A stretch of 59,376 nucleotides of DNA. Origin: Bizionia sp. (GTDB lineage: Bacteria; Bacteroidota; Bacteroidia; Flavobacteriales; Flavobacteriaceae). Of this stretch, positions 1 through 59,376 are shown one piece after another. Position 1 is the stretch's first letter; every line of letters starts with the position of its first letter. The translations under genes and the position numbers were made by a program. The notes below the pieces were generated by a model. That model did no database searches and was not told the origin of the DNA. It saw only the letters and a list, made by a program, of their open reading frames with translations. The DNA lies in the NCBI GenBank assembly GCA_020631395.1, contig JAHDHI010000024.1:1-59376 (forward strand). Direction: 5' to 3'.

Positions 1-605
1 TGGAAAGCTTGAGTGTGCCTCATACCATATTGCCTGTGAAAGTATCCAACTCGGAAGGGAGATCTTCTCGCTTCAACATCATTTGTGGGACTGCATTTGC
101 CATAGAAAGAGCCGACATCATAAACATGAGTTTGGGATGGTACGACTACGACGGCAGTGGGGCTGACTTTGCAGATGACATCTTGACAAACATCATCAGG
201 TCACACGAAAGCGACGTATTGGTAGTTACCTCTGCTGGAAATTGGGCAAACAACAACGATGGCTGGTCTCCAAACCTGAAGCATTACCCATCCAACTACG
301 AACCAAAGAATGTAACGGCAATTGCAGCGTCCAACCATAACAATACCGACATTGCCTACTTCTCCAATTATGGCCAAGCCACGGTGGACTTCCTTGCTCC
401 AGGACAACAGATTCCTTTTGATGGCACATATATAAACGGCACTTCCTTTTCGGCCCCCGTGGTCTCTGCTATGGCTGCAAAACATCTATACGACTCAGGG
501 ATGTCGCTTACACCACATGGGATAAAATACAAGCTTAACCTCAATGGTGACTACATAGGTGCTTCCAAACCTACATTGTACTCCAAACTAATTAAAATAG
601 ATTAA
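1..605 (+). CDS. Subtilisin-like (S8) serine protease, C-terminal part
   Basis: This is the 3' end of a subtilase gene whose start lies left of the window; the frame is open from base 3, and the TTG at base 9 is just an internal codon. Seen directly: the Asn-bearing SAGN motif of the oxyanion hole (codons near 231-242) and the nucleophile motif GTSFSAP, with the catalytic Ser codon at 444-446, followed by the usual small-residue helix. The Asp and His of the triad must lie upstream. The protein ends about 50 residues after the catalytic Ser with no T9SS sorting domain, so if it is exported it is not by a C-terminal T9SS signal. The gene converges on a small peptide gene, with a strong hairpin between them. 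Family assignment is firm; substrate is unknown. Confidence 0.9.
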   Translation, partial: ESLSVPHTILPVKVSNSEGRSSRFNIICGTAFAIERADIINMSLGWYDYDGSGADFADDILTNIIRSHESDVLVVTSAGNWANNNDGWSPNLKHYPSNYEPKNVTAIAASNHNNTDIAYFSNYGQATVDFLAPGQQIPFDGTYINGTSFSAPVVSAMAAKHLYDSGMSLTPHGIKYKLNLNGDYIGASKPTLYSKLIKID

Positions 606-693
606 TGGCTTTGCAATTGTCGTAAAGCATATATTTATGCTAACACTTTTCATTTATTATGACCAATTTATCAGAGTGTTGAATCTTTCAGAT

Positions 694-735
694 AAAAAAA
701 GCGCAAACTATAATTGGTTTGCGCTTTAAGTTTTA
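694..735. terminator. Bidirectional terminator between S8 protease and GG peptide
   Basis: A perfect 11-bp stem (698-708 paired with 717-727, core GCGCAAAC/GTTTGCGC, 8-base loop) is flanked by a run of seven A on the left and T-rich sequence on the right, so it can terminate on both strands. It sits between two convergent genes, which supports the reality of the small minus-strand gene at 748-861. Confidence 0.8.
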
Positions 736-747
736 ACGAATATGAAA

Positions 748-861
748 TTATTCTACTCCCCCATCATCATCATCAGGTTCCATAGACCCTAGCTTGGATC
801 CGCCATAGATCTTAATCATCATTTCATTCTTAATTTCAAAAGCTTTGAGTTTTTCCAACAT
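748..861 (-). CDS. Double-glycine leader micropeptide (37 aa), candidate RiPP/bacteriocin-like precursor
   Basis: A short reading frame encodes 37 residues. The first 21 look like a double-glycine leader: charged and helix-prone (MLEKLKAFEIKNEMMIK), ending in IYGG at residues 18-21. The remaining 16 residues (SKLGSMEPDDDDGGVE) are strongly acidic, with four consecutive Asp, and contain no Cys. Support for a real gene: a -7 promoter box (TAATTTTG, 907-914) about 45 bases upstream, an A-rich start context typical of the phylum, and a bidirectional terminator just past the stop. Such leaders are normally cut by the C39 peptidase domain of ABC exporters; none is in the window. It lies between an S8 protease and a CHAT protease. 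Precursor status is inferred from the leader shape alone, and the modification or export route is unknown. Confidence 0.6.
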   Translation of the reverse strand: MLEKLKAFEIKNEMMIKIYGGSKLGSMEPDDDDGGVE

Positions 862-906
862 GTTATTTATTATTTAAGTTTATCGACTCATCTAACTCAT
901 AAAAAA

Positions 907-914
907 CAAAATTA
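907..914 (-). promoter_or_regulatory. -7 promoter box for the GG peptide
   Basis: On the minus strand this reads TAATTTTG, a full match to the Bacteroidota consensus TAnnTTTG. A TTG lies 24 bases further upstream, somewhat farther than usual for the -33 element. The predicted transcript starts about 40 bases before the ATG. Confidence 0.5.
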
Positions 915-977
915 TTATGTGGTTTATATTTATCTTGTCAAGGTTTCAGTTTATTTGTAGAACATTATTTAACTTGA

Positions 978-3725
978 ATGTACTCTATGGTCTTGTCAAA
1001 GTGGTTTTTATTTTTAGCAATATTACTTAGTGCTCTTTCTCTATATTCCCAAAAACAGCTAAATGACAAGGTTTTAACAATAAAAAAGAAGAAGAATTTA
1101 ACTTTCGATGAAAAAATAAAAAAAACAAAAGCACTTTTAAAAGACGAAGATTTTATAATCAATTTGGAAAATCAAAGTGATGCATACCACCATCTAGGTT
1201 TTTACAACGAGAAAACAAAAAACTACAAACAAGCAATACAAGAATTACAAAAAGCCATAGACATCAGGGAATCTCTTCCTGGATTGGACTATAAATTGGA
1301 TAATAGTCTATTGAATATGTCTCAACAATACCTTTATCTAAAGGATGCAAAACAACAATTGTACTATTTGGACAAGGTAATAAAAGGCAATAGAAAAAAC
1401 AGATTTACTTATAAGGCCTACAACAAATTGGCTTTGATTTTAAAAAACAATGGGGATTACTTCAAGGCATTGCAATACTTGAAAATAATCATAGATTCTT
1501 ATGATAATTACAATGACATAAAAATTCTATCCATCGCCTATAAAAATGCCATACTCATCTATAGTCTAGTGGAGAACCTAACAGAAAGCGACATCGAAAC
1601 GATATTTCTGTACAGTGAAGAATTCGAAAAGAAAAATACCGACAATATAAAGAACATTCAGGTTTACAACAATCTTGCAAGGATATACAAAAAGATAGGT
1701 AACTATGAGAAAGCTACAGAATATTTAAAAAAATCACTGGACTTGGCTTTACAATACAAAGAGCATGAAAGAATAGCCAAAGCCTATGCCAACATAGCTG
1801 CACTGCATTCAGAATTCAACAATCATAAACTTGCAAAAGAACATTATGACAAAGCATTGGAAATCACTAAGAATCATGTCACCATCGCCGACATTTACTT
1901 CAACCAAGGGTTTTATCTACAAACCAAAAGAACCTTGGACAAAAATACCTTATATGACAAGGCGCTTTGCATTGTATTGGGAATTTCCAACATGTCGACT
2001 TCCATCAAATTCTTACCAACCATAAACAACATCAAAGAATCCCCATACAAGATAGATATCTTGAGCTACTTGATTGAGAAGGCCAACAACTTTGTACTTG
2101 CTTACGAAGAAGAGCAAAATCCAGACTATTTAAAATATTCCCAAAGCACCCTATATCTAATAGATCAATTGGTGTCTTTGATTCGTTTTGAAAGCACCAA
2201 CAACAATTCCAAACTCTTCTGGATAAACAAAGGTGTAGACTCCTATATGTTGGGCGTAAAAGTCTCCTATTTGCTTGACGACAAGGAGTCTGCCTTTTAT
2301 TTCATGGAAAAGAACAAATCCTTGCTATTGTTGGAAAATTTAAATGCCACGCAAGAGAAGGCCAAATTGAATATTCTAGACTCCATATTGCAAAGGGAAT
2401 TCAATCTGCGTTACTCCATCCTATCTTTGGAGGACAAGCGTCGTAAATCTCCTAAAGACAAAGCATTGACCGACTTGTATTTGGAAAAGGAAAACACCTA
2501 TATTCATTTTTTAGATACTCTGAGAAAGCAACATCCCGATTATTTCAACTCCAAAAAGGAGCCTGAGATATTGACATTGAAAGATGCAAGAAGCAAGTAT
2601 GTCTCCAGCTCCTCCAACTATATGGAGTACATCCTCAACGACGATGCAGGCTATGGTCTTTTTTGTGATGAGAATAGCTCCATTCTATTCGAAATACAAG
2701 ATGCTCCCAAATTATTGAAAGAATTGGAATCATTGAAGGAATTGATGAATCGTCCAATCGTCTATGAAAAGGACAATAAAGCCTATAACGACATCTCATT
2801 GTCCATATTCAAAAAAATATTCCCTTTCAAGGATGCCTTGCAAAGCATTTCCAACAAGAAATTGACGGTGGTACCGGATTACAAATTGAAAAACCTTCCT
2901 TTTGAAGCCTTGACAACATCGACAAACACTGAGAATACTACATATAATTACCTTATTGGCAACAATGTGGAAATATCCTACTACCAGTCTGCATCCGTAT
3001 TCAAACAAATAGAGAAAAAAGAACGCAAAGCGGAAAAACAACTCATAGGGTTTGCTCCAATTGCATTTAGTGATGCATCTCTGCCATCCTTGGAACGAAG
3101 TGAAACGGAGATGAAAGGTATTTCGTCTTTACTCCCTACTACTCTATTGACCAGAGACCAAGCAACAAAAGAGGCATTTGTATCGAGTTTGAACGATTAT
3201 GACATCATACATATAAATACTCACGCTGGCATAGATGATGACAATGTCCCTTGGATTGCCTTCTCCAATGAAAAAATGCAGCTCAATGAATTGTACGGCA
3301 TAAGCAATCAAGCAAACTTGGTCGTTTTGGATGCTTGCAAAAGTGCTTCTGGCAAACTATTGAAAGGAGAAGGACTCATGAGCTTGTCTCGTGGTTTCTT
3401 CTATAGCGGCTCCAAAAGTGTCATTGCCTCTCTATGGAACGTCAATGAAAAGTCCAACAATGAAATATTGGTTTCTTTCTATAAAGGCATAAAGGAAGGA
3501 CAGACAAAATCCAAAGCCTTGCATAATGCCAAGTTAAACTATTTGAACAATCATCAAAACAGTGAACTGTCTCCCTATTTTTGGTCTTCTCTCATACTTA
3601 CTGGTGATGCAACGGCCATAGAGATAAACGATACATCCTATGCTTATTCAATCATGATGGGGATCGTATTGCTCCTACTAGTATTGTTTTTCTCAAAAAT
3701 CAAAAAATTTCTATTGGGCAAATAG
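978..3725 (+). CDS. TPR-CHAT protein (caspase-like protease), signal peptide and C-terminal anchor
   Basis: A 915-residue protein. Residues 1-25 form a signal peptide (hydrophobic, ending LYSQ). Residues about 60-330 carry tetratricopeptide repeats, e.g. the segments around HHLGFYNEKTKNYKQAI and NNLARIYKKIGNYEKA, followed by a helical linker. The last third is a CHAT domain (Caspase HetF Associated with TPRs), a clan-CD cysteine protease fold: catalytic His749 in HINTHAG, catalytic Cys787 in VLDACKS, and the closing motif SPYFWSSLILTGD. One transmembrane helix (about 890-907) and a short basic tail follow. This predicts TPR and CHAT outside the cytoplasm, tethered to the inner membrane. The start could also be the ATG nine bases on (MVLSKW). 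Target and trigger are unknown; S8 protease and GG-peptide genes are next door. Confidence 0.85.
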   Translation: MYSMVLSKWFLFLAILLSALSLYSQKQLNDKVLTIKKKKNLTFDEKIKKTKALLKDEDFIINLENQSDAYHHLGFYNEKTKNYKQAIQELQKAIDIRESLPGLDYKLDNSLLNMSQQYLYLKDAKQQLYYLDKVIKGNRKNRFTYKAYNKLALILKNNGDYFKALQYLKIIIDSYDNYNDIKILSIAYKNAILIYSLVENLTESDIETIFLYSEEFEKKNTDNIKNIQVYNNLARIYKKIGNYEKATEYLKKSLDLALQYKEHERIAKAYANIAALHSEFNNHKLAKEHYDKALEITKNHVTIADIYFNQGFYLQTKRTLDKNTLYDKALCIVLGISNMSTSIKFLPTINNIKESPYKIDILSYLIEKANNFVLAYEEEQNPDYLKYSQSTLYLIDQLVSLIRFESTNNNSKLFWINKGVDSYMLGVKVSYLLDDKESAFYFMEKNKSLLLLENLNATQEKAKLNILDSILQREFNLRYSILSLEDKRRKSPKDKALTDLYLEKENTYIHFLDTLRKQHPDYFNSKKEPEILTLKDARSKYVSSSSNYMEYILNDDAGYGLFCDENSSILFEIQDAPKLLKELESLKELMNRPIVYEKDNKAYNDISLSIFKKIFPFKDALQSISNKKLTVVPDYKLKNLPFEALTTSTNTENTTYNYLIGNNVEISYYQSASVFKQIEKKERKAEKQLIGFAPIAFSDASLPSLERSETEMKGISSLLPTTLLTRDQATKEAFVSSLNDYDIIHINTHAGIDDDNVPWIAFSNEKMQLNELYGISNQANLVVLDACKSASGKLLKGEGLMSLSRGFFYSGSKSVIASLWNVNEKSNNEILVSFYKGIKEGQTKSKALHNAKLNYLNNHQNSELSPYFWSSLILTGDATAIEINDTSYAYSIMMGIVLLLLVLFFSKIKKFLLGK

Positions 3726-3875
3726 ATGAGATACCTCCTTCTTTATGTGAAATGCATTTGTTAAACTAGAATCAAGCATAAAGAAGATACAACTTCCATC
3801 GGCACCTCCTATTTCACCAATTCTACAGAAATAGAAGTCTATATCGATTAAAGTCTCGAATAACACAACCCTCCT

Positions 3876-3902
3876 AACCCCCTTATTTTAGGCGGGTTTC
3901 TT
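3876..3902 (+). terminator. Possible terminator after the CHAT gene
   Basis: The arms AACCCCC and GGCGGGTT can pair with one bulged base around an 8-base A/T loop, followed by TTTC. It is about 150 bases past the stop codon. The imperfect stem and distance make this tentative. Confidence 0.4.
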
Positions 3903-3942
3903 ATATAGAACATCATCTTTTCAATATTTTTTCAAAATATAT

Positions 3943-4027
3943 GGGTAATGAATTTCAAATACTGCCACTTCTTAATAGATCGACCAAAGGTGGTACCTGA
4001 AAAACCTATTTACAAAAGAGTAAGGAC
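3943..4027 (+). promoter_or_regulatory. Conserved 85-base leader element, copy A
   Basis: This block and the one at 7669-7753 align over their full 85 bases with only small gaps. Shared blocks in order: GGGTAATGAATTTC, CTTCTTAATAGATC, GGTACCTGAAAA and AGAGTAAGGAC. It ends 15 bases before the ATG of the T9SS-sorted protein at 4043. Position and orientation suggest a shared promoter/operator or an untranslated-leader element. No TAnnTTTG box is evident within it, so an alternative sigma factor or RNA-level control is possible. Confidence 0.6.
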
Positions 4028-4042
4028 TATAAATTAATCACA

Positions 4043-6394
4043 ATGAAAAAAAGTATTTTAATTTTAATGGGACTATTAGTTTCCATTATTTCATATTCTC
4101 AATCTTGGGACTATGTCAACTACGAAGATGGCAGCTACATTAGTGCAATGAATGCTACCATAGATGATTCAGACAATGTTTATACCTACGGAGAAAATGT
4201 AGGTTTCACACGTGCATTGAGACGTTTCGACAATGCAGGAAACTTGCAATGGACAAAAGACATCTCTTCACTTTTAAGCTATATGGGCTATACTGGAGAA
4301 GGTGGTATGGAATACAAGGATTCCAACATTTATGTTGTGGGTTCAAATGGTTCAAACAAAGGAGCCATAGTAAGTTCTGGCATCTCTGGTGCTGCAACTC
4401 CCAATACTTGGGATCAATTGACGGGAAGCAATTCTAGAATGTTGGACATCAAAATCAAAGGCGATTTCCTATATGTAGTTGGTCACTTTGGCTCTCACAC
4501 CACTCCTACATCTTCAATTACGTTCTTTGATGGTACGACACTTACAGGAAACAGAGGAAGTTCTTTCATCGCCAAATATACCATCACATCGACAAAGACA
4601 TTGGTATGGGCTAAAAAGATAGATGCATCCAACATCACCAGAGGAAACAACATCGATGTGGATGATGATGGCAACGTATACATTACGGGAGACTTTAGAG
4701 GTACTGCCATTTTCTATGATGGTGTTACTCCTCACATATTTACATCTTCGACACCAAGTCCAACAGCCACTCCCGATACTTTCTTGGCCAAATTTGATGC
4801 CAATGGAAACTTTGACAACACATTTGGATTAAAAACCGATGGACTTACAAACAGTTACAATTGGAGAAGTTATGACGTTGAAGTAAGTGATGTGAACAAT
4901 GCCGTATACTGGGCTGAAGACACAAAAGTCGTTGCTTATGACAAGAATGGATCTGGAAGTTTTCTATGGTCGAGAAATTTGGCTCCAAAACCATATAGCA
5001 TAGAGACCAATGGTTGTGGAGATGTATATGTTACTGGTGCCACTTACGACCCTGTAAACAAATCCAATGCAGGTGATGTATCCAAAGCTCCTTGTGGCTA
5101 TGATTTCTTTGCCACCTCATTGAACAATGCTAGTGGGCTTAGTGTTTGGAGTTCCAATTCCGACTCCTGTTCTTCATTTGGATCCGAGGCATTGATGGAT
5201 TCCAACAACAAGGAAATCTTGGTAGGATCCTATTTTACCAGTGGCGTATCCACACCGTTGAATATAGACGGTTCATACGTATCCGGAGGGCCAAGAGGCT
5301 ATTTCATCGCTAGATATGACGATGCAACAGTGAACAATTGTTGCAAGGAAGACATTGCAATAGACATCCCTAAAAAAATCAAAGTTTGTGATTCCAATTT
5401 TGAGGAAATCTGTGCTCCTGCTGCTCCTGCTGGAAATTCATATACATACGAATGGTGGGGACCACATCCATCTTTGCCTATGAGCACCTTGTTGTCAAAC
5501 AGCATGTGTTTTACTCCTTCCAAATATGGGTCATACAAACTTGTAATAGTGGATCAAAATGGTTGTACCACTTACTTCACATTTACAATAATCGAAGATG
5601 TAGGTCCATCTATTTTCATTGAGGATGTTTTCTACTGTGGCAAGGTTCCTGCCATAATTGGATTCAACTACGATCCCATAGGAGATGTACCTTATAAATA
5701 TTCCTACGAATGGACGTATAATGGAGATCCATTGGGTTATTCAGGAGATCACCAAATACCCAATCAAGGAGATGGAGAATACTGTGTAACCATCAATTGG
5801 CCATCAAGTACGGGTTGGTGTTCTTCCACGACTTGCTTTACCGTAATGAAGTGTTGCAAGCCTGATCCATCATTCAACACATACTTCAGTGCTTCACCTA
5901 CCATCAACAATCTGGTGATTAGCAACATTCCTTCTTATGCAGACGACTATGAAGAAGAAACATACAATGTGTACAGACAGTGCCCTGGAGAGACGAGTTG
6001 GACTTTGATACACACGGAAACAAGATCTGGAGCAGCTATGTACACTCCAATATCACTGACAGTCAATCATACTTGCAAGTACAGAATACAACACATAATC
6101 AATCAAATGTGCATGCAAAAAAGTTTTGTATCCACTGTATATGTCAACGAGACAAGAAAAATCACTGTGGCACCAAATCCGGTAAAAGATCACTTCAAAA
6201 TCAATGTGGAAAACTTTGAAACAGTCAAAGAAGCTACAGTAATGGTTTTAAACGCCAATGGCATCAAAGTTTATGAAGCTACTATTACTTCTAATGACTT
6301 TAAAGTGAATAGCATTGGCTGGAAAACTGGATTGTATTTCTGCAAATTACAGATAGACGGTAAAGAATATATGAAAAAAATCATAAAAGAATAA
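4043..6394 (+). CDS. T9SS-sorted secreted protein with propeller-type repeats
   Basis: A 783-residue exported protein. A signal peptide covers residues 1-19 (cleaved before QSWDY). The first half has repeated blades of the type DxxxNVYxxG, e.g. NIDVDDDGNVYITGDF and GCGDVYVTGATYD, typical of SBBP-like beta-propellers. Then comes an Ig/PKD-like stretch rich in Cys and aromatic residues (about 440-640). A T9SS type A sorting domain fills the last ~75 residues, starting VAPNPVKDHF and closing with Lys-rich beta strands (YMKKIIKE). The sorting domain sends the protein across the outer membrane for surface attachment or release. No catalytic motif was recognised, so an adhesin or structural role is possible. 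Its leader shares the 85-base element with the gene at 7780. Confidence 0.8.
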   Translation: MKKSILILMGLLVSIISYSQSWDYVNYEDGSYISAMNATIDDSDNVYTYGENVGFTRALRRFDNAGNLQWTKDISSLLSYMGYTGEGGMEYKDSNIYVVGSNGSNKGAIVSSGISGAATPNTWDQLTGSNSRMLDIKIKGDFLYVVGHFGSHTTPTSSITFFDGTTLTGNRGSSFIAKYTITSTKTLVWAKKIDASNITRGNNIDVDDDGNVYITGDFRGTAIFYDGVTPHIFTSSTPSPTATPDTFLAKFDANGNFDNTFGLKTDGLTNSYNWRSYDVEVSDVNNAVYWAEDTKVVAYDKNGSGSFLWSRNLAPKPYSIETNGCGDVYVTGATYDPVNKSNAGDVSKAPCGYDFFATSLNNASGLSVWSSNSDSCSSFGSEALMDSNNKEILVGSYFTSGVSTPLNIDGSYVSGGPRGYFIARYDDATVNNCCKEDIAIDIPKKIKVCDSNFEEICAPAAPAGNSYTYEWWGPHPSLPMSTLLSNSMCFTPSKYGSYKLVIVDQNGCTTYFTFTIIEDVGPSIFIEDVFYCGKVPAIIGFNYDPIGDVPYKYSYEWTYNGDPLGYSGDHQIPNQGDGEYCVTINWPSSTGWCSSTTCFTVMKCCKPDPSFNTYFSASPTINNLVISNIPSYADDYEEETYNVYRQCPGETSWTLIHTETRSGAAMYTPISLTVNHTCKYRIQHIINQMCMQKSFVSTVYVNETRKITVAPNPVKDHFKINVENFETVKEATVMVLNANGIKVYEATITSNDFKVNSIGWKTGLYFCKLQIDGKEYMKKIIKE

Positions 6395-6403
6395 CATAAC
6401 CAG

Positions 6404-6453
6404 TACAGTGTGTAAGTTTTACAATGACATCATTCTAAGATTTACGCACTGTA
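6404..6453 (+). other. Imperfect intergenic hairpin
   Basis: The arms TACAGTGTGTAA (6404-6415) and TTTACGCACTGTA (6441-6453) are reverse complements apart from one G-T pair, giving a stem of about 11-12 bp with a ~25-base loop. No T tract follows. It could be a weak terminator, a processing site between the 4043 and 6471 genes, or an operator. Confidence 0.45.
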
Positions 6454-6470
6454 TTTAAATTAAATACATC

Positions 6471-7598
6471 ATGAAAAAAACAGCAGTAACAATTAAACAA
6501 TTCCTAATTTTATTTATCGCTTGCAGCTTCATCTACAGTTGCGACAAAGAAAGCATTGAAGACACCGAAACAAAATCAGTAGATTCTACATTCAAAATTA
6601 AAGAACAAAGAGTAAAAGTCAGAGATGGGATGCTCGAGTTTATCAGCTTTGAAGAGTTCTACTATGCCATAAATTCATTTTCAGACATGAATGAAGAGCA
6701 AAGAATTCAATGGGGCGAAAAATATGGATTTGAAACCCAACAAATCATAATGGATAAAATTAGCATTGCAGAAGATGGATTTGATGAAGAATATTACGCT
6801 GGAATCGATGAAAATGCTTCTCCAAACGAATTGGAAAGCCTAAATAGACCAGTCGCTTTCTCTAATCTTTACAGTCAATACCTAGACAAAGGCTTTATTA
6901 AACAGACCATAGAAGAAGATGGTGCTTACAGCTATTCTTTGAGAGTAAATTACGAGCCTTCTGCCTTTGTATGCAACGAGCAAGGGTTTGTCATAATTGA
7001 AGGTAGCATATATCACTATACACAATATGGGTTGAACTCAAAAACATACGAAGGACCTAATGATATTGCCTTAATGTCATCCAAACAACAAAAATCCAGT
7101 TCTAAAATGGGATTGAACGATTTTTACATCGACAATATTTTCAGCCCACAAGGGACTCCTGGAAGCAAGACTTGGTATTATGATTCTCCTAAACATAGAT
7201 TTTATCACTTTGTTTGGTTTAGATCAAGTGAATTGACAACCCACAAGATGCAGTCTACCTTTATTTCCTTATCCAAGGCAGAAAGAAAACGTTGGGGCAA
7301 ATGGAAAACCAGAAACAGCTACATGCCAATTAGCAACATCACTGGCAATTGGAATTACGCATGGGATTATTGGTTAGGTGGAAATACATATTCCTATTCA
7401 AATGTATTTTCTACTTGTACAAATTCCAGTCCTGTTTATTGGGGAGGTACTTCCAACCATAGAGGTGGTTACCTGTGTCCTAGTGGAGAAATTACCAGTC
7501 CACACCAGATAGCGGACCCAATGAGAATATACGGTATGCACATTCAAGGCAATTTCAATGGAGAAACTGACAACTATCAAACAAACTATTATCACTAA
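6471..7598 (+). CDS. Putative surface lipoprotein of unknown function
   Basis: A 375-residue protein. It has a basic start, a hydrophobic core and a lipobox ending at Cys24 (FIYSC), followed by acidic residues (DKES) that in Bacteroidota often accompany export of lipoproteins to the surface. The middle part is acidic and helical. The C-terminal ~150 residues are rich in Trp, Tyr, Asn and Gly (e.g. GNWNYAWDYWLGG) with two Cys near 320-340, suggesting a compact beta fold. No catalytic motif was recognised and no family is assigned. It lies between two exported-protein genes and ends at a strong terminator. Confidence 0.7.
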   Translation: MKKTAVTIKQFLILFIACSFIYSCDKESIEDTETKSVDSTFKIKEQRVKVRDGMLEFISFEEFYYAINSFSDMNEEQRIQWGEKYGFETQQIIMDKISIAEDGFDEEYYAGIDENASPNELESLNRPVAFSNLYSQYLDKGFIKQTIEEDGAYSYSLRVNYEPSAFVCNEQGFVIIEGSIYHYTQYGLNSKTYEGPNDIALMSSKQQKSSSKMGLNDFYIDNIFSPQGTPGSKTWYYDSPKHRFYHFVWFRSSELTTHKMQSTFISLSKAERKRWGKWKTRNSYMPISNITGNWNYAWDYWLGGNTYSYSNVFSTCTNSSPVYWGGTSNHRGGYLCPSGEITSPHQIADPMRIYGMHIQGNFNGETDNYQTNYYH

Positions 7599-7622
7599 TC
7601 GTTAGTCATATGCTCTTTGCTA

Positions 7623-7656
7623 AACGAGTTGCCTTTAAAAAGCAACTCGTTTTTTA
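7623..7656 (+). terminator. Rho-independent terminator
   Basis: A ten-base stem (AACGAGTTGC with GCAACTCGTT), a 9-base A-rich loop and a T tract through 7656. It closes the 4043-7598 transcript before leader copy B begins at 7669. Confidence 0.85.
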
Positions 7657-7668
7657 TTTGAAATTCTT

Positions 7669-7753
7669 GGGTAATGAATTTCGAAAATTGCTACTTCTTA
7701 ATAGATCAATCAATAAAAAGCGGTACCTGAAAAGCTAACAATAGAGTAAGGAC
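7669..7753 (+). promoter_or_regulatory. Conserved 85-base leader element, copy B
   Basis: Second copy of the element at 3943-4027, with the same order of conserved blocks and the same total length. It starts 13 bases after a terminator and ends 26 bases before the ATG at 7780. Starting right after a terminator argues that transcription begins in or near it. Confidence 0.6.
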
Positions 7754-7779
7754 AACAAAACACCTAATACAACAACATT

Positions 7780-8664
7780 ATGAAAAAGCAATTTTTAATG
7801 CTGGTAGCAAGCATTTCCCTCACTTTTGTTTCAGCTCAAGACGACAATACATTTCCTTATCCCAATTATGGTAACGTGGGAATAGGAACAGGAGCCAGTC
7901 AAAGCAATGTCAAGTTCAATTTCCAAGTGCATGGTACCAAGGACTACATTGTGGACATTAAGGACTCCCCTGCCTTGACAGAAAAATCAGGATTGAATTA
8001 TGGAAAGACTTCTCGAATAGGTCTAACAAACTCAATTACAGGTTCACTGGCCAGCGATGGTACTGTCTTTAGAATGTCGAAATACAACTTTTACTTGACG
8101 AATCTGGAAAGGCAGAACATGACTTTCAACACGGGAGCAACGGGAATCATACTAAATGGAAGCTTAAAAAGAATTTGGATGGGTTCTGACAGTTACTACA
8201 TACCAAGTACCAGTACAGAGTATGCAGCAACGAACTTAATGACTCTAAAGGACAATGGTCTTTACATTCGTACCAAGAGCAACGATGAATCCAAGTATGG
8301 GCTTAGCGTTAGAATAAGAAACAACAATGGCAATGCCATACAAGTGGTAAACACCTCTGGCAATGAAATAAACTTTGCCGTAAAACCAGATGGGAAGGTC
8401 TTTGCCAGAAAATATACGACTACGTTAAACCCTTTCCCAGACTACGTCTTTGAAAAGGATTATGAATTGATGTCATTGGAAACGTTGCAAAAATTCATCG
8501 ATGAGAACAAACACTTGCCAAATATTCCCACTGCTGCCCAGATAGAAGAAAATGGAGCAGATTTGGGAGAATTAAATCGCTTGCTTGTTGAGAAAGTAGA
8601 AGAATTGACCTTGTACATCCTTCAAATGGAAAAACGTCTAAAAGCTATAGAAGAACAAAAATAA
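7780..8664 (+). CDS. Secreted tail-fibre-like protein with C-terminal coiled coil
   Basis: A 294-residue protein with a signal peptide (1-19, ending VSAQ). The middle part is polar and beta-rich (GNVGIGTG; GLSVRIRNNNGNAIQVV), resembling phage tail-fibre and trimeric-adhesin shafts. The last ~80 residues have the Bacteroidota pattern YVFEKDYELMSLETLQKFI, then HLPNIPTAAQ, then a heptad-like coiled coil (LVEKVEELTLYILQMEKRL). This region resembles the peptidase-S74 intramolecular chaperone, but I see no clear autocleavage Ser. Such proteins are probably trimeric and surface-exposed. The next gene starts 11 bases after its stop, so the two are co-transcribed behind leader copy B. Confidence 0.7.
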   Translation: MKKQFLMLVASISLTFVSAQDDNTFPYPNYGNVGIGTGASQSNVKFNFQVHGTKDYIVDIKDSPALTEKSGLNYGKTSRIGLTNSITGSLASDGTVFRMSKYNFYLTNLERQNMTFNTGATGIILNGSLKRIWMGSDSYYIPSTSTEYAATNLMTLKDNGLYIRTKSNDESKYGLSVRIRNNNGNAIQVVNTSGNEINFAVKPDGKVFARKYTTTLNPFPDYVFEKDYELMSLETLQKFIDENKHLPNIPTAAQIEENGADLGELNRLLVEKVEELTLYILQMEKRLKAIEEQK

Positions 8665-8675
8665 CACTCAAAACT

Positions 8676-11552
8676 ATGATTTTTAAAAAATTATGTCAAT
8701 GGAGTGTCTTGTTTTTCCTTTGCATAGGTTCTGTGAATGCGCAATGTGACAACAATGTGAATACAGATCCCGACAATGCCACGAATGATGCACTTCCAGT
8801 AGACTTGACTCATCCCAGCGGGGATGACAGATATTTAAATGGAACCAATTGGTTTCCATTGACGCCAGGTGGCGGATTTGAAGATTATGACCTATCCAAC
8901 ATGATGTGGTCTGGAGTACCACTTGCAGAAATGGATAACATCTGGTCAAGCCCGCTCTCCCATTATCAATACATAAACGATTCACCAAGGCCCATTCCAA
9001 AAAATGGTTGGGAACTATTACTGGTAAATCTAGGGAGATATCCCAACGATGTAGACATAGCGGACAGCAATGAAACCTTTCAAGCGCTTCCATATATTGT
9101 AATTTACAATAGGTATTCTGGAATCGTGAGAGTTTTTGCCAACTTTGGTTTGGATCAATTGGTCGGAGATGGCCCTGATGCCGTAGAAGTAGTGATGAGC
9201 TTTGTCTTGAACGAAGACAATACTGGATCCACAGGTTTGGCACGTTTATATAGTGGCAAGGACATGCCTTTGGACAAACCGACGAAAGTGACGACAATGA
9301 AAGCTCTTGCAAAGGCTACCAATGCACAAAGGCAGTGGTTTTCTACAGATTTTCAAATTGCATACGACCCATGTACATGTTATTTCCCTTCCCAAATCAG
9401 AATTCATTTCAATCAAATCAAGGAAGAAAGTCTAGAACTACATGGAAGAAGTCTATCTGTAACAGATAATCTCATAAACCCAGATTTGCAAATAAACCCC
9501 ATGGATTTCTTGTCTGGTTTTGATTATACGGGAAATGACGAAAACAAGGGTGGCATCCTAATTTACAAAGGATTGCAAGGTCTTGTTGACGATTACATAG
9601 AACGCCTTGAAAAGTATAAATTGGATTTGGAAGCTGCCAACAGACACAACAAGGTCGTAGAACATAACTTGAATGCATTGAAGGTTCTTAAATATGCCTT
9701 GACAGCAATTTTTACCTATGGAATCAATGCACAAGCCATTGATACCTCAGGTATGATAGGACAGGAATGGTGGACAAAGATCAAGGATCAATATGGTTCT
9801 TTCATAAAGACATCAAATAAAATCAACATAGAAAACCTTCTGAAGATAGCAAAGAAGATACTTGGTTCCGATGCAAAGACGTACATAGAGCAAAACTTCG
9901 AGAAAATGCCATTGCCAAGTGCTCCAGATCCAAAAAAGGTTCCTAGTGTCACCTTTACCGAAATGCATTTTCAAGGACTGATTTCCGATTCTGAAATTAA
10001 AGGGGGGCCTACGTTTTACACTCCGGGAACCTATGGTACGGAGGCTACCAAGGTATTGGACTTGTCCACTCCTGATCCAGATGACAAGATAGATCCCATC
10101 TTGGAAACCATGTATGAGTATCCCGTTTACAATGAAGTCTTGGGTAGCTTTGCGTTGTTGAACAGTCCGAAGATCACCTTGACAAAACGTTATGTCCCGG
10201 ATTCGGCATCGGAAAGTGACAATTTGATAGAGACTAATTATGGAACGTTGCAACAGGTCTTTTATAAGTCTTGGTCCAATGAATATCAAATCAAAATAGA
10301 CAATGACCTCATGTTTGCCTTCAACAAGGCTTTGGACATTGAAGATTATGAGATAAAGGCAGCCTTCAGGTTCAAAGCGCAAACGAAAGCCATAAACACC
10401 AATGGGCAAAACTTCAACACGTTCATAGATCCAAATTATACGACGAATGTATCTTCCACAAGTTACAATGTGGACACTTATGACATCATGAGGAAGTATT
10501 CCAATACAGAATACACCAACAGTGTAGAAGATGGTTGGGGACCAGATCCAGATTGGGAACCATCTGAATACGAAACACCTTATGGAGAAGCACCAGCGTT
10601 ATTCCAAACACCATTTGTTCCTCTGGATGCATTTTATAATTTCATTACTGGTGTCGGGCAAAAACAAGAGTTTTTTCAATTTTCTGGAGCTTTTGATTAC
10701 TTGCACGAAACAACCCAAGGTGTTGGTTTGGAATTCTATGACATAGAATTGGTTCTAAGCGTAGATATAAAGTTCAATACGGAAAACGATCATGGTTTAA
10801 AAAATACAAGTACTCAAATTTTGAGCTATGACATTTTACCTGAGCAAATTGAATACCATACGGAAAACTATACCTATACAGAACTTGATCCAACACTGGC
10901 ATCCTCCTTGGATATGGGAACGTTCAATGAAAATATCCATTTGGGAGACATTCTTTTTGACGGAAGCCCTGTGGAGAATTGTACTTTGGTTGGCAACGTC
11001 TACACTTGCAGAGCTTGGAATGACATCTATATTGAAGGGAATTTGAGTACTACTGGCTCATATGTTGCCAACATCATTGCTGGCAACAACATATTCACAT
11101 CGCCAGAATCCACAACGGATCCAGAAACCAATCTTTGGATAGAGACTCCTTATGATACCTCCCACCCAATGATTCATGCAAGTCCAACGGATGTTTCCAC
11201 TTTTTGCAATACGAAATACAAAGCCAATTTTAGGGATCCTGATATTACAGGAAAGACAGCATTCAATAAGAATGTAGGTGAACAAGAGTCCGTAAAAGGC
11301 AATTCTTTGTTGGCTCGCCTCTACCCAAATCCTGCAGATGGTCATGTCAATGTATCCTTGACAGGAGTGGACAATGAAACTGTAAACATTGCCATATATG
11401 GTATCTTGGGCAAGCGTTACAAACTTCCCATACAAAAAGAAAGAATTTCTTCATACCGTATCAATACTGAAAGCTTGAACACTGGGATGTACTTTATAAA
11501 AATAACAAGCAGCAATGGTTTTACAAAAACATTAAAGTTGATTATCAATTGA
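8676..11552 (+). CDS. Large T9SS-sorted secreted protein, function unknown
   Basis: A 958-residue exported protein. The signal peptide is residues 1-23 (ending NAQ). A first ~270-residue region contains a CTCYFP motif. A predicted helical/coiled segment follows near 305-345 (YIERLEKYKLDLEAANRHNK). Next is a long beta-rich region with many Asp, Asn, Tyr and Thr. The T9SS type A sorting domain covers the last ~80 residues, beginning ARLYPNPADGHVNV and containing GMYFIKI near the end. Several Cys pairs (TLVGNVYTC; STFCNTKY) could form disulphides outside the cell. No enzyme motif was recognised. It follows the tail-fibre-like gene by 11 bases and ends at a bidirectional terminator. Confidence 0.75.
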   Translation: MIFKKLCQWSVLFFLCIGSVNAQCDNNVNTDPDNATNDALPVDLTHPSGDDRYLNGTNWFPLTPGGGFEDYDLSNMMWSGVPLAEMDNIWSSPLSHYQYINDSPRPIPKNGWELLLVNLGRYPNDVDIADSNETFQALPYIVIYNRYSGIVRVFANFGLDQLVGDGPDAVEVVMSFVLNEDNTGSTGLARLYSGKDMPLDKPTKVTTMKALAKATNAQRQWFSTDFQIAYDPCTCYFPSQIRIHFNQIKEESLELHGRSLSVTDNLINPDLQINPMDFLSGFDYTGNDENKGGILIYKGLQGLVDDYIERLEKYKLDLEAANRHNKVVEHNLNALKVLKYALTAIFTYGINAQAIDTSGMIGQEWWTKIKDQYGSFIKTSNKINIENLLKIAKKILGSDAKTYIEQNFEKMPLPSAPDPKKVPSVTFTEMHFQGLISDSEIKGGPTFYTPGTYGTEATKVLDLSTPDPDDKIDPILETMYEYPVYNEVLGSFALLNSPKITLTKRYVPDSASESDNLIETNYGTLQQVFYKSWSNEYQIKIDNDLMFAFNKALDIEDYEIKAAFRFKAQTKAINTNGQNFNTFIDPNYTTNVSSTSYNVDTYDIMRKYSNTEYTNSVEDGWGPDPDWEPSEYETPYGEAPALFQTPFVPLDAFYNFITGVGQKQEFFQFSGAFDYLHETTQGVGLEFYDIELVLSVDIKFNTENDHGLKNTSTQILSYDILPEQIEYHTENYTYTELDPTLASSLDMGTFNENIHLGDILFDGSPVENCTLVGNVYTCRAWNDIYIEGNLSTTGSYVANIIAGNNIFTSPESTTDPETNLWIETPYDTSHPMIHASPTDVSTFCNTKYKANFRDPDITGKTAFNKNVGEQESVKGNSLLARLYPNPADGHVNVSLTGVDNETVNIAIYGILGKRYKLPIQKERISSYRINTESLNTGMYFIKITSSNGFTKTLKLIIN

Positions 11553-11585
11553 TTCTATTGACATAAAACCATAACCAATAACATT

Positions 11586-11620
11586 ATAAGCCTCACATTG
11601 ATGACAAATGTGGGGCTTAT
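11586..11620. terminator. Bidirectional terminator between convergent genes
   Basis: A 14-bp stem with one G-T pair (ATAAGCCTCACATT with AATGTGGGGCTTAT) around a 7-base loop. It serves the plus-strand T9SS gene and overlaps the last codons and stop of the minus-strand hydrolase, so the two genes share it. Confidence 0.7.
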
Positions 11621-12585
11621 TCCATACTTTTCTCTGTTATGAATTCCAATGTTCTCTTTTCATTGTAGTAACTATTCTTCTTGTCGTAAAATCCGACGTG
11701 ACCTCCGTACTTGGGCATTTCCAAATATAAATTGGGATTGTGTTTGGCTTCCTTCACAGGAAAGCATTCCGGAGATAGAAAGGAATCATTCAATGCGTTT
11801 ATTATCAATGTAGGGATGGAAATGTTTGACAAGAATTGAAGGCTACTGCATTTTTCATAATAATCGTAAGCATCGACAAAGCCGTGTGCTTTGGACGTAT
11901 AGACATCATCAAAGAGCTTTAAATTCTTAATTCGTTTTATATCTTCTTCAAATATCAAATCGGGGTAATGTCTTTGCTTGCGCTTTAACTTTTCAATCAA
12001 GTCCTTTTTGAATTTTTTCGCATATAGCGTATTTTTCAACGTATGCAATTGCAACATGGAACCTTTTAACCAAACGGGAACGGATATGGCTACTGCCGAT
12101 TTTATTTGGTTTGGCAATCTCTCTTGTTCTCCCAAATATTTCAATATGATGTTGCCTCCCAAACTAAATCCGTTCAAGTATATTCTATCATATTTCTTAT
12201 GCTCTATGATATGGTCGATGACTGCTTTCAAATCTTCTGTTGCTCCAGAATGATATGAACGAAAGACTTTGTTTTCTTCTCCACTGCATCCTCTTAAGTT
12301 TACACAGACGGCATCGGTTTCATTCTCATTGAAGAGTTTGGCCACTCCCAATGTATAGTGACGTTGTGCATTGCCTTCCAACCCATGCAATACTATAATC
12401 AATGCATTTGACTTTTCCTCGGCGAAGCTCCAATCCAAATCTATGAAATCTCCATCACTTAGTGTAATGCGCTCCCGCTTTTGGTCTACCCCTTCAACCT
12501 TCCTCAAAAGTCCGGAATAGATCGTTGAAAAATGACCGTTTCGAAAAAAATAGGGTGGCTTGTATTTGGAATGTTCTATTGGCAT
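11617..12585 (-). CDS. YheT-family alpha/beta hydrolase
   Basis: A 322-residue cytoplasmic hydrolase of the YheT (UPF0017) type. Seen: the oxyanion strand VLHGLEGNAQRHY near residues 65-77, the family hallmark VNLRGCSGE near 95-103, the nucleophile elbow GFSLGG with Ser141, an acidic residue in NALNDSFLS, and a C-terminal His in GGHVGFYD, completing a Ser-Asp-His triad. Relatives act as esterases or lipases on short-chain or lipid esters; the physiological substrate is not established. Its ATG lies one base after the stop of the adenine deaminase gene, so the two form an operon although no functional link is obvious. Confidence 0.85.
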   Translation of the reverse strand: MPIEHSKYKPPYFFRNGHFSTIYSGLLRKVEGVDQKRERITLSDGDFIDLDWSFAEEKSNALIIVLHGLEGNAQRHYTLGVAKLFNENETDAVCVNLRGCSGEENKVFRSYHSGATEDLKAVIDHIIEHKKYDRIYLNGFSLGGNIILKYLGEQERLPNQIKSAVAISVPVWLKGSMLQLHTLKNTLYAKKFKKDLIEKLKRKQRHYPDLIFEEDIKRIKNLKLFDDVYTSKAHGFVDAYDYYEKCSSLQFLSNISIPTLIINALNDSFLSPECFPVKEAKHNPNLYLEMPKYGGHVGFYDKKNSYYNEKRTLEFITEKSME

Positions 12586-12586
12586 G

Positions 12587-14212
12587 TCAATTTACTTCCA
12601 AGCTTGTAAATTTAAATTCCTTGCCATTGAAAAGGCCTTTGTCACTCAATTTCAAAGACGGTATCACCAATAAGGCCATAAAGGACAATGACATGTATGG
12701 AGCATTCAACGTACATCCCATTTCCTTGGACATCTTATCCAACTCGGCATATTCCCTTCCTATCGTTTCTCCATCTTTGTCACTCATGATACCTGCCACT
12801 GGCAATGCTACCGTTTTCTCCCTTGATTTGCCTACTGCGCAAATTCCACCTTTGACCTCTATGATTTCATTTACAGCTCTACAAATGGATTCGTCGTCTA
12901 CTCCTACTGCAATTATATTGTGCGAATCATGTCCTACTGAACTTGCAATCGCTCCTTCTTTCAAACCAAAGTTCTTTATGAATGCAATGGCTGGTTTTTG
13001 ATTTTGGTATCTATTTACCACCGTCATCTTCAAAACATCGGTTTTCGTGTTCGATACAAGATTACCGTTTTCCTTTGAAGCCTCTGTTACCATTTCATTG
13101 GTTATCAACTCCCCATCCAAACATTCGATGACCCTTATTTTTTCAGTTGAAGATTCAAACCGAAAATCATTGACACTTTTCATATTCGCATTGAAACTGT
13201 TCAAATTTTGAAAGGTTACATCTTCAATTAGGGTTTTCCCCTCATCAAACACCAATTTTCCATCTATATAGGTTTGAAGTACTTCGAAATCCTTTAAATC
13301 TTCAACTACAATGAAATCGGCCGCATCTCCGACATTCAACAAACCTACATCCAAATTGTAGTGCTTTACGGGATTTATACAAGCTACTTGCAATACTTTG
13401 TACACATCCATTCCCTTTTCTATTGCTCTTGCACACAAAGCATTTATATGACTTATCATCAAATCGTCTGGGTGTTTGTCATCGCTGCAAAACATCATGT
13501 TTTCATAATGTTCGGGCAACAAACCTATTAGTGCTTCAAAATTTTTGGCAGCACTACCTTCCCGGATTATTATCTTCATTCCTTTTTGTAACTTCTCCAA
13601 AGCCTCTTCATAAGAAAAACATTCATGATCTGTGGATATTCCTTCGGAAATATATTTCGTTACATCATCTCCCCTCAATCCAGGTGCGTGTCCATCTATG
13701 GGCTTGTTATTGCGTTTAGCCCACGCAATTTTCTCAAGTACCTCAGGGTCATCGAACAGTACTCCGGGGTAATTCATCATTTCTGCCAAATACTTTATGT
13801 CAGGATTTTCCATCAAAGCCTTTATGTCATTGGAATCGATTATGGCACCCGCCGATTCGAAAGCTGTTGCTGGAACGCATGAAGGCGCTCCAAAATTGAA
13901 CTTGAAAGGTGTTTGCTTACCATTTTCTATCATGAACTCCACACCTTTTACTCCTAGTACATTTGCTATCTCATGCGGGTCTGAAACCGTAGCCACGGTT
14001 CCATGAGTCACTGCCAGCTTTGCAAATTCACTAGGAACCAACATGGAACTCTCTATGTGGATGTGAGCGTCTACAAAACCAGGCAATATATAATGGTTTA
14101 CATCGTGTTCCTTCTCTTCGATTGAAACAATTTTACCAGTTTGCAAGGTAATTTCTCCTTTGTATATCCGATTATTTTGTATATCTACTATTTGTCCTTG
14201 TATCTTCATCAA
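12587..14212 (-). CDS. ade: Adenine deaminase
   Basis: A 541-residue amidohydrolase, the usual length for bacterial Ade, which converts adenine to hypoxanthine and ammonia in purine salvage. Seen: the metal-binding start of the barrel [14 protein letters not shown] near 45-58, followed by the Ade-specific segment [22 protein letters not shown] mid-protein; CSDDKHPDD near 245; and the C-terminal Ade domain motif [13 protein letters not shown]. All expected metal-binding His/Asp residues appear present. Two consecutive ATG codons open the gene. A good -7 box lies 22 bases upstream at 14235-14242, and the next gene follows after one base. Confidence 0.93.
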
Positions 14213-14234
14213 ATTGAAACATTAAAACATGTTG

Positions 14235-14242
14235 CAAAACTA
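14235..14242 (-). promoter_or_regulatory. -7 promoter box for ade
   Basis: Reads TAGTTTTG on the minus strand, a full match to TAnnTTTG, with a TTG 22 bases upstream as a possible -33 element. The ATG follows about 22 bases downstream. Confidence 0.55.
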
Positions 14243-14284
14243 ATGCTTTTGCTACAAAGAAATACAATGTACATTTTAAACATG

Positions 14285-14312
14285 AAAAGGGGCTGAACAT
14301 ATCCCCCCTTTT
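14285..14312 (-). terminator. Terminator of the TlpA-like gene
   Basis: The arms AAAAGGGG and CCCCTTTT pair around a 12-base loop. On the minus strand the stem ends in TTTT. It lies about 37 bases past the stop of the gene ending at 14349 and before the ade promoter. Confidence 0.5.
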
Positions 14313-14348
14313 TACTTCGACCTAGTACTTATATGTCTTTGCATGCAA

Positions 14349-15725
14349 TTAAATCTTCAATTCCTCGAACATGCTTATCAATCTCTTGTTGGATGGTCTT
14401 GGCGCATCAGAAGATACAATGTTCCCTTCTGGATCCAATAGGATGAAACGAGGAATTCCGTTTATATTGTAGTTTTGTACAAACTCGGATTTAAAATCTT
14501 TGTCTGCCAACAATTGGATTCCTCCCAGATCCCTATCTGCGATCATTTTTTTCCATTTGTCGTGGTTTCTCTGAGTATCCACAGAAATGCTTACAAATTC
14601 TATGTTCTTGCCATGGTATTTTTTTTCTACCTTTTTCAAATGAGGAATTTCCGCCTTGCATGGCCCGCACCAAGTAGCCCAAACATCTATATAGACATAT
14701 TTGCCTTTTAAATCTGCCAAGGATGTGGTTCCACCTGCACTATTTTCATAGTCAACGAAAACTGGGGATGCATTTCCTTTTACCAGTTTTTTGATGTTCT
14801 CATATTTCTTGGTCAATTTCTCTTTAAAGTCACTATCTGTAGAATGTGCTACTATGTCGTTGAACAATTGTTCTGCAGATGGGTTTTTGTCATCTACTCG
14901 ATCAGACAATTCAGAAAGCAAGTAATTTTTAATTATTTGAGCATCTTTTGAATTCTTGATTATGTCTATGGCAGCTGTAGCAAAAGGAATCTCTTCTTTT
15001 TCAGATGTTTCAAAGGCCAATTTATTGAAGTTTCTCGACACCAATCTCTTGTACGTGTCATATGATTTAAAATGTTCTTCATTGTCATACGCCAAATCCT
15101 TTGCTAGGTCAGGGAAAGACTCAGAAACTTTAAACTCGCGATTTTTAGACAAATACCTATGATATGCTTCATATGCAATCACATTGGATATGTGTTCATA
15201 ATTGATGTTTTCTTTTTCGAATGCTACAAAGTCCGCATCCAACTCCGGTTTTAAACTTTGCTCCAATGTTTCTTTTTGTTGCTTCATCTTAGCCAAGAAT
15301 TCTGCTTCATCCAAAGTATATAGTTCTTTCATATCCCCACTTTTTTCCTCTATGAGTACTTTTTGAGCCAAATAGTTGTTTACATTGCTTCCTTTCCCCG
15401 CATAGACTATGGTTTCGTCAAATTCCTTGGCATCCATATTCAACTTTAAATCATACCCGTTTTTCAAGTACAATGCAGAGTTTTCCGTTCCATCGCTAAA
15501 ACGATAATGTCCACTTGCATTGAAGATGGTGTCGGAGAACGTTCCTGCATCGGTAACCTTGATCTCCCTAACACTCTTATTAGAAGCATCCATTATGGAT
15601 AGACCATTGCCATTTGCATTTTTTATAGTTCCAGAAAACAAAGTATAATCTACTGGAGCTACTGGTTCAGTTTTTTTACATGCAACAATGGACACCGCCA
15701 AAATTCCAAAAAATATTTTTTTCAT
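14349..15725 (-). CDS. TlpA-like thioredoxin-fold lipoprotein (thiol-disulfide oxidoreductase)
   Basis: 458 residues from the ATG at 15725. The frame stays open 30 bases further up, but the start at MKKIFFGILAVSIVAC gives a proper lipoprotein signal with the lipobox Cys at residue 16. An N-terminal domain of about 100 residues resembles the DUF4369 type that precedes thioredoxin folds in Bacteroidota, then a helical linker. The thioredoxin/TlpA domain covers about the last 140 residues: WATWCGPC active site, SISVDTQRNHDKW, and the cis-Pro in GIPRFILLD. The likely role is periplasmic disulphide reduction or thiol exchange. Its neighbour upstream on the same strand is DsbD, the usual electron donor for such proteins, which supports this. 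Confidence 0.88.
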   Translation of the reverse strand: MKKIFFGILAVSIVACKKTEPVAPVDYTLFSGTIKNANGNGLSIMDASNKSVREIKVTDAGTFSDTIFNASGHYRFSDGTENSALYLKNGYDLKLNMDAKEFDETIVYAGKGSNVNNYLAQKVLIEEKSGDMKELYTLDEAEFLAKMKQQKETLEQSLKPELDADFVAFEKENINYEHISNVIAYEAYHRYLSKNREFKVSESFPDLAKDLAYDNEEHFKSYDTYKRLVSRNFNKLAFETSEKEEIPFATAAIDIIKNSKDAQIIKNYLLSELSDRVDDKNPSAEQLFNDIVAHSTDSDFKEKLTKKYENIKKLVKGNASPVFVDYENSAGGTTSLADLKGKYVYIDVWATWCGPCKAEIPHLKKVEKKYHGKNIEFVSISVDTQRNHDKWKKMIADRDLGGIQLLADKDFKSEFVQNYNINGIPRFILLDPEGNIVSSDAPRPSNKRLISMFEELKI

Positions 15726-15842
15726 TTGTTTATATTTATCATCTGTAACATTCATAATAATGATTTAGCTGTGATACAGCCTTTAGTTATAAATGTTTCG
15801 CAATTTCTATTTTTATAATCTATTTTAAATCTTATCTAAATC

Positions 15843-18212
15843 TTATTGCTTAAAATTCTCCATTCCTTTTTTCAGCCAATCGTAATATTCATCTGCATTT
15901 GGTGTATAAGCCGTCGTATAGTTCAACAATTCCATATCATGGTTCAACAACACATAGAATGGCTGAGAGTTGTTTTGAAAGTTGAGTGTTTGCAACGTAG
16001 CCCACTTGTCTCCAATGGTTTTGATGTTTTTAAGCTTCCCATTGGATCTTATGTATTGAAATTGCTCTTCTTTCGCTAGTTCCTTTCTGTCATCTACGTA
16101 TAAGGAAATTACAATGTAATCGTTATTTAAAGCATCAAAAACTTTACCTTTACTCCATACCTGCTCTTCCATTTTCCTACAATTTACACAAGCCCATCCT
16201 GTAAAATCCAGCATTATCGGTTTGTTTTGTTCTTTTGCTGCAGCAATACCTTCATCTAAATCTTTGTAACAATTTAGCCCCAAAGGACACTGACTATCTT
16301 TTTCATAAACACTATAGAACAAAGGAGGAGGAAAACCACTCAATAATTTTAAGTTAGCATATTTTGTATTAGTTAGACCAGGAATCAAGTAAATAACAAA
16401 TGATGCTACAAGAAGAACAAACATCCATTTACTAAAGCTAATTTTCTTAAATGGTCCGTCATGAGGAAATTTTATTTTTCCTAGTAAATAAAGTAATAAA
16501 CCTATACCAATTATTATCCAAAGACCTATAAACACCTCCCTTTTTAAAAGCCCCCAGTGTTCAACCAAATCTGCATTGGACAAGAATTTCAATGCTAATG
16601 CTATTTCTACAAAACCTAAAACCACTTTTACACTATTTAACCATCCTCCAGATTTTGGCAAAGAGTTCAACCATTTTGGAAACATTGCGAATAGTGTAAA
16701 TGGTAAAGCCAAAGCCAAACCAAAACCACTCATTCCCATAGTAAGCTGAGTTGCCCCTCCATCGCTGGTTAATGAGCTCCCCAACAATGTTCCTAGAATT
16801 GGCCCTGTACATGAAAAAGAAACTATGGCCAAAGTCAACGCCATGAAAAACACGCCTATTAAACCTCCAATGCTATTTGCTTTATTATCTAAAGCTGCAC
16901 TCCATGAATGTGGCAAAGTCAGTTCATAGTATCCAAAGAAAGAAAATGCAAATGCTATGAATATAACAAAAAAGATAATGTTCAATGTTACATTTGTCGA
17001 TATGTTGTTCAATATTTCAGGATCCAATGAATCTAATACATGAAAAGGCAAACTCAATAAAAAATAGATTAAGAAAATAAAGAATCCATACATTATGGAA
17101 TTGGTCAAACCTTTTTGAGAATTGCCTGCGTTTTTGGTGAAAAACGATACTGTAAGAGGAATCATTGGAAACACACACGGTGTTAACAATGCAATTAATC
17201 CTCCTAAAAAACCTAAAAAGAAAATAGTAAAATTACTTTTTTTCACTACTTCTTCCTTTTCATATTTCTCCCAACCGGTTACATTTAAATTCAATGCTTC
17301 AGATTTGGCTTTGCTATTGTCATCCAAGGAAACGACATCATTTTTCACTTCTGCGTTCCCTGATAAGGACGTATTGAATACTTCTGTCATTGGTTGCAAG
17401 CACTTTACATTGTCACATACCTGATAATACACCTCCGAAGCTATGGATTTAGCCTCAGGGTTGAGCAATTTTATTTTTTGCTTGAATACCGCCTTGTCTT
17501 CAAAATACCTCACTTTCATTTGAAAGACGTCCTCGAAAACCTCCACGGTTTCAGATTCTGTCGTTTCACCGATTAGCTCAAAATCCTTCGAATCTACATC
17601 AAATGTAAACTCGGTCTCTATGGGACCATCGTCTTTGTTTCCTTTTTGTGAGTAAAAATGCCAGTGTCCGTCTATGGTTGCCACATAGGTCAATTCATAC
17701 TCGTCCTCAGACAACTTCTTTATTTCGGAAGACCAAGAAACTGGTTCAAGGATGCTCGATTTCTTCTTTGGTATTGCAAACTCCAAATCCTCATCATTGG
17801 GGGGCAAGCATCTCGTATCATCACATACCATGAAATTCACGCTAGCCTTAATGCTACCAGGATTGCCCAATAGCGTTATTGTCTGCCTGAATTCGACCTT
17901 GTCTTCAAAGTATTTTATCTTCATCCCAAAAACTGGGTCATCTACAGTATGTCCATCTGCCTCTATTGTCTTCCCTACCAATTCGTAGGTGTTTGATTCT
18001 TCAAATGTAAATGATGTTGGTATTGGCCCATCCTCGGGAACATCTTGCGAATATAGATGCCAACCAGAATCTATGGTTGCCGTTGCAATTAAATCGATTT
18101 CCGTTTCAGACTTCTTTTCTATGGAAGTGGACCATTCGACTGGTTCGAGTATTTGTGCCGTAGTCGACGAAAGTGAGAATAAAACGAGTAAGAAAGTTAG
18201 TATTTGCTTCAT
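15843..18212 (-). CDS. dsbD: Protein-disulfide reductase DsbD with duplicated N-terminal domain
   Basis: 789 residues from the ATG at 18212 (start MKQILTFLLVLF, a signal peptide; the 17 upstream in-frame residues are unlikely). Two successive DsbD-alpha-like domains follow. Both begin ILEPVxWS and end in a Cys pair (VCDDTRC and VCDNVKC). Then comes a membrane domain with about eight helices carrying the two electron-relay Cys (LLTPCVFPMIPLT and SFSCTGPILG), and a C-terminal thioredoxin domain with the active site WACVNC. DsbD carries electrons from cytoplasmic thioredoxin through the membrane to periplasmic acceptors such as the TlpA-like lipoprotein encoded next. The family usually has one alpha domain, so the duplication is notable. 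Confidence 0.93.
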   Translation of the reverse strand: MKQILTFLLVLFSLSSTTAQILEPVEWSTSIEKKSETEIDLIATATIDSGWHLYSQDVPEDGPIPTSFTFEESNTYELVGKTIEADGHTVDDPVFGMKIKYFEDKVEFRQTITLLGNPGSIKASVNFMVCDDTRCLPPNDEDLEFAIPKKKSSILEPVSWSSEIKKLSEDEYELTYVATIDGHWHFYSQKGNKDDGPIETEFTFDVDSKDFELIGETTESETVEVFEDVFQMKVRYFEDKAVFKQKIKLLNPEAKSIASEVYYQVCDNVKCLQPMTEVFNTSLSGNAEVKNDVVSLDDNSKAKSEALNLNVTGWEKYEKEEVVKKSNFTIFFLGFLGGLIALLTPCVFPMIPLTVSFFTKNAGNSQKGLTNSIMYGFFIFLIYFLLSLPFHVLDSLDPEILNNISTNVTLNIIFFVIFIAFAFSFFGYYELTLPHSWSAALDNKANSIGGLIGVFFMALTLAIVSFSCTGPILGTLLGSSLTSDGGATQLTMGMSGFGLALALPFTLFAMFPKWLNSLPKSGGWLNSVKVVLGFVEIALALKFLSNADLVEHWGLLKREVFIGLWIIIGIGLLLYLLGKIKFPHDGPFKKISFSKWMFVLLVASFVIYLIPGLTNTKYANLKLLSGFPPPLFYSVYEKDSQCPLGLNCYKDLDEGIAAAKEQNKPIMLDFTGWACVNCRKMEEQVWSKGKVFDALNNDYIVISLYVDDRKELAKEEQFQYIRSNGKLKNIKTIGDKWATLQTLNFQNNSQPFYVLLNHDMELLNYTTAYTPNADEYYDWLKKGMENFKQ

Positions 18213-18323
18213 CTTGATTATTATATAATGTAATGTAAGATGCAAAGAAAAAGCATTTATCAATCAATAAGTGTTAACTACTTCTTATCAACATAGTTAA
18301 ATAAAAACTAAAATTATGCCATT

Positions 18324-19637
18324 TTAACCTTGCAACGTTACTTTTAAAATTCTATTGGTATTTTCAGTCACTTTAAAACGATTGTCGGCTCGATAATTTA
18401 TAACCCAAACGACTTCGCCATTAGAGCACAATAACTGACATTTTTCTTTATCTAGCAAGGATAATTTCTCATCTTTAAAAAATTTACTCAATTTCTTTTT
18501 TCCTTGCAATCCCATAGGATAAAAGAGATCCCCGCCTTTCCAACCTCTAACTTCAAGTGGAAACCTCAACGTTTTCGCATCCACGAAAATTTCTTTTTCG
18601 CTTGTCTTGGAAACGGTATTTACTTCTTCAAAAAGAAGAGTTCCAAAAGATGTCTCAATCACTTTTTCTCCTTCTAGGATTTCGATTGTTTCAGTGCTTG
18701 CCAAATTAATAACAGTCAAGATTAGCCCTCCCCTATTTTTCAACAATCGATGTGTGCTGGAAAAAACTTGTTTTCCTGATTGCGCATTCAACAAGTCATA
18801 AATGTCTTCAAAGGCAGTAAACCCGTATTCCTTAAAGATTTCAAAGATGTATGGTCTTGGGTTACTTAATTTCTTGAACTCGGAAACATCATAGGTTACA
18901 ACATCTCCCTCTATTCTTTCAATCACTCGTTCTTTAACGGCATCGACACTTTCCTTTACGACGTTCGATGCATCCTGTAAATTGTTCAGTGTCTTGTCGA
19001 AGCCTTGCAGCAATTGTGGATTTACCTCTTTCAGCACAGGAATAACATCATGTCTCAATCTGTTTCTTAGGTATTTTGTCGAGGTATTGCTACTATCCTC
19101 TCTCCATTTTATTTTTTTTTCCTTTGCATATCGTTCTATCGTTTCTCTAGAATATGGAAGCAAAGGCCTCACTATGTTCTTATTTACCGAAGGAATGCCT
19201 GTTAAACCATCTAAACCAGTTCCTCGAGTGAGATTGATTAAAAAGGTTTCCAAATTGTCATCTGCGTGATGTGCAGTCAATATGAAATCGAATTTTAATT
19301 GTTTGGCCAATTCTTCAAACCAATTGTAACGCAATTCACGAGCTGCCATTTGTATGGACATTTTTTGTGTTTCGGCATAGGTCTCGGTTTCAAAGCTTTC
19401 AATAAAAACTTCCATCTCCAATTGTTCAGCCAATTCCAGAACAAAGGATTCATCTCCATCACTTTCATCGCCTCTCAAATTAAAATTGCAATGTGCCAAA
19501 CTAACGTCCAAATTGATTTGACTACACAAATGCGTCAATACCACACTATCCAATCCTCCTGAAATAGCAATGAGAAGCTTACCTTTCCTTAAAAAGCCCA
19601 ATTGAGATGCAATATGATTCTTGAATGCTTTATACAT
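18324..19637 (-). CDS. tilS: tRNA(Ile)-lysidine synthetase
   Basis: A 437-residue cytoplasmic enzyme that attaches lysine to C34 of tRNA-Ile(CAU), changing its decoding from AUG to AUA. Seen: the PP-loop ATP motif ISGGLDS at residues 24-30, LAHCNFNLRGDESDGDE near 48-64, and TAHHADDNLETFLINLTRGTGLDGL, the best-conserved TilS stretch. The C-terminal TilS domain contains RGWKGGDLFYPMGLQGKKKL. The length is typical. The gene starts 9 bases after the stop of the upstream hydrolase and is the third gene of the pabB-hydrolase-tilS operon. Confidence 0.95.
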   Translation of the reverse strand: MYKAFKNHIASQLGFLRKGKLLIAISGGLDSVVLTHLCSQINLDVSLAHCNFNLRGDESDGDESFVLELAEQLEMEVFIESFETETYAETQKMSIQMAARELRYNWFEELAKQLKFDFILTAHHADDNLETFLINLTRGTGLDGLTGIPSVNKNIVRPLLPYSRETIERYAKEKKIKWREDSSNTSTKYLRNRLRHDVIPVLKEVNPQLLQGFDKTLNNLQDASNVVKESVDAVKERVIERIEGDVVTYDVSEFKKLSNPRPYIFEIFKEYGFTAFEDIYDLLNAQSGKQVFSSTHRLLKNRGGLILTVINLASTETIEILEGEKVIETSFGTLLFEEVNTVSKTSEKEIFVDAKTLRFPLEVRGWKGGDLFYPMGLQGKKKLSKFFKDEKLSLLDKEKCQLLCSNGEVVWVINYRADNRFKVTENTNRILKVTLQG

Positions 19638-19646
19638 TATGCTAAT

Positions 19647-20465
19647 TTACATATTGTCCAACCATTTTATGATTGTTTTTATAAATTCTTCCTTGCACAA
19701 GTCATGGTGCAACTCATGGTATCCGTTCTCAAACAACTCCAATTGTGCATTGTTTGCATTTTTGCAAAAATCTTGAGATCCTTGATAATCCGTTATTCTA
19801 TCACCAGTCCCATGTAAAACGAGCATTGGTATTTGCAGTTCATTGGCTTTTCTTATCGCTTGTTTTCCTGCTTCGAACATGGGAAACGAATACATGGGAC
19901 TAATTCTGTCGTGTATCAGCACGTCTTCTTCATAACGTTTTACCTCATTTAAATCCCTTGTTATGAATTTTGCGTCCAATTCACTTGGCAATGTCAATGA
20001 CGGTGCAATGTGAAGTAGTATTTTCCCAAAGGTCATTTTCCATTTTGGAGGGCTAAATGCCAAACGTAAGAGGGGGCTTGTCGCTATGGCTCCTTTTAAT
20101 GTGTGTGATTGGTTAAGAACATAATTGATTGCGATGTTCCCTCCCATGCTATGACCATACAAATAGATTTCTTTTTGTGGAAATAGTTCTTTTGCTTTGG
20201 CTATCGTATAATCCACGGCATCCAAAAGCGATTTGTAACTGGGGCAATGTCCTCTTTTCCCTTTACTCCTTCCATGTCCATACAAATCCATAGCCACAAC
20301 TGCATACCCGGAATCGACCAAATGGGGCATTACCGATTTTTCATGGCGCAGCATGTGTTCTCCCATGCCATGTATCAAGACAATTACACCTTTGACACTT
20401 TCAGGTGTCCAATATTGTCCCTGCAACTCAATGTCGTGCAGATTGAATGTAAATGTATTTTCCAT
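19647..20465 (-). CDS. Alpha/beta hydrolase, monoacylglycerol-lipase type
   Basis: 272 residues from the ATG at 20465. The frame extends 16 codons upstream into pabB, but the start MENTFTFNLHD fits the family, and the ATG lies 2 bases past the pabB stop. Seen: the oxyanion HG motif LIHGMGEHMLRH, the nucleophile elbow GHSMGG near residue 110, LVLHGTGDRITD carrying the catalytic Asp, and His in GYHELHHD. This matches the serine-aminopeptidase-S33/monoglyceride-lipase group (lysophospholipase-like). No signal peptide, so probably cytoplasmic. The operon partners (aminodeoxychorismate synthase and tilS) give no functional hint. Confidence 0.85.
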   Translation of the reverse strand: MENTFTFNLHDIELQGQYWTPESVKGVIVLIHGMGEHMLRHEKSVMPHLVDSGYAVVAMDLYGHGRSKGKRGHCPSYKSLLDAVDYTIAKAKELFPQKEIYLYGHSMGGNIAINYVLNQSHTLKGAIATSPLLRLAFSPPKWKMTFGKILLHIAPSLTLPSELDAKFITRDLNEVKRYEEDVLIHDRISPMYSFPMFEAGKQAIRKANELQIPMLVLHGTGDRITDYQGSQDFCKNANNAQLELFENGYHELHHDLCKEEFIKTIIKWLDNM

Positions 20466-20467
20466 TG

Positions 20468-21760
20468 TTAGTTTTCCAGCACTTCTCGCATTGCCTTTGC
20501 CTTGATCAAACATTCCTCATACTCCTTGAGAGGTATGCTCTTTGAGGTTATTGCTCCCCCTACCGAATAGGATACATATTGTTTGGTTTCATTGTACAAA
20601 ATACTTCTAATTATGACATTGAAGTCAAAATCACCCTTTGGGGAAACATAGCCTACAGTTCCCGAATACAATCCTCGCTTAGTTTCTTCCAGGCTTTCTA
20701 TAATTTGCATTGCTGAGATTTTTGGGGCTCCAGTCATGCTTCCCATTGGAAAAGTACTTTTTATAATATCTATTGGGTTTGTGGTCTCTTCTACTTCTGA
20801 AACTACCGTGGATATCATTTGGTGCACTTGCTCAAAAGTATGGACTTTGCATAGTTCTTCCACTTTGACACTACCTTTTGTTGCCGTATGCGACAAATCG
20901 TTTCTTACCAAGTCCACAATCATTATGTTCTCACTCCTCTCCTTTTCATCCTTGGCCAACTCTGCTTTTAGTTGCTTGTCCTCTATTTCATTCTCAGAAC
21001 GTTTTGCCGTTCCCTTGATTGGCTGGGTTATAACCTTGTTTCCTTCTTTTTTGATGTACCGCTCCGGCGTGGCAGATAAGAGATATTTGTCCCCTAGTCT
21101 GAAAAAAGTCGCAAATGGAGGTTTGGATATCTCATTTAGCTTGTTGTAGGTTTCCAATGGATTGATGGTTGTGTTTTCGGCGAAGAACTCCTGGCAGAAA
21201 TTGGCTTCGTACACATCCCCTCTATGTATGTGTTCCAACATTGTATTGACCTTTTGAAAATACTCGTCCTTATGTATTCTCAACTTGATCTTGACAGGAG
21301 ATTTGGATGCTTTTGCATATGTGTCTCCACTGTCCCTGATTACCTTCAAATCATTCTCCAATTCATCTTGTACTACTTTCAAATACAGAGTCTCTACTCT
21401 ATTCCCCTTTATCAGAAAGAGTTTTTTAGGTTGAAAGAAATATAGATCGGGAAACTCCAAACCATCAAAGTTGTTGGAACCCAAGCTTTCAACATCATTT
21501 TTCAAATCATAAGTGAGATATCCAAAAATCCAATCTTTGGCAATGCTTTGGTATTCTTTCAACTTTTCAAAGGCATTCTCGTAGTCTGATTGGATTGCCG
21601 TGAATGCATCTACTGCCAAGACGGCATCATAATTGGAATATTTCTGACTATGATTATTGGAATCCAGCCAAACGACATCATCAAATTGCATGCTCCATGC
21701 CAATAGATTTTGTTTGAATGTCGATATGTTTTTTACAATGTCTACTTGCTTGTCTCTCAA
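20468..21760 (-). CDS. pabB: Aminodeoxychorismate synthase component I
   Basis: A 430-residue chorismate-binding enzyme that, with a glutamine amidotransferase, converts chorismate to 4-amino-4-deoxychorismate for folate synthesis. Seen in the C-terminal chorismate domain: YEANFCQEF, LLSATPERYIKK, TQPIKGTAKR, IVDLVRNDL and PMGSMTGAPKISAMQIIE, all family landmarks. PIKGT matches the PIKGT Lys motif of PabB enzymes rather than the Ala form of anthranilate synthase. The start is a TTG at 21760: an in-frame stop directly precedes it, and a -7 box (21787-21794) lies about 30 bases upstream. First gene of the pabB-hydrolase-tilS operon. Confidence 0.9.
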   Translation of the reverse strand: MRDKQVDIVKNISTFKQNLLAWSMQFDDVVWLDSNNHSQKYSNYDAVLAVDAFTAIQSDYENAFEKLKEYQSIAKDWIFGYLTYDLKNDVESLGSNNFDGLEFPDLYFFQPKKLFLIKGNRVETLYLKVVQDELENDLKVIRDSGDTYAKASKSPVKIKLRIHKDEYFQKVNTMLEHIHRGDVYEANFCQEFFAENTTINPLETYNKLNEISKPPFATFFRLGDKYLLSATPERYIKKEGNKVITQPIKGTAKRSENEIEDKQLKAELAKDEKERSENIMIVDLVRNDLSHTATKGSVKVEELCKVHTFEQVHQMISTVVSEVEETTNPIDIIKSTFPMGSMTGAPKISAMQIIESLEETKRGLYSGTVGYVSPKGDFDFNVIIRSILYNETKQYVSYSVGGAITSKSIPLKEYEECLIKAKAMREVLEN

Positions 21761-21786
21761 TTAGGGTCTCTTTTTCAGATAAATGC

Positions 21787-21794
21787 CAAATTTA
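21787..21794 (-). promoter_or_regulatory. -7 promoter box for the pabB operon
   Basis: Reads TAAATTTG on the minus strand, an exact TAnnTTTG match, about 27 bases from the TTG start. It lies three bases from the divergent box for the TraB gene. Confidence 0.6.
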
Positions 21795-21796
21795 TC

Positions 21797-21804
21797 TATT
21801 TTTG
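21797..21804 (+). promoter_or_regulatory. -7 promoter box for the TraB/GumN gene
   Basis: Reads TATTTTTG, an exact TAnnTTTG match, 39 bases before the ATG at 21844. It is back-to-back with the pabB box, so the two polymerases would exclude each other. Confidence 0.55.
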
Positions 21805-21843
21805 TAAAATATAACAAACAAAAGCCCATACCTTGCAAATCTT

Positions 21844-24800
21844 ATGAACTTTAACCTAAAATTTATCCAAGGCAAGAGTCTTGTCTTTATATTCCTACTT
21901 CTCTTTTCTTTGCAATTCAATGCTCAAAACAGTAGCAAATATAAGTTGTTGTGGAAGATCGAAGGGAAAAAACTTACCAAACCTTCTTATTTGTTTGGTA
22001 CCATGCACATTGACGATGCAAGGGCTTTCAACTTTAGCGATGCCGTATTCCCAGCCATACAGAATACGGAAAAGTTTGCCTTGGAGATACAACCCGACTC
22101 TTTGATGGGTAGTCTTTTCAATGAAAAAAACACCAATGGAAAAAAAGCCCATCTGGTGTTTAAAAAATTATTGAACAAAAAGGAATACCAAAAGCTTTCA
22201 AAGCGTTTTTTCGATGTCAATGGCTATCCAATGGAAGAAAGCAACATAAGCGACCCTGAGATGCTTTTAATTGCATTGCAACCAGACGAAGACAAGGAAA
22301 GTGACAAATCCAATTTCGTGGACATGCATTTGTATGCACATGCAAAGACGATGAGAAAACAAATCGTTGGTTTGGAAAAACTCGAAGATCAAATGAACTT
22401 TTTCAAAAAACTCGATCCAAAAGAGCAAAGAAAACTAGCATTGAGCTACATAAAAAATAGCATTTCCAAATACAAAAAGAAATTGGAGGAAATGACCAAG
22501 GTATATTTAACTGGAGACATTGATGCCATTGATGATTACATTTCCAGCCATGATGGCTATGATTATGAACTGCAAAGCAGAAACAAGGTGATGTGCAAAA
22601 GCATAATAAAGGAAATACAAGGTAGCTCCTTGTTTTCTGCCGTTGGTGCTGCTCATTTGCCTGGCGAATTTGGGCTTATAAAGCTACTACAAAATGAGGG
22701 GTATACGGTAACCCCTGTCGAGGCTAAGTTTACTGGCATTGCAAAAACTTACACCATAGACGATTCCAAAATGATATGGAAAACCTTTAATGAAACAGAT
22801 TTGGGATATAGCGTCAAAGTTCCAGGAACAGTTACCACTGAGGATAGCAACCAACTCAAAATTAACACTTGCATAGATTATACGACACTTAAATACTATT
22901 CTTTCTTTTCCATCGATACAAGAAAAATTCTAAAAACCGATACCAAGGAAGTACTTCTGGAACGCGTTATAAAAAACACCTTGGACAATTACAACGCTAA
23001 AAACGTAGAACGCAACCCCATCGCCTTGAAAACAGCTTCGGGTCATGAAGTAATCCTAGAAATTGAAGATCCGGACTCAGAGTATTCGGCGATAAGGTCT
23101 CTCTACCTAATTGAGAACGACATCTTCTATCAATTTTTCGTTTTGGGTAGCTTGGAGGACGTCAAGTCCGCCTCTGCAGACAAGTTCTTTGGCTCCATAG
23201 TTTTCCATGAGCCAAAACCTTTGCCGAAGGCCAACACCGATTGGATTGATTTCACTAGCAAGAAAGGTGCTTTTTCCATAGATCTACCTGGTACCCCAAA
23301 AGACATCTCTCGAAAAGTGGACACTGGCTTGGAAGGGGTTGAAGAAAAGTACTTTCTGAACATGTACATGGCTTCCGATATTGAAAAAGGACATAATTAC
23401 ATAGTACGCTACAACGATTTGCCAATGGGCTATAGAATTCAATTTGCAGAAGATTTTTATGAATCCATATCAAAAACCCTCTTAAATAGCGCAAAGTTAG
23501 TTGGAGAACCAAAGGAGATTACCTACAATGGCTATTCAGGTAGGGAATATGAATTGATCATAAACGACAAGCATCATAGCATTTGCAAAGTGTTCTTTAG
23601 AGGCAATAGAACCTACTTGTTGTTAAGCCAATCCATAAACGAAGGAGAGAAGGCAGATTCTAACAGTCGTTTCTTTACAAGCTTCAAATTCAATGATTAC
23701 GAAACTGAAAGCCTTGAGGAAATAACTCTGGAAGACTTCAGCTTCAAAACAATGAAAAGCAACAAGATTGCACCAATGGACGGGGACGATTATTCAGATG
23801 TTCACATATATAAATCCATAGACTACTACTCGAAAGACAACACTACGGGAAACATGTATTCCTTCGGGTACTCCAAGTTAAAACCTTACTTTAAGATAGA
23901 TACGTTGAAAAACTTCTATGAAAACAATGCAAAAGGCTTGGTGAATTGGAATGATTCCTTGATTTCTGAAAAAACGATAAAGATCGATGGCAAAGATGCT
24001 TTCGAATTCTACATCTACAACAAGAAAAGTAAAATCAAGACAAGGCATGTAGAATGGTTGGACAATGATTATTTCTTCATGAGTTCTGCCTATGCCAGTA
24101 CCGAAACTTTGGACAGCGATTTAACCAATGAGATATTGAAGAGTTACAAGACTTTGAAAAAGAATCAAACAATAGACTACTATGCTTCTAAGACAGACAT
24201 CTTGTTAAAAGACTTGAAATCCAATGACAGCATAACATTCAAGAATGCTCTAGGGGCCTTTGGCTATTACGTTTTCTCCAAAGAGGATTTAAAGCGACTG
24301 TACAAGTCCACCAATGCCAAATACAAAAGTGATGAAAATAAAGCTAAAGTAATAGATGCCATCATTGCAGAGCTTTACAACACCAATGACGACAAAACGC
24401 TAGCTTTCTTGGAAACATTGTACAAGAAGAAGAAAACCAGCGATGCTCAAAAAGCGAGCATTATTAGACTTATTCCCCTATTGGAAAACAAAACACGTTT
24501 TGAAGTGTATAAAAATCTATTGTTTAAATCCCCTCCCAAGGGAGACAGCTATGATTATGGCTTGTTCACCCCATTGAAGGACTCCATACCTTTTGCCATC
24601 GCCAACTATGAATCCTTCATCGGTTTGCGTGAAATACCAGATTATAGAGACAATGTCTTGAACGTTTCCACGCAAATATTAAAATCTGAAGAGGAAAACA
24701 AAAAAAGCATTCTATCCCATACAAACAGTGTCACCGACACATCCATCAAAGATGTGGAGGAATATGTGAACATGCTGGAGAAACCAGAATACGACTACAA

Positions 24801-25383
24801 AAAACATTCTTTGATTTACAGCTATTTAAACTATTTCGATTGTATTCCAACACTTGAAAACAAAGCCTTGATCGACAACTTCACAAAACGAATAGTCAAT
24901 GAGAAATCCAACTCATGGATTGTTTCACGCGCTGCACAGGTGCGTATAAAACACAATTTGGAATTGACAGAATACATAAAACGATCCTTGTTGGATAGCT
25001 TGGATACCCGATACAACATCATTAAAAGCTATCATGGACAAAACAGGCTCAATGAAGTTCCCAAGCGCTATTTGACCAAAGAAGCATTTGAAACACTTTC
25101 CTTAGATCAATACCTATATGATGCAGACGAATATCCAAATAAGAAAAATAGACTTGGAACCTTAGAAGCAGATGAAAAAGAATATGCAGTTTATGATCTA
25201 GCATATGAAACTGAGGATGGCAAATCTTCATACATCATACTAGTAGATAGAAGCCATATGGTTTCCCAAGAAAAACCATTGGACTATTACGATGTGATTA
25301 CGGATTGGTCAAAGCTAGAGAAAGACTGGAAAACGCAAGCAAGACAAGTCATAATAGATAATCTGGAAAAGTCCACAGATTAA
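21844..25383 (+). CDS. Giant TraB/GumN-family protein
   Basis: A 1179-residue exported protein with a signal peptide at 1-27 (ending FNAQ). Residues about 30-300 are a TraB/GumN domain: WKIEGKKLTKPSYLFGTMHIDD near the start (the GxxH motif of the proposed metal-dependent hydrolase fold) and SAVGAAHLPGEFGLIKLL with His271 near the end. Typical GumN proteins stop there at about 300 residues. Here some 880 more follow: repeated beta modules of about 150 residues built on phrases such as FSIDLPGTPKDIS and YSVKVPGTVTTED, then a helical repeat region from about 770 that could be HEAT-like. It is probably periplasmic or outer-membrane associated. The TraB domain is clear; the tail is unrecognised. 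Confidence 0.8.
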   Translation: MNFNLKFIQGKSLVFIFLLLFSLQFNAQNSSKYKLLWKIEGKKLTKPSYLFGTMHIDDARAFNFSDAVFPAIQNTEKFALEIQPDSLMGSLFNEKNTNGKKAHLVFKKLLNKKEYQKLSKRFFDVNGYPMEESNISDPEMLLIALQPDEDKESDKSNFVDMHLYAHAKTMRKQIVGLEKLEDQMNFFKKLDPKEQRKLALSYIKNSISKYKKKLEEMTKVYLTGDIDAIDDYISSHDGYDYELQSRNKVMCKSIIKEIQGSSLFSAVGAAHLPGEFGLIKLLQNEGYTVTPVEAKFTGIAKTYTIDDSKMIWKTFNETDLGYSVKVPGTVTTEDSNQLKINTCIDYTTLKYYSFFSIDTRKILKTDTKEVLLERVIKNTLDNYNAKNVERNPIALKTASGHEVILEIEDPDSEYSAIRSLYLIENDIFYQFFVLGSLEDVKSASADKFFGSIVFHEPKPLPKANTDWIDFTSKKGAFSIDLPGTPKDISRKVDTGLEGVEEKYFLNMYMASDIEKGHNYIVRYNDLPMGYRIQFAEDFYESISKTLLNSAKLVGEPKEITYNGYSGREYELIINDKHHSICKVFFRGNRTYLLLSQSINEGEKADSNSRFFTSFKFNDYETESLEEITLEDFSFKTMKSNKIAPMDGDDYSDVHIYKSIDYYSKDNTTGNMYSFGYSKLKPYFKIDTLKNFYENNAKGLVNWNDSLISEKTIKIDGKDAFEFYIYNKKSKIKTRHVEWLDNDYFFMSSAYASTETLDSDLTNEILKSYKTLKKNQTIDYYASKTDILLKDLKSNDSITFKNALGAFGYYVFSKEDLKRLYKSTNAKYKSDENKAKVIDAIIAELYNTNDDKTLAFLETLYKKKKTSDAQKASIIRLIPLLENKTRFEVYKNLLFKSPPKGDSYDYGLFTPLKDSIPFAIANYESFIGLREIPDYRDNVLNVSTQILKSEEENKKSILSHTNSVTDTSIKDVEEYVNMLEKPEYDYKKHSLIYSYLNYFDCIPTLENKALIDNFTKRIVNEKSNSWIVSRAAQVRIKHNLELTEYIKRSLLDSLDTRYNIIKSYHGQNRLNEVPKRYLTKEAFETLSLDQYLYDADEYPNKKNRLGTLEADEKEYAVYDLAYETEDGKSSYIILVDRSHMVSQEKPLDYYDVITDWSKLEKDWKTQARQVIIDNLEKSTD

Positions 25384-25394
25384 TTTTTTAAGTT

Positions 25395-25402
25395 TACCTT
25401 TG
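25395..25402 (+). promoter_or_regulatory. -7 promoter box for the DEAD-box helicase gene
   Basis: Reads TACCTTTG, an exact TAnnTTTG match, located 12 bases past the TraB stop. It overlaps the earliest possible TTG start (25400), so translation should begin at the GTG at 25418. Confidence 0.6.
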
Positions 25403-25417
25403 CACAAAATCAACACT

Positions 25418-26773
25418 GTGACTTTTCAAGATTTAAACTTAAATACACCGTTATACAATGCCCTAGACGACTTAGGCTTTACAACACCTACTCCAATACA
25501 AGCGGAAGCTTTTAGTGTAGTTGCTAGTGGAAAAGACATGGTGGGCATAGCACAAACCGGTACAGGTAAGACTTTTGCCTACATGCTTCCCATTCTGAAG
25601 AATCTAAAGTTTTCCAAACAAGAAAACCCAAGAGTTTTGATTTTGGTTCCTACTCGTGAGTTGGTCGTTCAAGTCGTTGATGAAATAGAAAAACTGTCCA
25701 AATACATAAACAATCGCGTATTGGGTGTCTATGGAGGCACCAACATAAATACACAAAAACAGGCCATTGCAGAAGGCATCGACATTCTAGTTGCTACGCC
25801 TGGACGCTTGTATGATTTGGCCTTAAGTCGCGTATTGCAATTGAAATCGATTCAAAAATTGGTTATCGATGAAGTCGATGTCATGTTGGATCTAGGTTTC
25901 AGGCATCAATTGATCAATATTTTTGACATTCTTCCGAATCGTAGACAAAATATAATGTTTTCGGCCACCATGACGCATGATGTGGATGATTTGATAACGG
26001 ATTTCTTCATTTCTCCAGAGAAGGTATCCATTGCTGCCTCTGGGACACCATTGGAAAACATTAGACAACAGCGCTACGATACTTCAAATTTCAATACAAA
26101 GCTCAACCTATTGAAGCATTTGCTCTTAGACGTTGAGACGTACAACAAAGTACTGATCTTTGTGGCATACAAGAAGATGGCTGATCGCCTGTTCGAAAAC
26201 TTAGATGAGGAATTCAAAGAGGAATTATGTGTCATCCATTCCAATAAGACGCAAAACTATAGGCTACGTAGCATCGAGCAATTTAGGGAAGGACACAATC
26301 GCATTTTAGTGGCCACGGACGTCATGGCTCGTGGTTTGGACATAGACAACGTATCCCACGTCATAAATTTCGACACACCGGACTATCCAGAAAACTACAT
26401 GCATCGCATTGGTAGAACTGGTCGTGCAGAAAGAGAGGGAAATGCGCTCGTTTTTTCTACGGAAAAGGAACAGGAGGCGTTACAGAACATAGAAGCTTTG
26501 ATGCAAATGAAAATTCCACTTTTGGAATTTCCAACTGAAGTCGAAATATCCACCGAACTCATCGAAGAAGAGCGACCACAAATAAGAGAGCGCAACAACC
26601 CCCACAAACGTAAAAAAGATGAGGATGCTCCTGGTGAAGCGTTTCATGACAAATCCGAAAAGAATTCCAAAGTAAACCTAGGCGGTTCCTACAAGTTTAA
26701 AATAACGGCAAAATACAAAAAGCCCAAAACTCGTGGCGATAAGAACTACAACAAACGAAATAAGAAGAAATAG
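25418..26773 (+). CDS. DEAD-box ATP-dependent RNA helicase
   Basis: 451 residues from the GTG at 25418, chosen because the promoter box at 25395-25402 covers the upstream TTG and MTFQDLNLNTPL is a normal start for the family. The motifs are in order: Q motif (TPIQ), motif I AQTGTGKT, PTREL, GG, TPGR, motif II DEVD (the canonical last-but-one Ala is Val), motif III SAT, then in the second domain VATDVMARGLDID and HRIGRTGR. A basic C-terminal tail (KYKKPKTRGDKNYNKRNKKK) should bind RNA. The likely role is RNA unwinding in ribosome assembly or mRNA turnover, often needed in the cold. Specific subtype is not assigned. Confidence 0.92.
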   Translation: MTFQDLNLNTPLYNALDDLGFTTPTPIQAEAFSVVASGKDMVGIAQTGTGKTFAYMLPILKNLKFSKQENPRVLILVPTRELVVQVVDEIEKLSKYINNRVLGVYGGTNINTQKQAIAEGIDILVATPGRLYDLALSRVLQLKSIQKLVIDEVDVMLDLGFRHQLINIFDILPNRRQNIMFSATMTHDVDDLITDFFISPEKVSIAASGTPLENIRQQRYDTSNFNTKLNLLKHLLLDVETYNKVLIFVAYKKMADRLFENLDEEFKEELCVIHSNKTQNYRLRSIEQFREGHNRILVATDVMARGLDIDNVSHVINFDTPDYPENYMHRIGRTGRAEREGNALVFSTEKEQEALQNIEALMQMKIPLLEFPTEVEISTELIEEERPQIRERNNPHKRKKDEDAPGEAFHDKSEKNSKVNLGGSYKFKITAKYKKPKTRGDKNYNKRNKKK

Positions 26774-26820
26774 AGAGGAATCGTTTTATTTGTAAAAAAG
26801 TCTTACATCGTAATAAAGTA

Positions 26821-28020
26821 TTAATTATCTATACGTTTAGAAATTAATTCCCAAATTATTTTATCATCACTTTCTAATAGTTTTATGTTTTTTTGGATAA
26901 AAGTCAAATAGTTTTGTTTCTCCTTATCATTTTTTTCTAAATGCATAGCATAATATAAATATATTGCAGCGTTTATTGTTTCACTATTTGGAAATTCAAA
27001 GTCAACCAATGGTTTTAAATATTTAATCCCTTGTTTTGTCAACCCCATTTCTATTAACACTGATCCTCGTGTACCTTTAAAATGATTATTATTTGGAAGA
27101 ATCGAAATTGCTGTTTTTGAGTATAAGTCAATATTGGTATAATCTTGCCTGATCAAACAATACCAAGCCAGAGCATTATATATGATTGGTTTGTACTTCT
27201 TGTTTTTTTTATCTTCCACCAATGACAAGCAACTTTCAAGAACAGAATATCCTTTTTCAAGATTTCCTTTTTTAGAATATAACATTCCTAAATTAATTTT
27301 AGATATTAGCTTTGTTTCTTCATTATCTTCATATTTCTTAAAAATGGAAATCGCTTTATCATACTCTTTTGATTCAAAAAACTCACTTGCTTCATATAGT
27401 TGATTCATATTCATACTCTTTTTTACTTCTTTTACTTTATAAAAAGGCAACTTAATAATCCTCAAGCCATCTGACTCTGTTTTAATTCCATTGCTAGCTG
27501 TTGTATAGTAGGGCAACAAACTAAAAACTAATAATAGTAGATTTGCTATAATAAATGACGAAGACAAATCAATATTATTTAGTTCTATTACAAAGTTTAA
27601 ATCAAAGCCGAATAATTTATGAAACAAATAAGCACAAAACAGATTGGTAAGAGCTCCTCCTAACATATATATAAAAAATCTCATCTTCAAATAGTTTGTG
27701 CTGTTAAAAGTTGCTATTGCCCCACCATTTCTAAAATTCTGATTTAAAATAACTTTAACATTATAAACTTCAAATCTTAAAATCTCATATCCGTTTCCTA
27801 AAATAATCCTATTGGGTTCACCTCCTGCTATTTTTGCAAAAACCAAGTGACCAATTTCATGAAGTATAATTCCTATTCGTAAAAAAAATATGACCGCTAT
27901 TAAATTAAAAATGATGTGCGATAAATCAGAAAAACCATCAAAGTAGCTTATAAAAATACCTAAACACAATATTATATAATAGTGAAGAGGAAGAATAAAT
28001 AGGGCTATTTTTTTTATCAT
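26821..28020 (-). CDS. M50-like membrane metalloprotease with TPR-like C-terminus
   Basis: A 399-residue integral membrane protein. The N-terminal ~200 residues carry about five hydrophobic helices. The zinc motif LHEIGH (HExxH) lies within helix 2 near residue 55, as in site-2-protease (M50) enzymes that cut substrates in the membrane, and SDGLRI near 225 could supply the third ligand Asp. The C-terminal half is soluble and helical with TPR-like spacing (NLGMLYSKKGNLEKGYSVLESCL; GSVLIEMGLTKQGIKYL). No PDZ domain is seen. The codons look richer in A/T than those of its neighbours, a possible hint of separate origin. It lies convergent to the helicase gene and stands alone on its strand. Confidence 0.7.
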   Translation of the reverse strand: MIKKIALFILPLHYYIILCLGIFISYFDGFSDLSHIIFNLIAVIFFLRIGIILHEIGHLVFAKIAGGEPNRIILGNGYEILRFEVYNVKVILNQNFRNGGAIATFNSTNYLKMRFFIYMLGGALTNLFCAYLFHKLFGFDLNFVIELNNIDLSSSFIIANLLLLVFSLLPYYTTASNGIKTESDGLRIIKLPFYKVKEVKKSMNMNQLYEASEFFESKEYDKAISIFKKYEDNEETKLISKINLGMLYSKKGNLEKGYSVLESCLSLVEDKKNKKYKPIIYNALAWYCLIRQDYTNIDLYSKTAISILPNNNHFKGTRGSVLIEMGLTKQGIKYLKPLVDFEFPNSETINAAIYLYYAMHLEKNDKEKQNYLTFIQKNIKLLESDDKIIWELISKRIDN

Positions 28021-28127
28021 TAAAACTAATTGTTTTGTATTTCTGTAAAAATAAACTTTTTAAACACATCCATACCTAGAATAAGACCGCACACAATAAT
28101 TTGCACTTTTTTACATTATTATTTCAT

Positions 28128-28229
28128 AGAACATCTGTTAGTCTATTTTATTTAAACCGACAGAACATTTAATGTTAGCTAACATCTTTTTACATCTACT
28201 CATTTTTATAAATGATTAAAAATATGTTA
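28128..28229. promoter_or_regulatory. Cluster of AACAT/ATGTT palindromic half-sites
   Basis: Within 100 bases of the divergent intergenic region lie: AGAACAT (28128-28134) followed by TGTTAG; a 13-base palindrome AACATTTAATGTT (28164-28176); an overlapping perfect 14-base palindrome ATGTTAGCTAACAT (28172-28185); and another ATGTTA near 28224-28229. The half-site AACAT thus occurs three times in alternating orientation at the centre. This looks like an operator array, or two mutually exclusive RNA hairpins, for one or both flanking genes (26821-28020 minus, 28280-28870 plus). Confidence 0.5.
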
Positions 28230-28279
28230 ATTACAATCGTGAAATATCCATAAATTAAAAAATTAGGTAAATTTATAAG

Positions 28280-28870
28280 ATGAAAGATGTATTCGATTTA
28301 CTAGCTAAAACTGAACAAAACAGTCTGCAATTAGATACAAAACGTCTATTGATAGATCAAAATTGGATTTTGGTAAACAAAATAAATGAGACCAAGACGA
28401 TTTATGTCTTTCATGACGACAATAAGCTTACCAGAACAAAAAATGGTGTGGTTTCCGAAGCTCAATGGCATTATGTGAATTCCAATTACATAAGAATTAC
28501 CTCCAACGGAAGCATCAATGTCATAAAAATGACTTTTAGGGGTGAAGACATTCTAACCTTGGACATAGATAGACACTCCGACGAACTGGCAGTTTTCATA
28601 AATCAAAGTAAAAGCGATACCAACTTCACTACTCATGAGGACATCACCGATTATTTGCACGACAAATACATAACCAAAGCAAAATCATTGATTTACAATC
28701 ACCAATATTACTATATCGAACAATCTACGGAGTTGGGACCATATACTGCAGAGTACCTCATAGAAAAAGCAAAAAACAATCATATAAATGCGCAATGTCT
28801 CATTAGGGACATCAATGACAATGACTATAGCAAGAGATTGCGCATTCAAGATTTGATCGATGTGATCTAA
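28280..28870 (+). CDS. Hypothetical protein with a GYF_2-like C-terminal domain
   Basis: A 196-residue protein without signal peptide or membrane helix, so probably cytoplasmic. The first ~120 residues are a beta-rich domain of unknown type (DQNWILVNKINETKTIYVFHD...). The last ~55 residues (YYYIEQSTELGPYTAEYLIEKA, then NAQCLIRDINDNDY) match the pattern of GYF_2/DUF4339 modules, in which the GPY segment and aromatic residues bind short peptides. The function is unknown; a regulatory or scaffold role is an inference. Its start is preceded by a 260-base divergent region containing the palindrome cluster. It runs convergent into the esterase gene with a 6-base gap and no visible terminator. Confidence 0.6.
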   Translation: MKDVFDLLAKTEQNSLQLDTKRLLIDQNWILVNKINETKTIYVFHDDNKLTRTKNGVVSEAQWHYVNSNYIRITSNGSINVIKMTFRGEDILTLDIDRHSDELAVFINQSKSDTNFTTHEDITDYLHDKYITKAKSLIYNHQYYYIEQSTELGPYTAEYLIEKAKNNHINAQCLIRDINDNDYSKRLRIQDLIDVI

Positions 28871-28876
28871 ACTTTG

Positions 28877-30148
28877 TTATTCTCCATTCCTCATTCCCAT
28901 AATATCTTTCATTCTTTTTTTATAATAGTCCTTCTTATCTATTTCATAGGCTTTGGTCACATTCTTCAAAGCACTGTCATAGTCCTTTTTTGAAAGATGG
29001 TAATCTGCCATGGAATCATAGACATTGGCACTTTTGGGATAATGTTCAATAGCCATGTTAAAAAACACCAAGGACTTCTCAGGTTCTCTTGAGAGAAACA
29101 TATATCCTAGGTTGTTCAATAAGTCTTCCTCTGGGTATACTTGATAGCCTAACTTATCCGAGAGTCTTTTAAAACGCTTATCCACGGCTCTTATAAAATC
29201 TTCCGTGGTTGAATTGGGATTTTGGATCACATCAACAAACCCACTTCTCATCCTATACCATGGAAATAGAAATTTAATCCCATCGTAAATAGAGACAAGT
29301 GGCACTGTTCCATGATTTTCATCTTCATAATATTCATATTTAAAATGAAGTTTGTTTTCTTTTGATTTGGAAACGAGCATGGAAAAATCATATATGGCTC
29401 TCACACCTTCTGTTTCTTGAGCATTATTTCTTATGAGTTCGTTTAAACTTTCTTCCCTATCCTGAGGCAATGGGTTGGCTATCGAGAGAAATAACGATTT
29501 GTCTTTATACTTTTCATTAGACAATGTCTTTGTTACCTCAGAGGATAGTGTTTGATCATCCCACCACAAACTGGGATCTATGGCGATATAACTCTCAAAT
29601 AACTCCGAGTGATTTATTAATGTATTCACAACCAATAACCCGCCAAATGAATGCCCAATTAGAGTTTTGTAGTTTGCCGTAGGATATTTATCGTCGATGT
29701 ATGGTATGAGTTCTTTCTCTATAAAATCTGTAAAACGTTCTCCTCCTCCAGAATCTTTAACCCAATCGGACGCTCCTCTGGCTTCCTCTACCTTCGTTGG
29801 AGTAAGGTCTCTAGTTCTATTTTCAAAATTCCCAATACCTACAACAATCATTTCGGGTATGGTACCAGATGATAATTGATTTAAAATGGAACAAACTGAC
29901 AAAAAATGTTCGCCGCCATCTAAAACATAAAGTACAGGATATTTGTTTGGATGATTTGTTAAAGCTTTTGCGCTTTCTGGAACCTGTACCCATATTCGTC
30001 TACTCTCATTAAGAATATTAGAGTAAAGACTATCTACTTTCCCTAACTTAATTAATTGATTTTCGTTTATATTGGATTGTGCAAACACTGAACACACACA
30101 CACATTTACAAGTACACAGATAGTTATGAAGATTATTCTGTTTTTCAT
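28877..30148 (-). CDS. Secreted esterase (IroE/Fes-like fold) with TPR-like tail
   Basis: 423 residues from the ATG at 30148; an ATG two codons earlier is equally possible. A signal peptide spans about residues 1-24 (ending SVFAQ). The esterase-D-type alpha/beta-hydrolase domain shows VLYVLDGGEHF near 70, IVVGIGNFENRTRDLTP near 110, the nucleophile elbow IGHSFGG near 165, and DENHGTVPL with the catalytic His near 275. Relatives hydrolyse siderophores or other esters in the periplasm. About 90 C-terminal residues form TPR-like helices (YHLSKKDYDSALKNVTKAYEI). It follows the TolQ-like gene on the same strand after 110 bases. The fold is clear; the substrate is unknown. Confidence 0.82.
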   Translation of the reverse strand: MKNRIIFITICVLVNVCVCSVFAQSNINENQLIKLGKVDSLYSNILNESRRIWVQVPESAKALTNHPNKYPVLYVLDGGEHFLSVCSILNQLSSGTIPEMIVVGIGNFENRTRDLTPTKVEEARGASDWVKDSGGGERFTDFIEKELIPYIDDKYPTANYKTLIGHSFGGLLVVNTLINHSELFESYIAIDPSLWWDDQTLSSEVTKTLSNEKYKDKSLFLSIANPLPQDREESLNELIRNNAQETEGVRAIYDFSMLVSKSKENKLHFKYEYYEDENHGTVPLVSIYDGIKFLFPWYRMRSGFVDVIQNPNSTTEDFIRAVDKRFKRLSDKLGYQVYPEEDLLNNLGYMFLSREPEKSLVFFNMAIEHYPKSANVYDSMADYHLSKKDYDSALKNVTKAYEIDKKDYYKKRMKDIMGMRNGE

Positions 30149-30259
30149 ATTCATTTAAAATTTAAGATGTAGTAATGTATTTAATTACTTGGAAGTAATT
30201 ATTATTGGTATAAAAACAAGTTGAGTTTTTGTCTTTTATTGATTCTTGAAAATCAAGTG

Positions 30260-30649
30260 TTAATTCTCGTTACTCATCCATCTTAAAATTAAGATTCCCA
30301 ATCTAGAAATAACAAAAGTAAATAATCCGAAAGTTGCTGTTAGCAAAGATACTTTAAGACCTGCAGCAAAAATCCCTGGATCCGTTTCCCCCATCGATTG
30401 CAATACGTCGAACATCTGGATGAGCCCTATGATGGATCCTAGGAACCCCAAGGTCAATCCCAAAAGACCGGCATCTATGGATAAGCTAAGCATCTTATTG
30501 GATTTCGTGGCATTTTTATTATTCATTGCAATGCCTCTTATCGTGAATGCCAATGACAACAACAGGCAAATTAAAATCAAGGACATGAATACAGTTCCGC
30601 CTTCTTTGAAGATATTGGCAAGGGAGTTTAATATTATAGTAGTTTTCAT
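30260..30649 (-). CDS. Short MotA/TolQ/ExbB-family proton channel protein
   Basis: A 129-residue membrane protein with three hydrophobic segments (about 18-38, 58-80 and 95-122). The segment SIDAGLLGLTLGFLGSIIGLIQMF resembles the conserved TolQ/ExbB membrane core, and KVSLLTATFGLFTFVISRL the helix that lines the proton path. Family members couple the proton gradient to an ExbD/TolR-type partner. This one is much shorter than typical ExbB (about 220-240 aa), and no ExbD/TolR gene lies in the window. It starts 10 bases after the stop of the serine hydrolase gene, so the two are co-transcribed. Confidence 0.65.
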   Translation of the reverse strand: MKTTIILNSLANIFKEGGTVFMSLILICLLLSLAFTIRGIAMNNKNATKSNKMLSLSIDAGLLGLTLGFLGSIIGLIQMFDVLQSMGETDPGIFAAGLKVSLLTATFGLFTFVISRLGILILRWMSNEN

Positions 30650-30659
30650 AATGTTTTCT

Positions 30660-31988
30660 TTATTGTTTTTTTGTAAATAAAACTGTTGGATTACCTGTTC
30701 TTGTAAACAGGAGCTTCCCTTCTTTAGGATTGAATTTCAAGATGATGCCCAAAGTATCAAATCTAAATTCATTTTTTTTGGTAGCAACCAATTCCTTTAG
30801 GTCACTTGCTTCTGGAGCCCCTTTTAAAGTTGTTCCATGTGCTTCAAAAACCAAATCAAAGGGTAATTCCTCACTTTCATAAACACCTTCAAATTGTTTT
30901 ACCTCCTTTTCGGATAATACCAATTTTTCAAAAGTAGGAATTACTATGTCTTTTCCAAAGGAAATAGAAACAGCATTCAACATCACTGTCATCTTACTAT
31001 AATTCAATGCATTTGCAGTAAAGGCCACTCCTATTTCATGTTCTGGAATATAAATGGACATCGAATGGAAACCATCAATACTTCCTTCATGCCCATAAAT
31101 GGTTTGCCCTTCCACATTGGAATGGAAAATACCACTGCAATAATCGTCATTGGATACGGTCAACATCGTTTTTAGGCTTTTAGCAGACATCAACTCGTTA
31201 TTGAACAAGGCTGCCATGAAAGTCGTCAAATCCCTTGATGTGGATACCATGCCCCCTGCTCCTCCAGGATTACTCATATCGGTTTCCTGACTTTGGCTCC
31301 AAGATTCGTTCAAATATTCATAGGATTTGCATTCATTCTTCCCTATATCAATCTTTCCACCATAATAAGTATTCCTTAAATTCAATTTGTCGACAATGCG
31401 CTCCCTCAAGACTATTTCATAACTTTTCTTTTCTATGGCTTCAATTATATATCCCAACAATAGAAAATTTGTATTACTGTATTCGTTTTTCTCCCCTGGT
31501 TCGAAAACAACATCATATTGCTTGATTCGGGATAACATCATTTCCTTGGTTGATGGTTCGAAAATCCATTCAGTGACATCATTGGCATTTGTTATATTAT
31601 ATAGACCACTACTATGCGTCAACAAGTGATGTATGGTAATTTTCGAAGCGTTTTTCATCCTAGGAAAATAATTGGACAATTTATCACTTGGTTTTAGCTT
31701 CCCTTCGTCCACCAATTGAAAAATCAAAACAGCAGTAAACGTCTTGGTTATGGATCCGATTCTATATTTTGAATTGACATTGGTACGTATTTTCTCTTCT
31801 TTGGAAAGATATTTATAGCCTACGGCCTTATCATAGACATGCTCATCGTTTTTAATGATTGAAAGGCTTCCCATTACCTTAGTATGACTGGAGAGCGTTT
31901 CCATAAGTGCATCCAATTGTTTGTAATCTTGCGCATCCATTCTACCAAACATCAAGAATAGCAGCAGTATTGCAAATAGTTTCTTCAT
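30660..31988 (-). CDS. Serine hydrolase, class C beta-lactamase / penicillin-binding fold
   Basis: 442 residues from the ATG at 31988 (MKKLFAILLLFLMFG..., a signal peptide ending MDAQ; the 26 upstream in-frame residues are not convincing). Seen: the catalytic SxxK motif in GSITKTFTAV near residue 78, the YxN motif in EYSNTNFLLLGY near 170, and a HxG motif (YGHEGSIDGF) near 310 replacing KTG. This is the beta-lactamase-related (ESTHER/S12) group: D-aminopeptidases, esterases and lactamases. A ~100-residue C-terminal beta domain follows. It is likely periplasmic. It is divergent from a LytS/LytTR sensor-regulator pair and first in an operon with a TolQ-like protein. The true substrate is unknown. 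Confidence 0.85.
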   Translation of the reverse strand: MKKLFAILLLFLMFGRMDAQDYKQLDALMETLSSHTKVMGSLSIIKNDEHVYDKAVGYKYLSKEEKIRTNVNSKYRIGSITKTFTAVLIFQLVDEGKLKPSDKLSNYFPRMKNASKITIHHLLTHSSGLYNITNANDVTEWIFEPSTKEMMLSRIKQYDVVFEPGEKNEYSNTNFLLLGYIIEAIEKKSYEIVLRERIVDKLNLRNTYYGGKIDIGKNECKSYEYLNESWSQSQETDMSNPGGAGGMVSTSRDLTTFMAALFNNELMSAKSLKTMLTVSNDDYCSGIFHSNVEGQTIYGHEGSIDGFHSMSIYIPEHEIGVAFTANALNYSKMTVMLNAVSISFGKDIVIPTFEKLVLSEKEVKQFEGVYESEELPFDLVFEAHGTTLKGAPEASDLKELVATKKNEFRFDTLGIILKFNPKEGKLLFTRTGNPTVLFTKKQ

Positions 31989-32182
31989 TTGTTTTATATT
32001 TTTAAGTTTAACATAAAGCAAACATAGCATCGATTGCGATTGAAAAATTCTTAATGAGATGAACAACCGATTCTTTTATGGAAATGACAGAAATGTTAAA
32101 ACTGTCGCTAAATCCGTTATTCATCTACAAAAAGAACAAGACAATGGAAAATGTGCTATTATTGTACCATCATTTACTCTAA

Positions 32183-33241
32183 ATGCTAAAAAGAAAACTC
32201 ATTTTAAAGACTATAAAGCAATTTTTCCTCCACATCATCTTCTGGGTCGGGGTTCTTTTCTTTTATACTTATTTCTTTGGAGTTGGTAATGACAACTATT
32301 TCAATACACTGTATTTCTCCTTGTTTTTGATGCCAGTTACCATAGCTACAACTTATACCTTCATCTATAAGTTGATTCCGGCCTATTTAATGACCAAACG
32401 CTATTTTCGCTTTGGATTGTACAGCATATATGCGCTTATAATATCTGCTTATGCCATTTTCATTTCCATATCATTGAGTATTCTTTACCTATCTCATTTT
32501 GAATATACTGCAATGGGTCCAATGGATAGAAATGTGATTTTTGTAATGACAGGAGTCTATCTGGTAACAATCATTGTCAGCGCCTTTAAACTATCGAAAC
32601 TCAACTTGAAAAACACAAGTAGGACCAATACATTGGAAAAGAAGATTCTAGAAACACAATTAAAATTGAAAGAACAGGAATTGAATTACTTGAAAATGCA
32701 AATACATCCACATTTTCTGTTCAACACCCTGAATACGATGTATGGCTTTGCCATAAAAAAAGCAGATGAGACTCCTGAAATGATATTGAAGCTCTCCAAT
32801 CTATTGGATTACCTTCTTTATCAGGCAGATAAACCATTTGTGAGTTTAACAGAAGAAATAAACCATTTGAAGGACTACATTGCATTGGAGCAGTTGCGTT
32901 TTAGCGACACTTTAAAGGTTACTTTTAATTACGAAGGTATTTCCGATACTTTGAAAATAGCCCCTATGTTATTAATCCCATTTGTTGAAAATAGTTTTAA
33001 GCACGGAACCATAAAGAATGGAATGTTGCAAATAGACATCAATATTGGATGCGAAAAAGAAAAATTATTTTTCTTCATAAAAAACACATCTCAAAACAAC
33101 AGCAATGAAAGATTGGGCATTGGGTTGGAAAACATCAAGAAGCGGTTGGAAATTTTGTACAAGAACAATTACAGCCTTGACATAACGAGAGACAACTCAC
33201 ATTTCCAAGTTAAATTAGAAATACACACAAATTCCCATTAG
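32183..33241 (+). CDS. LytS/YehU-type sensor histidine kinase
   Basis: A 352-residue membrane kinase. Four hydrophobic helices occupy residues about 10-140, then a coiled linker (NTLEKKILETQLKLKEQE). The His_kinase domain follows with the motif QIHPHFLFNTLN; His177 of PHFLFN is the expected phosphate acceptor. The ATP-binding domain has IPFVENSFKHG (N box) and GIGLENIKKRLEILY (G box). No separate sensor domain is visible, so the signal is probably read by the membrane helices. The response regulator gene begins 3 bases after its stop. Divergent to it is the serine hydrolase operon, a likely target. Confidence 0.92.
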   Translation: MLKRKLILKTIKQFFLHIIFWVGVLFFYTYFFGVGNDNYFNTLYFSLFLMPVTIATTYTFIYKLIPAYLMTKRYFRFGLYSIYALIISAYAIFISISLSILYLSHFEYTAMGPMDRNVIFVMTGVYLVTIIVSAFKLSKLNLKNTSRTNTLEKKILETQLKLKEQELNYLKMQIHPHFLFNTLNTMYGFAIKKADETPEMILKLSNLLDYLLYQADKPFVSLTEEINHLKDYIALEQLRFSDTLKVTFNYEGISDTLKIAPMLLIPFVENSFKHGTIKNGMLQIDINIGCEKEKLFFFIKNTSQNNSNERLGIGLENIKKRLEILYKNNYSLDITRDNSHFQVKLEIHTNSH

Positions 33242-33244
33242 AAT

Positions 33245-33964
33245 ATGCCAAATCAGATATCCTGCATTATTGTTGATGATGAAGCCATAGCTAGAGAAGT
33301 TATTGCAACACATTTATCAAAAATAGACAGCATAGACATCGTTAGGAGTTGTAGCAATGCCATAGAAGCTTTTAATTGCTTAAGTAACAACACCATAGAC
33401 TTGGTGTTTTTGGATATCAACATGCCCGAAATTTCGGGAATCGCCTTTGCCAAATCCATAAACAAGGACATCAAGATAATATTTACAACGGCATATAGGG
33501 ATTATGCCGTTGAAGGTTTTGAGTTGCAAGCAGTGGACTATTTACTGAAACCCATTGCATTTGATCGCTTGCTAAAGGCCGTCAACACCTATTTCGAAGT
33601 CTACAATACTCCCACTTCCTTGGAAGAAAAGAAAATTGATGTCATGGAGTCCAATGACTTCATATTTGTTCGATCAGAGAGAAGAATGTTGAAAATAGAT
33701 TTCAACGACATCATCTACATCGAAAGCTATAGTGATTACATAAAAATACATCTACCAACTGAAACCGTGGTAACACGGGAAACCATAAGTGCAATTGAAG
33801 CAAAATTGCCTAAACAAAGATTCATAAGAATTCATCGTTCGTTCATTGTTTCCATAAAAAGCATAACATCGTTCACCAACGAACATATTAACATTGGAAA
33901 AAAAGCCTTATCCATAAGTAGAAGTTACAAAAAAGAGGTTTTGAAGCAATTGGAACTGTATTGA
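33245..33964 (+). CDS. LytTR-family response regulator
   Basis: A 239-residue DNA-binding regulator. Residues 1-120 form a receiver domain: Asp11/Asp12 in IVDDE, phospho-acceptor Asp57 in FLDINMP, Thr-Ala in FTTAYRDYAVEGF, and Lys in DYLLKPI. Residues about 135-239 are a LytTR DNA-binding domain (DIIYIESYSDYIKIHL; ETISAIEAKLP; FIRIHRSFIVSIKSI). It is the partner of the adjacent LytS-type kinase. LytTR proteins bind direct repeats upstream of target genes. The divergent region toward the serine hydrolase (31989-32182) is the natural place to look, although no clear repeat pair was identified by eye. Confidence 0.93.
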   Translation: MPNQISCIIVDDEAIAREVIATHLSKIDSIDIVRSCSNAIEAFNCLSNNTIDLVFLDINMPEISGIAFAKSINKDIKIIFTTAYRDYAVEGFELQAVDYLLKPIAFDRLLKAVNTYFEVYNTPTSLEEKKIDVMESNDFIFVRSERRMLKIDFNDIIYIESYSDYIKIHLPTETVVTRETISAIEAKLPKQRFIRIHRSFIVSIKSITSFTNEHINIGKKALSISRSYKKEVLKQLELY

Positions 33965-33971
33965 TCAAATT

Positions 33972-34295
33972 CTACTTGGGTTTCAAGGACATCACATACT
34001 CATAACTCTCTTGCAGGTAGTCAGACAGCAACTTCACGTCATCATATAGGTGTTCTGGGACCAACACATAGTCTTTCATGACAGCTCCGTACGATTTGTA
34101 TATGGTTGCATCATATTTCTCCTTAAAAGCCTTTTGCGACTCCTTGGACAACCTGATGCCTATTTCCCCAGCTTTGTTAAGCAAAGAGAACATATAACCA
34201 TTTGCAGAAGTATAGATCATTGACTTCCCCTTTCTTTCAAAATCAGGACAGGTAGCCACCAAGGCATCATAGAATTTCAGCTTTTCTTCCCACAT
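33972..34295 (-). CDS. Small conserved cytoplasmic protein, possibly TfoX-N-like
   Basis: 107 residues from the ATG at 34295 (MWEEKLKFYDALVATCPDF); an in-frame ATG at 34361 would overlap the end of the metzincin gene and gives a less plausible start. No signal or membrane segment. The sequence (GKSMIYTSANGYMFSLLNKAGEIGIRL, then KSYGAVMKDYVLVP) resembles the small alpha+beta TfoX N-terminal-like fold, in which strands read out a short conserved core. That is a loose pattern match rather than an identification. It could be transcribed with the metzincin gene upstream, or from its own promoter. Confidence 0.6.
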   Translation of the reverse strand: MWEEKLKFYDALVATCPDFERKGKSMIYTSANGYMFSLLNKAGEIGIRLSKESQKAFKEKYDATIYKSYGAVMKDYVLVPEHLYDDVKLLSDYLQESYEYVMSLKPK

Positions 34296-34350
34296 ATTAA
34301 ATGCTTTTTGATTAAGAACTAAATGTAGTGAAAAACATAAATACCCATTC

Positions 34351-36339
34351 TCATCGAACAATTACTTTTTTCACAACAGCATGACCTTTTTCATTATGGA
34401 GCTGAATGAAATACATTCCTTTGGATAAATTGGTTATTGAATAAAGAGTTGAGGATTCCAAGTTTTTTTCGCTTTTCACCTCTTTACCCAACAAATCATA
34501 AATCACGTAACCTCCAACTCCTTTCCCGGTCAAATGAATCGTCCCATTTGATGGATTGGGGAAAATCTTGATTGATTCCAAAGCACTCTCTTCAGGAACA
34601 GACAACACCAACCCTGTCGTAGTAAATGTGGAACTCGTCCAGTTTGGCATCTCAGTAGGCCAACCTGTTGTATTTTCATCTATTCCCACTCGTACGCGCC
34701 AAAAATATTGTGTAGCCACTTCCAATTCCATAGGCAATGTCATCGATTGCTCAATGGCCGTATTCCCAGTTCGTATTTCTGTTGCCAATTTACTTGAATC
34801 CAAATGATTGTATACAATGTTCAGAAATTCTGGATCCGTAGCCAACTGGACATGCATCAAAACTCGACCATCATAATCTTGTGAATTGCCTGGCCCTTGA
34901 TATCTGGTCTCTCTAAAATTTGACTTCCACGACAGGCTAATGTTAGAAACGGCCAACTCAGATTCATTATCCGGATATACAATGGTTGTTGGATCTGGAG
35001 CAGGTTTGAATGCATATACTGGAGACCAGATACCTCCTTGTTCCCTAACTCTCCATACGAAGATATTGTGACGTCCCGTGGTTGCCCAATCGTTGGTCTG
35101 GCTTAATGTCGATGAGATGTCCAAACTCGTGGTCGAAACAGTTTCATCAATTAATGGATTGTTAAAATTATTGATATCACTAATATAACTAACCTGAACC
35201 TGATATAGGGAAGCACTTGGTATTTCTCCCCACATCAATTCCAATTCATCTTCTTGAACACCTTTGGCATTTTGCCTTGGTGAAATCAAAGCAGGAAATA
35301 TGGCAGGTGTATCCACTATGAAATTGCTCACCGTACTCCAACTGCTTTGTCCATTCGGATTTCCGGCCTTCACCCTCCAATAGTATTGTTCTCCATTTAC
35401 AAGGTTATAGGCATGAAATACAGGCAAGGACAATTCCTCTACCATCATGATTGATGAAAAATCTGTTTCTGTAGATATTTCAATGGTATAACTCGTACTT
35501 CCGGGACTAGGCTTCCAAAACAACATTGGAGAGGTAGACTTGATACTAGGTTCTTCCAATTCCACTTGAGTAGGTGCATTTATTATTGCATCATAACATT
35601 GAAGCTTCGTTTGAAACCTTGTATCATTCTGAGTATGCAGGTATTTTAAATCCCTTTTGTCACAATAAGACATTATATCTCCTGTCTTACCCTCTCCAAG
35701 CATGCATGATGCAGCCTGTCCAATCTCTTCATGAGGATGCTTCCCTCCCATGTTATGTCCCATTTCGTGAAGAAAGACTTGTGGAGGAATATTACCCAAA
35801 TCCATCATGGTGGATTCAGTAAATTCATAGGACAACGCATAGTTGCTGGAACTGGAACATGATGTATTGATTAAGCCTGCACTACCACCGGAAGCACTTG
35901 TGATGTAATGGGTATAATCACGCTCCACACTTCCATGGTTTGTTGCCCAGTAGTTTGTGAAATCTCCTGGATTTCCATAATTCTCAGGAGTTTCCCTAAC
36001 ATCAATGAAAACCAAACTCAATGTAACGTTGAATTCTCTCATCGTCACCTTGGAAGCTTCATTGATCAAATTATAGGCGTACCATTTGGCAAGATCATTA
36101 TCACTATTCAATTTTAGATATAAATCGTTACCAAAATCGATCGCAATTTTCAGGTCTCTCAAATCTCCAGTCCAGGACTCAGTAGAGGGTCGAATAACCG
36201 ATTCAACTGAAGTTACCAACGAAGATGTCATGGAAGAATTGTTTTCTTCCGCATAAGGGGTGCAATTGGACCATGTTGGTTCTTGACCATAGCAAAAAAT
36301 GCTACCCAACATGACAAAAGCAAGTAAATGTGCTTTCAT
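34351..36339 (-). CDS. Secreted metzincin metalloprotease with T9SS sorting domain
   Basis: A 662-residue exported protease with a signal peptide at 1-18 (ending CYGQ). The catalytic domain (about 60-260) resembles M12B/reprolysin-like enzymes: the zinc motif FLHEMGHNMGGKH (HExxHxxGxxH) near residue 195, a Met-turn in DIMSYC near 220, and several Cys. Two or three fibronectin-III-like modules follow (SPMLFWKPSPGSTSYTIEIS; ELMWGEIPSASLYQVQVS; WRVRVG segments), which commonly bind surface polymers. A T9SS type A sorting domain closes the protein (IKIFPNPSNGTIHLTG ... GMYFIQLH). Expected role: surface or released protein degradation. About 500 bases upstream lack another gene. Confidence 0.9.
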   Translation of the reverse strand: MKAHLLAFVMLGSIFCYGQEPTWSNCTPYAEENNSSMTSSLVTSVESVIRPSTESWTGDLRDLKIAIDFGNDLYLKLNSDNDLAKWYAYNLINEASKVTMREFNVTLSLVFIDVRETPENYGNPGDFTNYWATNHGSVERDYTHYITSASGGSAGLINTSCSSSSNYALSYEFTESTMMDLGNIPPQVFLHEMGHNMGGKHPHEEIGQAASCMLGEGKTGDIMSYCDKRDLKYLHTQNDTRFQTKLQCYDAIINAPTQVELEEPSIKSTSPMLFWKPSPGSTSYTIEISTETDFSSIMMVEELSLPVFHAYNLVNGEQYYWRVKAGNPNGQSSWSTVSNFIVDTPAIFPALISPRQNAKGVQEDELELMWGEIPSASLYQVQVSYISDINNFNNPLIDETVSTTSLDISSTLSQTNDWATTGRHNIFVWRVREQGGIWSPVYAFKPAPDPTTIVYPDNESELAVSNISLSWKSNFRETRYQGPGNSQDYDGRVLMHVQLATDPEFLNIVYNHLDSSKLATEIRTGNTAIEQSMTLPMELEVATQYFWRVRVGIDENTTGWPTEMPNWTSSTFTTTGLVLSVPEESALESIKIFPNPSNGTIHLTGKGVGGYVIYDLLGKEVKSEKNLESSTLYSITNLSKGMYFIQLHNEKGHAVVKKVIVR

Positions 36340-36765
36340 TTTTTTATGATTAGGTTAATAAATTGATTAAAATTCAATGTCATCCATTCATACCTCGACA
36401 TAAGCTACGACCTCCCTTCTGTATCCTTAATCTTCTTTTGCGATGTCGTATTTTGTTTGTACTATAATGGTTGGGTATATCATTTATTTACGAAAAAACC
36501 AACCACAAAGATTTCGTGATAAAAAATAGAGTTGCGACCAAGCCTCATTGACTTGTCCAAGAAAAGTCAATAAAAAATAATCACCAGATAAAACTTTCGA
36601 ATGAAAGAATCTAGTAAACAGACAGATAGCAAAGTAACATATTTATTTTTAAATCACATCATTTGTAATTTTCATACTACTACATCTCTTTCACCAAAAG
36701 ATACATTAACAGTCATTCATACCTCTATTTATACTAAGTTGTTAGACTCAATATCAAAAAAAAAA
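36340..36765. other. Intergenic stretch without a recognisable gene
   Basis: A/T-rich DNA between the 5' end of the metzincin gene and the terminator of the dihydrolipoyl dehydrogenase gene. The open frame from 36601 runs across the terminator and into lpd antisense and has no family features. I see no clear promoter box, repeat or RNA gene. A run of 14 A (36756-36769) is the T tract of the lpd terminator. Confidence 0.5.
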
Positions 36766-36792
36766 AAAAGCGAACCTTATTGGTTCGCTTTT
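36756..36792 (-). terminator. Terminator of lpd
   Basis: A perfect 11-bp stem (AAAAGCGAACC with GGTTCGCTTTT) around a 5-base loop. On the minus strand it is followed by a T run of about 14 bases, making it the strongest terminator in the window. Confidence 0.9.
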
Positions 36793-36835
36793 CAATTTTG
36801 TCATAAATCCCCTTTCCTCAAAAAGAAGGATGAAT

Positions 36836-38236
36836 TTAAATATGCAATGCTCTATCATCTGTTGCCGCCAAAGCTGCTTCTTTGATGGCTTCAGTAAACG
36901 TTGGATGCGCATGTGACATTCTTGACACATCTTCTGCACTAGCTCTAAATTCCATAGCAACAACTGCTTCGGCTATCATATCGGCAGCACGTGCCCCAAC
37001 CATATGCACTCCTAGGATTTCATCGGTTGTCTTGTCTGCAAGAACTTTTACAAACCCATCCAAATCCATACTAGCCCTACTTCTACCCAATGCTCTCATT
37101 GGGAACTGTCCAGCCTTGTATTCCACTCCTGCTTCCTTCAGCTCCTCTTCAGTCTTACCGACAGCAGCAACTTCAGGCCATGTGTAAACGACACCAGGAA
37201 TCAGGTTGTAATCTATATGTGGTTTTTGTCCTGCCAATGTCTCAGCAACGAAAACACCTTCTTCTTCCGCCTTGTGAGCCAACATTGCTCCTTTTACCAC
37301 ATCTCCAATTGCATATATGTTACTCGCAGATGTCTGTAAATGGTCATTTACTTCAACTTGTCCGCGATCTGTCAACTTCACTCCTGCAGCCTCGGCATTC
37401 AAACCATCCGTATAAGGACGACGTCCAACGGAAACTAGACAATAATCTCCCCTAAATTCTACTTCTACTCCTTTTTTGTTGTCAGCTTTAACGACAACTT
37501 CATCTCCAACGCGCTCAACGGATTTCACCTTGTGAGACGTATTCATCTTGAATTTTTGTTTCTTCAAGACCTTGTTTAACTCTTTGGACACGCCAGAATC
37601 CATGGTAGGAACTATTCTGTCCATATATTCTACTACAGAAACATCAGCTCCTAGTCTTTTGTAAACTTGACCAAGCTCCAAGCCAATAACTCCTCCTCCA
37701 ATTACGATCAAATGCTTAGGTATTTCTTTAAGCTTCAATGCTTCGGTTGAAGTGATAATACGTTCTTTGTCAATATTTATGAATGGTAAGCTCGATGGCT
37801 TGGAACCTGTTGCAATGATGGTATTCGTAGCCTCGATCTCTACAGTTTCCTTTCCAGCAATAGAAATGTGCGTAGCATCTTTGAAACTTCCCAAACCTTC
37901 ATAAACGTCAATTTTGTTTTTCTTCATCAAGAAATCTATCCCTCCTGTCGTTTGGTCTACGACAGATTGCTTACGAGCAATCATTTTTTCAAGATTTACC
38001 TTGATGTCTCCAGGGATTTCGATACCATGCTCTTCAAAATGCTTTATGGCATCCTCATAGTGATGTGATGAATCCAAAAGCGCCTTGCTAGGAATACAAC
38101 CAACGTTTAGGCAAGTACCTCCCAGTGTTGGATATTTTTCGATTATCGCAGTTTTCATACCTAGTTGTGCACAACGTATCGCTGCTACATATCCTCCAGG
38201 TCCTGAGCCTATAACGGCTACATCGTATTTACTCAT
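36836..38236 (-). CDS. lpdA: Dihydrolipoyl dehydrogenase (E3)
   Basis: 466 residues from the ATG at 38236 (MSKYDVAVIGSGPGG); the upstream in-frame residues have no family match. This flavoprotein reoxidises the lipoamide of pyruvate, 2-oxoglutarate and branched-chain dehydrogenases and of the glycine cleavage system. Seen: the FAD dinucleotide motif GSGPGG, the redox disulphide GGTCLNVGCIPSK (Cys42, Cys47), the NAD motif GGGVIGLELGQ mid-protein, IYAIGDV, and the C-terminal active-site HAHPTFTEA with the His-Glu pair. All catalytic residues are present. It stands alone with its own promoter box (38300-38307), a hairpin in the leader and a strong terminator. Confidence 0.95.
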   Translation of the reverse strand: MSKYDVAVIGSGPGGYVAAIRCAQLGMKTAIIEKYPTLGGTCLNVGCIPSKALLDSSHHYEDAIKHFEEHGIEIPGDIKVNLEKMIARKQSVVDQTTGGIDFLMKKNKIDVYEGLGSFKDATHISIAGKETVEIEATNTIIATGSKPSSLPFINIDKERIITSTEALKLKEIPKHLIVIGGGVIGLELGQVYKRLGADVSVVEYMDRIVPTMDSGVSKELNKVLKKQKFKMNTSHKVKSVERVGDEVVVKADNKKGVEVEFRGDYCLVSVGRRPYTDGLNAEAAGVKLTDRGQVEVNDHLQTSASNIYAIGDVVKGAMLAHKAEEEGVFVAETLAGQKPHIDYNLIPGVVYTWPEVAAVGKTEEELKEAGVEYKAGQFPMRALGRSRASMDLDGFVKVLADKTTDEILGVHMVGARAADMIAEAVVAMEFRASAEDVSRMSHAHPTFTEAIKEAALAATDDRALHI

Positions 38237-38265
38237 AAATAAGTATTTTTTATTAATAAGGGTTC

Positions 38266-38278
38266 CCACCTCAGGTGG
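38266..38278. other. Short palindrome in the lpd leader
   Basis: CCACC-TCA-GGTGG, a 5-bp inverted repeat with a 3-base centre, lies 30 bases before the lpd ATG and downstream of its promoter box. It would form a small hairpin in the mRNA leader, or could be an operator. Confidence 0.4.
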
Positions 38279-38299
38279 AAATAATAAAATTAATTTTAG

Positions 38300-38307
38300 C
38301 AAAAGTA
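38300..38307 (-). promoter_or_regulatory. -7 promoter box for lpd
   Basis: Reads TACTTTTG on the minus strand, an exact TAnnTTTG match, about 64 bases before the ATG. Confidence 0.5.
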
Positions 38308-38415
38308 CAATTTTGAATGCTGAATTACGAATAGCAAATGACGAATTTTACACCTTGTCCATTTTTATTCCGGGTGCTACTAAAAAGTGACGTGATTTTT
38401 GGTTCGTCTAGATCG

Positions 38416-39057
38416 CTAAAAGCTGAAATCCGAAGAAGGGAAACCCAACATTTCACCCATTCCCACTGTAAACAACCAACAACCATAGATGGCATGCTCG
38501 ATACTTACCAGCAATGTGGATTTCGTCCTTTGAAAGGTGAATGCAAACAACAACCCTCCCAAAAAGGTTAGAATGATCACCAAGGTGTTTCTAAAAAACA
38601 AATGTGCCAATGAAAATACCACGGCATTTATAAAGAGAAGTTGCCTTTTATTCTTGAACAACACTTCATATCGCTGAAAATAAAACGTCCTGTATATCAA
38701 TTCTTGAGGATACACAGAAAACACACTATAGATGAAAAGAATCTTGATCCACAGTTCTGGATTTTGCCTCAACACGACGAAAAGATCCGATGATTTTGTA
38801 AAATAGACATAGACGGAGGTCAAAATTGCAATGCCAAATAATTTTATGGTTGCGTTTCTGAAAAAAAGCTTCCACCCCAATCCCTTGGCAATTTTGAACT
38901 TGTTTTTTTCTATTTTCAATAGCACAAAAACGATGTATACGAATCCCAACAATCCTATTGTCATTTTAACCCAAATGGGATACTCCAATGTGAAGCTTAT
39001 CGGAATCACAATGAAAATAAGAAAGAACTCGGTAAGTTTGTAGGTTATGGATTGCAT
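38416..39057 (-). CDS. CPBP-family intramembrane protease
   Basis: A 213-residue membrane protein with about six hydrophobic helices. The CPBP (CAAX protease and bacteriocin-processing, Abi/Rce1) signature is present: motif 1 QELIYRTFYFQRYE (one Gln where many members have a second Glu, as in EExxxR), motif 2 FSLAHLFFRN with the metal-binding His, FLGGLLFAFTFQRTKS, and SIEHAIYG with the last His. Members cut peptides inside the membrane or contribute to bacteriocin immunity and processing. It follows the Lrp-type regulator gene on the same strand after 71 bases. The substrate is unknown. Confidence 0.82.
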   Translation of the reverse strand: MQSITYKLTEFFLIFIVIPISFTLEYPIWVKMTIGLLGFVYIVFVLLKIEKNKFKIAKGLGWKLFFRNATIKLFGIAILTSVYVYFTKSSDLFVVLRQNPELWIKILFIYSVFSVYPQELIYRTFYFQRYEVLFKNKRQLLFINAVVFSLAHLFFRNTLVIILTFLGGLLFAFTFQRTKSTLLVSIEHAIYGCWLFTVGMGEMLGFPSSDFSF

Positions 39058-39128
39058 AACTTAAAAGTACTATTTTTCATGGAAAAGCATTGCCTCATTT
39101 TGTTCTCTTTTCTAGAGTTATAGTCAAA

Positions 39129-39587
39129 TTATACGCTAATGGCTGTAGTGTGTTTCACTTCATTGATCATGAACATGCTATGCGTGCTACCTATATGGCT
39201 TATCGAAGTTAGTTTTTTCACCATGAAATTGCGAAAAGCTTCCATGTCCTTCACCAACACTTTCAACAAATAATCATAATCCCCACTAATATGATAACAC
39301 TCCGTTACTTCTTCTAAATTTGCCACTTCCCTTTCAAATTTAACCACATAGTTCTGAGTATGTTGAGATAATTTTATATGACAAAATGCAACAAAGGATT
39401 TATCTATTTTCTCCTTTTTTACCAAAGCCACATAACGATCTATAACTCCCTGATTTTCAAGCTTTTTAATACGCTCGTAAATTGCCGTTACGGATAAGTT
39501 TAATTTGTTTGACAGTTCTTTGTTAGTTTTCTTACTGTCATTTTGCAATAAGGTTATTAGCTTTTTGTCGATGGAATCAAATTGCAT
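39129..39587 (-). CDS. Lrp/AsnC-family transcriptional regulator
   Basis: 152 residues, the standard size. The N-terminal winged helix-turn-helix (residues 1-50: DKKLITLLQNDSKKTNKELS, then LSVTAIYERIKKLENQGVI) is followed by the RAM effector-binding domain (CHIKLSQHTQNYV; VTECYHISGDYDYLLKVLV). Family members form octamers or dimers that sense amino acids. The gene is divergent from the flavin monooxygenase/PLP enzyme/OsmC operon across 153 bases, the classic layout for local control, so an amino acid such as methionine is a plausible effector (inference). Confidence 0.93.
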   Translation of the reverse strand: MQFDSIDKKLITLLQNDSKKTNKELSNKLNLSVTAIYERIKKLENQGVIDRYVALVKKEKIDKSFVAFCHIKLSQHTQNYVVKFEREVANLEEVTECYHISGDYDYLLKVLVKDMEAFRNFMVKKLTSISHIGSTHSMFMINEVKHTTAISV

Positions 39588-39692
39588 AATTGAAAAATTT
39601 TCTATTGAAAAAGATATTTGCTCTTGTTTTTAATAAAAAAAACTACAATAGATATATATAATAGTTTTATAATCTAAATATAGCATATTTTA

Positions 39693-39723
39693 TTGATTAA
39701 CATTCAGTTTAAACATAAATTTG
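39693..39723 (+). promoter_or_regulatory. Promoter of the monooxygenase-PLP enzyme-OsmC operon
   Basis: A -33 TTG (39693-39695) and a -7 box TAAATTTG (39716-39723, exact TAnnTTTG) are separated by 20 bases, the best-formed promoter in the window. The ATG follows 17 bases after the box, so the leader is very short. An Lrp-type regulator is encoded divergently. Confidence 0.7.
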
Positions 39724-39740
39724 CCTATTAATTATTTTTC

Positions 39741-40835
39741 ATGAAGGATTTCATTATAATTGGAGCAGGTCAAGCTGGGTTGTCCATGGCATATTATTTA
39801 AAAAAACAAAATCAAGACTTCTTGATCGTAGACGCAAATTCAGAAACAGGGGAGCCATGGTTAAAGCGCTGGGATTCTTTGAAGTTGTTTACTCCATCTG
39901 AGTTCAACAACTTACCTGGATTTCCTTTCCCTCATAAAAAAGGGCATTATGCCAGCAAATACGAAGTAGCCGATTATTTGAAGGCCTTTGTTTCAAAGTT
40001 CGACATTCCCATTGCCTTCAATCAAAAGATCGTCAATCTAAAGAAAGAAGGAGATCACTTTACAATCAAGAGTAAAGATGAAACCTTCAAGGCAAAAAAT
40101 GTCGTAGTCTCCACTGGTCCTTTTCACACACCTTTCACACCTCCTTGTCATCAAAACATAGCCAAGGACATCGTACAAATTCATAGTGAACACTACAAAA
40201 GCCCAAAGCAACTACAAGATGGAGATGCTTTGGTTGTCGGTGCTGGTGATTCTGGAGTACAAATTTTGGAAGAAATATCCAAAACCAATAGATCCGTGTA
40301 TTTTTCAGGAACAACCAACATAGCGACACTACCTCAAGAATTCTTGGGAAAAACATTGTGGTGGTGGTTTAAAAAAATAGGGTTCTTGAATGCCAGCAAA
40401 CATTCATGGGTTGGAAAAAGAATTATAAACGGAAGGCAACCCGTAATTGGAACAGATGTCAAAAAGTTATTTAAAAAGCCCAACATACATTGTGTTGGAA
40501 GAACGCTGGATGCCACAAATAAAGAAATAGTCTTTGAAAAGGAAACTATTTCATCCATTAGAAACATCGTATGGGCCACTGGATTCAAACCTAACTTCAA
40601 TTGGATAGAAGGCGAACAATTGGACACCAACAGCTACCCGAAGAATTATAGAGGGGTTAGCCAAATAAAAGGTTTGTATTACTTGGGACTGCCTTGGCTA
40701 CACACTAGAGGGTCTGCGACACTTGGAGGTGTAAAGAAAGATGCCGAATATCTGAGCAATTATATTTTAAATGATGCCACAATAGCAAACCCCTCTTTAA
40801 AAGAAAAGAAAAAAGAACAATTAGTCTCCATATAA
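39741..40835 (+). CDS. Flavin-containing NAD(P)H-dependent monooxygenase
   Basis: A 364-residue class B flavoprotein monooxygenase. Seen: the FAD motif IIIGAGQAGLSMAYYL (Gly8, Gly10, Gly13), an ETGEPWLKRWDSLKLFTPSEF segment typical of the single-component FMO group that includes ArsO- and YUCCA-like enzymes, the NADPH motif VVGAGDSGVQILEE near residue 165, and ATGFKPNF near 285. Such enzymes add oxygen to sulphur, nitrogen or carbonyl groups. Followed after 12 bases by a Cys/Met-type PLP enzyme and then OsmC, it may oxidise a sulphur compound produced or used by that pathway (inference). No signal peptide. Confidence 0.88.
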   Translation: MKDFIIIGAGQAGLSMAYYLKKQNQDFLIVDANSETGEPWLKRWDSLKLFTPSEFNNLPGFPFPHKKGHYASKYEVADYLKAFVSKFDIPIAFNQKIVNLKKEGDHFTIKSKDETFKAKNVVVSTGPFHTPFTPPCHQNIAKDIVQIHSEHYKSPKQLQDGDALVVGAGDSGVQILEEISKTNRSVYFSGTTNIATLPQEFLGKTLWWWFKKIGFLNASKHSWVGKRIINGRQPVIGTDVKKLFKKPNIHCVGRTLDATNKEIVFEKETISSIRNIVWATGFKPNFNWIEGEQLDTNSYPKNYRGVSQIKGLYYLGLPWLHTRGSATLGGVKKDAEYLSNYILNDATIANPSLKEKKKEQLVSI

Positions 40836-40847
40836 AATAACCTGAGA

Positions 40848-42125
40848 ATGAATGACAAAAAAGATATTTGGTTAAATGATTTGAAACGCAAAAGGGAAAA
40901 GGGGCCAACGCTTCAACCTGAATCTCATGCTGAATTCAAGGATTCCACAAAATCTGTACATGCTGGGCAATATAACGACCCAAATACCAATGCCTTGGGC
41001 ACACCTATCTATCAATGCTCTACATTCTACTTGAATGAATCATCCTACAAAGCCATAGAAGAAGGTCGTGGTAGAGATGAAATGATATATTCCAGATATG
41101 GCAATCCTTCACAATGGAGCGTTCAAGAAAAACTGTCATCATTGGAAAATGCAGAGAGTTCCATAGTTTTTGCATCTGGCATGGCAGCGATTTCATCGAC
41201 ATTGCTGGCTATCTTGGACAAAGGTAGCCATGTAGTATCATCGAGAGACATATATGGTGGCACCTATAATTTCCTTTATGAAGACCTATACCGTTATGGC
41301 ATGTCCGTTACTTTTACTTCCCCAACAGACATGGGTGCCATTGAAGCGGCTATACAAGACGACACGAAAGTTCTATACTTTGAGGCATTGACAAATCCTT
41401 TGTTAAAGATAACACCATTGGAGGATTTGGTTGCTTTGGGGAAAAAATACAATTTAAGAGTCATAATAGACAATACATTTCTAACACCATACAATGTCAA
41501 AGCATTGGATTTGGGAGTAGATTTGGTTGTGAATTCTGCAACGAAATACTTGAATGGACATTCCGATCTCATTGGAGGAACCGTATCCGGGTCTCGTAAG
41601 CTCATAGATCGCATCTGGCCTCAGATGCTAAAGAATGGAGGTTCAATGGATCCACATGCTTGCTTTTTATTGGAGCGGAGTTTGAAGACATTTGCACTTA
41701 GAATGAGAACGCATAACGAAAATGCATTGCAACTAGCCAATTATCTCGAATCGCATGGCAAGATAAAAAGAGTCTATTATCCGGGGTTGGCATCCCATGG
41801 CCAACATGGTTTGGCAAAATCTCAAATGAAAGGAAGATATTCAGGAATGATAAGTTTTGAAATTGAAGGAGGAAATGAGAATGCCCACTGCCTGTTGAGT
41901 CATTTGAAATTACCCAAGGAAGCGACTAGCCTCGGAGGAGTGGAAAGCTTAATTTCCCTACCATACAATACTTCACAAGCTTCTCTTACCAAAGAGCAAC
42001 AAAAAGCCATAGGCATCAACGAAGGCCTTATTCGCCTGTCTGTAGGCATTGAGGACATTGAAGATTTAATAGCAGATTTCGAACAAGCAATAAACAACGT
42101 ATTTAAAAAACAAACTGTATGCTAA
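40848..42125 (+). CDS. Cys/Met metabolism PLP-dependent enzyme (gamma-lyase/synthase family)
   Basis: A 425-residue enzyme of the trans-sulfuration family. Residues 1-35 are an extra charged N-terminal extension; the core then begins STKSVHAGQYNDPNTNALGTPIYQ. Seen: YSRYGNPSQWSVQEKL, SGMAAISSTLL, the PLP-contacting Asp in IIDNTFLTPYN, the Schiff-base Lys233 in NSATKYLNGHSDLIGG, and LGGVESLISLP with RLSVGIEDIEDLI at the end. Possible activities are methionine gamma-lyase, cystathionine gamma-lyase/synthase or homocysteine-forming sulfhydrylase. The Cys that marks classic methionine gamma-lyases after the LYG motif is Gly here (IYGGTYNF), so the exact reaction is open. Its stop overlaps the OsmC start by 7 bases. 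Confidence 0.88.
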   Translation: MNDKKDIWLNDLKRKREKGPTLQPESHAEFKDSTKSVHAGQYNDPNTNALGTPIYQCSTFYLNESSYKAIEEGRGRDEMIYSRYGNPSQWSVQEKLSSLENAESSIVFASGMAAISSTLLAILDKGSHVVSSRDIYGGTYNFLYEDLYRYGMSVTFTSPTDMGAIEAAIQDDTKVLYFEALTNPLLKITPLEDLVALGKKYNLRVIIDNTFLTPYNVKALDLGVDLVVNSATKYLNGHSDLIGGTVSGSRKLIDRIWPQMLKNGGSMDPHACFLLERSLKTFALRMRTHNENALQLANYLESHGKIKRVYYPGLASHGQHGLAKSQMKGRYSGMISFEIEGGNENAHCLLSHLKLPKEATSLGGVESLISLPYNTSQASLTKEQQKAIGINEGLIRLSVGIEDIEDLIADFEQAINNVFKKQTVC

Positions 42126-42670
42126 ACAACATAAACATTTCCGGACTTAGCGAATTTGCCAATGAAGTAAAGGAAGACCGCAACGAAGGCAACGCATCCT
42201 ATGGCATCGCCCTTGACTGGGTTAGCGGAACAAAGACAATGGTAAAAACCAAAAATATGGTTTTAGGCAATCATAAGATTGTGAGAGACTTTGAGTTTGT
42301 CATAGACGAGCCCTCTCAATTGCTTGGAGCCAATCATGCTCCCAACCCTGCAGAATACATGTTGGGAGGTTTGGCCGGTTGCATGGCTGTTACGTTCATG
42401 GCTGGGGCTACGGCAATGAACATTGAAATAAACAAATTGAGAATCGAAATAGATGGCAAATTGGATCTAAATGGTTTTTTGGGAATTGACAATGAGACGA
42501 ATGTTGGCTTTCCCGAATTGAAATTCATTTTCCATGTCGATGGCAATGGAACTCAAAAAGACTACAAGAAACTGATAGAACGCGTAACTAAACATTCTCC
42601 AAACTTCAATACGATGAAGAATGAAGTAAGAATGATTGGAGAATTGAAAACCAAAGCCCCATCCAATTAG
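42119..42670 (+). CDS. OsmC-family protein
   Basis: A 183-residue OsmC/Ohr-fold protein. Seen: the family helix with the first redox Cys, AEYMLGGLAGCMAVTFMAGA. At the second conserved position, where peroxidases have a Cys-Pro pair, the sequence is THSPNFNTM (Ser-Pro), so the resolving Cys is missing. A two-Cys peroxidase cycle is therefore unlikely; it could use an external thiol, or act on sulphur compounds by another route. It is the last gene of the operon, overlaps the PLP-enzyme gene by 7 bases, and is followed by a strong terminator. Confidence 0.85.
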   Translation: MLNNINISGLSEFANEVKEDRNEGNASYGIALDWVSGTKTMVKTKNMVLGNHKIVRDFEFVIDEPSQLLGANHAPNPAEYMLGGLAGCMAVTFMAGATAMNIEINKLRIEIDGKLDLNGFLGIDNETNVGFPELKFIFHVDGNGTQKDYKKLIERVTKHSPNFNTMKNEVRMIGELKTKAPSN

Positions 42671-42696
42671 AACCATGTTTTCAAATTGAAAAAATA

Positions 42697-42723
42697 AAAG
42701 CCTAAAGGTTTCTTTAGGCTTTT
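42697..42723 (+). terminator. Terminator of the monooxygenase-OsmC operon
   Basis: A perfect 12-bp stem (AAAAGCCTAAAG with CTTTAGGCTTTT) with a 3-base loop, ending in TTTT, 26 bases after the OsmC stop. Confidence 0.85.
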
Positions 42724-42790
42724 GTAGGTGGTTGCTTCCTTAAAAGGAAGAGGTCGACTAATTTCTGAGTGTGATTCGGGGTATTTTCTT

Positions 42791-44143
42791 CTACTGTTCT
42801 TTTTCCAATAGTCTTTCTATTCGTTCCAAACGTGCTTTCAATGTTCTTATTTCCTCATCTTGGGATTTCAAGCGTGCATTCAATTGCGTAATGTACAAAA
42901 ATTGCTCTTCTATTTTTTCCAATGAAGACAATGCCAAGGTAGCCACATCATATTTGAAATCGTTGTTTTTGATGCTCTCATAGGACTTTACTCCTTTCAA
43001 GTGTCCTTTCTCCTTTACAAAAGCTTCTGCTTGTTCTATCGTTAAAAACTTATATTCTTCATTTATCGATGAATTTCCATCATAATATCTTTCAAAAACG
43101 TAATCCGCATAACCAGTAGCCGCTCCGACCGTGGCAACGTAACTTTTTGCCGTTATGACCCCAGATGTAGATACTTTCTGAACGGCGGCATTTCCCAAGA
43201 CGATTTGGTTGGATTCTGTAATTTGCGCACCATTGCCAATGGCACTGGAATTCGTAAGCCATCCAAAACTGGTATCTGCATTGCTACCCAAAAAGACATT
43301 GTTGGTACCTGTCGTATTGGTTTTTCCTGCATTGCTACCTATACTCGTATTCCCCTCACCATCCGTGTTGTTTACCAATGCATTGTACCCTATTCCCGTA
43401 TTGTCATTGCCATCATCGTTGTTATGTAGGGAATCTTTGCCAAAAGCGGAATTTCGGGAGCCATCGTCATTGTTCGTCATAGTTTCATCTCCAACGACCG
43501 TATTGAAGTCACCATCGTCGTTGTTTCTCATGGCATACGTACCAACAGCGACGTTTTTTTTTGCATTGTCCGTATCCTTCCCTGCCTGATAACCTATGTA
43601 TATGTTTTGTTCGGACGTGCCTGGATCTGCAACATAGTCGTCGCCAGCTTCATAGCCTATGAGCAGGCTTCTTCCTTCCGACTCCAACTCAAATTGGCCC
43701 AATTTGGTCAAACGGGCCACAAATGTGTTGTCCACCCTAAAATCCACTTCCTCGGAGTTTGTCGTTCCTAGAAAATGTATACCACTCCTTACATTGTCAT
43801 TGCCTTCAATGTTCCATCCATCTTTCTGCAAAAATCGAATCCAATCCGTTTGTGCATTGTCCCAGTAATAGAAGCCGGCAGCATAGTCTTTGGATATCCC
43901 GCTTATGTTGGTTGCCGTCAAGTCGTTGCCCAAATAAATCATCATTGCATTTTGATTCACAGTTGGATTGGTGGCAGGAAACCTATCCAGTCTCGGTATC
44001 AACAAACCATCATTCGCGTTTGGGTTTGCCGGTGCGTCTGCAACAATGTCTAAAGAAGCCTGTGGATTTGTGTTGTTGATGCCAACCTGGGCATTGATTT
44101 TTGATATAAAAATAACTAATACTAAAGCGAGGGATCTTTGCAT
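42791..44143 (-). CDS. Repeat-rich surface protein, YadA-head-like with S74-like coiled coil
   Basis: 450 residues from the ATG at 44143 (MQRSLALVLVIFISKINAQ, a signal peptide); the earlier in-frame ATG at 44182 adds an unlikely basic extension. Residues about 190-320 contain five or six repeats of roughly 16 residues on the pattern NTxxGxxxMxNNDDG (e.g. GDFNTVVGDETMTNNDDG). These resemble the left-handed beta-roll of YadA-type trimeric adhesin heads. The last ~110 residues have YVFERYYDG, FLTIEQAEAFV, GHLKGVKSYE and a long heptad coiled coil, the S74-chaperone-like tail also seen in the protein at 7780. It is probably a trimeric exported adhesin or fibre. A -7-like box (44161-44168, TATTTTCG, one mismatch) is 18 bases upstream. 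Confidence 0.75.
   Translation of the reverse strand: MQRSLALVLVIFISKINAQVGINNTNPQASLDIVADAPANPNANDGLLIPRLDRFPATNPTVNQNAMMIYLGNDLTATNISGISKDYAAGFYYWDNAQTDWIRFLQKDGWNIEGNDNVRSGIHFLGTTNSEEVDFRVDNTFVARLTKLGQFELESEGRSLLIGYEAGDDYVADPGTSEQNIYIGYQAGKDTDNAKKNVAVGTYAMRNNDDGDFNTVVGDETMTNNDDGSRNSAFGKDSLHNNDDGNDNTGIGYNALVNNTDGEGNTSIGSNAGKTNTTGTNNVFLGSNADTSFGWLTNSSAIGNGAQITESNQIVLGNAAVQKVSTSGVITAKSYVATVGAATGYADYVFERYYDGNSSINEEYKFLTIEQAEAFVKEKGHLKGVKSYESIKNNDFKYDVATLALSSLEKIEEQFLYITQLNARLKSQDEEIRTLKARLERIERLLEKEQ
43225..43560 (-). repeat. Tandem ~16-codon repeats inside the surface-protein gene
   Basis: Successive units encode variations of NTxxGxxxMxNNDDG; the DNA for the NNDDG part recurs almost exactly (near 43415, 43465 and 43520). 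Units can be lost or gained by slippage. Confidence 0.65.
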
Positions 44144-44231
44144 GAATGTTTTTTTTGGCGCGAAAATAGACCATATAAACACTTATGAATATAAAAACTC
44201 AATTATTAGATGAAAAGTATGTAAATCACGA

Positions 44232-45254
44232 TTAAACGCCTTTCAATCGCTTCCAAAGCGTAGCCATTGCATTTCTAAAATCATCAGTTTTAGGTTCGAA
44301 GGGCTTCATGTTCAAACGTTGCTCTTCCTCAAACAAGATGAGTCTAAATACTGAGGAAGATCCATTGTCACTCTTAATCAAGGGGTAACGCAAATCATTG
44401 TATGAATAAGTCCCATCATTGTTTTCATAGACGCTGAAATACCCATTGCTAAACCAAACCAAATATTTAAGGTCTTTGTGCTCATCAACATCTATAGCTC
44501 GCTGCTTAGGCAATACTTCCCAATCCGAAAAACGATTTCCAACATCTAGCAAAGAATAATACCCAACCAAATAAGAGTCTTTGGTTTCCGCAATGCCATA
44601 CCATAGGACATTGTTTAAAATGGAGGGTTGCAGACTGAAACGAGAATATTTCACCCTTCTTTCGTTCAATGAGCTTTTGAAAATCGAATCGACATATAAT
44701 TTGTTCCCAATGGTAAACAACATATAGATTGAGCTTATTCCAATCCCGAATTTAAGCCATGAGCGTCGTTTTCCATTATTCCTTCCATAAAACATCAAAA
44801 CAATCACACATATCAAGAATGGCAATGTATATAGGGGATCTGCAACCGCTATGTTGTTGAAAGCAACGCGATAATTTGAAAAAGGAGCAAACAATTGTGT
44901 CCCATAAGGTGTAAAGCAATCTAAAATGGGATGTGTAAACAGTGACCAAAAAAACAATGAAATCCAATTTTTCATAGTAGTAGACCCCTTTCTTTTTCCT
45001 GAATCGTACATTTTATGCACCAACCATCCAAACAAGTATGCACCCAACACGGAAAATAGAATGGAATGCATGAAACCACGATGAAACAGCATGGCATCTA
45101 TCTCATTGTGATACAAAAGCCCTCCCATCAAAACATCCAAGTCTGGAATAGTTCCACCAATGGCTCCAAACAAAAGTGCCTTGTTACCAATTTTCTTTCC
45201 CAAAACCGCTTCTCCACAAGCAGCCCCTAATACAATTTGAGTTATTGAATCCAT
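44232..45254 (-). CDS. Membrane-bound metal-dependent hydrolase (YdjM/DUF457 family)
   Basis: A 340-residue protein of the YdjM type. The N-terminal ~180 residues hold four or five hydrophobic helices with conserved polar motifs: DSITQIVLGAACGEAVLGKK at the start, GTIPDLDVL near 35, the metal-binding HRGFMHSILF near 60, and THPILDCFTPYGTQLF near 110. The second half is soluble and probably extracytoplasmic or cytoplasmic beta-rich (RLILFEEEQRLNMKPFE). Family members are called metal-dependent hydrolases from the motifs; in enterobacteria ydjM is LexA-controlled, which cannot be judged here. No operon partner. Confidence 0.85.
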   Translation of the reverse strand: MDSITQIVLGAACGEAVLGKKIGNKALLFGAIGGTIPDLDVLMGGLLYHNEIDAMLFHRGFMHSILFSVLGAYLFGWLVHKMYDSGKRKGSTTMKNWISLFFWSLFTHPILDCFTPYGTQLFAPFSNYRVAFNNIAVADPLYTLPFLICVIVLMFYGRNNGKRRSWLKFGIGISSIYMLFTIGNKLYVDSIFKSSLNERRVKYSRFSLQPSILNNVLWYGIAETKDSYLVGYYSLLDVGNRFSDWEVLPKQRAIDVDEHKDLKYLVWFSNGYFSVYENNDGTYSYNDLRYPLIKSDNGSSSVFRLILFEEEQRLNMKPFEPKTDDFRNAMATLWKRLKGV

Positions 45255-45337
45255 ATAACGTGCTAATTTACAGCAACGAATTCAATTTGCATAACTTCTA
45301 CTAAAATCGTAACATTACACATCTAAAAAAAACACGA

Positions 45338-46825
45338 ATGCAAGACGACAATCTCTCCGAAATAGACATGGAAAATCAAAAAATCATCGACAACAAAGAG
45401 CTTAACATATGGGAAGCGTTGATTCCCGTGATAGCCCTTGTAGGCATGCTAGCCTACAACATCTTTGTCTACGGAGATGACGCCTTGAGCGGAAGCAATC
45501 AATTCGTACTCTTGTTGGGAGCAGCCGTAGCAGCCATTGTTGGTTTTAGAAACAAAGTCTCATATAAAAGAATGCTTGAAGAAGTTGCAGAGAATGTAAA
45601 ATCCACAACTGGGGCATTGTTGATATTGTTGATGGTAGGTTCGTTGGCTGGAACATGGTTGATCAGCGGAATCATACCTACCATGATCTATTATGGTTTG
45701 CAAATATTGAATCCCACGATCTTTCTAGCGGCATGTGTAATCATTTGTTCAATAATTTCAATTGCCACTGGAAGTTCATGGACTACTTCTGCTACGGTTG
45801 GTATCGCACTTGTCGGCATAGGTGAATCATTGGGCATATCTGTTGGAATGACAGCTGGAGCTGTCTTGTCTGGGGCATACTTTGGAGATAAGATGTCTCC
45901 ACTCAGTGACACGACAAACCTTGCACCTGCAATGGCTGGAGGAGAACTCTTCAGTCACATCAAATATATGGCATTGACTACAATACCGACCATAGTAATT
46001 ACACTTATCATATTCATTATCATCGGGTTGAACTTAGACACGAGTGGTACACCACAAATAGAAGATAAGTTGGCAGCAATAGAGGGAGCCTTCAACATAA
46101 GCCCTTGGCTGTTCATCGTTCCTGTATTGATAATAGTAATGATCGTTAAAAAAACGCCACCTCTAATCGCCTTGTTGCTAGGCTCTTTGTTTGGAGGCAT
46201 AGCCGCTTTAATTGCGCAACCGGACATTGTCGTTAAGATTGCAGGTGCAGAATCATTGACATTCCAATCTGCATACCAGGGCATAATGAATGCCTTGACC
46301 GTAGATACTGCCGTAGAGACCTCCAGTCCAGAATTGAATGACCTATTTACGGCTGGTGGAATGAAAGGCATGCTCGGAACCATATGGTTGATAGTATGTG
46401 CTATGGTCTTTGGAGGTGTTATGGATGCCATAGGTGCCCTATCTAGAATTACCAAATCCCTATTGAACATGGCTACCACTACATTCGGCTTGTTTGCAAG
46501 CACGGTGGCTAGTTGCCTTGCCCTGAACCTTACTGCCTCAGATCAATACTTGGCCTTGGTTGTTCCTGGGAAGATGTTTAAAAAGGCTTATGAAGACAGA
46601 GGTTTGGCTCCAGAAAACCTTAGTAGGACTTTGGAGGATTCCGGTACGGTAACATCGGTTTTAATTCCTTGGAATACTTGTGGGGCGTATCATTCAAAAG
46701 TATTGTTTGGCTACGCAGGAGCTACTGCTTACATTCCATATGTATTCTTTAGCATACTCAGTCCATTCATGACTTTGCTGTTTGCTGCCTTTTCAATAAA
46801 GATAAAGCAGTTGAGATCTAAATAA
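45338..46825 (+). CDS. nhaC: NhaC-family Na+/H+ antiporter
   Basis: A 495-residue membrane transporter with about eleven hydrophobic helices. Characteristic stretches: NIWEALIPVIALVGMLAYN at the start, GSSWTTSATVGIALVGIG near 145, GAYFGDKMSPLSDTTNLAP near 185 (the polar core of NhaC transporters), and TASDQYLALVVPGKMFK and TVTSVLIPWNTCGAYH near the end. It should exchange sodium for protons (or act as a malate/lactate-type NhaC variant). The start could also be the ATG at 45368 (MENQKIIDN), which gives a more usual N-terminus. It stands alone, in keeping with sodium handling in marine Bacteroidota, though habitat is only inferred. Confidence 0.9.
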   Translation: MQDDNLSEIDMENQKIIDNKELNIWEALIPVIALVGMLAYNIFVYGDDALSGSNQFVLLLGAAVAAIVGFRNKVSYKRMLEEVAENVKSTTGALLILLMVGSLAGTWLISGIIPTMIYYGLQILNPTIFLAACVIICSIISIATGSSWTTSATVGIALVGIGESLGISVGMTAGAVLSGAYFGDKMSPLSDTTNLAPAMAGGELFSHIKYMALTTIPTIVITLIIFIIIGLNLDTSGTPQIEDKLAAIEGAFNISPWLFIVPVLIIVMIVKKTPPLIALLLGSLFGGIAALIAQPDIVVKIAGAESLTFQSAYQGIMNALTVDTAVETSSPELNDLFTAGGMKGMLGTIWLIVCAMVFGGVMDAIGALSRITKSLLNMATTTFGLFASTVASCLALNLTASDQYLALVVPGKMFKKAYEDRGLAPENLSRTLEDSGTVTSVLIPWNTCGAYHSKVLFGYAGATAYIPYVFFSILSPFMTLLFAAFSIKIKQLRSK

Positions 46826-46920
46826 ATCGTAATTATCTAAATTTCAATTTAAAATAAATTAAATCTATCATTTAATAAAGATTTAAAATTTTATTACTAC
46901 ATATTACATGGAATCAGGTG

Positions 46921-46928
46921 TATCTTTG
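46921..46928 (+). promoter_or_regulatory. -7 promoter box for the ahpC operon
   Basis: Reads TATCTTTG, an exact TAnnTTTG match, 42 bases before the ATG at 46971. No clear -33 element at the usual distance, which may mean activator dependence. Confidence 0.55.
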
Positions 46929-46970
46929 CGCCTTGAAAAAACGAATCATTAATTATAAAATTAAATACAA

Positions 46971-47615
46971 ATGGCTATAGTAGGAAAACAATTTCCAAAC
47001 TTAAATGTGGATGCAATGAACGAAATGGGAGATACTTTCAAATTGAACGTTCTTGAAGAAGCAAAAAACAACAAGAAAAAAGTATTGTTATTCTGGTACC
47101 CAAAAGATTTTACTTTTGTTTGTCCAACTGAATTGCATGCCTTCCAAGCTGCTTTAGCAGAATTTGAAAAAAGAAACACGATCGTCATCGGAGCATCTTG
47201 TGATACTCCAGAAGTACACTTTGCTTGGTTGAACACTGCAAAGGACAATGGAGGAATCGAAGGTGTGACTTACCCACTTTTAGCGGATTCCAATAGAAAC
47301 CTAGCTTCCACTTTGGGGATCTTGGACATCACCAACGAGCAATACAATGACGAAACTGGCATCGTTACCGTAGATGGAGACAATGTAACCTATAGAGCAA
47401 CTTACTTGATCGATGAAGATGGGATCGTATTCCATGAAGGTATCAATCATATGCCATTGGGTCGTAACGTAAACGAATTCATACGTTTGGTGGATGCTTA
47501 CACTCACGTACAAGAAAAAGGAGAAGTTTGTCCAGCAAACTGGGAAGAAGGAAAAGAGGCTATGAATGCCAACAGGAATGCAACTGCAGAATATTTGGCT
47601 GCTCACGTAAACTAA
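46971..47615 (+). CDS. ahpC: Typical 2-Cys peroxiredoxin (AhpC/Prx1 type)
   Basis: A 214-residue peroxidase that reduces hydrogen peroxide and organic hydroperoxides. Seen: the peroxidatic Cys51 in DFTFVCPTELHAFQ, the structural GASCDTPEVHFAWL, and the resolving Cys187 in GEVCPANWEEGKEAM. Arg in LGRNVNEFIRLVDA is the conserved active-site Arg region. Full length and intact. It is followed after 10 bases by a thioredoxin, its likely reductant (no AhpF is nearby), and then by DUF6952. The gene lies in a peroxide-defence island with katG and tpx. Confidence 0.95.
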   Translation: MAIVGKQFPNLNVDAMNEMGDTFKLNVLEEAKNNKKKVLLFWYPKDFTFVCPTELHAFQAALAEFEKRNTIVIGASCDTPEVHFAWLNTAKDNGGIEGVTYPLLADSNRNLASTLGILDITNEQYNDETGIVTVDGDNVTYRATYLIDEDGIVFHEGINHMPLGRNVNEFIRLVDAYTHVQEKGEVCPANWEEGKEAMNANRNATAEYLAAHVN

Positions 47616-47625
47616 TTTCTCAATA

Positions 47626-47934
47626 ATGGTACAAGAATTAAGTCAAGACAACCTAAGTGAATTTGTCGCCAACAACGAAACCGTAGTCGTACAATATTCA
47701 GCAACTTGGTGTGGTAACTGTCGCATTATGAAACCAAAAGTCAAGAAATTGGCTTCTGAGTTCGATGGTATTACCTTTATAATAGCCGATGCTGAAAAGT
47801 TTCCAGAATCCAGGCAATTGGCAACGGTGGACAACTTGCCTACATTTGCAGCCTTTAAAAATGGTGCTTTTGTAAATCAAGTACAAACTAACAAATTCGA
47901 TGTTTTAAAGACATTGGTTGACGAAGTTCTATAA
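47626..47934 (+). CDS. Thioredoxin-like protein paired with the peroxiredoxin
   Basis: A 102-residue single-domain thioredoxin fold with active site WCGNC (Cys29, Cys32) instead of WCGPC, plus the conserved cis-Pro region VDNLPTFAAFKNG. Cytoplasmic, without a signal peptide. The Asn in the active site should raise reactivity relative to standard thioredoxin (inference from CxxC chemistry). Its position directly after the 2-Cys peroxiredoxin gene suggests that it is the dedicated electron donor. The next gene starts 28 bases after its stop. Confidence 0.92.
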   Translation: MVQELSQDNLSEFVANNETVVVQYSATWCGNCRIMKPKVKKLASEFDGITFIIADAEKFPESRQLATVDNLPTFAAFKNGAFVNQVQTNKFDVLKTLVDEVL

Positions 47935-47962
47935 ACAATTTTGTCTTAACAATCCATCTATC

Positions 47963-48220
47963 ATGAAATTACCGGTAATAAAACACTTAACACAATTCAT
48001 AGAAAGCAATGACGAAGATTACATTGTGGAAACCATTGAAACATTGGAAGCTTTGACAGAAATCCCATCTCTTAAAGATGAAGAGCTGGATGTCATTGGA
48101 GAACTCATCTCCAATATGTATGGTGCCATCGAAGTGAATAAAATGATTAAGGATGGTACTCCTCAAAAAGAAGCTTTGAATGGTTTCATGAAACGTGTTT
48201 TGGGTTCTATAGACAAATAG
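47963..48220 (+). CDS. DUF6952-type small protein of the peroxiredoxin operon
   Basis: 85 residues from the ATG at 47963 (MKLPVIKHLTQFIE); a longer in-frame start at 47918 would overlap the thioredoxin gene and has no family support. The protein is acidic and all-helical (DYIVETIETLEALTEIPSL; DEELDVIGELISNMYGAIEV) without Cys or membrane segments. Such proteins accompany peroxiredoxin and thioredoxin genes in Flavobacteria (DUF6952, assigned from memory of the family). The role is unknown; an adaptor or regulator of the redox pair is possible. Followed by a strong terminator. Confidence 0.75.
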   Translation: MKLPVIKHLTQFIESNDEDYIVETIETLEALTEIPSLKDEELDVIGELISNMYGAIEVNKMIKDGTPQKEALNGFMKRVLGSIDK

Positions 48221-48240
48221 AAAAAGAAAACAACAAACAA

Positions 48241-48272
48241 AAAAATCCACTTCTTTTGAAGTGGATTTTTTT
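48241..48272 (+). terminator. Terminator of the ahpC operon
   Basis: A perfect 13-bp stem (AAAAATCCACTTC with GAAGTGGATTTTT), a 4-base loop and a T tract. On the other strand it can also serve the convergent katG gene, which ends at 48301. Confidence 0.88.
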
Positions 48273-48300
48273 ATTATGTGATCTTTCCTGAATTTTGAAA

Positions 48301-50514
<2,214 letters not shown>

Positions 50515-50532
50515 TTATTTTTCTTAAAATTA

Positions 50533-50561
50533 GAAAATTATACCTTCCATCCGACTTCAAA
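50533..50561 (-). promoter_or_regulatory. Promoter candidate for katG
   Basis: On the minus strand a TTTG -33 element (50558-50561) and a -7 box TAATTTTC (50533-50540, one mismatch to TAnnTTTG) are separated by 17 bases. The ATG follows about 30 bases downstream. Confidence 0.5.
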
Positions 50562-50593
50562 AAATTGATTGTTCTTATTTTATAATAGTTATT

Positions 50594-50613
50594 AATTATG
50601 GCAAATCATAATT
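50594..50613. promoter_or_regulatory. Inverted repeat in the katG-tpx divergent region
   Basis: AATTATG-GCAAAT-CATAATT, perfect 7-base arms with a 6-base spacer, 33 bases upstream of the katG -33 candidate and about 100 bases before tpx. The spacing suits a dimeric regulator. It does not fit the OxyR pattern well. Confidence 0.45.
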
Positions 50614-50712
50614 TCAATAATTCAAAGTTATTTATAAAGAAATTGATGAAATATTGAGCGTGACATCCAATTAATGTTTATTTTTAATCTTCAATTTTAA
50701 AATTTAAAGAAA

Positions 50713-51219
50713 ATGGCATCAATTACATTAGGTGGAACCCCTGTAGAAACCTCTGGAAACCTACCAAAAGTAGGTACAAAGGCTCCGAACTTCAAACTAA
50801 CAGTAAGTGATTTGTCCTCTCAGGAACTATCGGATTTTGAAGGACATAAAGTTGTGTTGAACATATTTCCAAGTGTGGACACCGGTACTTGCGCTGCATC
50901 CGTAAGAGCATACAACAAAGAAGCTTCAGAAATGGAAAATACGAAAGTACTTTGCATTTCCAAAGACTTGCCATTTGCACAAGACCGTTTTTGTGGAGCG
51001 GAAGGCTTGGAAAACGTTTTAATGCTATCAGATTTTAAAGATGGTAACTTTGGCAAAGCCTATGGATTGGATTTTGCTACCGGTCCCTTTGAAGGATTGC
51101 TTTCAAGATGTGTCATCGTCCTAGATGAAAACGGCATTGTAAAGTATACCGAGCAAGTTCCAGAAGTTGCAGACGAGCCCAACTACAAGGCATCGTTATA
51201 TGCCCTGTTGGATGAATAA
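50713..51219 (+). CDS. tpx: Thiol peroxidase
   Basis: A 168-residue atypical 2-Cys peroxiredoxin. Peroxidatic Cys60 lies in PSVDTGTCAASVRAYN (the TxxC motif of Tpx), and resolving Cys94 in FAQDRFCGAEGLENV at the expected spacing. The N-terminus (MASITLGGTPVETSGNLPKVG) is typical. It reduces lipid and alkyl hydroperoxides using thioredoxin. Divergent from katG across 210 bases, and followed after 135 bases by dgkA. Together with AhpC and KatG it gives three peroxide-scavenging systems within 4.3 kb. Confidence 0.94.
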   Translation: MASITLGGTPVETSGNLPKVGTKAPNFKLTVSDLSSQELSDFEGHKVVLNIFPSVDTGTCAASVRAYNKEASEMENTKVLCISKDLPFAQDRFCGAEGLENVLMLSDFKDGNFGKAYGLDFATGPFEGLLSRCVIVLDENGIVKYTEQVPEVADEPNYKASLYALLDE

Positions 51220-51354
51220 CGTATTGTTTCTCCAGTCGGTCGAGAACAAAGTTTAAATACCTATAGTTGAGTGCAATCCAAAATCAATGAAAGTTGTACA
51301 ATTCGATTGCACTCAATTAATCAAACCATCCCTATAAATTCCCACGCTCTTCAA

Positions 51355-51723
51355 ATGAGTAAAAAAGACTCCTTCCTTGTAAATCGAATTAAAAGCGTTG
51401 GTTATGCTTTCAAAGGCGCATACCTCCTCATCACCACAGAAGCGAGTCTGAAAGTACAATTCTTCATTGGGGTGATTATGACCATAGCGGGTTTCCATTA
51501 CGATTTGTCTGCTACGGAATGGATTGTCCAAATCCTAATCATAGCCTTGATCATGTCCATTGAGGGGGTCAACACGGCCATAGAGGAAATTGCAGATTTC
51601 GTTCACCCCGATCATCATCCAAAAATTGGACTCATAAAGGACTTGGCTGCTGGTGCCGTTTTTATTTTTGCAGTGGCTGCCGTAGTCATTGGATGCATCA
51701 TATACATCCCCAAGGTCTTCTAG
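51355..51723 (+). CDS. dgkA: Diacylglycerol/undecaprenol kinase
   Basis: 122 residues from the ATG at 51355 (MSKKDSFLVNRIKSVGYAFKG); the frame remains open 84 bases upstream without family resemblance. Three membrane helices, with the conserved pattern AYLLITTEASLKVQFFIG, then GVNTAIEEIADFVHPDHHPKIGLIKDLAAGAV, where EGVNTAIE and the KDLAAGAV motif carry the catalytic Glu and Asp. Family members phosphorylate diacylglycerol (Gram-negative) or undecaprenol; which applies here is not decidable from motifs. It sits upstream of ftsK in the envelope gene block. Confidence 0.9.
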   Translation: MSKKDSFLVNRIKSVGYAFKGAYLLITTEASLKVQFFIGVIMTIAGFHYDLSATEWIVQILIIALIMSIEGVNTAIEEIADFVHPDHHPKIGLIKDLAAGAVFIFAVAAVVIGCIIYIPKVF

Positions 51724-51858
51724 CATTGGTTTGGAGGGACTATGACCGTTTTGATTGCATTCTCTCCTTCAAATTATTTTCCTTCTCAATGTGCAAAGCA
51801 AAAATGACAAGCTTTCATTTTAATGCAATTATCAATTAGGATAAACGTTAAGTATTTG

Positions 51859-51866
51859 TATTTTTG
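51859..51866 (+). promoter_or_regulatory. -7 promoter box for ftsK
   Basis: Reads TATTTTTG, an exact TAnnTTTG match, 19 bases before the ATG at 51886. No clear -33 TTG at the usual spacing. Confidence 0.5.
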
Positions 51867-51885
51867 TTTAATCTAAAAGCAGAGA

Positions 51886-54309
51886 ATGGCGAAAACAAAA
51901 TCAAAACCTAAAACAAAATCAACTAAAAAATCAAGACCAAAATTCAAACTTCCTAGTTTCGTTTTAAATAGCCAGCAAAAACTTGTAGTAGGTAGTTTTT
52001 TAATTATTTTGGGCGTTCTTTTTTTTATAGCCTTCCTATCTTTTCTGTTTACGGGAGAAGCAGACCAAAGCACATTAAGTGAATTCTCATCAAGACAGGT
52101 AAAATCCGAAAATTGGCTCAGTAAATTTGGGGCTTGGTTAAGTGACTTGTTCATTCAACGTGGTTTTGGAATAGCTTCCTTCATGATATCTGGGTTGATC
52201 TTTCTTTCTGGAATCTACATCGTATTGGATCTCAAGAAGGAAAAATTGCGCCAACATTGGTTTTGGGGAATCATAATAATAATTTGGTTGTCCGTCCTAC
52301 TTGGCTTTCTTGCCTATGGAAATGGTTTGTTGAGTGGTGTCATTGGTTATGAAATAAACATGTACCTACAAGACTACATTGGCAAGATAGGAACTGTCAT
52401 GTTGTTGCTTTTCGCCTTGATAACCTATCTGGCCGTTAGATTGAAAATCACACCCCAACACATAGCATCTCTCTTCAAAAATGCAAAAAACGACATTAAA
52501 TCGGAATTTGAAGAAGCTTCCAGCGACATTGAGACCATCATTCCAATAGACAATAGCCTAACTGAGGAAGCTGAACAAATAAAAACAGCTTTCGAAACTC
52601 CCAAGGAGGATTTGGAACCTTCCATAGAAAACTACTCAAAGCCTGAAACGACGGATAGAGAGAAAGACAAGCCTTCCACGACATTGGAAGTGGAAATACC
52701 CAAAGAAGAAGAGGAAGAAAACATAGAAATAAAAGTAGAGGACATCGTGGAAGAAAAATCCGAAACGGACAACTTGTCCGACAAACTCGTTGCCGACTTT
52801 GGACTCTTCGACCCGACATTGGAATTGGGCAATTACCAATTCCCTCCCTTGGATCTATTGAAAAAATACGATACAGAAGGCATCACCATAAATCAAGAAG
52901 AGCTTGAGGACAACAAAAACCGCATCGTAGAGACTTTAAACAACTACAAGATTGGCATAGCTACCATAAAAGCAACCATTGGTCCGACAGTTACATTGTA
53001 TGAAATCGTACCGGAAGCAGGAATCCGCATATCCAAAATAAAAAACTTGGAAGATGACATCGCCTTGTCGCTCTCGGCCTTGGGAATTCGTATCATCGCT
53101 CCCATTCCTGGAAAGGGAACCATTGGAATAGAAGTTCCAAACAAGAATTCCACCATTGTTTCCATGCGTTCCGTAATTGCCTCTCAGAAATTTCAGAAAT
53201 CAGAAATGCAGCTTCCCATTGCCTTGGGTAAGACCATTAGCAACGAAACCTTCGTGGTGGATTTGGCGAAGATGCCTCACTTGCTCATGGCTGGTGCCAC
53301 TGGACAAGGAAAATCGGTTGGACTAAATGCCGTATTGACATCATTGCTATACAAGAAGCACCCTGCAGAAGTCAAATTTGTCTTGGTCGATCCGAAAAAA
53401 GTGGAATTGACGCTTTTCAACAAGATAGAACGCCATTACCTTGCAAAACTTCCTGATAGTGCAGAAGCAATAATAACAGACAACACCAAGGTAATAAACA
53501 CATTGAACTCCTTGTGCATTGAAATGGACAACCGATACGAAATGCTCAAAAATGCATTTTGTAGAAACATTGCCGAATACAATTCCAAATTCAAAGCTCG
53601 CAAACTGAATCCAAATGATGGACACCAATTCCTACCTTACATCGTATTGGTTGTCGACGAGTTTGCCGATTTGATCATGACTGCAGGTAAAGAGGTGGAA
53701 ACACCAATAGCTCGTCTCGCTCAATTGGCTCGTGCCATCGGGATACACCTCATAGTTGCTACCCAAAGACCTTCTGTAAATGTGATAACAGGTATCATAA
53801 AAGCCAATTTCCCTGCCAGAATTGCATTCAGGGTCACATCCAAGATAGATTCCCGCACCATTTTGGATGGTTCTGGAGCAGATCAATTGATTGGTCGTGG
53901 AGACATGCTCTATACCCAAGGCAATGACCTGATAAGAATACAATGCGCTTTCGTCGATACCCCTGAAGTTGAAAAGATCACCGATTTCATTGGTTCTCAA
54001 AAAGCTTATCCAGATGCTTATCTACTTCCAGAGTATGTTGGTGAAGAAGGTGGCACAACTCTTGATATAGATATTTCAGACAGAGATAAATTGTTCAAAG
54101 AAGCTGCCGAAATCATAGTGACGGCCCAACAAGGTTCGGCTTCCTTATTGCAACGTAAATTAAAACTAGGATACAACAGAGCTGGTCGTCTAATAGATCA
54201 ATTGGAAGCAGCTGGCATTGTTGGAGGTTTTGAAGGTAGCAAGGCAAGGCAAGTCCTAATTACAGATTTGGCGGCATTAGATGAACATTTAGCAAATGAA
54301 AATCTTTAA
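51886..54309 (+). CDS. ftsK: DNA translocase FtsK/SpoIIIE
   Basis: An 807-residue cell-division translocase that clears chromosome ends from the septum and activates dimer resolution at dif. A basic N-terminus precedes about four membrane helices (residues 28-185). An acidic, Glu-rich linker (about 205-290) follows, shorter than in E. coli. The motor domain has Walker A GATGQGKSVGLN near 471, Walker B IVLVVDEFADLIM near 587, and ATQRPSVNVITGIIKANFPARIAF. The C-terminal winged-helix gamma domain is TAQQGSASLLQRKLKLGYNRAGRLIDQLEAAGIVG, which reads KOPS-type polarity signals. Complete. It is followed by lolA and an LptF/G gene. Confidence 0.95.
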   Translation: MAKTKSKPKTKSTKKSRPKFKLPSFVLNSQQKLVVGSFLIILGVLFFIAFLSFLFTGEADQSTLSEFSSRQVKSENWLSKFGAWLSDLFIQRGFGIASFMISGLIFLSGIYIVLDLKKEKLRQHWFWGIIIIIWLSVLLGFLAYGNGLLSGVIGYEINMYLQDYIGKIGTVMLLLFALITYLAVRLKITPQHIASLFKNAKNDIKSEFEEASSDIETIIPIDNSLTEEAEQIKTAFETPKEDLEPSIENYSKPETTDREKDKPSTTLEVEIPKEEEEENIEIKVEDIVEEKSETDNLSDKLVADFGLFDPTLELGNYQFPPLDLLKKYDTEGITINQEELEDNKNRIVETLNNYKIGIATIKATIGPTVTLYEIVPEAGIRISKIKNLEDDIALSLSALGIRIIAPIPGKGTIGIEVPNKNSTIVSMRSVIASQKFQKSEMQLPIALGKTISNETFVVDLAKMPHLLMAGATGQGKSVGLNAVLTSLLYKKHPAEVKFVLVDPKKVELTLFNKIERHYLAKLPDSAEAIITDNTKVINTLNSLCIEMDNRYEMLKNAFCRNIAEYNSKFKARKLNPNDGHQFLPYIVLVVDEFADLIMTAGKEVETPIARLAQLARAIGIHLIVATQRPSVNVITGIIKANFPARIAFRVTSKIDSRTILDGSGADQLIGRGDMLYTQGNDLIRIQCAFVDTPEVEKITDFIGSQKAYPDAYLLPEYVGEEGGTTLDIDISDRDKLFKEAAEIIVTAQQGSASLLQRKLKLGYNRAGRLIDQLEAAGIVGGFEGSKARQVLITDLAALDEHLANENL

Positions 54310-54359
54310 AAAATAAATAGGTTTCCTCACAAATGGGAACGACAAATTAAAAATTTACC

Positions 54360-54998
54360 ATGAAAAAAGTATTATTACTCTTATTATTAGTGAGTTCGAC
54401 AACTTTTGCCCAAGGCAAAGACAATGCAAAAGCACTATTGTCCGAAGTATCGCAAAAAGTAAAAAGCTATGACAACATTGCCATAGACTTCAAATACGTA
54501 TTGGAAAACCTAGAGGAAAACATCAAACAAGAAACAAGGGGCGACGTCAAGATGCAAGGCGACAAATACAAACTCAACATACTGGGCATCACCAGAATAT
54601 TTGACGGATCCAAACTGTATTCCATCAGCCCTGAAGATGAAGAAGTAACCATTTCCTCTGAAAGTGCAGAGGATGAAAACAGCATCACCCCGAGCAAGAT
54701 GCTTTCCTTCTATGAAGATGGTTTTACCTACGAAATGGACATCGTACAGAAGGTCAAGGGTAGAAAGATTCAATATGTGAAATTGGTTCCAATCGATTCC
54801 AATTCTGAAATCAAGTACATACTGTTGGGTATAGATGCACAGACGAAGCATATCTACAACTTAATCGAAATAGGCAAAAACGGAACAAAGACGACACTTA
54901 CTGTTAATTCTTTTAAAACAAATGAACCTATTTCAAAAACCTTGTTTACCTTTGACGAAAGTAAATATGTAGATTACTACATCAATACATTAGATTAG
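54360..54998 (+). CDS. lolA: LolA-family outer-membrane lipoprotein carrier
   Basis: A 212-residue periplasmic protein with signal peptide 1-18 (ending TFAQ). The LolA fold is suggested by SQKVKSYDNIAIDFKYVLENLEENIKQETRGDVKMQGDKYKL split over successive strands, then IFDGSKLYSISPEDEEV and the C-terminal NSFKTNEPISKTLFTFDESKY. It should carry lipoproteins from the inner to the outer membrane. Located 50 bases after ftsK and 8 bases before the LptF/G-like gene, so the three form one envelope transcription unit. Confidence 0.9.
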   Translation: MKKVLLLLLLVSSTTFAQGKDNAKALLSEVSQKVKSYDNIAIDFKYVLENLEENIKQETRGDVKMQGDKYKLNILGITRIFDGSKLYSISPEDEEVTISSESAEDENSITPSKMLSFYEDGFTYEMDIVQKVKGRKIQYVKLVPIDSNSEIKYILLGIDAQTKHIYNLIEIGKNGTKTTLTVNSFKTNEPISKTLFTFDESKYVDYYINTLD

Positions 54999-55006
54999 AA
55001 TAGTCC

Positions 55007-57388
55007 TTGAAAATATTAGATAGATATATATTAAGCTCTTATCTTAAAACTTTTATCAGCGTGTTTGTCATACTCATGCTGATTTTTGTATTACAGGCCA
55101 TTTGGTTGTACATAAAAGAGCTTGCAGGTAAGGATTTGGACATTCTCACCGTCCTCAAGTTCCTTTTTTACATCACCCCCACTCTAATTCCATTGATATT
55201 GCCACTCACCATATTGTTGGCTTCCATAATGGTCTTTGGGAATTTTGCGGAAAACTATGAGTTTGCAGCTATGAAATCCACTGGGATATCACTGCAACGT
55301 GCCATGTCCGGTCTAAGCGTTTTCATCGTATTGCTGGCAATAACCACCTTCTTCTTTAGCAACAATGTCATTCCTAGAGCGGAATACAACAGTTACAACC
55401 TGAGAAAGAACATAGCCAAGGTGAAACCCGCAATGGCAATAGCCGAAGGGCAGTTCAATCAAATAGGAGACGATTTCAACATCAAGGTATCCAAAAAGAC
55501 GGGAGATCGTGGACAGTATTTGGAAAACATTGTCATACACCAAAGCCAAAAAGGAAGAACGGGAAACAACAAGACTACGGTTGCCAAAACGGGAGAACTT
55601 ACAAGCAATGAAAAGTCCGATGTCTTGCAATTGATATTGTATGACGGTTACCATTATGACGACACTCCTCCAAAAGACTACAAAAAACGCTTGAAGCGTC
55701 CCTTTACCAAGAGTCTTTTCAAGAAATACATTATGAACATCGACTTGTCTCAAATAAATGCAGTCGACATGAACGAAAAGAACTATAGCGACAAATACAC
55801 CATGTTAACTGTAAACGAATTGGATTATGCCATAGACTCGTTGGGAAAAGAAAGACAGGATGTATTCTCCACAATATCCAAGTCCTTGTACAACCGTACC
55901 AACATTGGGACGATCAACCTTACCGTGGACAGCAAAAAAGACACTATTTACACGGGAGGCATCTTGGAATTGTTCAAGACCAAGCGCCAAACGCAACTGT
56001 TGGACTATGCAGTGAATGCCACATCCAGCACAATCCAAATCATTTCAACAAAGGACAACCTCATAAAGACCAAGACGATTGGATTCAACAAACACATCAT
56101 TGCCTTTCATGAAAAGTTTGCCTTGGGATTTGCCTGCATCATCCTCTTCTTTGTTGGAGCCCCATTGGGAGCCTTGATTAGAAAAGGAGGACTTGGTTTG
56201 CCCATGGTTATCGCCATAGTTTTGTTTTTAACCTATCACTTCATTGGAATCTTTGCCAAAAACAGTGCCAAGGACGGCTCTTTCAATCCAGCCATAGCCA
56301 CTTGGTTCTCTACCTTGATCATGTTGCCGCTAAGCATCTATCTAACGACTAGAGCCACAAAAGACCGAGGTTTGTTCGAAACCGATGGCTTATTGGAGCC
56401 CCTTAAGAAGCTATTTGGAATCAAGAAAAAAACAGTTGCAGAGAGTGAAGCTCTCTTGAGTACCAACTCCAATGAATATGCAACATTGGAAAGCTATGAC
56501 AACAACAAATTGATAGACGTCATACAAAATTACAGACAATACGACTATGCCATTTCCTACAAGAATTCTTCGGTAGCCATTTTGAATTCCAGAGGAATCA
56601 CTACACAAGAATTGAAATTTGGAGGGCATTTTACCAATCAAAAATATGAACAGGCCGTTCGTTTGAAAAATGAATACGAGGAAGAATCGAAACTGGCCTT
56701 CATACTATATGGCATTGCCACACTCTTGCTTCTTTCCGCTAGCATTCTAAGCAACAACAAATTCTCCTCTCTTGGAAATACGCTTTTCGGCATTGGCATA
56801 GTTGCGGAAATCATCTATTTGTTTTCATTGATAAAATCCTTTTCAAAGCATTCCAACCTGATGAAGCACTTGGGGAAAGAGACCATATCCAATGCATTGC
56901 TGTTCTTCTTTTTCGGTTTGCCATTGTATTTCGTTCTTTATTTCTTCCAAAAAAAGAAAATAGAAGAAGATTTGAAGATGAATGCCAAAGAAGCTTCCGA
57001 AGTGGAAAATGTTGAAGCCAAAGAAAAAACAGTTAGGAATACCGAAACGTACAAAGCTTCTCTCCCATTATTGAAAAATCACAAGACGGTTGCAAACTTT
57101 ACATATGTCTTCTATGCCATAGCCTTGGTCTTGTTCATTCTGTACTTTGTTTTCAACAACAACAAATTGCCTCAATTGGCATCTTCAGGAATACAATTGA
57201 GTGCCATCTCGTTTGTCGTCTATTGCGTACATTACATAAAGGCATTCTTCAGCTTCAAGGCGATCTATTACGACTTGAAACAGAAAAAAGTACCAAGCAA
57301 CCCCATCTTGTCAATCTTTGGATTCATTTTCTATCCAATGATTCATCTATTCAGAAATCGAAAAATCAAATCTGATTTTATGCTTTAA
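55007..57388 (+). CDS. LptF/LptG-family permease with a long extra membrane tail
   Basis: 793 residues from a TTG start (MKILDRYILSSYLKTFISVF, the standard N-terminus of the family; no ATG fits). Residues about 1-460 form the LptF/G permease: two helices near 10-75, one near 105, a periplasmic beta-jellyroll, then three helices ending near 445, containing FALGFACIILFFVGAPLGALIRKGGLG. The protein should help pull lipopolysaccharide out of the inner membrane with LptB. Typical members are 360-480 aa. Here about 310 further residues contain five or six hydrophobic helices and a charged segment with no recognised family. It follows lolA by 8 bases. Confidence 0.88.
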   Translation: MKILDRYILSSYLKTFISVFVILMLIFVLQAIWLYIKELAGKDLDILTVLKFLFYITPTLIPLILPLTILLASIMVFGNFAENYEFAAMKSTGISLQRAMSGLSVFIVLLAITTFFFSNNVIPRAEYNSYNLRKNIAKVKPAMAIAEGQFNQIGDDFNIKVSKKTGDRGQYLENIVIHQSQKGRTGNNKTTVAKTGELTSNEKSDVLQLILYDGYHYDDTPPKDYKKRLKRPFTKSLFKKYIMNIDLSQINAVDMNEKNYSDKYTMLTVNELDYAIDSLGKERQDVFSTISKSLYNRTNIGTINLTVDSKKDTIYTGGILELFKTKRQTQLLDYAVNATSSTIQIISTKDNLIKTKTIGFNKHIIAFHEKFALGFACIILFFVGAPLGALIRKGGLGLPMVIAIVLFLTYHFIGIFAKNSAKDGSFNPAIATWFSTLIMLPLSIYLTTRATKDRGLFETDGLLEPLKKLFGIKKKTVAESEALLSTNSNEYATLESYDNNKLIDVIQNYRQYDYAISYKNSSVAILNSRGITTQELKFGGHFTNQKYEQAVRLKNEYEEESKLAFILYGIATLLLLSASILSNNKFSSLGNTLFGIGIVAEIIYLFSLIKSFSKHSNLMKHLGKETISNALLFFFFGLPLYFVLYFFQKKKIEEDLKMNAKEASEVENVEAKEKTVRNTETYKASLPLLKNHKTVANFTYVFYAIALVLFILYFVFNNNKLPQLASSGIQLSAISFVVYCVHYIKAFFSFKAIYYDLKQKKVPSNPILSIFGFIFYPMIHLFRNRKIKSDFML

Positions 57389-57402
57389 TTGCAAATAAGC
57401 AA

Positions 57403-57410
57403 TATCTTTG
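57403..57410 (+). promoter_or_regulatory. -7 promoter box for ribB
   Basis: Reads TATCTTTG, an exact TAnnTTTG match, 21 bases before the ATG at 57432 and 14 bases past the LptF/G stop. Confidence 0.6.
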
Positions 57411-57431
57411 CGTAACTAAAAAGTCATTACA

Positions 57432-58583
57432 ATGATTACCAAACCCGAACATAAAGTGGAGTCCAAACTCAATACCATCCAAGAAGCCATAAACGACATA
57501 AAAGCAGGTAAAGTCATCATTGTCGTAGATGATGAGGATAGGGAGAACGAAGGAGATTTTCTTGCTGCCGCCGAATTGGTGACACCAGAAATGATAAACT
57601 TCATGGCTACGTACGGTCGCGGACTCATTTGTGCTCCATTGACCGAAACACGTTGCAAGGATTTGGGTTTGCACATGATGGTAAGCAACAATACCGATCC
57701 CATGGAAACCGCTTTTACCGTTTCTGTGGATTTGAAGGGTAATGGTGTTACCACGGGAATTTCCGCCAGCGATAGATCCCATACCATAAAGGCATTGGTA
57801 AATACAGATACCAAACCCTTCGATTTGGCTCGTCCAGGTCATATTTTCCCATTGGTGGCAAAAGAAGGTGGTGTCTTGAGGCGTACAGGCCATACAGAAG
57901 CAGCCATAGACTTTGCCCGCTTGGCTGGTTTGAAACCTGCTGGAGTGATTGTGGAAATAATGAACGAAGATGGTACGATGGCCAGATTGCCTCAACTTAT
58001 GGAAGTAGCCAAAAAATTTGACTTGAAGATTGTTTCCATAGAAGATTTGGTGGCCTATAGAATGGATCACGACTCCTTGATTGACAAAAAAGAAGATTTC
58101 AACATAGAAACTCGTTTTGGAAAATTTAGATTGAGAGCCTACCAACAAACAACAAACAATCAAGTGCACATTGCCTTGACAAAAGGGGATTGGACCACCA
58201 ATGAGCCTGTTTTGACGCGTATCAATTCCACATTGGTAAACAATGACATATTGGGAACACTTACCAACAATGCCGACCAAAAGTTGGATGACATGATAAG
58301 CGTTATAAACAAGGAAGGAAAAGGTGCCATATTGTTCATAAACCAACAAGCACAATCCTTGAACCTATTGAAACGCCTAAGTCTTTTAAAGGAATTGCAG
58401 AAAGAGAACGAAATAGTTAAGGCTCCTGCAATAAAAATGGATGACAGGGATTTTGGCATTGGTGCGCAAATACTGCATGATTTGAACATCCACAAGTTGA
58501 AATTGATTTCCAATTCTCAACAAACCAAACGTGTTGGTATGATTGGCTATGGTTTGGAAATCGTAGATTACGTCTCATATTAA
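57432..58583 (+). CDS. ribB: 3,4-dihydroxy-2-butanone-4-phosphate synthase with degenerate RibA domain
   Basis: A 383-residue riboflavin-pathway protein. Residues about 12-215 are an intact RibB domain: VVDDEDRENEGDFLAAAEL with the acidic metal-binding loop, YGRGLICAPLT, GISASDRSHTI, GHIFPLVAKEGGVLRRTGHTEAA. It makes dihydroxybutanone phosphate from ribulose 5-phosphate. Residues about 220-383 align with GTP cyclohydrolase II (RibA), including GVGAQIL-like FGIGAQILHDL and RVGMIGYGLEIVDY. But the three zinc Cys positions of RibA are Leu, Asn and Ala, and the RQEGR catalytic stretch reads NQQAQ. The second domain should therefore be inactive and perhaps structural. Confidence 0.93.
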   Translation: MITKPEHKVESKLNTIQEAINDIKAGKVIIVVDDEDRENEGDFLAAAELVTPEMINFMATYGRGLICAPLTETRCKDLGLHMMVSNNTDPMETAFTVSVDLKGNGVTTGISASDRSHTIKALVNTDTKPFDLARPGHIFPLVAKEGGVLRRTGHTEAAIDFARLAGLKPAGVIVEIMNEDGTMARLPQLMEVAKKFDLKIVSIEDLVAYRMDHDSLIDKKEDFNIETRFGKFRLRAYQQTTNNQVHIALTKGDWTTNEPVLTRINSTLVNNDILGTLTNNADQKLDDMISVINKEGKGAILFINQQAQSLNLLKRLSLLKELQKENEIVKAPAIKMDDRDFGIGAQILHDLNIHKLKLISNSQQTKRVGMIGYGLEIVDYVSY

Positions 58584-58662
58584 TGGACTTTTCGAAGAAA
58601 CAGAAGCATTCACATTTATAGAGTTTGTCCTTATGTTTTGACATTTTAGATATCCTAAAAGG

Positions 58663-59145
58663 ATGTCATATGGCAATGACAAAAAACCAGTTTACACCAA
58701 ATTGAAAAAGCATTATTGCATCATACACTTGGCTAAAACTTTTGCTAGCAAGCAAATGAAATCTGTTGAAGACTCTAACCTCTTGGGTTCTTGGACCGAC
58801 TCTCTGGAAGAGAATCAATTGAATTCAAATGGCCGAGTCTTTCGTACTTTTGATTTTAAAAAATTTCCCCCTAGCAGATTTCGTTTCAAGATGGAATTGA
58901 ACGAGGATGGTAGTTGCAAATACCTCCACCCTACGGATCGCCATGGGATGATTTCCGGAAAATGGGATTACGATGCAAAAACACAAACTTTGAAAATTCT
59001 TGATGTGGACGGTAAAATCATCAAGTCCCACAAAGTACTAAAGCGGATAAAGACCCATTGTTATTGCACAATGCAGAATAGTTGTCTTTTAGTCAATGTC
59101 AAGAAACTCCAAAGGTTTTTTCATGTTACAAATGCTTCTATTTGA
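58663..59145 (+). CDS. Lipocalin-like hypothetical protein
   Basis: A 160-residue protein. Residues about 35-125 have the pattern of small lipocalin-like Bacteroidota proteins: LLGSWTDSLEENQ, FKMELNEDGSCKYLHP, ISGKWDYDAKTQTLKILD. The first 35 residues (basic, no proper signal peptide) and the last 35 (HCYCTMQNSCLLVNVKKLQ, Cys-rich) look unlike the family. The C-terminus overlaps the antisense recombinase remnant beginning at 59089, so the natural end of this gene may have been altered by an insertion or decay event. A start at the Met near residue 32 (MKSVEDSNLLGSW) would also be sensible. Confidence in function is low. Confidence 0.5.
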   Translation: MSYGNDKKPVYTKLKKHYCIIHLAKTFASKQMKSVEDSNLLGSWTDSLEENQLNSNGRVFRTFDFKKFPPSRFRFKMELNEDGSCKYLHPTDRHGMISGKWDYDAKTQTLKILDVDGKIIKSHKVLKRIKTHCYCTMQNSCLLVNVKKLQRFFHVTNASI

Positions 59146-59250
59146 TACTTGAGCATACAACATTTTAGTTTTCATACTGTTATGCCCCAATAATTCTTGA
59201 ACAACCTTTAAATGTGTTGCAAAGGAATGCCTCAAGCTATGGCATGTAAA
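59089..59250 (-). pseudogene. Remnant of a tyrosine recombinase (integrase/Xer-type) C-terminus
   Basis: On the minus strand, 53 codons from an in-frame TAG (59251-59253) to a TAA (59089-59091) encode TCHSLRHSFATHL, then KVVQELLGHNSMK, then MLYAQVSNRS. These match the HxLRHSFATHL box, the LGH box and the catalytic-Tyr region of tyrosine recombinases. About eight residues normally found between ATHL and the VVQELLGH segment are missing, and the nucleophile context is MLYAQVS where TxIYTHVS is usual. With the upstream stop codon this is a decayed gene. It marks a former mobile element or integration site at the right edge; the rest may lie beyond the window. Confidence 0.75.
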
Positions 59251-59332
59251 CTAGCGCACTCAAAAATTGCTTTTTAGAAGTATAAGCGTAACTCTCATCT
59301 ATTATAAACTCTCTTATTTTTTGAAATAAACC

Positions 59333-59355
59333 ACTATGGATTGGAAATCCATAGT
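59333..59355. other. Perfect 10-bp inverted repeat near the recombinase remnant
   Basis: ACTATGGATT-GGA-AATCCATAGT, followed by TTTT on the plus strand. It may be a terminator or an end of the mobile element that left the recombinase remnant. The flanking ~80 bases (59254-59332) show no intact gene. Confidence 0.45.
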
Positions 59356-59376
59356 TTTAAACAAAAGAATGAAATT

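Follow-up and report, generated by a model that had tools for sequence, protein, structure and literature searches.

Between the genes for an S8 subtilase and a TPR-CHAT protease lies a micropeptide gene, very probably real, whose 37 codons join a double-glycine leader to an acidic core similar to part of the prodomain of the S8 enzyme encoded alongside (Table 1). The window analyzed here is the whole of contig C76 of genome G000 (positions 1 to 59376), and the reading that we favor, with confidence evenly balanced, is that the micropeptide is exported as a decoy of the S8 prodomain and acts on an envelope cascade of S8, CHAT, and sigma factor. Our confidence in the decoy reading rests mainly on a comparison of 71 double-glycine cores, the coding figures weighing less.

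Table 1. Features of the micropeptide locus, in window coordinates.
Feature	Coordinates	Strand	Basis
Double-glycine-leader micropeptide gene, 37 codons plus stop	748..861	-	ORF; G002 ortholog in same place; third-position bias
Leader, 21 residues ending in Gly-Gly; hydrophobic I-4, M-7, I-12	799..861	-	
Acidic core SKLGSMEPDDDDGGVE, 16 residues, resembling S8 prodomain helix-loop	751..798	-	13/16 identical to G002 S8 segment
Intrinsic terminator of micropeptide gene, 11-bp stem plus T run	698..727	-	Terminator scan; stretch identical in G002
Possible -7 box TAATTTTG	907..914	-	No mismatch here; not conserved in G002
34-nt block shared unchanged by G000 and G002, flanked by the divergent micropeptide and CHAT genes	909..942	.	
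S8 subtilase, C-terminal part; N terminus with prodomain lost at contig edge	9..605	+	PF00082, E 9.9e-22
TPR-CHAT protease; signal-like N-terminal and C-terminal hydrophobic segments	978..3725	+	PF12770, E 5.7e-47

The micropeptide translates as MLEKLKAFEIKNEMMIKIYGG (leader) followed by SKLGSMEPDDDDGGVE (core). It is one of 285 ATG-initiated ORFs of 25 to 60 amino acids in the window, and none of the others combines a Gly-Gly ending at residue 17 to 26 with hydrophobic residues at positions -4, -7, and -12. This uniqueness, together with an ortholog kept in the sister genome G002, bears out the claim of a preliminary description, made from the letters alone, that this is a real Gly-Gly-leader gene. 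The peptide matched 0 NCBIfam families at E values up to 10 and had no match in Pfam, and the four Rfam matches all fell under the gathering score. The same description had assigned the gene a bidirectional terminator and a promoter of its own. The terminator stands, but only as a minus-strand element in the scan, so that the bidirectional form is not supported. The -7 box is present without a mismatch, but its end is changed in G002, where it reads TAATTTCA; given this lack of conservation and the position of the 34-nt block between divergent genes, the promoter of the micropeptide is not established, and the block could serve the CHAT gene instead.

Two further genomes of the genus were compared. 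In G002, the ortholog has the same place and orientation and retains the start, leader, Gly-Gly, and terminator; the other genome, G001, gave no match to the window micropeptide sequence. Over the 34 codons preceding a 1-nt length difference, the two peptides share 24 of 34 residues, and the 19 nucleotide differences are distributed 4/3/12 across codon positions (binomial P of 0.007 for the third), with a dN of 0.15 and a dS of 0.62 for these gap-free codons. Neutral simulations kept the frame open with at least the observed identity in 909 of 20000 runs. The length difference (GGGGGA versus GGGGA) shifts the frame at its end, such that GVE in the window becomes a single E in G002; a frameshift in a relative, which the preliminary description had named as a sign against the gene, does therefore exist but is confined to the last three residues, the rest of the frame being kept. 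The leader appears to be under more constraint (dN 0.08, dS 0.60) than the core (dN 0.27, dS 0.92), in an alignment that paired the last Glu across the shift and gave slightly more favorable figures. The noncoding stretch at 606 to 735, which includes the terminator, has hardly diverged between G000 and G002 (129 identical columns out of 132 in the alignment), with dS values of 0.24 to 0.32 in the adjoining coding DNA; the minus strand of 606 to 745 folds with a z score of -2.4, and the stretch is possibly a small RNA or a conserved 3' element.

When G002 was searched with the window peptide, the matches included not only the ortholog but also the middle of the S8 gene, in which the segment ESKLGSMDPDDDEGGSEG shares 13 of 16 residues with the window core. 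The contig begins within S8 and so lacks the prodomain of the window's own protease, for which the G002 segment was used as a stand-in; the remaining S8 fragment of the window is 95% identical to residues 233 to 432 of the G002 protein. In an alignment of S8 proteins, the segment precedes the catalytic domain and follows a Glu invariant in ten proteins, within a strongly variable region. A structural model of an S8 relative (locus L082; mean pLDDT of 54 overall, with blocks 51 to 120 at 65 to 90) has a beta-alpha-beta-beta-alpha-beta order over residues 56 to 124, in which the segment corresponds to the second helix (104 to 114) and its loop. The top Foldseek hits to this model are subtilases, several with a prodomain (pro-subtilisins), at TM scores of at most 0.50 by query. 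Pfam recognizes the S8 domain only, and no prodomain family, in the G002 protein, and among the matches listed, those of S8 to PDB sequences cover the catalytic part only; the naming of the segment as prodomain rests on its position and on the model. The core covers the helix-loop segment only, and alignment and model did not reveal a complete prodomain fold in it. Residues identical between core and S8 are often encoded by different codons (6/13 for the window core and G002 S8, 5/8 within G002, 4/10 in G001, and 3/6 in G401), so that recent copying of DNA does not account for the resemblance, which is kept at the protein level. The suggestion in the preliminary description that the peptide might be linked to a protease thus gains support in a more specific form, through the likeness of its core to the prodomain of the S8 protease next to it; as a whole, that interpretation is partly supported.

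Comparable peptides occur at S8 loci elsewhere. In G001, the sigma factor of which is 80% identical to that of G002 and the S8 of which is far diverged, a double-glycine peptide is encoded 76 nt after the anti-sigma gene on the same strand, and its core, IVAIGISNEDNSDSE, matches the genome's own S8 segment, IVAISMSSDDDSDSE, at 10 of 15 residues. In G401, the peptide gene lies tail to tail with the anti-sigma gene; its core is LVPKKAVLESEIEGE and its own S8 segment is DIEPKKGVIEEDIDDDDD, and the core is closer to the S8 of the congener G400 (EPKKGVIEDEIDGE) than to its own. Placement of the peptide gene therefore varies, from the gap between S8 and CHAT to positions behind the anti-sigma gene on its strand or tail to tail with it. 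Since the genes of G000 and G002 are orthologs, these cases amount to three independent loci, not four.

To gauge specificity, each core was scored against 20 S8 segments (BLOSUM62 local alignment). The window core scores 72 with the G002 segment and 61 with that of G278, the other 18 giving at most 30; the G001 core scores 50 with its own segment and at most 23 with the other 19; the G002 core scores 42 with its own segment, 43 with that of G278, and at most 26 with the rest; and the G401 core scores 37 with its own segment and up to 50 with those of congeners. High scores are specific to a core's own S8 or its close relatives. Shuffled cores reached the own score in 0 (window), 3 (G002), 0 (G001), and 6 (G401) of 20000 trials. 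The strictest control set 71 double-glycine cores from 12 genomes (the window being represented by its first 3000 bases only and by the G002 S8) against the S8 segment of their own genome, and the four S8-locus cores rank 1 to 4 (72, 50, 42, and 37), the remaining 67 having a mean of 13.4 and a maximum of 24.

An alternative ranking of 58 double-glycine peptides by z score against shuffles placed G002 (5.0) and G401 (3.9) first, with a leader pattern that left out the G001 peptide; the 71-core comparison used another pattern, and all such lists of small ORFs depend on the leader pattern and omit any ORF that shares more than 40 nt with a longer one. In six-frame scans around 34 S8 genes, the best match of the own S8 segment falls within the double-glycine-peptide core in G001, G002, and G401. 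The corresponding scores of 50, 42, and 37 are unexceptional by themselves (the 1122 off-diagonal values have a mean of 30.3, a 95th percentile of 38, a 99th percentile of 42, and a maximum of 56), the own segment ranking 1, 3, and 7 among 34, and another own match, in a long frame, reaches 40.

Two further cores were considered and set aside as support. The core IMPRKKAIE of G354 resembles S8 helices but lies at a distance of approximately 1 Mb, and shuffled versions do as well in 637 of 20000 trials. The G402 core DKKLSIQDGSGGPE scores 38 with a foreign S8 segment and only 20 with its own; the surrounding 26 kb showed no S8 gene. Within the genus of G354 (loci L282, L284, L221, L182, and L238), double-glycine cores reading TATDDLAKWRK or similar recur beside a protein of ~423 amino acids whose start contains SYASYILIPM and whose internal TLMDFSAKW weakly resembles the neighboring core, which is possibly a second case of resemblance between a core and its neighbor. 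This genus also carries a large repertoire of double-glycine-leader micropeptides (L218 to L279), with the recurring cores ATEYIILL, TTEVTVNKAKMADKAMNAMTQYISS, and IIITDD.

The window leader is like those of double-glycine peptides handled by C39 (PCAT/AMS) exporters, being short, ending in Gly-Gly, and hydrophobic at -4, -7, and -12 (I, M, and I). In the LahT150 complex, a groove on the C39 domain accommodates Val-4, Leu-7, and Leu-12 (PMC6363468). The micropeptide differs from this class in that its core resembles the prodomain of a neighboring protease and lacks Cys, and in that its contig lacks an exporter. The preliminary description had pointed out that no C39 exporter lies nearby; indeed, none was matched on the window contig, but this is no obstacle, since the genome encodes two C39-type ABC exporters above the Pfam cutoff on other contigs (C103 and C46), along with a third below it. 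From the leader form and these exporters, the micropeptide would belong to the C39/PCAT-type leader peptides, with export and cleavage after Gly-Gly predicted. Similar leaders are found in the grasp-with-spasm/TIGR04149 RiPP precursors of Bacteroidota (a G321 peptide is a weak TIGR04149 match, E 0.047). The window peptide did not match TIGR04149, and no GRASP_w_spasm enzyme (TIGR04192) was matched in G000 or G002 at an E value of <=0.001; one such enzyme exceeds the cutoff in G001, and one falls below it in G401. A grasp-with-spasm precursor was accordingly rejected for G000 and G002 only, in which the maturase was not matched.

The cassette in which the peptide gene sits consists of an ECF sigma factor, an anti-sigma factor, the S8 lipoprotein, and TPR-CHAT. 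A TPR-CHAT gene lies downstream of S8 on the same strand in 34 of 34 S8 genes (33 loci), once after a 141-amino-acid ORF, and an ECF sigma gene is present in 32 of the 33 loci, with a sigma-like fragment at the locus edge of L077; in the window, the sigma and anti-sigma genes would fall beyond the contig edge. Peptides of this leader type lie near only 3 of the 33 loci, none being found in the other 30, and the double-glycine peptide is an optional part of the cassette; none was found near the S8 of G278, which is 74% identical. The CHAT protein has hydrophobic segments at residues 1 to 24 and 885 to 915, and its H749 and C787 are invariant in 6 aligned sequences, while the S8 proteins share an invariant Cys located at a lipoprotein-like signal. 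Judging from these features, S8 and CHAT are probably both exposed to the periplasm and so within reach of an exported peptide.

In each of 23 anti-sigma proteins inspected, a hydrophobic segment near residues 105 to 150 is followed by a C-terminal part, and in most of them a motif close to YxxYxxWxELPSFVEKG, a candidate protease recognition site, comes just after the segment. The idea that the anti-sigma protein carries the same motif as the S8 segment was discarded: it stands out only in G002 (score of 40), own scores in the other 22 being 13 to 29 (off-diagonal mean of 19, 95th percentile of 26). The divergent sigma-S8 gaps of L059 (8695 to 9144) and L060 (5322 to 5600) have GCGGGTAATGTTTT in common, and GGGTAATG in the sigma-S8 gap is also found in G001 and G401; these words form a candidate target motif of the ECF sigma factor. 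A sigma-target motif common to the peptide genes was rejected, words like GGGTAATG being absent from the 160 nt upstream of the peptides.

Relatives of S8 include, among the matches listed, a Flavobacterium MAG, Aquimarina, and Maribacter. A profile search yielded, among the 80 loci listed, at least 5 useful S8/CHAT/sigma loci (L082 to L086), in which no double-glycine peptide was found. Searches for S8 orthologs in 4 genomes of the G278 genus and 9 of the G338 genus returned only the known one in each, a search of 397 genomes with the G001 S8 turned up no further genome, and the viral contigs contained no relative of the window S8 fragment. Downstream of CHAT, the window encodes two proteins with type IX secretion tails (4043 to 6394 and 8676 to 11552). 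A similar gene trio accompanies the cassette in G002 (L059, 2023 to 6513) and G001 (L073, 4533 to 8986); two proteins of the G002 trio have peptidoglycan-binding domains and one has a CHAP domain.

As we picture the decoy, a C39-type ABC exporter encoded elsewhere in the genome would recognize the leader and cut after Gly-Gly, releasing the 16-residue acidic peptide into the periplasm or the outside, where the core would imitate helix two, and the loop after it, in the neighboring S8 lipoprotein's prodomain. In a classical subtilisin prodomain, the second helix and its loop face away from the active site, which is entered by the tail. As the imitated segment is the one facing away, the decoy is probably not a plug of the S8 active site; it would more likely vie with the S8 prodomain for binding to a third protein by which the prodomain is recognized, the likeliest being the TPR-CHAT protease encoded next door, and would thereby set how readily the cascade of S8, CHAT, anti-sigma, and ECF sigma fires. 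Several points count against the decoy: the loci are few, the window prodomain is represented by a stand-in, G278 lacks the peptide, the G401 core is nearer to congeners, and the G402 core scores 38 with a foreign S8.

It is unlikely that the core is instead a substrate or signal, with CHAT or S8 cutting the exported core as it would the S8 prodomain loop and the fragment serving, via the anti-sigma protein, as a local signal of kinship or density. The same core-S8 data (the 20-segment scores and the 71-core ranking) are compatible with this alternative, as are the G001 peptide gene, which may be co-transcribed with the sigma and anti-sigma genes 76 nt ahead of it, and the hydrophobic segment plus C-terminal part of the 23 anti-sigma proteins; its receptor, however, is putative, and the anti-sigma resemblance to the S8 segment is prominent in G002 only. 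Still less probable is an action on S8 itself, in which the core would take the place of the prodomain helix against the remainder of that domain and either hinder folding or free the enzyme from inhibition. To our knowledge, propeptide-like inhibitors consist of the whole prodomain fold and inhibit the active site, whereas the core, a helix plus loop, has neither the strands nor the C-terminal tail. What lends this possibility some weight is the stand-alone propeptide-like protein with which the malaria parasite is reported to inhibit its SUB1 subtilase (PMC6993865).

That the gene encodes an ordinary double-glycine-leader RiPP or bacteriocin precursor, whose likeness to S8 is without function, we rate marginally lower again. 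Its leader does lie within a broad set of double-glycine leaders that precede many unrelated cores in related genomes, and the GRASP_w_spasm enzymes of G001 and, below the cutoff, G401 make modification possible there; yet four S8-locus cores at ranks 1 to 4 of 71 are at odds with a chance likeness, and neither a GRASP_w_spasm match in G000 and G002 nor an NCBIfam or Pfam model for the window peptide was found. Highly improbable, finally, is that there is no gene at all and that the ORF is a decayed fragment copied from S8 or arose by chance: it is short, the neutral simulation makes an open frame only moderately unlikely, and the 1-nt shift alters the last residues, but a double-glycine leader is joined to the core, the terminator is its own, leader and frame are kept in G002, and the arrangement is similar at three loci.

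Double-glycine-leader peptides are a known kind, as are subtilase regulators that stand alone and resemble a propeptide. The micropeptide is like the latter (the malaria SUB1 inhibitor and the fungal POIA1) in being a separate gene product that resembles a subtilase prodomain, and it differs in comprising one helix-loop segment of 14 to 16 residues behind a double-glycine leader, with protease inhibition putative. The cassette has a parallel in Craspase, whose TPR-CHAT protease cuts an inhibitor (Csx30) of an ECF sigma factor, so that in both systems TPR-CHAT is tied genetically to an ECF sigma factor and its inhibitor (PMC10028731). Here, by comparison, no CRISPR part was seen, and the protease looks to be located in the envelope, with an S8 lipoprotein and a membrane anti-sigma protein; the parallel makes a role of TPR-CHAT toward the sigma inhibitor plausible by analogy and proves nothing. 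In the titles and abstract openings searched, largely of papers outside subscription, we encountered no description of this peptide or cassette and no double-glycine micropeptide whose core tracks the prodomain of a neighboring protease.

A broader proposal, which we offer tentatively and with the balance leaning against it, is that bacteria export micropeptides imitating a prodomain segment of an envelope protease whose gene shares their locus, the core co-evolving with the prodomain such that each pair forms a private lock and key; such a peptide would set the S8/CHAT threshold that feeds the ECF sigma factor and would constitute a trans-acting decoy signal, perhaps from cell to cell. Many double-glycine micropeptides lack a known target, and a core that resembles a neighboring protein points to a candidate partner, making target finding by mimicry testable for orphan micropeptides. 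The finding also offers a handle on an envelope cassette of ECF sigma, anti-sigma, S8 lipoprotein, and TPR-CHAT, for which the parallel to Craspase would merit attention.
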